Virus record (IMG/VR): IMGVR_UViG_3300010885_017475
Coordinates: 1 to 29,899 of that record
Direction: 5' to 3' (one strand)
DNA: 29,899 bases
Source: a virus
The stretch's first letter is position 1; each line of letters starts with the position of its first letter. This document shows, in pieces, positions 1-29,899 of this stretch. A program made the position numbers and the translations under genes. The notes under the pieces were generated by a model that saw only the letters and a program-made list of their open reading frames with translations, had not been told where the DNA came from and did not search any database.

Positions 1-669
1 AGCATTCTCTTTTACTGTAGAAGATGGAAATGCAGATAATGTGGTGTGACCCATATAAATCTTTTGGTTTGTTGCCGTATAAGGAATTGATGTTACTGGG
101 TCAACTTGAAAACGAATTTTTGTGATATTACCAACAGTATTAATTTCCGATTGTAGATAAATCATATCTGTCCAACCATATTTATAATAATGATTTGCAG
201 GAACATTGTAATCACTGACTTCACCACCACCAATACTCACAACAGTACCACCACTACTTCCCTTTTGATATTTGATACGTGCATTTGCGTTAAGTGTATT
301 ACACGTATTGGTTGATGACCATCTAGTGAGTAACACAGAATAAGTACCAGATGTGGAACAGTACCAAGTTATTTCAGATTGTGTGTTATTATAATCATCA
401 CTCTCTGCTAATAAAGCACCACCTGTACCTGTAGAATATAATCTAAGGTAGGTATCAACCGTTGATTGTCCTACTGTTGAAAATGTATATTCACTACCAG
501 CAGTCGCAACAAAATTAAATGCTGGTCTATTAGTAGAAATATAGGTTGCACTATATTGTACAGTAGTAGTTGGTGTTATTGTAACATTTGTAGTCGCAGT
601 GTTACAATATTGTGAATACGACAAAATAGCTGTAAACGTAATTAAAATAAGTAATATTAATTTTTTCAT
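1..669 (-). CDS. Secreted Bacteroidota-type protein (C-terminus beyond window)
   Basis: The frame is open from an ATG at 669 to the left edge, giving 223 visible residues with no stop. Residues 1-19 form a signal peptide: MKK, a hydrophobic run, then a likely cut before Q20 in the context SYS|Q. Residues about 45-118 contain VDTYLRLYSTGTGG and AESDDYN, resembling bacterial pre-peptidase (PPC-like) beta domains. Residues about 160-215 (KYGWTDMIYLQSEI, then NQKIYMGHTT) resemble a repeat common in secreted Bacteroidota proteins. It begins 12 bases after the previous gene on the same strand, so it belongs with the phage genes. It is probably exported or used as a host-binding or decoration protein. 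Whether it carries a T9SS sorting tail cannot be seen. The signal peptide call is firm and the function is not. Confidence 0.8.
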   Translation of the reverse strand, partial: MKKLILLILITFTAILSYSQYCNTATTNVTITPTTTVQYSATYISTNRPAFNFVATAGSEYTFSTVGQSTVDTYLRLYSTGTGGALLAESDDYNNTQSEITWYCSTSGTYSVLLTRWSSTNTCNTLNANARIKYQKGSSGGTVVSIGGGEVSDYNVPANHYYKYGWTDMIYLQSEINTVGNITKIRFQVDPVTSIPYTATNQKIYMGHTTLSAFPSSTVKENA

Positions 670-681
670 GATAATGAATTT

Positions 682-864
682 TTATTGGTGATTGGAATAT
701 CCGTTAATAGCTACATGTTGTTGGAATGCTTGTTCATATGCATGAACTAAGTCTATAAATTTATTTGACGCAATTAATTTACCGGCAGTATCAATTACTT
801 CTCTTCTAACGCCATATGCGTATGCCTCATATAAGATTGCTTCAATATCATCACACTGTGCCAT
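682..864 (-). CDS. Small hypothetical protein (60 aa)
   Basis: A 60-residue acidic, helix-rich protein beginning MAQCDDIEAILYEAYAYG. I do not recognise a family. The start is supported by a purine-rich AAAAGGGA a few bases upstream. There is a 96-base gap before it and 12 bases after it before the secreted protein, so it is probably cotranscribed with that gene. No membrane segment or metal motif is visible. The regular spacing of charged and aromatic residues is typical of real small phage proteins, but nothing points to a role. Confidence 0.65.
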   Translation of the reverse strand: MAQCDDIEAILYEAYAYGVRREVIDTAGKLIASNKFIDLVHAYEQAFQQHVAINGYSNHQ

Positions 865-960
865 ACTATCCCTTTTAATTTAAATATAATTAATATTAGA
901 TTAATACCCAACCTTACCACTTACGACAAGACCAATATCTAGCTCCGGTTCTAGTATTCA

Positions 961-1707
961 TTACAACTCCCGACGTATTCCTAATTTAGGTAAATATGTT
1001 TTCCATACAGCAAGTACTTTATCTTTCTCAGCTGGAGTAAGTGTTTCGTTGTTTACCCAATGATCTAAATAATCATGTATTATTTTTTTAAATGGTGTTT
1101 TGCTTTTCTTTGCTTTAAGATACATACCATGAATCATTGCTGGTATCTCTTTTTTAAGTAAAAAATAGTTAATAGGTGGTTTAACGCCTGATTCTATTTT
1201 ACTTCGCATTGATTGGTCTGATGGCAAATATTTTGATTGTTTAAGATTCCAACCAGATTGTGTTATATGTTCAATTTCGTGACGAAGTGTATCTCGCATT
1301 TGCATTGCAATTTCCTCAAGTATAGTAGGATATTCTGCTGGATCTATTTCGAAACGAACTTCTATTAAAGGCAAATCATCTGAATATTTCTTTGTATCAT
1401 TGTATGCATCACCACCATATTTAAAGTCATTGAAATCTTCTTTCCACATTACTTTCAATGTTAAATAGAATTCCAATGGAATTTGTTCATTTTCAACTTC
1501 TTCAAAAAAGATATGTGATTGTTCTTCTGATTCAATTGTAGGAGCTGTTTCTGATTTAGTATAATAAATCTTCTCTCCTGCAAAGTAGCCATCAGGATCT
1601 TTTGTGGCAGCATAACTGTCTTTAACAACTGCTAACATTCTTCTAGACAACGCAGTTATTAAACTATCGTATCGGCCTTCTATTATAAGCATTTTTAGTG
1701 ATATCAT
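961..1707 (-). CDS. Zincin-like putative metallopeptidase with capsid-targeting-like N-terminus
   Basis: 248 residues. H143-E144-I-E-H147 is an HExxH zinc-protease signature inside LRHEIEHITQ, and E187 in KKEIPAMIHG is a plausible third zinc ligand of gluzincin type. The first ten residues (MISLKMLIIE, then G) match the pattern in the lysozyme at 3313-4287 and the unknown at 4284-4619. They also fit the T4 prohead-protease rule of hydrophobic-x-Glu followed by a small residue. I infer a protein packed in the capsid and trimmed after E10, perhaps injected to act on host or capsid proteins. The start at 1707 is chosen because it preserves this peptide. The HNH gene ends 13 bases before it. No signal peptide. 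A structural role without catalysis cannot be excluded. Confidence 0.75.
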   Translation of the reverse strand: MISLKMLIIEGRYDSLITALSRRMLAVVKDSYAATKDPDGYFAGEKIYYTKSETAPTIESEEQSHIFFEEVENEQIPLEFYLTLKVMWKEDFNDFKYGGDAYNDTKKYSDDLPLIEVRFEIDPAEYPTILEEIAMQMRDTLRHEIEHITQSGWNLKQSKYLPSDQSMRSKIESGVKPPINYFLLKKEIPAMIHGMYLKAKKSKTPFKKIIHDYLDHWVNNETLTPAEKDKVLAVWKTYLPKLGIRREL

Positions 1708-1720
1708 ACATTAATAAATA

Positions 1721-2275
1721 TCAGTCCATCATATTATAGTTCCAATATTGTTCTTTATCTTTATTATATGGATTACCACTTTGTTGATAGAAACAATTTA
1801 AACATAACAATTGAATATTTTCTATGCGATGATTAGTATCGTCACCATCCATATGATCTAATAGCAATGGTACCGTATCATCAGTTATTCTGCGTTCTGC
1901 ATACCCACAGCAGTTGCATTGCTCTGGCAATATGTTTAATGCTAATAATCGATTACGAAGCTTCCATGTTGGATAATTAGGATAATCACCTGATAATATC
2001 CTATCAATTGAATATGGACTTGAAGTTGCTTTTATAACATCTTTTGCAATACCTACGCCGGCTTGGTTTGTATGCATATCATACAGAGTTTTGCCTGTTT
2101 CCCGATCCGTGTACATTTTAGCATATTTCCTCCACGTATCAAACGATATCTTAAGAAAACGGGCAGCCTCTGCATTTGATTTAGTGTTGGCAATTGCATA
2201 TCGAATATCAGATTCTGGTAAATCGAAAGACGTCCTACCTCTTCCATAAACATATTTGTATTGATGTTCACTCAT
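1721..2275 (-). CDS. HNH endonuclease-like protein
   Basis: 184 residues. A helix-turn-helix-like stretch lies at about 30-52 (SNAEAARFLKISFDTWRKY). The C-terminal half holds an HNH core: C120 and C123 as one zinc-knuckle pair, D140-H141 in LLLDHMDGD, N148-H149, N153 in RIENIQLL, then C158-L-N-C161. The usual final His after the last Cys is Phe here, so activity is uncertain. An AAGGAG ribosome site precedes the start at 2275 with a 9-base spacer. It could be a free-standing homing-type nuclease or a packaging or repair nuclease. It is on the same strand as all other genes and interrupts none of them. Confidence 0.82.
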   Translation of the reverse strand: MSEHQYKYVYGRGRTSFDLPESDIRYAIANTKSNAEAARFLKISFDTWRKYAKMYTDRETGKTLYDMHTNQAGVGIAKDVIKATSSPYSIDRILSGDYPNYPTWKLRNRLLALNILPEQCNCCGYAERRITDDTVPLLLDHMDGDDTNHRIENIQLLCLNCFYQQSGNPYNKDKEQYWNYNMMD

Positions 2276-2276
2276 A

Positions 2277-2663
2277 TTAATATACTCCTTTTTTTCTCAA
2301 TTCATATACTGCATTTTTCGGTAACATTTTGCTAGCAAACATTGTTTTCATTTCTGGCTTAAGTTTGCTGGTAAAGTCGATAAATGTTTGATGATATAAT
2401 CCTGAGTGTGCTTTTACTGCATCATACCATGCTGCATAGTTACGATAATCTAAATCAAAACGTTCTTCGTCTGTTTGATTTTCCCAATAGTCTAATTGAT
2501 CTTTCAATGGCCACATATAGATTGGAATGTTCGGATCTTTTCGTCTACCCGGTAATACTGGAAGATGTTTTTGTTGATTTGTGCTTTTTGTAATAAATTT
2601 ATCGATCATATTAATAGAACGATCTTTAGGAGATTCTCCTGTGTGTGCTGACTTTTTACCCAT
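2277..2663 (-). CDS. Hypothetical phage protein (128 aa)
   Basis: A soluble, basic 128-residue protein. The N-terminus (MGKKSAHTGESPKDRS) is polar and probably disordered. A central proline-rich segment, LPVLPGRRKDPNIPIYMWPL, is followed by a Trp- and Tyr-rich helical region (DYWENQTDEERFDLDYRNYAAWYDAV). No catalytic motif, membrane segment or zinc site is apparent and I do not recognise the family. It sits 3 bases after the gene at 2667-2843 and 1 base before the HNH gene, so it is translated as part of the same operon. Confidence 0.72.
   Translation of the reverse strand: MGKKSAHTGESPKDRSINMIDKFITKSTNQQKHLPVLPGRRKDPNIPIYMWPLKDQLDYWENQTDEERFDLDYRNYAAWYDAVKAHSGLYHQTFIDFTSKLKPEMKTMFASKMLPKNAVYELRKKGVY
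2285..2290 (-). promoter_or_regulatory. AAGGAG ribosome binding site of the HNH gene
   Basis: The minus strand reads AAGGAG, a 9-base spacer, then the ATG at 2275. A strong Shine-Dalgarno match that fixes this start. It overlaps the end of the upstream coding region. Confidence 0.6.
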
Positions 2664-2666
2664 AAC

Positions 2667-2843
2667 TTATTTTAGTTTTTCAGTTAATATAACTATTTTT
2701 CTCCAAGCATCTTCTGCTTTGTATATATGTATTGCTGCTGCTTCAAATTTTTTAACATTTCTAGCATTTTCTGCTCGTTTTAAATTTCTGTGAAATGTTG
2801 CATGTAATATGCCAATTTTAAAACGATAAAACCATTTAAACAT
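2667..2843 (-). CDS. Small basic hypothetical protein (58 aa)
   Basis: I choose the ATG at 2843, which overlaps the end of clpS by 8 bases. An upstream ATG at 2870 would overlap it by 35 bases and add MLQYQNIRV. The protein starts MFKWFYRFKIGIL and continues as a strongly basic, amphipathic helix with many Lys, Arg and Ala. It could associate with membrane or nucleic acid, but no family is recognised. It is tightly coupled to clpS upstream and the 128-residue gene downstream. Moderately sure it is a gene, not sure of the start. Confidence 0.6.
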   Translation of the reverse strand: MFKWFYRFKIGILHATFHRNLKRAENARNVKKFEAAAIHIYKAEDAWRKIVILTEKLK

Positions 2844-3105
2844 AACTCTTATATTTTGATATTGTAACAACTAACCCGTTGTCTTTTAACTCTTCACATA
2901 CCTCTTGACACTCTTCGTGCGTATCAACAAATATCGAACATTTGCTACAGTTATGTACCATGGTAGCACATTGTACTGCTTGTAGGTAGTTATGGTTGCA
3001 AATCTCCATTAAATTATCAATAACGTGATCAAACGTATTCACGTTATCATTATGCAGAATTACTTCCCATTTACCACGTTTATTTGTTGATTGTTTTTTC
3101 GACAT
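2836..3105 (-). CDS. clpS: ClpS-like ATP-dependent protease adaptor
   Basis: 89 residues from the ATG at 3105; earlier in-frame ATGs at 3129 and 3150 overlap the upstream gene more. ClpS docks on the N-domain of ClpA/ClpC unfoldases and presents proteins with N-degrons. A short Lys-rich N-terminal arm leads into the core KWEVILHNDNVNTFDHVID. N19, D20 and H51 have the same spacing as the N-degron pocket residues N34, D35 and H66 of E. coli ClpS. LMEICNHNYLQAVQCATMVH resembles Bacteroidota ClpS proteins. Almost the whole protein is adaptor core. The upstream neighbour has a UVR-like motif, also found in ClpC-type unfoldases. It probably redirects host Clp proteolysis during infection. The family is confident and the role is inferred. 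Confidence 0.9.
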   Translation of the reverse strand: MSKKQSTNKRGKWEVILHNDNVNTFDHVIDNLMEICNHNYLQAVQCATMVHNCSKCSIFVDTHEECQEVCEELKDNGLVVTISKYKSYV

Positions 3106-3277
3106 CTCTGATGATCGCGCATTGTTCATAAAATTCATTTTTTTCGGCAAAATCCATGCACTGTTTCAGAAAAATTAGTTTTCTCTCAGAATCCCAATTA
3201 GGAGGCCAAGACCAATCTTCGGTTGCCATGCAATTAATCGACCTGATTAATAACTCGTTTATAAAATTATCTTCCAT
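3080..3277 (-). CDS. Small protein with UVR-like motif (65 aa)
   Basis: 65 residues. Residues 36-62 (LKQCMDFAEKNEF, then YEQCAIIRDVEK) resemble the UVR helical hairpin of UvrB, UvrC, McsA and ClpC: a hydrophobic first helix, a short acidic turn, then a second helix with the I-R-D core. The N-terminal half contains a Trp-rich WSWPPNW. UVR motifs mediate protein-protein contacts. It overlaps clpS by 26 bases, so translation of the two is probably coupled. The start at 3277 follows TATAATAGGTT. The UVR assignment is from pattern only and could be a chance helical hairpin. Confidence 0.65.
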   Translation of the reverse strand: MEDNFINELLIRSINCMATEDWSWPPNWDSERKLIFLKQCMDFAEKNEFYEQCAIIRDVEKTINK

Positions 3278-3312
3278 AACCTATTATATGAATTTTTGAT
3301 TAATTAACCAAA

Positions 3313-4287
3313 TTATTTAAATTTTATTTTGTCGCCAGGTTTTATACTGTCAGCTTGTAAGTCCTGGTTGAATCCCCTGAGGTCATCTAATGTATATCCA
3401 TTTGCTAATGCTATGGATAAAAACGTTTCTCCGGGTTTCACGGTATGAACTGGACTATTGTTTAGTTTAATTACATCGCTACGTACCCAACCAGTATTAT
3501 CACCTGTAACATATAACCATGTTTTTCCATCTTGACCTTTTTTAGCAGTTGTAACTTTACCAATTGCATTTGGCCAATATACTTTAGTTTCTAAATTATC
3601 AAAGAAACCATTGTCTACATAATCTTCTGATCTAACATTTGTGTAACCATATCCTGGTTTTGGATAAACTATTTTATTAACATACACTGATGGATCTAAT
3701 GGTTTATTAGATACCGGTGTTGTTGTTTGTTGAGTTTTTTTAGTATTACGTTCTTTTGCATACTTATCAAATGCATCTGCATTAGATTTCATTCTAGTTA
3801 CAACACCTCGTAAACTACCCGGATTAGTATAATTAGGATGTTGTAAATACATCGTTGATACGTTGCTCCATTGTCCCTTATTAATTGCCTCAATTGTATT
3901 AGGACCTAAATCGCCGCGATATACTGCATTTAATATTGCTTCTTGTACATATTTTGGATATGCATTAAACTTAGGAACCAATCGCTTTGCTTTAGATTCG
4001 TGTTCTTTAATACCTTTAGTTAACAATTGTTCTGCAGTAGTCGGCGTGATTTTCATTCCTGGTTTTAATGTAGGCAATACTGTAGCAGTAGTACCATATC
4101 CAATTGTTAATGTTCCTTTTAAAGGTGCACCTGGTTTGTGTGGTACTGTTGGATTCTCATCATCATATGCTAAATGATTTCCTCGTGCATCAATCGGACC
4201 TGGTCCTTCCCATGATTTGACCTTTTCACGGAAGTTATCATCTAATGCTAATATAGATTCAGTTATTAAAGATTTTAAACGTATCAT
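3313..4287 (-). CDS. GH24-type lysozyme with SH3-like and LysM domains and capsid-targeting-like N-terminus
   Basis: 324 residues. A GH24 muramidase domain spans about 18-180. E27 in KSWEGP, D42 in LAYDDE and T61 in LTIGYGTT fit the Glu-Asp-Thr triad of T4 lysozyme, with a longer loop between D42 and T61. An SH3-like domain follows (about 205-277, ending TGWVRSDVIKL). A LysM peptidoglycan-binding module closes the protein (about 281-324, HTVKPGETFLSIA to KPGDKIKFK). Residues 1-10 (MIRLKSLITE, then S) match a T4-style capsid-targeting sequence and replace any secretion signal. The start overlaps the upstream stop as ATGA. It may be a virion-packed muramidase acting at entry rather than, or besides, an endolysin. 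The separate amidase at 7669 could do lysis. Confidence 0.87.
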   Translation of the reverse strand: MIRLKSLITESILALDDNFREKVKSWEGPGPIDARGNHLAYDDENPTVPHKPGAPLKGTLTIGYGTTATVLPTLKPGMKITPTTAEQLLTKGIKEHESKAKRLVPKFNAYPKYVQEAILNAVYRGDLGPNTIEAINKGQWSNVSTMYLQHPNYTNPGSLRGVVTRMKSNADAFDKYAKERNTKKTQQTTTPVSNKPLDPSVYVNKIVYPKPGYGYTNVRSEDYVDNGFFDNLETKVYWPNAIGKVTTAKKGQDGKTWLYVTGDNTGWVRSDVIKLNNSPVHTVKPGETFLSIALANGYTLDDLRGFNQDLQADSIKPGDKIKFK

Positions 4288-4619
4288 TTTTTATTTTCTC
4301 GTATAATTAATTCACCTAATACTTCTAATCTACCAACTTCTCGTTGAAACTCAATTTGAGTCATTGAAGTTGATATTTTCTTATAAGTTGCATCAAACTC
4401 TTTTTTAGCAGCATCTAAATCAAATTTACCGGCAGCTGCTTTCTTATAATAAGGAAGTTTAACTTTAAAGTGGTGCCATGTTAATAATGCTAAGCCACCT
4501 TTTTTCTTTGCATTGTCTACAATCTTTTCTGCACCAGCTTCACGCGTATCAGCAAATGATTCGAATGTATCTGGTTTTTTTGTGGTTGCTTCAAATAGCA
4601 GTGACTTTAACTTCATCAT
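4284..4619 (-). CDS. Unknown protein with capsid-targeting-like N-terminus (111 aa)
   Basis: 111 residues beginning MMKLKSLLFE then A, the same ten-residue pattern as the lysozyme and zincin-like proteins, with predicted cleavage after E10. The mature part is basic and helical (KKKGGLALLTWHHFKVKLPYY, then repeated Lys/Ala), ending in an amphipathic helix (EFQREVGRLEVLGELIIRENKK). I recognise no enzyme. T4 internal proteins are likewise small, basic and packed around DNA, so an internal protein or injected effector is the best guess. It abuts the 142-residue gene at 4619 as TAATG and overlaps the lysozyme start by 4 bases. Confidence 0.75.
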   Translation of the reverse strand: MMKLKSLLFEATTKKPDTFESFADTREAGAEKIVDNAKKKGGLALLTWHHFKVKLPYYKKAAAGKFDLDAAKKEFDATYKKISTSMTQIEFQREVGRLEVLGELIIRENKK

Positions 4620-5047
4620 TATCCTTGATTACGTTTGTTTATTTCAATTGCCGCCAATTGTTTCATTGCAGCTTTTTTAGTTGAATGTGTTCCTAATACA
4701 TGATTGCCTTTTTTAGGCTTCACTACCCATTTACCATCTCGATGCTCAATACGTTCTCCCATTACTTGTTTCAAATGGTTTTTGAAATCTACTGGTACGA
4801 ACTGAGGTTGTTGTGAATTGTATGCATCTGTTTTAGTACCCGTTCCAGATAAGAAATGATATACTTCTTCAACATCATCAGCTGATGTGGATATATGATC
4901 TACTGCCCATGCATGACCGTTGCTTAACAATGAATCCACTTTTTGTGGATCCATATTAAGTAATTCTCCAATTGCATGATGTATTGTTTTTAAATTCTGA
5001 AAGAACATGTAATTTTCATTTTCATGTTCACATCCGCAATCTTCCAT
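4619..5047 (-). CDS. Putative virion-associated protein with EDCGC motif (142 aa)
   Basis: 142 residues. The N-terminus MEDCGCEHE shares the pentapeptide EDCGC with the small protein at 6043-6228. Residues 13-66 are helical (FFQNLKTIHHAIGELLNM, then VDHISTSADDVEEVYHFL). A linker rich in Gln, Pro and Thr leads to a C-terminal module at about 104-138 (GKWVVKPKKGNHVLGTHSTK, then AAMKQLAAIEINK). From memory, that module resembles a short lysine-rich tail at the ends of various phage proteins. An AAAAGGG site precedes the start, and it sits 1 base after the small holin-like gene. No function can be given. Confidence 0.72.
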   Translation of the reverse strand: MEDCGCEHENENYMFFQNLKTIHHAIGELLNMDPQKVDSLLSNGHAWAVDHISTSADDVEEVYHFLSGTGTKTDAYNSQQPQFVPVDFKNHLKQVMGERIEHRDGKWVVKPKKGNHVLGTHSTKKAAMKQLAAIEINKRNQG

Positions 5048-5048
5048 A

Positions 5049-5219
5049 CTAAGCCCTTTTTGCTATGATAGACCAAATAGCACCTGTTAATGTAATAACA
5101 CTACCAACGATCACATCGATGGTTGCTTGATCTACTAATCCGTTTGATAATACAATACCACCAACAAATGTCAATGTGTGACGGATTAATCCTAATGTTT
5201 GTTCTTTTGTAAATTTCAT
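5049..5219 (-). CDS. Small two-helix membrane protein, holin-like (56 aa)
   Basis: Translation from the ATG at 5219 to the TAG at 5049 gives a complete 56-residue protein beginning MKFTKEQTLGLIRHTLTFVG and ending AIWSIIAKRA. Two hydrophobic segments, about 9-27 and 34-53, are separated by a short polar turn (SNGLVDQAT), with a basic C-terminus. This is the layout of class II holins, and the N-terminal pattern resembles small phage holins of the Pam3-gp28 type, from memory. An AAAAAGG ribosome site lies 7 bases upstream. It is 1 base from the next gene and lies in the lysis/structural block. It is short enough to be missed by length cut-offs. Confidence 0.75.
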   Translation of the reverse strand: MKFTKEQTLGLIRHTLTFVGGIVLSNGLVDQATIDVIVGSVITLTGAIWSIIAKRA

Positions 5220-5226
5220 TATATTT

Positions 5227-5233
5227 CCTTTTT
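5227..5233 (-). promoter_or_regulatory. Ribosome binding site AAAAAGG of the 56-aa holin-like gene
   Basis: The minus strand reads AAAAAGG, then 7 bases, then the ATG at 5219. It supports translation of the small membrane protein gene at 5049-5219. Confidence 0.5.
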
Positions 5234-5242
5234 ATATAAATA

Positions 5243-6043
5243 TTATACCACGTTAGATGCTACCCCCGTTGTGAAATAAGTAACAGATGTCCATTTTATA
5301 GGAAACCCGCCAGCATTAGGATATCCTGTAGCTTTTAAATTTAACTGAGTTTGATTTCCGACTACATCAATCATATATGTAAATTCTGGCAACGTGCCTG
5401 TAAAATCTGTATTTTTTACTTGAGTTATAGAACCTATAATTGTAACAGATGCATCTGCTTGATTATATTTAACTGTCGCATTTAAAGTACCACCAATTAC
5501 TTTTGCTGTTCCTATATCATCCCCATATGTCCCGACTATATCAGTTCGTAGGTTATAACAAAATAAATTTACGCCTGTTAAGGTATTTGAAACTGAGTTT
5601 ATTAAAGCTAAACTACTAGTAGCAGATCCAGTAAACGAACCTGTTGCATAAAATACTTGTGTACCATATGTCGTATTAGCAATATATCCATTGCTTTCTA
5701 AAAAATTTGTTTTAGATGAATATGATGCAGTTTGAGCAGTAACTATATATGATGCTGTTGTGGCAAATGATGCAGTAACAGCTCTAGATGCGGTACTAGC
5801 ATATGATGCTGATTGTATAGTTCCTGTTAAAAATGATGCTGTTAATGCGTATGAAGCAGATGTAGCACTAGAAGCAGTTACATTGGTTAATCCATTGCCA
5901 TTGCCGATGAATGATCCAGTAAACGAACCGGTTGCATATATGTCTGCAGATCCTGTACCATCTAATGCTTCTATAATTCTAGTTATATGCGAAACATCGA
6001 TAGTGCCACCATTTGAAATTCCTGTTTTACTTATTCTTGCCAT
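5243..6043 (-). CDS. Repeat-rich tail or fibre-like structural protein
   Basis: 266 residues. A short N-terminal module (MARISKTGISNGGTIDVSHI) is followed by ATGSFTGSFIGNGNGL. Residues about 56-110 are tandem variants of T-A-S-Y/F-x-x-T-A-S-F/Y, a Ser/Ala/Thr/Tyr repeat that typically makes beta-helical or fibrous phage structures. ATGSFTGS recurs at about 133-140. The C-terminal 110 residues look like a globular beta domain with many Thr, Val and Asn. No signal peptide. It begins as TAATG directly after the 61-residue gene. Low complexity makes homology guesses unreliable, but a tail-fibre, baseplate or collar component is likely. Confidence 0.77.
   Translation of the reverse strand: MARISKTGISNGGTIDVSHITRIIEALDGTGSADIYATGSFTGSFIGNGNGLTNVTASSATSASYALTASFLTGTIQSASYASTASRAVTASFATTASYIVTAQTASYSSKTNFLESNGYIANTTYGTQVFYATGSFTGSATSSLALINSVSNTLTGVNLFCYNLRTDIVGTYGDDIGTAKVIGGTLNATVKYNQADASVTIIGSITQVKNTDFTGTLPEFTYMIDVVGNQTQLNLKATGYPNAGGFPIKWTSVTYFTTGVASNVV
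5625..5650 (-). repeat. Direct repeat copy 1 in tail-like gene
   Basis: 26 bases beginning GATCCAGTAAACGAACC (plus strand), matching 5913-5938 at 25 of 26 positions. On the coding strand it encodes the second YATGSFTGS copy. Confidence 0.8.
5913..5938 (-). repeat. Direct repeat copy 2 in tail-like gene
   Basis: Partner of 5625-5650 with one mismatch (G for T after AACC). It encodes the first YATGSFTGS copy. Near-identity at DNA level suggests recent duplication or gene conversion inside the gene. Confidence 0.8.
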
Positions 6044-6228
6044 TATTTTTTATCCTTGTTTCTATTTTTATATGGCCACATATTTGCCGTTTTATCATTT
6101 AACCATTCCGCTCTATCATCACAACCACAATCTTCATCTAATATTTTAGCAATTGCTTTTGCTAATTGATCTAACCCAGTAGCTGCAGTTATTTTTTTAA
6201 CATCATCGCCTAATCCTTTACTTTGCAT
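6043..6228 (-). CDS. Small conserved phage protein with EDCGCDDR motif (61 aa)
   Basis: 61 residues: MQSKGLGDDVKKITAATGLD, an amphipathic helix (QLAKAIAKIL), then the signature E32-D-C-G-C-D-D-R39 and AEWLN. This GLGD...KITxATG...DCGCxxR...LN arrangement resembles a small protein I associate with flavobacterial and marine phages near tail genes; this is recalled, not searched. C34 and C36 may bind metal or form a redox pair. A GGGAG site 5 bases upstream supports the start. It overlaps the nucleotidyltransferase gene by 11 bases and the repeat protein by 1. Confidence 0.78.
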   Translation of the reverse strand: MQSKGLGDDVKKITAATGLDQLAKAIAKILDEDCGCDDRAEWLNDKTANMWPYKNRNKDKK

Positions 6229-7291
6229 ATCTACTCCCGTTTTTTAAAGCATTTTGTAATTGCATTATTATTGTTTGATATTGAGCTGTATGTGGTATTT
6301 CAAATACATTGCGGCCTGGATATTGATAATGTTCGTCTGGCTTCATCATTTGACAATGTCCCGTATCATCAATTCCTAATACATCATGTGGAACATTTTG
6401 CATTGTAATACGGCCATCTGTAGTTGGTATCATTGTGCATTTACCCGGATGATTCCATTGTCCCATCGGGTCAACTACTCCACCCGTTTTCATTATAACT
6501 GCACTCCAACCGGTTGAGTTTAAAAGACTTTGTTTTGTGATATGAGGTATTAAACGATTAAGAACATCTTCCATTACACTATCTTCTTGTTCATTTAATA
6601 CTTGTTCTAATGCAAGTTTACCCAAAGATACCTTTTTTTGTAATTGTTTTAAACGTTCGATATATCCTCTATTACGAAGATGTTTAAATGCCATATTTTC
6701 CACTGAATACTCGCCTTCGGCATCTAAACCTGTTTGACGAAGTCTTTGCAAACGCATTAATATGTTTTTTAGTTTAAATTCAATTTGAGGATCTGATTCT
6801 TTGAGTGAATCAATTTCATATTCATATGGATCTGCTTTTTGTTCTATTGCATCATCATCAATTGATATTGTTTCAGCAGATGGTTTGTTTATCCATTTAC
6901 CATGTAATACTGAATAAATACCAACCGTAGAATTCAATACATCATTAGAATCCTGTGCATATAATTCTACAGGCAATCCTTTATAAGTTAATGGATAATT
7001 AACATTCCATATACTCTTTTTTGCATGCATGTAATTTTGAACTAACAACATGTTATCATTGATAGCAGAATAATTAATTACAACATGCAAATCAATATCA
7101 CTGTGTTCCGTCCAATTGTAATTAGCACTACTACCTATTATAATAACATCTAAAATATCAGTGTCTACTTCTAAAAAATCATAAAATTCTTTTGCGATTT
7201 TCATAAACCCAACTCGTAATTTTGGTTGTAATTGATCGCCATCCCATAATTTAGGATTCAGTGTGCTATGTGTTTGATATTCTTGGATCAT
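6218..7291 (-). CDS. Nucleotidyltransferase-domain protein
   Basis: 357 residues. Residues 48-71 carry a polymerase-beta-like nucleotidyltransferase signature: G53-S54 in IIIGSSANYNW, then S-D65-I-D67-L-H-V. That is the G-S-x(n)-D-x-D pattern of minimal nucleotidyltransferases. VELYAQD (about 109) may supply the third acidic residue. A helical region follows (about 165-235, Leu/Arg/Lys rich). The C-terminal 100 residues form a separate domain with GVVDPMGQWNHPGKCTMIP and GHCQMMKPDEHYQYPGR. The substrate is unknown. The position among structural and lysis genes is shared with similar proteins in marine phages, as I recall. The start at 7291 gives a typical N-terminus (LNPKLWDGDQLQPKLR). Confidence 0.82.
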   Translation of the reverse strand: MIQEYQTHSTLNPKLWDGDQLQPKLRVGFMKIAKEFYDFLEVDTDILDVIIIGSSANYNWTEHSDIDLHVVINYSAINDNMLLVQNYMHAKKSIWNVNYPLTYKGLPVELYAQDSNDVLNSTVGIYSVLHGKWINKPSAETISIDDDAIEQKADPYEYEIDSLKESDPQIEFKLKNILMRLQRLRQTGLDAEGEYSVENMAFKHLRNRGYIERLKQLQKKVSLGKLALEQVLNEQEDSVMEDVLNRLIPHITKQSLLNSTGWSAVIMKTGGVVDPMGQWNHPGKCTMIPTTDGRITMQNVPHDVLGIDDTGHCQMMKPDEHYQYPGRNVFEIPHTAQYQTIIMQLQNALKNGSRYAK

Positions 7292-7321
7292 CAGTATTTA
7301 CTATTTTATTAATAAATATGA

Positions 7322-7669
7322 TTATTTCCAAAAGAGCTGAACTAATAATAAAGAAAGAGCTAAACATAATGATATTGCCGTTTTCATTGTTATTGCCTCA
7401 TTTCTAAAAAAATAAGTCATACATGTAAATATGAATATACCAGCAGTGAATGATAAAAATCTACCTGGCCAGAATTGTCCTCCAAAACCCATAACAGCAT
7501 ATTTAGTTGCTTCCATAAACAACCAGGTGATAGGAACTCCTAACAACATCAACACAAAACGATATTGCTTAGCCCATTCCCACAACAAAGGCCCATTTAC
7601 CTGGGCCCATACTGCTATTTGTCCTATCAAAAATAAACTTAATGATAAGAATATGTATTTATAATTCAT
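7322..7669 (-). CDS. Four-helix membrane protein, possible lysis accessory
   Basis: 115 residues with four hydrophobic segments at about 4-22, 39-58, 68-88 and 94-113. Polar loops contain QYRF, GGQFWPGR and FRNEAITMKT. The first segment could act as a signal anchor. It begins as TAATG immediately after the amidase, so it is translationally linked to a cell-wall enzyme, which suggests a holin, antiholin or spanin-like accessory. The length and four helices do not match the commonest holin classes, so the role is open. Confidence 0.7.
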   Translation of the reverse strand: MNYKYIFLSLSLFLIGQIAVWAQVNGPLLWEWAKQYRFVLMLLGVPITWLFMEATKYAVMGFGGQFWPGRFLSFTAGIFIFTCMTYFFRNEAITMKTAISLCLALSLLLVQLFWK

Positions 7670-8343
7670 TACAATGTTTTTAACATTTCAATCATTCGAG
7701 GACATGGATATATATCTACTTTGTCTTTTCTATAACTGTTATGTGTATATAAACCATTTTCACCACGCAATGCTTTAGTGTTTACTGAAAAACATTGATC
7801 ATAATTAAATGTTAAATCGATTGCATATTGATCACGCCAATATGTTATTAATTGTCTTACTGATTCAATTTGTGCATCTGAATAACGGTGGTAATATGTA
7901 TACCCTTTATATGGTGCATCTAATTTAGTAACTTGGTCTGCAGGTACTTCTCGATCAACATAATTATAATACTTACCGTTTTTTAATTCTAATTGACCCC
8001 AGTTACATATTTCAATACCAATTGAATGTTTATCTAATTCAACATATGGTACTTTATATGCACGGAATACTTCTTGTTTAACACCTAAATGATATGCCCA
8101 AAATTTAGATGAAAATGCTTGGCAAATTTCTCCATCAGCTGATTGTTTATTACCTGGGCCGCTAATTGCTACACACGTTGCAATGCGACCTCTATCATCT
8201 GTATTCCAATTGCTAATTGTATTAATACCAGATGAATTACCAGCTGTATGATGCAATACAATTTGTTTCTTTTCAGCTTCTGCTTTATAATACTGTGTTT
8301 CCTTTAATGGAACTTGTTTAATTTTACTTGTGTCTAAACTCAT
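7669..8343 (-). CDS. N-acetylmuramoyl-L-alanine amidase (Amidase_2 type)
   Basis: 224 residues. It cleaves the amide bond between N-acetylmuramic acid and the stem peptide. QIVLHHTAGN places H31/H32 as zinc ligands. H201 in YTHNSYRK is the second His ligand. D210 in KVDIYP aligns with the third ligand (Cys in T7 lysozyme), and K208 with the nearby catalytic Lys. SIGIEICNWG and YTYYHRYSDAQ are typical of the fold. No signal peptide, so delivery needs a holin, and the holin-like gene at 8354 lies 10 bases upstream. An AGGAAA site precedes the start. This is the likely endolysin. Confidence 0.92.
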   Translation of the reverse strand: MSLDTSKIKQVPLKETQYYKAEAEKKQIVLHHTAGNSSGINTISNWNTDDRGRIATCVAISGPGNKQSADGEICQAFSSKFWAYHLGVKQEVFRAYKVPYVELDKHSIGIEICNWGQLELKNGKYYNYVDREVPADQVTKLDAPYKGYTYYHRYSDAQIESVRQLITYWRDQYAIDLTFNYDQCFSVNTKALRGENGLYTHNSYRKDKVDIYPCPRMIEMLKTL

Positions 8344-8353
8344 TGGTTTCCTA

Positions 8354-8620
8354 TTATATTATTGGTTCTTCGTCTTTAGCCGTAGGCTTGTTAGTCGCTT
8401 TGTGTTTTGAAAATTTCTCTGCAGTGCTACCTGTCATGGCAGAAATTATAATAACCTCTACTACATTTAATAATCCAGGTGCTGGTGCAACTGCTCTCGA
8501 AAAACATGTTAATATCATCATTATCAATACAGTTAAAAATCCAGTAAATGTGATAACACGTTTAGATGAAATTTCACCGCTATGACAATCAGTTAACATA
8601 CTTTTAACAAATCGTTTCAT
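8354..8620 (-). CDS. Holin-like two-helix membrane protein (88 aa)
   Basis: 88 residues. A basic N-terminus (MKRFVKSMLTDCHSGEISSKR) precedes helix 1 (about 21-40, VITFTGFLTVLIMMILTCF) and helix 2 (about 51-66, NVVEVIIISAMTG), then a charged C-terminal tail. The arrangement and the phrase SSKRVITF resemble holins next to endolysins in Bacteroidota phages. It is followed 10 bases later by the amidase. An AAAGGA site lies 5-6 bases before the ATG. Together with the gene at 5049-5219 it gives two holin-like genes. Confidence 0.78.
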   Translation of the reverse strand: MKRFVKSMLTDCHSGEISSKRVITFTGFLTVLIMMILTCFSRAVAPAPGLLNVVEVIIISAMTGSTAEKFSKHKATNKPTAKDEEPII

Positions 8621-8645
8621 ACTTATCCTTTATAGATAAATATAA

Positions 8646-9401
8646 TTAAATATACTTTAAATTAGTATCAGGGTCATGTTTTATATAACTACCCCATTTA
8701 TAATTTGCGTAAGTGTGACCATTAATCTCTGATTGTTGTCTCAATTCGCCATTTGTTGATGCTGATGCAAAGTGATAAAAATGCAAATTCCAATTACGAA
8801 TCATTTTTAAATCACTTAATTGACATTTCAAAAAGAAATCCCAATCTGCTACCATTCCATTTTCATAATTTTCATCCCAACCACCAATTCTCAAATAATC
8901 GATCTTTGACATAAAGATTGGTAATGTAGAACCACATTCTTCTTGTTTATCGCCAGATGCATAATGATAATCAAACAACCAAAAACGTTCTAAATCAAAT
9001 GACTCAACGTCTCGACCTAAATCTTCTATAATGAACTGTTTAAACATACTCGGTGTCGGTTCAACTTGGTTTGGTGATATTACACAACCAGGTTCCCATA
9101 CATCTTCCAATGTAGTATCCCAAAACCTAGGAAATACATTATCATCATTAACTATTAATATTTTATTATATCTCGCATTGTATACACCTAGGTTAGTCCC
9201 CCTACAAAGCCCTTGATTGGATTCGAGTGTCAATATATCAATTGAATCCTTCCACCGTTCTAATACCTCTTTATTTAAGTCATAGAACCCATCAACAACT
9301 ACAATTATTTGATTTTTGTTTTGTTGCCCCTCAATTGCAGATCTTAAACATAAATCTAATAGAGCTGGACTTTTGTATGTAGGTATAATTACTGATATCA
9401 T
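8646..9401 (-). CDS. GT2-like glycosyltransferase
   Basis: 251 residues from the ATG at 9401, which overlaps the upstream TGA as ATGA. An ATG at 9434 would extend 33 bases into the previous gene and spoil the canonical start MISVIIPTYKSPALLDLCL. A GT-A fold is shown by that opening, IIVVVDGFYD, the NQGLCRGTNLG segment and the metal-binding motif NDDN at about 85-88. GGWDENYENGMVADWDFFLK is the typical acceptor-side region. It probably adds one sugar to a surface or virion glycan. Last gene of the sugar cluster, just before the lysis genes. Confidence 0.88.
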   Translation of the reverse strand: MISVIIPTYKSPALLDLCLRSAIEGQQNKNQIIVVVDGFYDLNKEVLERWKDSIDILTLESNQGLCRGTNLGVYNARYNKILIVNDDNVFPRFWDTTLEDVWEPGCVISPNQVEPTPSMFKQFIIEDLGRDVESFDLERFWLFDYHYASGDKQEECGSTLPIFMSKIDYLRIGGWDENYENGMVADWDFFLKCQLSDLKMIRNWNLHFYHFASASTNGELRQQSEINGHTYANYKWGSYIKHDPDTNLKYI

Positions 9402-10093
9402 ATGTTTGACCAATTTGTTAATGGAGCTAACCAAGCAGTTTCACCGTGTGTTGAATAGCCTGGAATTGATGTAATTAATAATTCATTTTGTTCGCGTAAT
9501 TCTAAGAACATTTTAAAATCATCTGGGTATGAACCTGTAGTCCATTTCCTCAATGTTGGTTCGACTCTTCGCAGTGTTGATACTTTGCTAGCAAATGTCA
9601 TTGTGGTTGAATTGGTAATTTTCCAATGAGATGATTTAGATAGATAAACTCGCGTATCCTCAGCACCACCTTCACAATACGGATTACCACCGCGAAGTGG
9701 ATCTAAATATTTATCCGGGTGATCATACAATGAAACAAATGAAGCTCCTAAATCAAATCCTTCTTGTATGATTTTATCGGCGTATAGTTTATGTAAATAA
9801 TCATTTTCTACAAAATAAACAATGTCATCATCATTACCCTTTAAAGCCATATCCAATGCTAAGTTAAAAGTACCAGCACCATGTCCTACCGAAACTTTAT
9901 GTATATTAATAGGATCGATATATTTGTTAATCATATCAATTGTAGCATTACTACAATTATCTGCAATAATTAATATGTCATGTATATGATTGAAAAATAC
10001 ATTGCAAAAATTCTTTAAACAAGTTTCATTGTTAATATAATCTGGTTTTACTTTATTGTAACCAACATCTGAGATTCTATAAATTATTTTCAT
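9398..10093 (-). CDS. GT-A-type glycosyltransferase-like protein
   Basis: I place the start at 10093 (MKIIYRISDVGYNKVKPDYI), after the upstream stop at 10101. An ATG at 10120 would overlap it. The 231 residues show a nucleotide-sugar Rossmann half (DILIIADNCSNATIDM), a metal-binding-like E96-N-D98 in IVYFVENDYLH, and the segment YDHPDKY followed by SSHWKITNSTTMTF. That segment is shared with a family of bacterial glycosyltransferase-like proteins in polysaccharide loci, from memory. It overlaps the next GT by ATGA. Sugar and acceptor unknown. Confidence 0.83.
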   Translation of the reverse strand: MKIIYRISDVGYNKVKPDYINNETCLKNFCNVFFNHIHDILIIADNCSNATIDMINKYIDPINIHKVSVGHGAGTFNLALDMALKGNDDDIVYFVENDYLHKLYADKIIQEGFDLGASFVSLYDHPDKYLDPLRGGNPYCEGGAEDTRVYLSKSSHWKITNSTTMTFASKVSTLRRVEPTLRKWTTGSYPDDFKMFLELREQNELLITSIPGYSTHGETAWLAPLTNWSNI

Positions 10094-10100
10094 ACTTATA

Positions 10101-10802
10101 TTATAAGGAATTAAATTCAATTATACTAGGAAATTGCATACAATTATATTGTTTTTTTAATCTGTCAGAAATATATAATTCTGGATTATTTGTATACAGT
10201 GTATCTCCATGTGCATCTATCGAGGTATAATTAGTCCACTTGTTTACTACATACTCAATATTAAGATCCCGGATATCAGGAATAGAATCTCCTCCAGTTT
10301 CTGATTTATTATAATCAGCACTTATATTCAATGATGATACAGATACGCCATGCAAATTGCAACGATATTTATAATCATTATCTTCACCAGCTGCCATAAT
10401 TACATTTTCATCAAACATACCAACTTTTTTATAAGTATCCCGATGAATACAGAACAACGAAAACTCAAAAGCTCTATCATATGTCCCTGCAATATTTGTT
10501 GGTGTACATAATTGTGTAAGTGCTGCAAGATACTCCTCAGAATATAAATTATCTTCATTGCTAATAATAACTTTTTCGTATCCTAATTTATCGAATGCAA
10601 TTTGACAAATTAAATTCCACCCACCTGCACAACCTAAATTTCTAGAAGTTACATGATGTACATATGGAAGTAATATATCACTATATTGTTGTTGACCATT
10701 ATCAATGATTCGGATTGCAGTGTTAGGGAATCGTTCGGCATCAAACCATGCATCTAAGAACTTAGATGACCCATATCCTAGTATGAATAAATTATAGCTC
10801 AT
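10101..10802 (-). CDS. GT2-like glycosyltransferase
   Basis: 233 residues. The opening is FILGYGSSKFLDAWFD, with AIRIIDNGQQ as the first acidic strand. NLGCAGGWN (about 55-63) is the usual GT2 nucleotide-sugar loop, and SNEDNLYS (81-88) is the metal-binding site. GMFDENVIMAAGEDNDYKYR matches the acceptor/catalytic region with acidic residues. It overlaps the GT9-like gene by 11 bases. A real but divergent GT-A enzyme; specificity cannot be read. Confidence 0.84.
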   Translation of the reverse strand: MSYNLFILGYGSSKFLDAWFDAERFPNTAIRIIDNGQQQYSDILLPYVHHVTSRNLGCAGGWNLICQIAFDKLGYEKVIISNEDNLYSEEYLAALTQLCTPTNIAGTYDRAFEFSLFCIHRDTYKKVGMFDENVIMAAGEDNDYKYRCNLHGVSVSSLNISADYNKSETGGDSIPDIRDLNIEYVVNKWTNYTSIDAHGDTLYTNNPELYISDRLKKQYNCMQFPSIIEFNSL

Positions 10803-11679
10803 TTTTAATTGTATTTAGTATTTCTTCGTCAGTAATAAACGGGTTTAGGTTAATATGCTTACCCGCCGGAAACATATTTGCTGGACCTAGTTTAACTTCA
10901 TTAAATCGTTTCATTACACCATATGGTCCATATAATGCATTCATAAAATCGGTAGTAATTATACATTTAGTACCTACCCCAGCTGCTAAGTTAGTCATAC
11001 CACCTTCTTGACCTATCACTAAATCACAGCACTTTATAATAGATGCTGTGTTTGTATAAGTTGATGTAGAATCTAATGATGTATGATATTGTGTTACTGT
11101 ATGATCATATCCCAATGGAATTAAAATACAATTAGATAATTCATTTAAAATATATGAAATATTTCGTCTATTTGTATTAGTATGTGACATTATTTGATTA
11201 ACATTGTTTAATCCAGCTTTATATTCATCTTCTGTATACACAGCTGTTAATGTTTCCCAATTTGCTACATATCCAATTACTTTTGCATTAGTCCTATTTA
11301 ATAAGTCTAATTCATATTTAGTTGACTCATTTAAAGCTGAATCTGTATAAATTGTGTATTCAGGTGTTGGGTTTGTTATCTGACAATGTTGTTGATACCA
11401 TATGGTCGGTTGTATGTCTTGTTTACATTCCGGTAACTCATATATTAAATCATACACAGATTCATCGACATTATCTGGTAATAATACTATAGGTCCTTTT
11501 TGTTTTGATAAGAATACATTTGAAATATATGGATTATTTTTCAACAATGCATATGGTTGCGGAAATCCTATACAATAATCAACTTGGCACGTGCCATATT
11601 GCTCATGCATCTTTTTTGCAATTGATGATGCAAATAAAATATCACCAATAAATCCGTATGTTTTAATTAATATTTTCAT
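10792..11679 (-). CDS. GT9 (heptosyltransferase)-like protein
   Basis: 295 residues. The N-terminus MKILIKTYGFIGDILFASSI is the classic glycine-rich opening of GT9 ADP-heptose transferases. The C-terminal half has CDLVIGQEGGMTNLAAGVG (about 223-241), which corresponds to the GT9 donor-site motif. Family members usually have about 330-350 residues, so this one is short. The middle (about 60-150) is divergent. It overlaps both neighbours. It could add heptose or another sugar to an LPS-like or virion glycan, or act as a related GT-B enzyme. Confidence 0.82.
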   Translation of the reverse strand: MKILIKTYGFIGDILFASSIAKKMHEQYGTCQVDYCIGFPQPYALLKNNPYISNVFLSKQKGPIVLLPDNVDESVYDLIYELPECKQDIQPTIWYQQHCQITNPTPEYTIYTDSALNESTKYELDLLNRTNAKVIGYVANWETLTAVYTEDEYKAGLNNVNQIMSHTNTNRRNISYILNELSNCILIPLGYDHTVTQYHTSLDSTSTYTNTASIIKCCDLVIGQEGGMTNLAAGVGTKCIITTDFMNALYGPYGVMKRFNEVKLGPANMFPAGKHINLNPFITDEEILNTIKNEL

Positions 11680-12365
11680 TTTATTTTAATAGTTAAACCC
11701 CAAATCATATTTGGAGTATATGGATTACAATACTGTCTATAACTTTCATATGAATTGATATTTGCATCAGCTTCAAACCACTCATTAAAATCAGATGAAA
11801 CATAATATTTCTCATCAGCAACTACATAACCAGCTTCTTCTACTTTAGTTTTTATCAATGCTTGTCTATTTGCATCATAATATCGTAAAAATGGATATCC
11901 AGTTTCTTGATAATTCATATATGGGCCGATTGGTAATGTTATTATCAATTTTGAATCGGAATCTTTTAATAATCTACATGATTTCAATATACCTCGAATG
12001 TCATGATTCCACAATACTATATCTTCTAATTCACTATCAATATCATATGCTTTACCTTCCCAAAACATACCAAAATGTTCAAATACTGATATTGAGATTA
12101 TATAATCATATTTTCTAGATTCATCTAATTTTATAAAGTCTGATTTAATATGTTCCCAATTGGTATTTTTACGAAGCCACGAATCTGGTAATGATTCTAA
12201 TATATCAGTAGTTGTAACATTAGTACATCCTAATTCTAATATACTTTCACTAACACCCTCAGATCCACCTTTACATTCGCCAATGATTAAAATATCATTA
12301 TCAATATTTTCAATCTGATTAACAAAGTATGGTACCTCAACTAATTTTGTTCCGATTAATTTCAT
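11676..12365 (-). CDS. SAM-dependent methyltransferase-like protein
   Basis: 229 residues. A Rossmann-like core is visible: motif I at 25-37 (ILIIGECKGGSEG), acidic D54 at the end of the second strand (VTTTDILESLP), and YDYIISISVFEHFG at 86-99, matching the motif near the SAM adenine. LLKDSDSKLIITLPIG is the fourth/fifth-strand region typical of class I methyltransferases. Overlaps on both sides are ATGA. It probably methylates a sugar or acts in sugar modification. A non-catalytic member is possible because motif I is unusual (ECKGG). Confidence 0.75.
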   Translation of the reverse strand: MKLIGTKLVEVPYFVNQIENIDNDILIIGECKGGSEGVSESILELGCTNVTTTDILESLPDSWLRKNTNWEHIKSDFIKLDESRKYDYIISISVFEHFGMFWEGKAYDIDSELEDIVLWNHDIRGILKSCRLLKDSDSKLIITLPIGPYMNYQETGYPFLRYYDANRQALIKTKVEEAGYVVADEKYYVSSDFNEWFEADANINSYESYRQYCNPYTPNMIWGLTIKIK

Positions 12366-13111
12366 ATACCAAATTCATTTTTTACACTGTTATAACTATA
12401 TCCATGCACAAAATCAGTACCATTAAATTCTCGATCAAACTCTTGCTCAATTAAAGAAATCCAATCTTTATCAGATGCATGTCCCCAATTTTTAACTTTA
12501 GTTAGCATTTCTTCTTTAGTTCGAACCCACGAATAGTGATGCATCATAGGATTACCATTCAATGATAATATAGGATAATCGTGACCATTAATAAAATTCG
12601 GCAAATGATGAAATAGTTGTTGTCGTTCGTGTTCTGATTCTAATTGCCAATTACAATATTGTTTTTTTGTTAACAATCCAGCACCCTCAACTCTTGTTGC
12701 TTGATTTGCTGCATCTCTAAAATACCAATAACATGTAAACCAAAAACTAGCATCTTTATCTTTAATAGTTTCAAACCATGGCATAAATTCATCAGACAAT
12801 ATTTCGTCTGTATCTACAAATAGTAACCAATCATTTTTTGCAATATCAGTTCCTAATTTTCTACTTAAATTGTGATAATATCGAGGAGACTTAGTAGGAT
12901 CATTCCATTCGAATAATATTATTTTAGTATTTGGATATGAATTAATGATATCATATGATGATTGTAATTTAGATTCATCTTCTGGCTGACCATTAAAAAA
13001 ATGAGTACATATTGGAATTATTATTTCATCTGAAAATTTAGATAACTGATCTAAATTACATTTTAAAAATCTATAATCTATAGTACTATATTGTAAAATT
13101 GTTGATATCAT
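12362..13111 (-). CDS. GT2-like glycosyltransferase
   Basis: 249 residues. WLLFVDTDEILSDEF provides the D100-T-D102-E motif of GT-A enzymes. IIIPICTHFFNGQPED and IILFEWNDP are the flanking strands. The C-terminal region carries HHYSWVRTKEEMLTKVKNWG, as in GTs of the SPS/LPS core type that handle polysaccharide side chains. The start MISTILQYS is 3 bases after the upstream stop. A catalytic enzyme is likely; donor and acceptor unknown. Confidence 0.85.
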   Translation of the reverse strand: MISTILQYSTIDYRFLKCNLDQLSKFSDEIIIPICTHFFNGQPEDESKLQSSYDIINSYPNTKIILFEWNDPTKSPRYYHNLSRKLGTDIAKNDWLLFVDTDEILSDEFMPWFETIKDKDASFWFTCYWYFRDAANQATRVEGAGLLTKKQYCNWQLESEHERQQLFHHLPNFINGHDYPILSLNGNPMMHHYSWVRTKEEMLTKVKNWGHASDKDWISLIEQEFDREFNGTDFVHGYSYNSVKNEFGI

Positions 13112-13114
13112 TTA

Positions 13115-13693
13115 TTAGTTTTTTGAAAAATTTTGAATGTGGTATGTATATACCCCTACCTGTTTAAAATCATATCCCATTTCCGGTAACATATGTGAAA
13201 GTAATGTAACATCATTAGGATATGGATATTTCTGTTCATTTGGATAATCAATGTATGTCGATTTATGAAATGCAACTGGCATATACCACCCCATACTATT
13301 ATATTTAACTTCTCCAATTGGATTATTATTAATATAAGATAAAAATTTGTTATAATCAAACTCTTCTGGCGTTTTTCCACAATCAAATTCAACATTTCTG
13401 AAATTAACAGGTATTCTGCCAGATTCTATTAATAATCCAGTTACCACTGAATTAGTTGTTGTGTGTTTAATATAAAGTTCATCCCAACCCGGACTAACAA
13501 ACATATCATCATTAATTAACAAAACAACATCATATTTTGCTTTACGTACACCTTCATTATATGCTGCGTATACATCTGTGTTATCTACAATTTCTACAAT
13601 CTCATATGGATTAACTGTGTTTTGTTCGATATATTTTTTGCAAATGTCAATACATCTGCTATTTGATAAATATGGTAAAACTATTGATATCAT
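13115..13693 (-). CDS. Short GT2-like glycosyltransferase
   Basis: 192 residues, shorter than usual for GT2. It opens MISIVLPYLSNSRCIDICKK, has EIVEIVDNTDVYAAYNEGVR (nucleotide-sugar loop) and the metal site LLINDDMFVSPGW (N61-D62-D63). The C-terminal half is small (MGWYMPVAFHKSTYIDYPNE). The start overlaps the epimerase stop as ATGA. It may be a compact enzyme or need a partner from the cluster. Confidence 0.83.
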   Translation of the reverse strand: MISIVLPYLSNSRCIDICKKYIEQNTVNPYEIVEIVDNTDVYAAYNEGVRKAKYDVVLLINDDMFVSPGWDELYIKHTTTNSVVTGLLIESGRIPVNFRNVEFDCGKTPEEFDYNKFLSYINNNPIGEVKYNSMGWYMPVAFHKSTYIDYPNEQKYPYPNDVTLLSHMLPEMGYDFKQVGVYTYHIQNFSKN

Positions 13694-14646
13694 ATTGATG
13701 TGTCATTTTGTTTCATCCAATCGATTGTTTGTTGTACACCATCTTTTAAAGAAACTGTTGATTTATAATTTAACTCATTAACTGATAATGTAATATCTGG
13801 TGTTTTTGTTTTTGTTGTTAACATCTCAGATTCCTTATATGTTATTAAAGAACGATCTGCTCCAGTATATTCCCATATTATATCTGCTAATGTTTCTATA
13901 TTGTGATACTCGTTAGATCCAATGTTATAAACACGACCATCAATGAAATTATCTACAATATTCGATATAGCTGTCACAGCATCATCAATATAAGTACTAG
14001 ATCTATAATGATTTGTATACACATTAATTGGTAATCCTTTTAATGCGTGATAACAAAATTTACAATTAACCGAACGATATGGGTGATAATATTCACCTGG
14101 ACCATATGTATTGAATAATCGTACAATTACTGCTTCAGTACCATATAATGCTTTTGAATTTGCAATTTGCATCTCATTTGCCCATTTTGAAATAGCATAA
14201 TCATTTAACTGCTTAATTTCAAACGTATCCATAATATCTTCTCGCATTACGCCATCAAAATCACCATAAATCTCAGAACTAGAAAAATGTACTAATTTAA
14301 ATTTATATTCTTTTTGAAGTGTTAATAAATTTCGCATTCCGATTGCATTTGATGTCCATAGTTGCTCATAATAATCTTCACCATTCCATCTACCGAATTC
14401 AGCTGCACAATTATATACTAAATCAAATGTTTTACCCGTTTGTGAGAATATTCGATCTAATTGACGATAATCACTAATATCACATCTACAATAATCTAAT
14501 GTTTCTCCACTCATTTTTTGAGTAAAACCAATTTCTCCCGGAGCATGATATAAATCAATTCCAAATACATCATGTCCTTTATCTTTTAATTTTTGTTTTA
14601 AAATAGAACCAACTGTTCCTAAAACACCTGTTACTAATATTCTCAT
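13690..14646 (-). CDS. NAD-dependent sugar epimerase/dehydratase (extended SDR)
   Basis: 318 residues. The Rossmann signature G7-x-x-G10-x-x-G13 (TGVLGTVG), the cofactor-pocket acidic residue in FGIDLYH, S122-S124 in HFSSSEIYG, and the catalytic pair Y150 and K154 in NDYAISKWANE are all present, so it should be active. RLFNTYGPGEYYHPYRS is the substrate loop of the GalE/RmlB/GMER group. It probably makes an activated sugar for the surrounding GTs. The exact reaction (4-epimerase, dehydratase or reductase) is not decidable by eye. Confidence 0.92.
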   Translation of the reverse strand: MRILVTGVLGTVGSILKQKLKDKGHDVFGIDLYHAPGEIGFTQKMSGETLDYCRCDISDYRQLDRIFSQTGKTFDLVYNCAAEFGRWNGEDYYEQLWTSNAIGMRNLLTLQKEYKFKLVHFSSSEIYGDFDGVMREDIMDTFEIKQLNDYAISKWANEMQIANSKALYGTEAVIVRLFNTYGPGEYYHPYRSVNCKFCYHALKGLPINVYTNHYRSSTYIDDAVTAISNIVDNFIDGRVYNIGSNEYHNIETLADIIWEYTGADRSLITYKESEMLTTKTKTPDITLSVNELNYKSTVSLKDGVQQTIDWMKQNDTSI

Positions 14647-14653
14647 TTTTTAC

Positions 14654-15181
14654 TTACTTCTTTTTAAAAATATGTGTACCTTCACCTACAGTATATTTAA
14701 CTGTATCATATATCTCAGGCAATACAATTCGATGATATCCATCTTGTTCATATGCATAATTAGTATCATGTATTATAACATATTTAGGTGTATGCTTATT
14801 TAAAATATAATTAGCAACATCACCTCTACAATGCCCAACACCATCTACTAACACAGCATCGAACGAATATTCTTTAAATAATTCATCGATACGATCTGTT
14901 AATTTAATTGGTAGTTCTGGATTATAATCTACAAAGCCAATTTCATTGTACCAATTAACTTCGCGACCCCAATGTTTATTATGACCATAATCTTTTTCAG
15001 ATACATGGTACCAATCTATTAATTCTGGATATAAGTCATCATTTAATTCGTATGAATATACATACTTAAAGTTTTCTAATAAATACTTAGTACCTTCACC
15101 TAAGCCAAATTCTAATATTGATATTTTATCTTTTTGTTCAACTGTCGTTTCGACAATATCAATCCAATCTTGATACGGCAT
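14654..15181 (-). CDS. Class I methyltransferase-like / SAM-fold protein
   Basis: 175 residues. Motif I is KISILEFGLGEGTKYLLE (about 19-36), acidic E45 ends strand two (YSYELNDDL), and FDAVLVDGVGHCRGDVANYIL (about 104-124) is the strand-four region. KYVIIHDTNYAYEQDGYHR follows, as in the Methyltransf_24-like group whose members often act on sugars. AAGGAT lies 9 bases before the start. It sits between the epimerase and a GT2. The methyltransferase fold is fairly sure, the substrate is not. Confidence 0.78.
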   Translation of the reverse strand: MPYQDWIDIVETTVEQKDKISILEFGLGEGTKYLLENFKYVYSYELNDDLYPELIDWYHVSEKDYGHNKHWGREVNWYNEIGFVDYNPELPIKLTDRIDELFKEYSFDAVLVDGVGHCRGDVANYILNKHTPKYVIIHDTNYAYEQDGYHRIVLPEIYDTVKYTVGEGTHIFKKK

Positions 15182-15191
15182 TGTTTTATCC

Positions 15192-15911
15192 TTATTTTAA
15201 CGTTTGTAATAAATTTCTATTAATAGCACCTAATTCATGATGATTAGGTAATGCTTCCCAAATTTGTTCATGCCACTGATGGTATACTAATTGAGAATCT
15301 TCAATTCTACATTGAATATTATTTTTTTGTAAATTGTGAAGAAATGCATCATCGTCATAATATATTCCTGATGCAAAATTATTATCAAAACCACCAGCAT
15401 CTCTTAAATCATTTGTATGTATTGCTGCACAAAAATTAAATGGTTGTGGTCTATGAGATGAATGACAATACCATGAAGAGTCTGAAATATTAATATCATC
15501 AACCGGAGTTGTACGTGTAATAATCTCTGATGATTGTTTTGATAAACTCAATGCACTCATTGCAATATATTCTTTGGATTTAATATTATCTAATACATAT
15601 TGTATGATGTTTGTAGTATGCATACATTCTGCATTTTGAATAATTGTAATCGGAGAGCTAATTAAATTAAATGCTTGATTAAAACCAATACACGGATTAA
15701 TCCACCATTTATTATTTGTTTGTATAGAAACTAATTTTATATCTAAGTCAAAATCAGCAAAGTCTTCAAATTGAAGTGGATTCACACTCACATCGTCTAC
15801 AATAATAATATCAACTAAATCTTTTGATTCTTGGTTCTGAATACTCTGTAACGTATTTAATAGTTGTTGTTTTCTATTATAATGCGTCATACAAATACTA
15901 ATCTGTTTCAT
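15192..15911 (-). CDS. GT2-like glycosyltransferase with NAE in place of DxD
   Basis: 239 residues. A typical GT2 start (MKQISICMTHYNRKQQLLNT) and strand (DIIIVDDVS). The metal-site position reads IIQNAECMHT (93-95), an N-A-E variant of DxD seen in a subgroup of GT2 proteins with Q-N-x-E. GGFDNNFASGIYYDDDAFLH gives the catalytic acidic cluster. A His/Trp-rich tail (YHQWHEQIWEAL) follows. Probably active. 10 bases separate it from the methyltransferase-like gene downstream. Confidence 0.85.
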   Translation of the reverse strand: MKQISICMTHYNRKQQLLNTLQSIQNQESKDLVDIIIVDDVSVNPLQFEDFADFDLDIKLVSIQTNNKWWINPCIGFNQAFNLISSPITIIQNAECMHTTNIIQYVLDNIKSKEYIAMSALSLSKQSSEIITRTTPVDDINISDSSWYCHSSHRPQPFNFCAAIHTNDLRDAGGFDNNFASGIYYDDDAFLHNLQKNNIQCRIEDSQLVYHQWHEQIWEALPNHHELGAINRNLLQTLK

Positions 15912-15921
15912 AACTATTTAT

Positions 15922-16095
15922 TTACTTTTTTATAATAACTGATGTTATACTTTCATTACCCCATGTTTGGGTAACTAACTCAGTTGGTTTACGATGTATA
16001 TTTATTTTTTTAATATTTTTTTGCAAAAATTTATTATCATTATCATTTATAAATATTGATTTATATGTGTTTGCTAATTGTGTTAAATGTTTCAT
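15922..16095 (-). CDS. Small basic hypothetical protein (57 aa)
   Basis: I choose the ATG at 16095 (MKHLTQLANTYKSIFINDND), which lies just past the 2-epimerase stop, over one at 16110 that would overlap it. The 57 residues are basic and Asn/Lys/Ile rich and end NESITSVIIKK. No motif recognised. It may be a small accessory of the sugar cluster or a remnant of a longer gene. Its base composition is even more AT-rich than its neighbours. Confidence 0.5.
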   Translation of the reverse strand: MKHLTQLANTYKSIFINDNDNKFLQKNIKKINIHRKPTELVTQTWGNESITSVIIKK

Positions 16096-16096
16096 A

Positions 16097-17173
16097 TTAT
16101 AATTTTTCAAGTATTTCTACAATTCTTTTAGATGTATTACCATCCCATTTATATGGTATACTTCCCGTTTTCCATTTACCATCGAATAATATATTCATAT
16201 ATATTTTAATGTTATTAGGATTAGTTCCTACTAATTCATTAGTACCATATATAACCGTTTCTGGTCGTTCTGTGTTATTTCGTAATGTCATACACGGAAT
16301 ATTCATTACTGTAGTTTCTTCTGTAATACCACCACTATCAGTTATAACGAGTTTTGAATGTTTAACTAAATAATTAAATTCCAAATAACTTAAAGGATCT
16401 GTTGTATATAAGTTATCATATTGTATATCCAATGATTGTATAATTTTAGATGTTCTAGGATGTACAGGAAATATTATAGGCAATCCGTGTGAATTATTTA
16501 CAATTTCATCTAATAATAATTTTAATTGAATTGGATCATCCACATTTGATGGTCTATGCAATGTTATAACAATATATTGTTGATCACTAAGATTTAATGT
16601 ATTCCAAATTTGAGGTTGTTTAAATTTATGTTGATTTTTCAATAATGTATCAATCATAGTATTTCCTACAAAGAAAATAGAATCATCAGATACATTAACT
16701 GCTTTTAATATAGATGTAGCTATTTCAGATGTAGTAAAAAAATAATCTGTAATTGAATCAGTAACTATCCTGTTAATTTCTTCCGGCATTGTCATATCAC
16801 CAGATCTTATTCCGGCTTCTACATGTGCAACTTCAATGTTTAATTTTTTTGCAACAATAGCACACGCCATAGTAGAAGTAACATCGCCTACAACTAATAC
16901 CAAATCTGTTGAATTATTGATTAAGAATTCTTCAAATTTAATCATGATTGCAGCTGTTTGTTCTGATTGAGTTCCGCTACCTACCTGTAAATTAATAGTA
17001 GGTTCTGGGATATCTAATTCGTTAAAAAAGTCACCACTCATTTTTTTATCATAGTGCTGACCGGTATGAACTAAATTATACTTAATATTAGTTTTACTCA
17101 ATTCATGTATAATTGGTGCAATTTTCATAAAGTTAGGTCTAGCACCTGCTACTATAGTTATATGATTGATCAT
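16097..17173 (-). CDS. wecB: UDP-N-acetylglucosamine 2-epimerase (non-hydrolysing)
   Basis: 358 residues, normal for the family. It interconverts UDP-GlcNAc and UDP-ManNAc. Seen: AGARPNFMKIAP at the N-terminus, TGQHYDKKMS, D97 in VVGDVTST, E119 in HVEAGIRS, E131/E132 in PEEINR, H206 in LHRPSN, SGG at 280-282 and TERPE at about 301-305. These match the catalytic and substrate residues of WecB/MnaA. Overlap with the upstream GT is ATGA. It supplies ManNAc or a derived sugar for the phage cluster. The best-defined enzyme in the cluster. Confidence 0.95.
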   Translation of the reverse strand: MINHITIVAGARPNFMKIAPIIHELSKTNIKYNLVHTGQHYDKKMSGDFFNELDIPEPTINLQVGSGTQSEQTAAIMIKFEEFLINNSTDLVLVVGDVTSTMACAIVAKKLNIEVAHVEAGIRSGDMTMPEEINRIVTDSITDYFFTTSEIATSILKAVNVSDDSIFFVGNTMIDTLLKNQHKFKQPQIWNTLNLSDQQYIVITLHRPSNVDDPIQLKLLLDEIVNNSHGLPIIFPVHPRTSKIIQSLDIQYDNLYTTDPLSYLEFNYLVKHSKLVITDSGGITEETTVMNIPCMTLRNNTERPETVIYGTNELVGTNPNNIKIYMNILFDGKWKTGSIPYKWDGNTSKRIVEILEKL

Positions 17174-17793
17174 AGTGTGTTGTAATAATCGTTTTGTTTT
17201 TCTTGTCGTTCTATAGTCTTATGATGTGCTAATGCAAATGCAGAATCTGCAGGAAGATGTGATACTGTTGTGTATCCATTTAATACTTCGTGTACTTGAT
17301 TTACCCATTGTATGTTTGGAGTATTTTTATATATTCTCCACTGATAGTCAGGCCAATTTATCCAATTGTCTTTATTTACTTGCCAATTCCATTTATTGAT
17401 ATGTTGATCCGTAATACCTTTTACGGTATTAACTCTTGGTACTCGAATAACATCTACTTCTGAATTTGCTTTTAATATATCCGGTAATATTTTACAGATA
17501 TAATCAGTAGGCATTTCATCAGCATCAATTTGGAAGATGTAGTCTCCCGAACAGAGACTACTTAATTTATTCTTCCAATTTGCAAAGTGCTTATCGAACT
17601 TTGATTTATGCCAAGCAAACTCACCATTTGATGAATGTGCCCTTAAAAAATGTTCGACAGCGGGATCACCATTTGCTTCGTCATACAGTATAACTATATT
17701 ATCTTGGTCTCGTTTGTGCTGAAGCAAAAAGTGCACTAAACGCTGAATTTCAATGAATTCATTACAAACCGTTATTGCGTATGTTATTGTCAT
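17170..17793 (-). CDS. GT2-like glycosyltransferase
   Basis: 207 residues. TITYAITVCNEFIEIQRLVH opens the GT-A fold. IVILYDEANGD and the metal motif FQIDADEMP (D90-A-D92) follow. YQWRIYKNTPNIQWVNQVHE matches the C-terminal WRxY...W...VHE segment found in glycosyltransferases that act on surface polysaccharides. A 24-base gap separates it from the GT4 gene upstream and ATGA joins it to wecB downstream. Specificity unknown. Confidence 0.86.
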   Translation of the reverse strand: MTITYAITVCNEFIEIQRLVHFLLQHKRDQDNIVILYDEANGDPAVEHFLRAHSSNGEFAWHKSKFDKHFANWKNKLSSLCSGDYIFQIDADEMPTDYICKILPDILKANSEVDVIRVPRVNTVKGITDQHINKWNWQVNKDNWINWPDYQWRIYKNTPNIQWVNQVHEVLNGYTTVSHLPADSAFALAHHKTIERQEKQNDYYNTL

Positions 17794-17817
17794 ATTATTA
17801 ATATATGAAATTAATAC

Positions 17818-19080
17818 TTATTTACCAACCGTTTCCAATCTAGGCAACTGGATCTTTTTTAGCTCTGGTAATTTTAATTCAACTGACTTCGGTATACTTG
17901 AAATGGCTTGATCTACAACACTCAACACATCAGTGTATATCTTTGCTACTGCCGTTTTAGTAAATGTGCTATTCGCGAAATATCTTTGTCTTTTAGCCGG
18001 TTCAATCCATTTTTTATAATTCTTATGAACTTCATCAAACATATTGCTAGCATATCTGTAATCAGGTGTAAACCATTTAGCATCTCCAATTAAAAATTCA
18101 TTTTGAGCTGACGGGTGTATCGGTGTTAATTGACCTGGTAGTTTACAAATAAATTCTTCTTTTAAGAAATCTGCTTGACCTGAATAATGTGGTGCTATAA
18201 TAGGTTTACCTGTTGTTGAGAATTCTAACAATGGTCTTCCAAATCCTTCTGCTTTAGTAAATGATACCATTGCTTTAATTTTTGGATGGTTATACAATGC
18301 ATTCATTTCAACATCTGTTAAGTCGCCATGCAATAAATATACATTTGGTAAGTTTGCCGTTCCGAATTGTTCTTTAACCATATTGATTCTACTTTCAATA
18401 TCTAAACGATCCATTATACTATATGTAGCCCCACTACATTTTAAAACTAATGCAGGTGCATCCTTTTTATTTTTAAATGTTTCGAAGAAGTTGTGAATAA
18501 CACCACCAATATTTTTTCTATCCTCACCTAATTGTCCTTGCAACCAATGTCCTACTGATAAAAATGCAAATGATTCTTCAATTGAATCTAATATTGAGAA
18601 TTGTTCAACATTTTTATTGTTATAAACAGTTTCATCAAAATACTCAGGAATTACTTCAATTTTAGTTGAGATAGTTAAATTGTGTTTTTTTGCTGTATCA
18701 ATAAATACTTGTTTTGTGAAATTGCTAGGTACAATTAATAATTGCATTGCATTGATTTTTTCAATCCATTCTGCCGGGCAAATATCACCTTCAGTTCCTG
18801 CTGTTACTCCAATATTATATTTACCAATTGGTTGCAATTCATTTGGCACTGAAATTTGAACCCAGATATCTGGTTGATCTGGTAGTGGCAATGGGATAAT
18901 TCTAAGTTGCAAATCTGTCGAGATTGGGTATGTCATTGGGGTATGACCCCATGGCAATGATACTAATTTAATATCCCATTCAGAACCCCTTTGTTCAATT
19001 AAATTTGTGATAATTTCACGTGAGTGATGACCATAACCTGATTGTGTCGCAACTGGCGACGCTATAACTACTTTTCTCAT
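17818..19080 (-). CDS. GT4-type glycosyltransferase
   Basis: 420 residues, GT-B fold. The N-domain begins KVVIASPVATQSGYGHHSRE. The C-domain has FLSVGHWLQGQLGEDRKNI, and the donor-site E278-x7-E286 motif in AEGFGRPLLEFSTTGKP. The last 22 residues carry a repeated Leu-Pro pattern (LKLPELKKIQLPRL) that resembles the N-terminus of the adjoining GT4 (MELPKLRKV). The pair is joined as TAATG and may work as a complex. Probably transfers a sugar to a surface or virion glycan. Confidence 0.88.
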   Translation of the reverse strand: MRKVVIASPVATQSGYGHHSREIITNLIEQRGSEWDIKLVSLPWGHTPMTYPISTDLQLRIIPLPLPDQPDIWVQISVPNELQPIGKYNIGVTAGTEGDICPAEWIEKINAMQLLIVPSNFTKQVFIDTAKKHNLTISTKIEVIPEYFDETVYNNKNVEQFSILDSIEESFAFLSVGHWLQGQLGEDRKNIGGVIHNFFETFKNKKDAPALVLKCSGATYSIMDRLDIESRINMVKEQFGTANLPNVYLLHGDLTDVEMNALYNHPKIKAMVSFTKAEGFGRPLLEFSTTGKPIIAPHYSGQADFLKEEFICKLPGQLTPIHPSAQNEFLIGDAKWFTPDYRYASNMFDEVHKNYKKWIEPAKRQRYFANSTFTKTAVAKIYTDVLSVVDQAISSIPKSVELKLPELKKIQLPRLETVGK

Positions 19081-20567
19081 TATGCTACTATTCCTGTTCG
19101 TTTATAATTCAATTTTTCTACTTTAGTTAATGTGTACATTGGTCTTGATTCTTTAGGAGTTTCAAACAAGTAATCAATCATCGTAATCATTGACTGACCC
19201 ATTTGTTCTGCCGTTAAACCATTTTTCAATGCCCATTCTCTACCAGCATATCCCATTTCATCTCTCAATGTTTCTGGAGTCGTATACCAATACATAATTG
19301 CATCTGCTACATCTTCAAATCGTACTCGGTCATCAAATATATAAGGTGTTGCTGGTGATCCTTGCAATGATCTATTAGTAGGAAATACTGGTTTAGCCCA
19401 TACCCCATGCAATTTATACTTACCGGTGTGATTAGTTGCAAATTCACCATCAAAACGAATCCATTCTTCATTTTCATCAACAAACCCACATTGATCTTGC
19501 AACCCACCAGTAACATTGTTAATAATAGGAGTTCCTGACAATATTGCCTCAGTTGAACTAAGTCCCCAACCTTCATTCGAACCAATATTAACTACTACAT
19601 CGGCTACGTTATACATTGCATTAAGATCTTGTGATGATAGCTTCTGCTCCGAGAATATAATTTTACATTCAGGTGCCAATGTCTTTGCTACTGCACGTAA
19701 ATCGGTTCCATTTTCGTCTATTGCTTGAGTATGCATTAATAATGCAACTTTAGACTTTTGATCTGCTGGTAATTGATCAACAAAGTGTTTAAATGCTAAT
19801 ACTAAATCTCCTGGTTGTTTTCTTCGGATATTTCTATTATTCCACATTACAACAAAATCAACGTTGGTATCTGTTTTAATTTGTTTAAACATTGATTTAT
19901 ATGCAGTGTCTGCAGAGTCTAATGGTTTAAATACATTGTGATTCAATCCATGTGGAACAAATCCTGTAACTACTTGATTAGATTCTAAATAACCAGATAC
20001 AGCATCATTATCATAATCAACAACGTCAAAGCCGTTTTGTTTAAGAACTTCTTTGTGTATATTGTCTGATTGTTTGCTAATTCCCATTATTAAATCACAA
20101 CTACCATAATATGGCGCGTTCCACATTGGGTATGGTAAATCATCCCATATTGAGTAATAAATTAAAGGAATATTAAATGTAGTTTTAATTTCGTGTTCTA
20201 ATGCATAAAGCCAAGTCCAATATCGTGGATCTGTAAAGTGAAATATTGCATCAGGTTGTTCTTGATTAATCAATGCAAATAATATATTTCGGTCTCCATA
20301 TCCATTCCATGGTATCAATTTAACAGATACATCTTCTATACCCGTTTCTTCAGCAACTTGTGCCGATAAATCAAAAGCTTGACCAACTTCTGGGTGTTGT
20401 AATGCTGCACCTAATTGTACCCAATCATAATGCTGTACTGTATTAAAAATAATTTCTTTACTAATCGTTCCAATACCAGATGGCAAACGAAAATCGTCTG
20501 ATAATAATAAAATTTTCTTTTTTGCTGGTTTAGTTGGATTGACTTTACGTAACTTAGGTAATTCCAT
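19080..20567 (-). CDS. Large GT4-type glycosyltransferase
   Basis: 495 residues. The polar N-terminus MELPKLRKVNPTKPAKKK leads to KILLLSDDFRLPSGIGTISK, the GT-B N-domain. IWDDLPYPMWN and GFVPHGLNHNVFKPL are interdomain segments. The donor site has WNNRNIRRKQP (Arg/Lys phosphate contacts) and E332-x7-E340 in GSNEGWGLSSTEAILSGTP. About 60 extra residues after 350 form an insertion (VDENEEWIRF to YIFDDRVRFED) before the terminal helices. First gene of the sugar cluster, with a 47-base AT-rich leader upstream. Confidence 0.89.
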   Translation of the reverse strand: MELPKLRKVNPTKPAKKKILLLSDDFRLPSGIGTISKEIIFNTVQHYDWVQLGAALQHPEVGQAFDLSAQVAEETGIEDVSVKLIPWNGYGDRNILFALINQEQPDAIFHFTDPRYWTWLYALEHEIKTTFNIPLIYYSIWDDLPYPMWNAPYYGSCDLIMGISKQSDNIHKEVLKQNGFDVVDYDNDAVSGYLESNQVVTGFVPHGLNHNVFKPLDSADTAYKSMFKQIKTDTNVDFVVMWNNRNIRRKQPGDLVLAFKHFVDQLPADQKSKVALLMHTQAIDENGTDLRAVAKTLAPECKIIFSEQKLSSQDLNAMYNVADVVVNIGSNEGWGLSSTEAILSGTPIINNVTGGLQDQCGFVDENEEWIRFDGEFATNHTGKYKLHGVWAKPVFPTNRSLQGSPATPYIFDDRVRFEDVADAIMYWYTTPETLRDEMGYAGREWALKNGLTAEQMGQSMITMIDYLFETPKESRPMYTLTKVEKLNYKRTGIVA

Positions 20568-20614
20568 TCTGTAACTTTCTATTTTTGTGTTTATAACTTT
20601 ATTTAATATAAATA

Positions 20615-21019
20615 TCAGCCAATTATAACTACTGGCTTATTTAACTTAGTAACATTGTTGTGAGCTGTTTTTAATACCGGATCTAAACTTGCTTCCGATG
20701 TTAATATCATCATGTAATCACATTGCGTTGCAATTAATTTCATTCGGTGATGTAATTGACTAAAATGATATGATTTCCCATAATATGACTCTGGCATTGC
20801 TGAGTATAAATTATATCCGGAAAATGATGGATTGAACTCACTATAGTTCATACCAAATTCTAATGCATATTTTCTAACATATAAATTGGCACCTTCATTA
20901 CCTCCAGCACCTAATATAGTAAGATCATCTGAAAACTTTGTTTTTAGCATACGAAGTGTTTCTTGAATTTTTCGTTTGTTCTGCCAATTTGTATTTCCTA
21001 TTACTGCAACTTTTGTCAT
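20615..21019 (-). CDS. SLOG-family (YspA/DUF2493-like) protein
   Basis: 134 residues. TKVAVIGNTNWQNKRKIQET begins a Rossmann-like strand-helix, and LTILGAGGNEGANLYVRKYALE carries the G-x-G-G-x-E-G-A-N pattern of the YspA/cpYpsA-related SLOG group, proposed to bind nucleotide ligands. YMMILTSEASLD is the later strand. SLOG proteins occur widely in phages and defence loci. Joined as TAATG to the 70-residue gene upstream. The ligand is unknown. Confidence 0.75.
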   Translation of the reverse strand: MTKVAVIGNTNWQNKRKIQETLRMLKTKFSDDLTILGAGGNEGANLYVRKYALEFGMNYSEFNPSFSGYNLYSAMPESYYGKSYHFSQLHHRMKLIATQCDYMMILTSEASLDPVLKTAHNNVTKLNKPVVIIG

Positions 21020-21231
21020 TATTTCTTTTCATATAAAAATTTAACACCTTTTGGCATAAAGCCATATACCGTTCTAAGCATAGTTTCCAATGTTTTTGTG
21101 TTCTCTTTATGTTTTGGACCATCTATATTAGTACACAATACATATTCACATTTTTCTACTCCTACATATGGATCCCGCTTTGCCAATTCGAATTGGTATA
21201 CATATATATGTTCATGTTTATAACGCTTCAT
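21019..21231 (-). CDS. Small hypothetical protein (70 aa)
   Basis: 70 residues, basic, beginning MKRYKHEHIYVYQFELAKRD and containing CEYVLCTNIDGPKH. Mixed beta and helix, no membrane segment. Two Cys (about 28 and 33) and several His could bind metal, but no classical knuckle spacing is seen. It follows the nuclease after 18 bases, with TATTATATAG just before the ATG. Function unknown. Confidence 0.65.
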   Translation of the reverse strand: MKRYKHEHIYVYQFELAKRDPYVGVEKCEYVLCTNIDGPKHKENTKTLETMLRTVYGFMPKGVKFLYEKK

Positions 21232-21249
21232 ACTATATAATAATAAATT

Positions 21250-22209
21250 TTATGAACGAATCCTATTTTCTTTTGGACAATTTACATAATCTGTCTTAAA
21301 AGGGCAATACTTACAATTTTTGTCACCTTTGCCGGATACTGCCATATAAGGTGCATCAGCATTCTTATTGCCTTCTGTATCAAAACAATGTTCAATGAAT
21401 AAGTCAATTGATTTTTGTACTTTTCTTTGCGTAACCGTACCAGATGCTGGTTTGAATTGTTGAATTCTTTTTTGCGGGAACATTGATTCCTCAACTAACT
21501 TACGTTTAACAATAAAAAATTCAACATCTATATTATCCTTAGGAATACCAAATTGTTCTGAGAAATAATTCTTATAAGCAACTAATTGAGCTGCTTTGAT
21601 TGAATCCGACTTTTGATATTTATTCCACCCCGTACGACTTGTTTTTATATCAATGATATGCATTGTATTATTAGCAACATCTCGTAACACAACATCCATA
21701 AACCCGTACCAGTACACTGAAGGATTCTTTATAGATGCTTGGGTACACAATTCAATTTCAATGCCAACTAGTTCCCAATTCTTTGTGGAAAAGTATTGTT
21801 TACGACGTTTCTTAAGCCAATCTAATATAGCGGCACCATCTTCTAAATATTCTGCTAATTGCAATGCATTTGAAAAGTGTTCTCCTTTATTTTCTTCTAC
21901 ACATCGTTTATATTCTTCTCTTAACTTTGTAGTTAGTATATCTCGCAAATTTAAGTCATCAGCACGTTTAACTGATTCGGTATACATAACCGTTAAGAAA
22001 TATTGCAACGTTTCGTGGAATGCTGTACCAAAACAAGTTTCAATGCTAAATGTAAACGGAGACAATCCATCGATATATGCAAGTTTCCATTGACGTGGAC
22101 ATTTCTCATATATTGACCATTGCGAATATGATATTCTTCTAGGCACTGTTGTAGCATCTCTTAAAGACAACTTATACAATGGAGCGATATAATTTACTTC
22201 TGACTTCAT
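21250..22209 (-). CDS. PD-(D/E)XK nuclease with predicted Fe-S cluster (RecB/Cas4/AddB-like)
   Basis: 319 residues. The nuclease core is visible: GTAFHETLQY (H65-E66), E151 in GIEIEL, GFMDVVL with D172, IIDIKTSRTGWN with D187 and K189, and Q208-x3-Y212. C37 in YEKCPRQWK, and C299, C302 and C311 near the C-terminus, have the spacing of a 4Fe-4S cluster that staples the nuclease domain in AddB and Cas4. It likely processes DNA ends in recombination or packaging, or degrades host DNA. It stands 90 bases after the SPFH gene beyond a terminator, so it should have its own promoter. No helicase is visible beside it. Confidence 0.92.
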   Translation of the reverse strand: MKSEVNYIAPLYKLSLRDATTVPRRISYSQWSIYEKCPRQWKLAYIDGLSPFTFSIETCFGTAFHETLQYFLTVMYTESVKRADDLNLRDILTTKLREEYKRCVEENKGEHFSNALQLAEYLEDGAAILDWLKKRRKQYFSTKNWELVGIEIELCTQASIKNPSVYWYGFMDVVLRDVANNTMHIIDIKTSRTGWNKYQKSDSIKAAQLVAYKNYFSEQFGIPKDNIDVEFFIVKRKLVEESMFPQKRIQQFKPASGTVTQRKVQKSIDLFIEHCFDTEGNKNADAPYMAVSGKGDKNCKYCPFKTDYVNCPKENRIRS

Positions 22210-22214
22210 ACTAT

Positions 22215-22243
22215 ATTATAATAAAAATAATGATAAAAACCAA
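22215..22243 (-). promoter_or_regulatory. Possible promoter of the nuclease/SLOG unit
   Basis: Between the terminator and the nuclease start, the minus strand has TTGGTT (22243-22238), a 17-base spacer and TATAAT (22220-22215), only 5 bases before the ATG. The spacing is ideal for a sigma70-type promoter, but it would give a leaderless or nearly leaderless message, and the region is AT-rich, so chance is possible. Confidence 0.35.
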
Positions 22244-22251
22244 CCGAACAG

Positions 22252-22281
22252 TAAAAAAAGCCGAACATTTCTGCCCGGCTT
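22252..22281 (-). terminator. Intrinsic terminator after the SPFH gene
   Basis: The minus strand has stem AAGCCGGGC, loop AGAAAT and stem GTTCGGCTT (22281-22258). That is nine pairs including two G-U, followed directly by a run of T (22257-22253). It lies 19 bases after the SPFH stop and separates the replication unit from the nuclease unit. Confidence 0.85.
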
Positions 22282-22299
22282 ATTATCTAGGTGGTTTAG

Positions 22300-23247
22300 T
22301 TATTTAATATTCAAAAAGGTACCACTGCCACCTGCCATTGTGGTAGGTAACTGTCCATCCCATTTCTCAATTTTCTTAAATTCAATATAGTTAGTAGTTA
22401 ACTCTTTTTGCTTTAATCTAATTGCTAATGCTTGAGCTGATGCGTTAATAATTGTTTCGGCTGAATCTGCTTTTGCTACCGCAACTTTTCTTTCACCATC
22501 TGCCTTAGCTGCAATTGCTTGTTGCTTAGATGCCTCAGCTTGTTGCACTGATTTTGTTTTTGCAATAATTGCTTCTTGTAATGCTTCTGGTGGAACAATA
22601 TTGGATCTCATTTGTGACACAACAAACCATTTTGATAATCTTATATTACATTCAGCAACAATAGCAGCTTCAAATAATTGTCTATGTCCAAATATTGAAT
22701 CAACTTCCCATGTATTTGCTACGTCATTCACTGCCCCTACAATTGCAGTTTTTAGCCAACCTTGTTCAATTGTAGCAATATCCAATCTTAAATTTTGGAA
22801 CATATCACCAACTGCAGTAGGCTTTAATGAGTAGTTGAATGAAGGTTTAATGTCAGCTGGGAAACCACCATCAGTAATTACTTGTTGCTGATCAAACTCA
22901 ATATGTTGCTGGAAGGTAGGGAACTCATACACATTTTCTGTCCAACTATTATACATAACATAACCTGTTTTGTATTCATAATTACTAACACCCCTAGAGT
23001 CACCAGTTAAATTAACTTTGATACCAACATGGCCGGCATCGACTCTTTCAATTGCATATGGCTGAAATGCACTAATACCAATTCCAATAATCACTAGGGC
23101 AGCTCCTTTGATACCCGTTCGCATACCTGAATTTCTTTCAGCATCGCCTTCTTTACTATAACTAGCTTCGCTGTATCTACGAGCTCCTTTAAAAATTGAT
23201 ATCGCACCGATAATCAAAAATGGCAATAAAATAATTACACTAATCAT
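22300..23247 (-). CDS. SPFH/prohibitin-family membrane protein
   Basis: 315 residues. Two N-terminal hydrophobic segments (about 3-20 and 47-65) precede an SPFH domain beginning YAIERVDAGHVGIKVNLTGD, with VYEFPTFQQHIEFDQQQVIT and VNDVANTWEVDSIFGHRQLF inside. An Ala/Lys/Gln-rich coiled coil (about 228-285, QAEASKQQAIAAKADGERK) follows. SPFH proteins form rings or cages at membranes and can control the FtsH protease. The last gene before the terminator, overlapping a small membrane protein by 8 bases. In a phage it could shape the membrane, guard FtsH targets or support replication. Family sure, role unknown. Confidence 0.9.
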   Translation of the reverse strand: MISVIILLPFLIIGAISIFKGARRYSEASYSKEGDAERNSGMRTGIKGAALVIIGIGISAFQPYAIERVDAGHVGIKVNLTGDSRGVSNYEYKTGYVMYNSWTENVYEFPTFQQHIEFDQQQVITDGGFPADIKPSFNYSLKPTAVGDMFQNLRLDIATIEQGWLKTAIVGAVNDVANTWEVDSIFGHRQLFEAAIVAECNIRLSKWFVVSQMRSNIVPPEALQEAIIAKTKSVQQAEASKQQAIAAKADGERKVAVAKADSAETIINASAQALAIRLKQKELTTNYIEFKKIEKWDGQLPTTMAGGSGTFLNIK

Positions 23248-23440
23248 TTGTTTCTTGTTTTTTGTTTTTAGTTAAAAATTCGGCAGTATATTTTAAAAGG
23301 CCTACCGTTGCACCTATTACTACTAATGTTGATAATAATTGTAACCAACCATTAAAAGGTCGACTGATAACATATTCAGCATAGACTGATAATATGAACA
23401 TCCAACTTACCCATAATGGTATTAGAATATATTTCTTCAT
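23240..23440 (-). CDS. Small membrane protein (66 aa)
   Basis: 66 residues with two hydrophobic segments, about 4-21 (YILIPLWVSWMFILSVYA) and about 34-50 (LLSTLVVIGATVGLL), and a Lys-rich tail. The first could be a signal anchor. The 8-base overlap with the SPFH gene suggests coupled translation and a possible membrane partner for it. Not recognised otherwise. Confidence 0.72.
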   Translation of the reverse strand: MKKYILIPLWVSWMFILSVYAEYVISRPFNGWLQLLSTLVVIGATVGLLKYTAEFLTKNKKQETND

Positions 23441-23479
23441 AACTTTATTTTTTATACTATAATAATATGAAAATAAATT

Positions 23480-23749
23480 CTAATTTCCAAATTTTTCACT
23501 CTGTTCTTTTATATAAAGATCAATAGTGTCTTTTGTCTTTTCTAAATCTTGCAACCAATTGCCTTTATGTCGACATCTCAATATACGTTTAATTATATCA
23601 AATTCATATGAATTTAACTTAAAATCGTCTGCAACTTTATAAATAGTTGTTGATCCGATATAATGGCGTTGTGTATTATAATCCTCAATTGGTTGTACCA
23701 AATCATCTGATGTGAATTCGAATGATTCATGTAGGTTTTGTTTGATCAT
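23480..23749 (-). CDS. DUF3310-like phage protein (89 aa)
   Basis: 89 residues. H29-Y30 followed by a helical region with FDIIKRILRC (50-59), RHKGNWLQDLEKTKDTIDLY resembles DUF3310, a small phage family often found among replication and nucleotide genes. An AAAGGAG site with a 7-base spacer precedes the start, and the ATG overlaps the clamp-loader small subunit stop. The DUF3310 match is by pattern and moderately confident. Its biochemical role is not established. Confidence 0.72.
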   Translation of the reverse strand: MIKQNLHESFEFTSDDLVQPIEDYNTQRHYIGSTTIYKVADDFKLNSYEFDIIKRILRCRHKGNWLQDLEKTKDTIDLYIKEQSEKFGN

Positions 23750-24195
23750 TTTTTAACTCCTTTACACATTGTTTTTATTTCTCCGTCTGTATACCCATAT
23801 AATTTCAATAAATTAGTGCATGATGTCTGATCCATTAATTCTATGTAATCAGTTGCCTCAGATTTACTAACTTTATAATGTTCTGTTACTTGATTAATTA
23901 GTTTGTCAGAAAATTTGTCATCTTTTTTACCTTTTATGTATTTTGCAAAAGATTTATTAGTTGGTAATAAATCATGATACAAACGATATGTTTCTTGTGG
24001 TCGAAGCAATCCGATAGTATAACATTGCAATTCATTAACGATTTCAGTTAAATCTTGTCTCATTGACAACCAACGATTCACAATATATGGACTAAACAAT
24101 TTACGATCGGTTTCTGACCATTTACTCCATTCTTTCTTTTTACTCGTCACACCATCAACAAAATCAAATATTGATGCACTTTTCTTTTCTGTCAT
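23746..24195 (-). CDS. 62: Clamp loader small subunit (T4 gp62-like)
   Basis: 149 residues, beginning with SASIFDFVDGVTSKKKEWSK. SPYIVNRWLSM (about 35-45), then LLPTNKSFAKYIKGKK and HYKVSKSEATDYIELM, mirror the layout of gp62-type proteins of T4-like cyanophages (FDFV, PFVVNRxLS, a basic KY.K stretch, then a helical tail). T4 gp62 has 187 residues, so this is compact. It should bind the ATPase encoded at 24619-25545 and help open the sliding clamp. The gene order supports the call. It overlaps both neighbours as ATGA. Confidence 0.82.
   Translation of the reverse strand: MTEKKSASIFDFVDGVTSKKKEWSKWSETDRKLFSPYIVNRWLSMRQDLTEIVNELQCYTIGLLRPQETYRLYHDLLPTNKSFAKYIKGKKDDKFSDKLINQVTEHYKVSKSEATDYIELMDQTSCTNLLKLYGYTDGEIKTMCKGVKK
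23757..23763 (-). promoter_or_regulatory. AAAGGAG ribosome binding site of the DUF3310-like gene
   Basis: AAAGGAG with a 7-base spacer precedes the ATG at 23749 and lies inside the 3' end of the gp62-like coding region. It supports translation of the overlapping gene. Confidence 0.55.
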
Positions 24196-24404
24196 AACTT
24201 ATATTTCTTTTTCCATTGTTCTTCAAAGCAATCTCCAATACCTAATTCTATAACTACTGCAATCTCAGGCACACCTGGTAATTTTTTTGTTAGTATTTCA
24301 TCAATCGTTTTATTCCTAAAAGTTTTCATTTTAGTTGTTGCATTAGAACGACTAGATGTTTTAAAAACGATAGTTACATCAGATTTATAATATGGGCTAG
24401 ACAT
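24192..24404 (-). CDS. Small hypothetical protein in the replication operon (70 aa)
   Basis: 70 residues. MSSPYYKSDVTIVFKTSSRS, then NATTKMKTFRNKTIDEILTK, and an acidic/hydrophobic tail (IAVVIELGIGDCFEEQWKKK). It looks like a small alpha/beta protein. No family recognised. Overlap as TAATG with the zinc-ribbon gene and ATGA with the gp62-like gene indicates cotranslation, so a link to replication or transcription is possible. Confidence 0.7.
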   Translation of the reverse strand: MSSPYYKSDVTIVFKTSSRSNATTKMKTFRNKTIDEILTKKLPGVPEIAVVIELGIGDCFEEQWKKKYKL

Positions 24405-24622
24405 TATTTCTTTATTTTAACCGGCTGAAATTCTTCTGGAATTGCACCACAATCATCACAACGAAATACAGGTACTGGTACCATTGTATCTTTATCTCCA
24501 CCTGTAAGAAATTTTGATACTTTGTTGATTGCCATTACTTGACGAAAATACATTCCATCACATTCGCCGCATATAATCGGTTGCATATCATTTGGACCGA
24601 TATTCACATTTAGTTTACTCAT
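24404..24622 (-). CDS. Small zinc-ribbon protein (72 aa)
   Basis: 72 residues. Two Cys pairs (C18-x2-C21 and C55-x2-C58) surround FLTGGDKDTMVPVPVFRC, giving a zinc ribbon. The middle (INKVSKFLTGG, VPVPVF) is like small zinc-ribbon proteins in the replication region of T4-like marine phages, from memory. An AGGAG site stands 4 bases before the ATG. It could bind nucleic acid or the clamp loader. Joined by overlap to the gp44-like gene upstream. Confidence 0.75.
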   Translation of the reverse strand: MSKLNVNIGPNDMQPIICGECDGMYFRQVMAINKVSKFLTGGDKDTMVPVPVFRCDDCGAIPEEFQPVKIKK

Positions 24623-25545
24623 AGTTCTCCTAATAAATTTATAAACATTGCCATTATGTTAATTTCTTTATCAACCACACTAGCATCTTTAAATTGAGCT
24701 TCTGCAATAATTAATATAACAGCCCCAATATGACCTGTAGCATAGTCATCTAATGCATCGAATAGGAAAGTGTATAATGGCGTAAAATCTTTAACTTTGC
24801 TATCCGCGATAATTTGTCGTATTTTAGTAAATGAATTCTGCTTATTCTTAGGATCTTTCAATACATCAAGTATTTCTGACATATAATTAGCTTGTATAGC
24901 ACTTGCCTTATCCAATTGCAATTTACCGCCTACTACAGATGCTTGTGCTGCATTAATTGCACGACGAATATCTGGATATGATGCATTTATAATTGCAGCC
25001 ACATCTTTGATATCATATGTAACTTTATTTTGGTCTAATACATCGACTAATCTCTTTGCTACATCTTTTTTATTTGGAGGAGTTATAGCAAATGTCTGGC
25101 AACGTGATTGAATTGGATCGATGATCTTCTCAACATAGTTACATGTTAAAATGAAACGTGTAGTTTTGCTATAGGTCTCCATTAAATTACGAAGAGCTGC
25201 TTGTGCATTTGGTGTTAAGTAATCAGCCTCATCTAAAATAACAATTTTCCAACGTTTAAACCCAACTGTTGATGCGTAACGCTTAATTTTATCACGTACC
25301 GCATCTACCGAGTTTTCATCCGATGCATTAATGTACATAATATCCGCGTCAACCGAACCTGCAATAATTTTTGCCAACGTTGTCTTGCCAGTCCCAGCAC
25401 TGCCATAAAATAGCAAATGGGGAACATCGCCATTAGAAATAAATATCCCAACTTTTTCGATAATGTGTTCATTTCCTATATATCCATTTAATGTATCTGG
25501 GCGAAATGATTCTACCCATAATGTATTTTCTTGAGTTCCGTACAT
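24619..25545 (-). CDS. 44: Clamp loader ATPase subunit (T4 gp44-like)
   Basis: 308 residues, close to T4 gp44 (319). Walker A GSAGTGKTT at 48-56, Walker B VILDEAD with D105 and E106, sensor 1 LTCN (133-136), and the SRC motif at 147-149 (SRCQTF) place it with RFC/gp44 clamp loaders. A C-terminal collar domain of helices follows (about 230-308). It loads the sliding clamp at primer ends, with the gp62-like subunit encoded 424 bases downstream. The start at 25545 gives a normal WVESFRPDTLNGYIG lead-in. Confidence 0.95.
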   Translation of the reverse strand: MYGTQENTLWVESFRPDTLNGYIGNEHIIEKVGIFISNGDVPHLLFYGSAGTGKTTLAKIIAGSVDADIMYINASDENSVDAVRDKIKRYASTVGFKRWKIVILDEADYLTPNAQAALRNLMETYSKTTRFILTCNYVEKIIDPIQSRCQTFAITPPNKKDVAKRLVDVLDQNKVTYDIKDVAAIINASYPDIRRAINAAQASVVGGKLQLDKASAIQANYMSEILDVLKDPKNKQNSFTKIRQIIADSKVKDFTPLYTFLFDALDDYATGHIGAVILIIAEAQFKDASVVDKEINIMAMFINLLGEL

Positions 25546-25555
25546 ATTATATTAT

Positions 25556-26011
25556 TTATTTTCCTGTTGATCCAAAACCACCTTCTCCTCGCACTGTATC
25601 CGACAATTCTAATGATTCTACAAATTCTATTTGTGGATATGGTAATATCATTATTTGTCCAATTTTATTTCCTACTTCATATGATAATTCGGATCCGAAT
25701 AGTTCACCATTTTCAGTTTGGCTCATTAATAAATCTTTAAATCTAAGTTTAATTTCTCCACGGTAGCCACTATCAACAACTCCAACATGATTAGCTAAAA
25801 TTAATGGTGTTTTTGATATTGATGATCTAGCAAATAATAATCCTACATAACCCTCAGGAATTTCAATAGATACACCAGTACCATATTCAATGTATAATCC
25901 ATCTGGTGAAATTGCTGCAGATGTTGCTACAAGATCCATACCAGCATCCCCAATTGCTGAATAACTAGGGATAACTGCATCTGGATGTAATTTTTTTATT
26001 CTAATTTGCAT
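25556..26011 (-). CDS. dut: dUTP diphosphatase (trimeric dUTPase)
   Basis: 151 residues, full length. All five dUTPase motifs are visible: GDAGMDL (21-27), ARSS (61-64), GVVDSGYRGEI (77-87, catalytic D80), GNKIGQ (114-119) and RGEGGFGSTG (141-150). It hydrolyses dUTP to dUMP, limiting uracil in phage DNA and feeding dTMP synthesis. It is inserted between the clamp and clamp-loader genes, 10 bases before the gp44-like gene and 3 after the clamp. Nothing odd in the active site. Confidence 0.97.
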   Translation of the reverse strand: MQIRIKKLHPDAVIPSYSAIGDAGMDLVATSAAISPDGLYIEYGTGVSIEIPEGYVGLLFARSSISKTPLILANHVGVVDSGYRGEIKLRFKDLLMSQTENGELFGSELSYEVGNKIGQIMILPYPQIEFVESLELSDTVRGEGGFGSTGK

Positions 26012-26014
26012 TTC

Positions 26015-26722
26015 TTAATTCTGTAACATTACTAACCAATAAGTAGAATCAAAATCAGCACCTGTGAAATCAATTCTTGCTAATCCTTGTGTCGATACTT
26101 TAAGATGACCAGCATCTCCTCTGTTTGCAACTAATACTTCTTTCAATTTATCAGCCGAGAAACATACTGGATCGATTGCATTAACACCACCATCCATCTC
26201 AAATGAAATGTTATCTGCGTTAACTGTTGAGTAATTAATAATAAATTTAATTTTACCATTTTGCACTGTTACCGCAAAGTTTTTAGCATCTGGTAAAGCA
26301 TTTTTTGCTTTGATAAATTTGTTAATGAATTCCTCATTTACTGGAATACTTACTTCATATTCAGGTTCTGCATTGATAGACGGAACTGCCGGTATTACGG
26401 TTGTATCTGCTAACATGAATGTTGCTTGAGTACTACCCTCTAAAATTTTCATTGCATAGTTCTTACCCGCCGCATCTTTTACTTGGATCTCAATATTCTC
26501 ACCAACTGCTGATAACATTTTTGTTAATGCACCTGTGTGATTGATTCCTAATGAACCTTTCATAAATGGAGTCGTTTTCCATTGTATCTTACCTACTACG
26601 GTTTGATCTATATCTATTAATTCACACCCAACCCCAGCTTCATTTTCTTTTAAAATAACTGCCTCACAGTTACCTGCTAAGTAGTAACGGTTGATAAATG
26701 ATTGTAATTTGCTTTTTTCCAT
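26015..26722 (-). CDS. 45: Sliding clamp (T4 gp45-like processivity factor)
   Basis: 235 residues (T4 gp45 has 228). No catalytic motif is expected. The pattern of alternating beta strands and two short helices (KLQSFINRYYLAGN, VNEEFINKFIKAKNAL) and the domain repeat fit a trimeric clamp. The segment SISINHTGAL-like (LGINHTGALTKMLSAVG) and the C-terminal FDSTYWLVMLQN resemble gp45 proteins. The order clamp, ATPase, small subunit mirrors T4 genes 45-44-62. It should tether the phage polymerase and, in T4-like phages, activate late transcription. Confidence 0.88.
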   Translation of the reverse strand: MEKSKLQSFINRYYLAGNCEAVILKENEAGVGCELIDIDQTVVGKIQWKTTPFMKGSLGINHTGALTKMLSAVGENIEIQVKDAAGKNYAMKILEGSTQATFMLADTTVIPAVPSINAEPEYEVSIPVNEEFINKFIKAKNALPDAKNFAVTVQNGKIKFIINYSTVNADNISFEMDGGVNAIDPVCFSADKLKEVLVANRGDAGHLKVSTQGLARIDFTGADFDSTYWLVMLQN

Positions 26723-26734
26723 ATTGTAACTTAA

Positions 26735-27985
26735 TTAAAATTTAAAGAATGAATTGAATTTATTTGCATCGGTTGTAGAAATACTATCTCCACCGAATTT
26801 CTTATATGTTTTTTTGTATGTTGAATACACGTGCATTGCATTGTCTGGATCTGCGAACATATCATGTAATGATACAATAACATTGAATAATTCTGCTGGA
26901 ATTGCTGTTTCTAACAATTCAACATGACTATCTACAATCTTATCAACATCTTTAGCCATTTGACAATATAAATGCGTATTGTGAACTACCATACGTGGCA
27001 TACCTTCTTGTGAATATCGATCTAACCCGCTTTGTGTCTGTCCACCTAAATATTCATATGTAAAATCTCTACATGCAGGACAATCTATACTACAAGGGAC
27101 ATGTTTTGTTTTATCAATTGATACAGTGTCTTTACCTTGTTTAATATGAGTTTTTCTTCTATACTCGGCATTCTTAGGGAAATACAATTCCGTAAAAGTT
27201 TGCGTTTTATAGTTAGTCGAATGCAAATAAGTACCATATACTGGATATTGACCTGGAGATGAAGAATCTGTAGATAATTGTACACGTCCATCTGTCAAAT
27301 CATTCAATAACTTTTGCAATGTCGATAAAATGAAGAAATCTGATATTTTAGATATACCTAATAAGTGAATAAATTGTACATGGGGTTTTTCAAACTCTCT
27401 TTCTTGAAGCATAAGTGCCACAACATACATAAAATCGACTAAGCGTTTAGGACCACCAATACACCAACCATTAAATGCGAAGTCTTTGAATTTGTGATAC
27501 CAAATATTGTATTCTTCACTATAAGTACCCTGAATCACATTTAAAAACTTAGTTTTACCTGATTGATGTGTTTCAAACCATTTAAAATTGTCAAATGAAA
27601 TATCCATCGAATCTTGGAATCGATTCTCAAATGTAACACGCGGAGGAATATCTAAATTTGCTGCAACATCTGAATTGGCTTCTAACCAATGAAAGATCTT
27701 TTCACGAATGGTAGTATCCCATTTAAGTGCTCCTGTGGCAATCTGGAATCCTCCAGAATCTCCAAATACTAATACATCATCATCCAACCCAATTTGTTGA
27801 CGGAAATCCATTTTCTTGTAATGGTGACCTGCTGTAATCAAGAAATATGGATGTCTCCATTCTTCTGGGTATTCCTTTCCAAAGAATCTCATAGTAGTGT
27901 CATCACTAAACTTCGAGTCCTTCTTAAAGGCAGATACCATTGATCCTGCAGATAATGATGGATAGTATATAAACTTTTTACTCAT
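26735..27985 (-). CDS. TGT-like enzyme, probable DpdA-type DNA 7-deazaguanine transglycosylase
   Basis: 416 residues. The TGT superfamily core is seen: VFGDSGGFQ with D76, NVIQGTYSEEYN (about 149-160), FNGWCIGGPKR (171-181) and FIHLLGISKISDF. RVQLSTDSSSPGQ puts D240 at the nucleophile position. A zinc site follows (C298, C302, C305, H335 or H338). Bacterial tRNA TGT has MP-T-R after the nucleophile; here it is S-S-S-P-G-Q, as in phage and defence DpdA proteins. DpdA swaps guanine in DNA for a 7-deazaguanine. It lies between the clamp and a glycosyltransferase. A tRNA substrate or archaeosine-type role is less likely. The superfamily is confident and DNA as substrate is inferred. Confidence 0.87.
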   Translation of the reverse strand: MSKKFIYYPSLSAGSMVSAFKKDSKFSDDTTMRFFGKEYPEEWRHPYFLITAGHHYKKMDFRQQIGLDDDVLVFGDSGGFQIATGALKWDTTIREKIFHWLEANSDVAANLDIPPRVTFENRFQDSMDISFDNFKWFETHQSGKTKFLNVIQGTYSEEYNIWYHKFKDFAFNGWCIGGPKRLVDFMYVVALMLQEREFEKPHVQFIHLLGISKISDFFILSTLQKLLNDLTDGRVQLSTDSSSPGQYPVYGTYLHSTNYKTQTFTELYFPKNAEYRRKTHIKQGKDTVSIDKTKHVPCSIDCPACRDFTYEYLGGQTQSGLDRYSQEGMPRMVVHNTHLYCQMAKDVDKIVDSHVELLETAIPAELFNVIVSLHDMFADPDNAMHVYSTYKKTYKKFGGDSISTTDANKFNSFFKF

Positions 27986-27988
27986 TAT

Positions 27989-29173
27989 TTACCTTTGTTT
28001 GTTAAAATAATTATTAATTAGATGTTGACAATATTCTTTTTCATGCCATACATTGAGTTCTTCTGATATACCATTAACGATAATGTATGCTTCAATTCTT
28101 CTACCTAAATCAGCCGTATCAGCAAAGTCATAGTATCTATTATAGTCATTGTTGCATATTCGGTCTAATACCTGAACAGCATCAACAACTGAAAATGGAG
28201 AATACATACGATTCGTTGGAATAAATTCTGGGAATGATCTAAAATTTGGAAATACTACATCACAACCGAAACAAGTAGATTCTAATACCGTCCAAGAAAC
28301 ATAATCTTGAAGTGAACTATTAAATTGAATTCTAGCAGTTGCTAATTCGTGATAATATTCTTCTTTAGACAAATTACTTAACAATTTAAATCTAGGCTGA
28401 TTTCTTGCTAATTCTTCCATTGCCTCAATTACACCTGGTACCATTGATTTAAATGATTTACCTGATGTGGTTACGTGCCAAACATATGATGGATTATCAT
28501 TTAAAAATGATTCAGCAACTTTCATCATGAAGAATGGATTCTTTTCTTTATCAAATCGACTCGAATACACAATTTTATTTTCTCGCGGACTAAGTGCACT
28601 ATATTCAGGATATTTTGCTAAAGTTAATTCTTTATGCAATGGCAAAGAAACAACATGTATAGGTGCCTCAAATCCAGCTTCTCGCAATTGGTCTCTGTGT
28701 ATTGTGGATCCAACAAAGATACCGGTCATTCGTTTATCTAAACCTAATTCAAATCCACGCATCCATTTACGCATAGGCCATGTAAAATCATACTCATCTA
28801 CACTTTGTGCGTGTAGCATTGCATAAATCTCAACTTTAATGCCATATAGATCCAATGCATACAATATTGATTCGATACCCGGGTGCCAATAATCTTGTAA
28901 GAATATAACATCGCCATTAGACACCTCATCGCGATTCAACATATCTAAAAAATTGCTACATTGACTCATAGCAAATTTACCTCTACCTACCGCATCTAAT
29001 ACAGCACCAACTTTAATTTGTTGATCAGGGTCAAATTCACCTTTAACATCAATAAATTTAATTGCACCTGTTTTCTCATATGGCGCGAAGGTAGCCGGCA
29101 TCCATTCTTTACTTAATTGATAAGTATAACGTGCCTTAAGTGGTTCCAAACCGAAATAAAAGATTTTCTTCAT
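27989..29173 (-). CDS. GT-B-fold glycosyltransferase
   Basis: 394 residues. MKKIFYFGLEPLKARYTYQL opens the N-domain, and VIFLQDYWHPGIESILYALD is an acceptor-side strand-helix. The C-domain begins IVYSSRFDKEKNPFFMMKVA (201-220), a GT4-type donor-domain entry. SSLQDYVSWTVLESTCFGCD (286-305) contains the conserved Glu near the donor sugar. It stands apart from the sugar cluster, next to the DpdA-like enzyme, so it might act on modified DNA bases rather than surface sugar. That is speculative. A TATTATAGG element precedes the start. Confidence 0.82.
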   Translation of the reverse strand: MKKIFYFGLEPLKARYTYQLSKEWMPATFAPYEKTGAIKFIDVKGEFDPDQQIKVGAVLDAVGRGKFAMSQCSNFLDMLNRDEVSNGDVIFLQDYWHPGIESILYALDLYGIKVEIYAMLHAQSVDEYDFTWPMRKWMRGFELGLDKRMTGIFVGSTIHRDQLREAGFEAPIHVVSLPLHKELTLAKYPEYSALSPRENKIVYSSRFDKEKNPFFMMKVAESFLNDNPSYVWHVTTSGKSFKSMVPGVIEAMEELARNQPRFKLLSNLSKEEYYHELATARIQFNSSLQDYVSWTVLESTCFGCDVVFPNFRSFPEFIPTNRMYSPFSVVDAVQVLDRICNNDYNRYYDFADTADLGRRIEAYIIVNGISEELNVWHEKEYCQHLINNYFNKQR

Positions 29174-29208
29174 AACCTATAATATAAAATAATATTCAAT
29201 GATCCAAC

Positions 29209-29556
29209 CTATCTTTCGATAATTGCACCATTTTCCCAATCTTCCCAAACTTCCACTTTATATAATTCTGGGAATTGACCCAACAAATATTCTCCAATTG
29301 ATTCACACGACATCGGACCAAACTCTAGACATTCAATATCTCTTTCAAAATTCAATTGTAGATTTCTTTTTATTTCTCGATTCAATAAAATAAACTCTTT
29401 GTCTCGGTCCGTATGTGTTACTGTGGCATAACAACGGAATCCGAACATATGACGATGTCTATCTGATAGGAATGCTACTTCTGGAAATATGTCTTTTGCT
29501 GCAGGCCAATTGTGAAACCCTTCTAAACTAAATGTTACTACTACGCTGTATTTCAT
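29209..29556 (-). CDS. QueD/6-pyruvoyltetrahydropterin synthase-like T-fold protein
   Basis: 115 residues. H15 in EGFHNWP, and H34 and H36 in SDRHRHMFGF, are spaced like the zinc His triad of QueD/PTPS. E105 in VEVWEDWENGA fits the late conserved Glu. MSCESIGEYLLGQFP matches the T-S-E-N-hydrophobic helix region. The catalytic Cys before the HxH and the later catalytic His are not evident, so chemistry may differ. A link to 7-deazaguanine metabolism with the nearby DpdA-like gene is inferred. It overlaps the cytidylyltransferase by 29 bases. Moderately confident of the fold. Confidence 0.65.
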   Translation of the reverse strand: MKYSVVVTFSLEGFHNWPAAKDIFPEVAFLSDRHRHMFGFRCYATVTHTDRDKEFILLNREIKRNLQLNFERDIECLEFGPMSCESIGEYLLGQFPELYKVEVWEDWENGAIIER

Positions 29557-29899
29557 CTGCTATTAATTTTTTGTATTTTGTCGTCGACCACCTGTGATAT
29601 ACTCTATTTATATAATGAATATATGTACCTAAATCTTTGCCGGTAAAATCGTTACCAATATAATCATCTCCTAGGAATCTTACATCCGGATCAATTGATT
29701 GTATTAAAAATTTTAATTCAGCTTCAGTGTTATAAGTTAAAATCATACATCCGGTAACTACATATTCTAACATCTCTCGACGTTCGGTTGCTGTTAATAC
29801 AGGTTTTAACTTTTCAGGACGTTCTATTGTTGGATCATCATGCAATAAAATAATTAATTGGTCACAATTTCGTTGACACTCTTTAAACATTTTAACATA
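29528..29899 (-). CDS. Cytidylyltransferase-family protein (TagD/GCT-like), N-terminus beyond window
   Basis: The frame is open to the right edge, so the ATG at 29890 is probably internal: the codons before it read Y-V-K, and YVKMFKECQRNCDQLIILLH fits the region just after the family's HxGH motif. The 123 visible residues then show HDDPTIERPEKLKPVLTATE and RREMLEYV, LGDDYIGNDFTGKD (about 75-90) and RWSTTKYKKLI, the counterpart of the ISTS/T-x-K nucleotide-binding motif. The family activates glycerol phosphate, pantetheine or sugar phosphates with CTP. The HxGH lies outside the window. It could feed the glycan cluster or lipid-like head groups. Confidence 0.82.
   Translation of the reverse strand, partial: YVKMFKECQRNCDQLIILLHDDPTIERPEKLKPVLTATERREMLEYVVTGCMILTYNTEAELKFLIQSIDPDVRFLGDDYIGNDFTGKDLGTYIHYINRVYHRWSTTKYKKLIADEIQRSSNI

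Follow-up and report, generated by a model that had tools for sequence, protein, structure and literature searches.

A phage ClpS with an overlapping UVR-like partner gene: a candidate two-protein adaptor for host ClpC

Introduction

Why a phage should carry a gene for a ClpS adaptor, and on which Clp protease such an adaptor would act, are the questions raised by a locus in a 29,899-base virus record of IMG/VR, the whole of which was analysed and is called the window here. The record contains T4-type clamp-loader genes and a dUTPase, and among the related records, which range from 86 to 169 kb, the T4-type capsid protein Gp23 was found in four and the prohead protease in three of the eight searched. 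Elsewhere in the window, all on the minus strand, lie a large cluster of glycosyltransferase genes and nucleotide-sugar genes, here in a T4-type phage (8646-20567), a Band 7/SPFH domain protein (22300-23247; Pfam, 59.8 bits), a protein with a weak nucleotidyltransferase (Pol beta-like) N-terminal part and a strong match to the uncharacterised phrog_36119 (6218-7291), and a protein with a weak, sub-cut-off likeness to queuine tRNA-ribosyltransferase (26735-27985).

Phage ClpS proteins are already known from jumbo phages (e.g. AMM43882.1; Iyer et al. 2021, PMC7824862), where they are proposed to direct targets to the host Clp machinery. The passage on them mentions no partner gene, and the phages described here differ in being T4-type, with records of up to 160-170 kb. 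Phage control of ClpC is likewise known: Gp53 of phage SPO1 (PMC6873191) is a 25-kDa adaptor-like protein that acts on host ClpC, which is not described as a ClpS and is set apart from the present protein by description only. Among the literature titles and abstracts searched, a scope mostly outside subscription journals, none announces a ClpS in this phage group or a paired UVR-like gene.

Results

The phage ClpS and its N-degron pocket

The original prediction had read positions 2836-3105 as a ClpS gene, and this identity was confirmed. The product matches Pfam PF02617 with 60.7 bits (E 1.2e-16) against a cut-off of 23, and its confident AlphaFold2 model aligns to solved ClpS structures in Foldseek with query-normalised TM scores of 0.72-0.84. 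The frame runs on the minus strand, which had been left unstated, with its ATG at 3105 (Table 1). Because the equivalog cut-offs of NCBIfam were not reached (best 38 versus 107 bits), the phage ClpS has to be regarded as divergent. It evolves under purifying selection, with dN/dS values of 0.07-0.27 in nine close pairs. Matches to pentatricopeptide proteins in a phmmer search of the PDB were rejected as repeat artefacts.

As alternative starts, ATGs in frame with ClpS were considered as far as 30-34 codons ahead of the pocket Asn; they are unlikely to be used as a rule, since several relatives have an in-frame stop just 5' of an MSKK-type ClpS start, which places the pocket Asn at position 14-23 at most, and since the conserved upstream letters fit the frame of the neighbouring gene. 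Upstream starts may be used in three members (L047, L049 and L054).

An ungapped alignment places the three pocket residues N19, D20 and H51 at N34, D35 and H66 of E. coli ClpS, as had been predicted, and they are conserved across the clade: among 38 phage ClpS sequences with a partner gene, D20 is present in every one, residue 19 is Asn in 34 and Asp in four, and H51 is His in 36. The mean entropy of the pocket columns is 0.52, versus 1.57 for the remaining columns (p 4e-4). In its fold, its N-degron pocket and its HND-x-x-NTFDHVI-type motif, the protein resembles bacterial and especially Bacteroidota ClpS, but it differs from them by a short basic N-terminal extension (NTE), a switched surface at residues 54-70 and an obligate overlapping partner. 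The initial picture was incomplete in that it missed both this partner gene and the altered NTE.

Table 1. Positions of the ClpS gene, its partner gene and their main features in the window
Feature	Position	Strand	Evidence
ClpS adaptor, 89 aa	2836..3105	-	Pfam PF02617; AlphaFold2 pLDDT 90.7; Foldseek to solved ClpS
UVR-like partner gene, 65 aa, with a 26-nt overlap at the start of ClpS	3080..3277	-	77/77 pairing; no known family; AlphaFold2
Gene overlap, with the ClpS start codon within the Asp58-Val59 codons (GAT GTC) of the partner	3080..3105	-	47 pairs
Helical hairpin with UVR likeness in the partner, residues 29-64	3086..3193	-	hhalign and shuffled controls
Short basic NTE of ClpS, residues 1-12, MSKKQSTNKRGK	3070..3105	-	position of pocket Asn; net charge
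N-degron pocket residues N19, D20	3046..3051	-	aligned to E. coli N34, D35; D20 invariant
N-degron pocket residue H51	2953..2955	-	aligned to E. coli H66; His in 36/38
Helix 3 docking positions E64, Q67, V69 (E. coli E79, E82, K84)	2899..2916	-	alignment

A partner gene that overlaps the start of ClpS

The gene upstream of ClpS is conserved at this place in close relatives, and its 65-residue product finds no family in Pfam, PHROG or NCBIfam. Pairing was assessed in a non-circular way by searching the viral collection with the partner alone and keeping 80 loci, many of them on the contigs of the ClpS scan. ClpS follows directly downstream in all 77 assessable loci, and the other three contigs end at this point. 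In each of the 47 pairs examined, 20-62 nt are shared between the two genes, always in the same frame relation, and in most of these the ATG of ClpS falls within an Asp-Val codon pair of the partner. The near-invariance of this Asp-Val is therefore partly forced by the start codon inside it. Such an overlapping architecture suggests translational coupling of the two genes.

The partner is itself under purifying selection (dN/dS 0.07-0.42). INPHARED contained neither a DNA match to the region nor a match to the partner, and the gene was absent from 396 Flavobacteriales genomes (0/396) in a search whose positive control matched in the window record.

UVR likeness of the partner

The C-terminal half of the partner (...FLKQCMDFAEKNEFYEQCAIIRDVEKTI) resembles the UVR motifs of host proteins of ClpC, UvrB and approx. 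210-residue size. An hhalign comparison with 14 host UVR motifs gave a probability of 83.5% (E 8e-6), while 60 column-shuffled controls did not exceed 2.2%, and when 971 phage ORFs were ranked with an HMM of host UVR motifs built here, partners took the first 16 places. The AlphaFold2 model (pLDDT 88.2) comprises three helices, two of which (30-46 and 50-64) form the hairpin. The motif lies for the most part ahead of the gene overlap, so that the likeness does not rest solely on the overlap-constrained Asp. The Pfam UVR model (PF02151) did not match any of 26 partners at E values up to 1, and Foldseek returned no significant structural match, with ClpC and McsA among the weak, non-significant ones; for these reasons the partner is called UVR-like rather than a UVR member. 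Sequence and fold searches of the PDB yielded nothing significant by which it could be named.

The pairing of ClpS with a UVR-type protein recalls the chloroplast ClpC adaptor ClpF-ClpS1 (PMC7966870). The phage partner differs from ClpF in that it has 65 residues only, is UVR-like by profile alone and carries neither a YccV nor any other Pfam domain, so that the combination of UVR and YccV domains that marks a ClpF-type protein is missing. Moreover, the two genes of the putative phage adaptor overlap and are phage-borne.

A short, basic N-terminal extension

The pocket Asn is located at residue 19 (median) in partner-bearing phages versus 27 in hosts, and the median net charge of the NTE is +5 versus -3, the phage-host p-values being descriptive because shared ancestry is ignored. 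Almost all partner-bearing ClpS have an NTE of 4-16 residues, versus a usually acidic NTE of at least 19 residues in hosts. In phages without a partner (L077-L089), the pocket Asn lies at approx. residue 27 with a charge near neutral, apart from two short exceptions. The shift in NTE length and charge tracks the presence of the partner; L033, which has Phe for Trp in the motif, was counted as partner-less in this comparison and yet carries the partner. The most extreme case is the ClpS of L065, whose core is preceded by no more than some four residues, with a stop four codons upstream. At this locus (3619-4069), where ClpS is nearly without an NTE, the partner is prolonged by a C-terminal tail (...TNTDGEVSSSVE), and similar tails are found in L026, L028, L032, L038, L042 and L064.

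In E. coli, the NTE is gripped by the pore loops of ClpA, with residues 16-26 in the D1 ring and residues 2-15 in the D2 ring, and delivery is inhibited if NTE entry is blocked (PMC9663308). The long delivery NTE of E. coli (residues 1-25) has no equivalent in the phage protein, whose NTE of approx. 12 residues would reach only the first ring, D1, if the geometry of E. coli ClpA is applied. Because the NTE is poorly conserved among ClpS orthologs (PMC9663308), its shortening bears on the delivery mechanism and not on family membership.

These features could indicate that the phage ClpS and its partner act as a decoy or inhibitor, which would occupy ClpC and/or N-degron proteins without delivering them, so that phage proteins would be protected and the turnover of N-degron proteins in the host would be blocked. 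This is a possibility that we consider unlikely, though deserving attention. It would agree with the short NTE, with the need for NTE entry during delivery in E. coli (PMC9663308), given the probable restriction of the phage NTE to D1, and with the inhibition of ClpC1 unfolding by ClpS in Mycobacterium tuberculosis (PMC6274998). However, it is for ClpA and not for Bacteroidota ClpC that delivery is known to require the NTE, the three members with upstream ATGs may have a longer NTE, and an obligate, conserved partner together with a strictly kept pocket exceeds what a simple plug would need.

An altered surface next to a constrained pocket

Residues E79, E82 and K84 of E. coli ClpS dock to the N-domain of the Clp unfoldase (PMC12493166). 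Position 79 is acidic in most of the partner-bearing clade, and the ClpS of the window retains this residue as E64. The K84 position is Val, Ile, Ala or Met in the clade, so that Clp docking may be altered; position 84 varies in hosts, too. In addition, surface positions that are fixed in hosts are switched in the whole clade: K59 to Phe or Tyr, G61 to Asp and L66 to Cys, while P68 is lost. The altered surface spans residues 54-70, while the pocket remains constrained.

The altered surface would also fit a reuse of the ClpS fold for a role outside the Clp system, for instance in binding linked to the virion or to replication, in which the partner would be a subunit. The pair adjoins a lysozyme gene with a T4-type processed N-terminus, which would fit this reading, but few parts of the protein are as constrained as the N-degron pocket, and ClpS lacks a processing-type N-terminus; we regard it as the least probable of the explanations weighed here. 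The opposite extreme, in which the phage ClpS would top up host ClpS-dependent turnover during infection and the partner would be incidental, appears very unlikely. The phage pocket is indeed nearly identical to that of hosts, and jumbo-phage ClpS has been interpreted as bringing targets to host ClpAP (PMC7824862). Strict pairing (77/77) and overlap (47/47), the switches at K59, G61, L66 and P68 and the changed NTE are nevertheless difficult to reconcile with a mere supplement.

Relatives, phylogeny and probable host

One viral scan recovered ClpS relatives on 113 IMG/VR contigs and a cellular scan recovered 362 relatives, with scan patterns that were derived from phage sequences and may favour the phage group. 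By title, the best 80 of the 362 cellular relatives (42-55% identity) belong to Bacteroidota, mostly Flavobacteriales, with a single exception from Saccharibacteria. INPHARED gave ClpS matches in only three uncultured phage records of approx. 635-642 kb.

The phylogeny of phage and host ClpS that the original prediction had proposed was calculated from core columns, excluding the NTE. The partner-bearing phage proteins form one clade (99/98; 200/200 bootstrap trees) on its own long branch, in a tree of few columns with E. coli as the sole and very distant outgroup, which does not fix the exact place of the clade among Bacteroidota. The Bacteroidota style of the sequence that had been noted originally is borne out by its affinity (79 of the best 80 cellular relatives). 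A recent capture from a host is ruled out by the branch length and by an identity of approx. 50%; an old capture is plausible.

Shine-Dalgarno-like sites are few in the window (11 of 48 genes, raw count). One phage without the partner gene, L170 (the record of L088), encodes ClpS and its own ClpP, for which the best NCBIfam match is PRK14514, a Bacteroidota-type model. The affinity of ClpS, this ClpP and the scarcity of Shine-Dalgarno-like sites together make a Bacteroidota host likely. A link to a host via phage contigs binned in Flavobacteriales genomes was sought in vain (0/396).

The original prediction had named a host without a ClpS-dependent Clp unfoldase as the case that would speak against it. 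Clp_N unfoldases were present in all ten ClpS-containing Bacteroidota genomes tested, Bacteroidota being the likely host group, and in all ten a UVR match was located inside an open frame of ClpC size (844-884 aa).

Clp machinery and N-degron formation in the phages

Phage-encoded Clp machinery is ruled out in the sampled records: 16 phage records contained no Clp_N unfoldase, and those with the partner gene contained no ClpP. Any action on a Clp protease would therefore need that of the host. An N-degron-making enzyme was not found either, as Leu/Phe transferase (PF03588) was absent from eight records.

Three proteins encoded on the minus strand of the window (961-1707, 3313-4287 and 4284-4619) begin with MISLKMLIIE/G, MIRLKSLITE/S and MMKLKSLLFE/A, where the slash follows the Glu. 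These N-termini look like T4 capsid-targeting propeptides that are cut by the prohead protease. One of these proteins is a lysozyme with LysM adjoining the ClpS-partner pair, which may be packaged in the phage head, and many relatives encode the same N-terminus in front of the pair. Prohead cleavage takes place inside the capsid, and the N-degrons of ClpS are Leu, Phe, Tyr and Trp. The suggestion that Glu-cutting phage proteases supply N-degrons is therefore unsupported, because the predicted new N-termini are Gly, Ser and Ala and would arise within the capsid; the missing transferase points in the same direction.

Discussion

Taken together, the intact pocket, the 77/77 pairing and 47/47 overlap, the UVR likeness, the single clade and the NTE shift point to ClpS and its UVR-like partner as a two-protein adaptor for a ClpC-type Clp protease of the host, a reading that we consider about evenly balanced between right and wrong. 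It is also favoured by the lack of a phage unfoldase and ClpP, by the UVR-bearing, ClpC-size host proteins, and by several precedents. Chloroplast ClpF, a UVR protein, and ClpS1 act jointly on ClpC (PMC7966870), ClpC1-TRAP strongly enriches several UVR proteins in chloroplasts (PMC8889267), the inhibition of ClpC1 by ClpS in M. tuberculosis needs residues around the Uvr motif of ClpC1 (PMC6274998), and phage SPO1 has an adaptor-like protein for ClpC, Gp53 (PMC6873191). The negative Pfam UVR and Foldseek results, the Asp-Val that is partly forced by the ClpS start codon, the replaced K84 and the 0/396 Flavobacteriales genomes count against an adaptor, and the partner may merely travel with ClpS while having a function of another kind.

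In the proposed mechanism, the UVR-like partner would contact ClpS, the middle domain of host ClpC with its UVR motif, or both, in analogy to ClpF and ClpS1, and would supply contacts that are normally given by the NTE. The phage complex would displace host ClpS and alter the set of N-degron proteins that is delivered. Host proteins would then most likely be steered to degradation, with sequestration, which would starve the ClpC protease, as the alternative outcome. It is plausible that the phage ClpS, as originally suggested, outcompetes the host adaptor or redirects targets. A more specific version, which we put forward tentatively and at somewhat less than an even chance, is an obligate two-protein ClpC adaptor of T4-type phages, probably of Bacteroidota, in which the partner would replace the missing NTE, mimic the ClpC middle domain and rewrite the host N-degron code, as a viral parallel to ClpF-ClpS1.

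If the two-protein adaptor is real, the host N-degron protease would be seized by a dedicated two-part phage adaptor, and phage takeover would be tied to regulated proteolysis. The pair would also offer a minimal system for the action of ClpS on ClpC, which is known mainly from studies on ClpA and on chloroplasts. Beyond this, a new conserved phage protein family is named, whose role can be tested.
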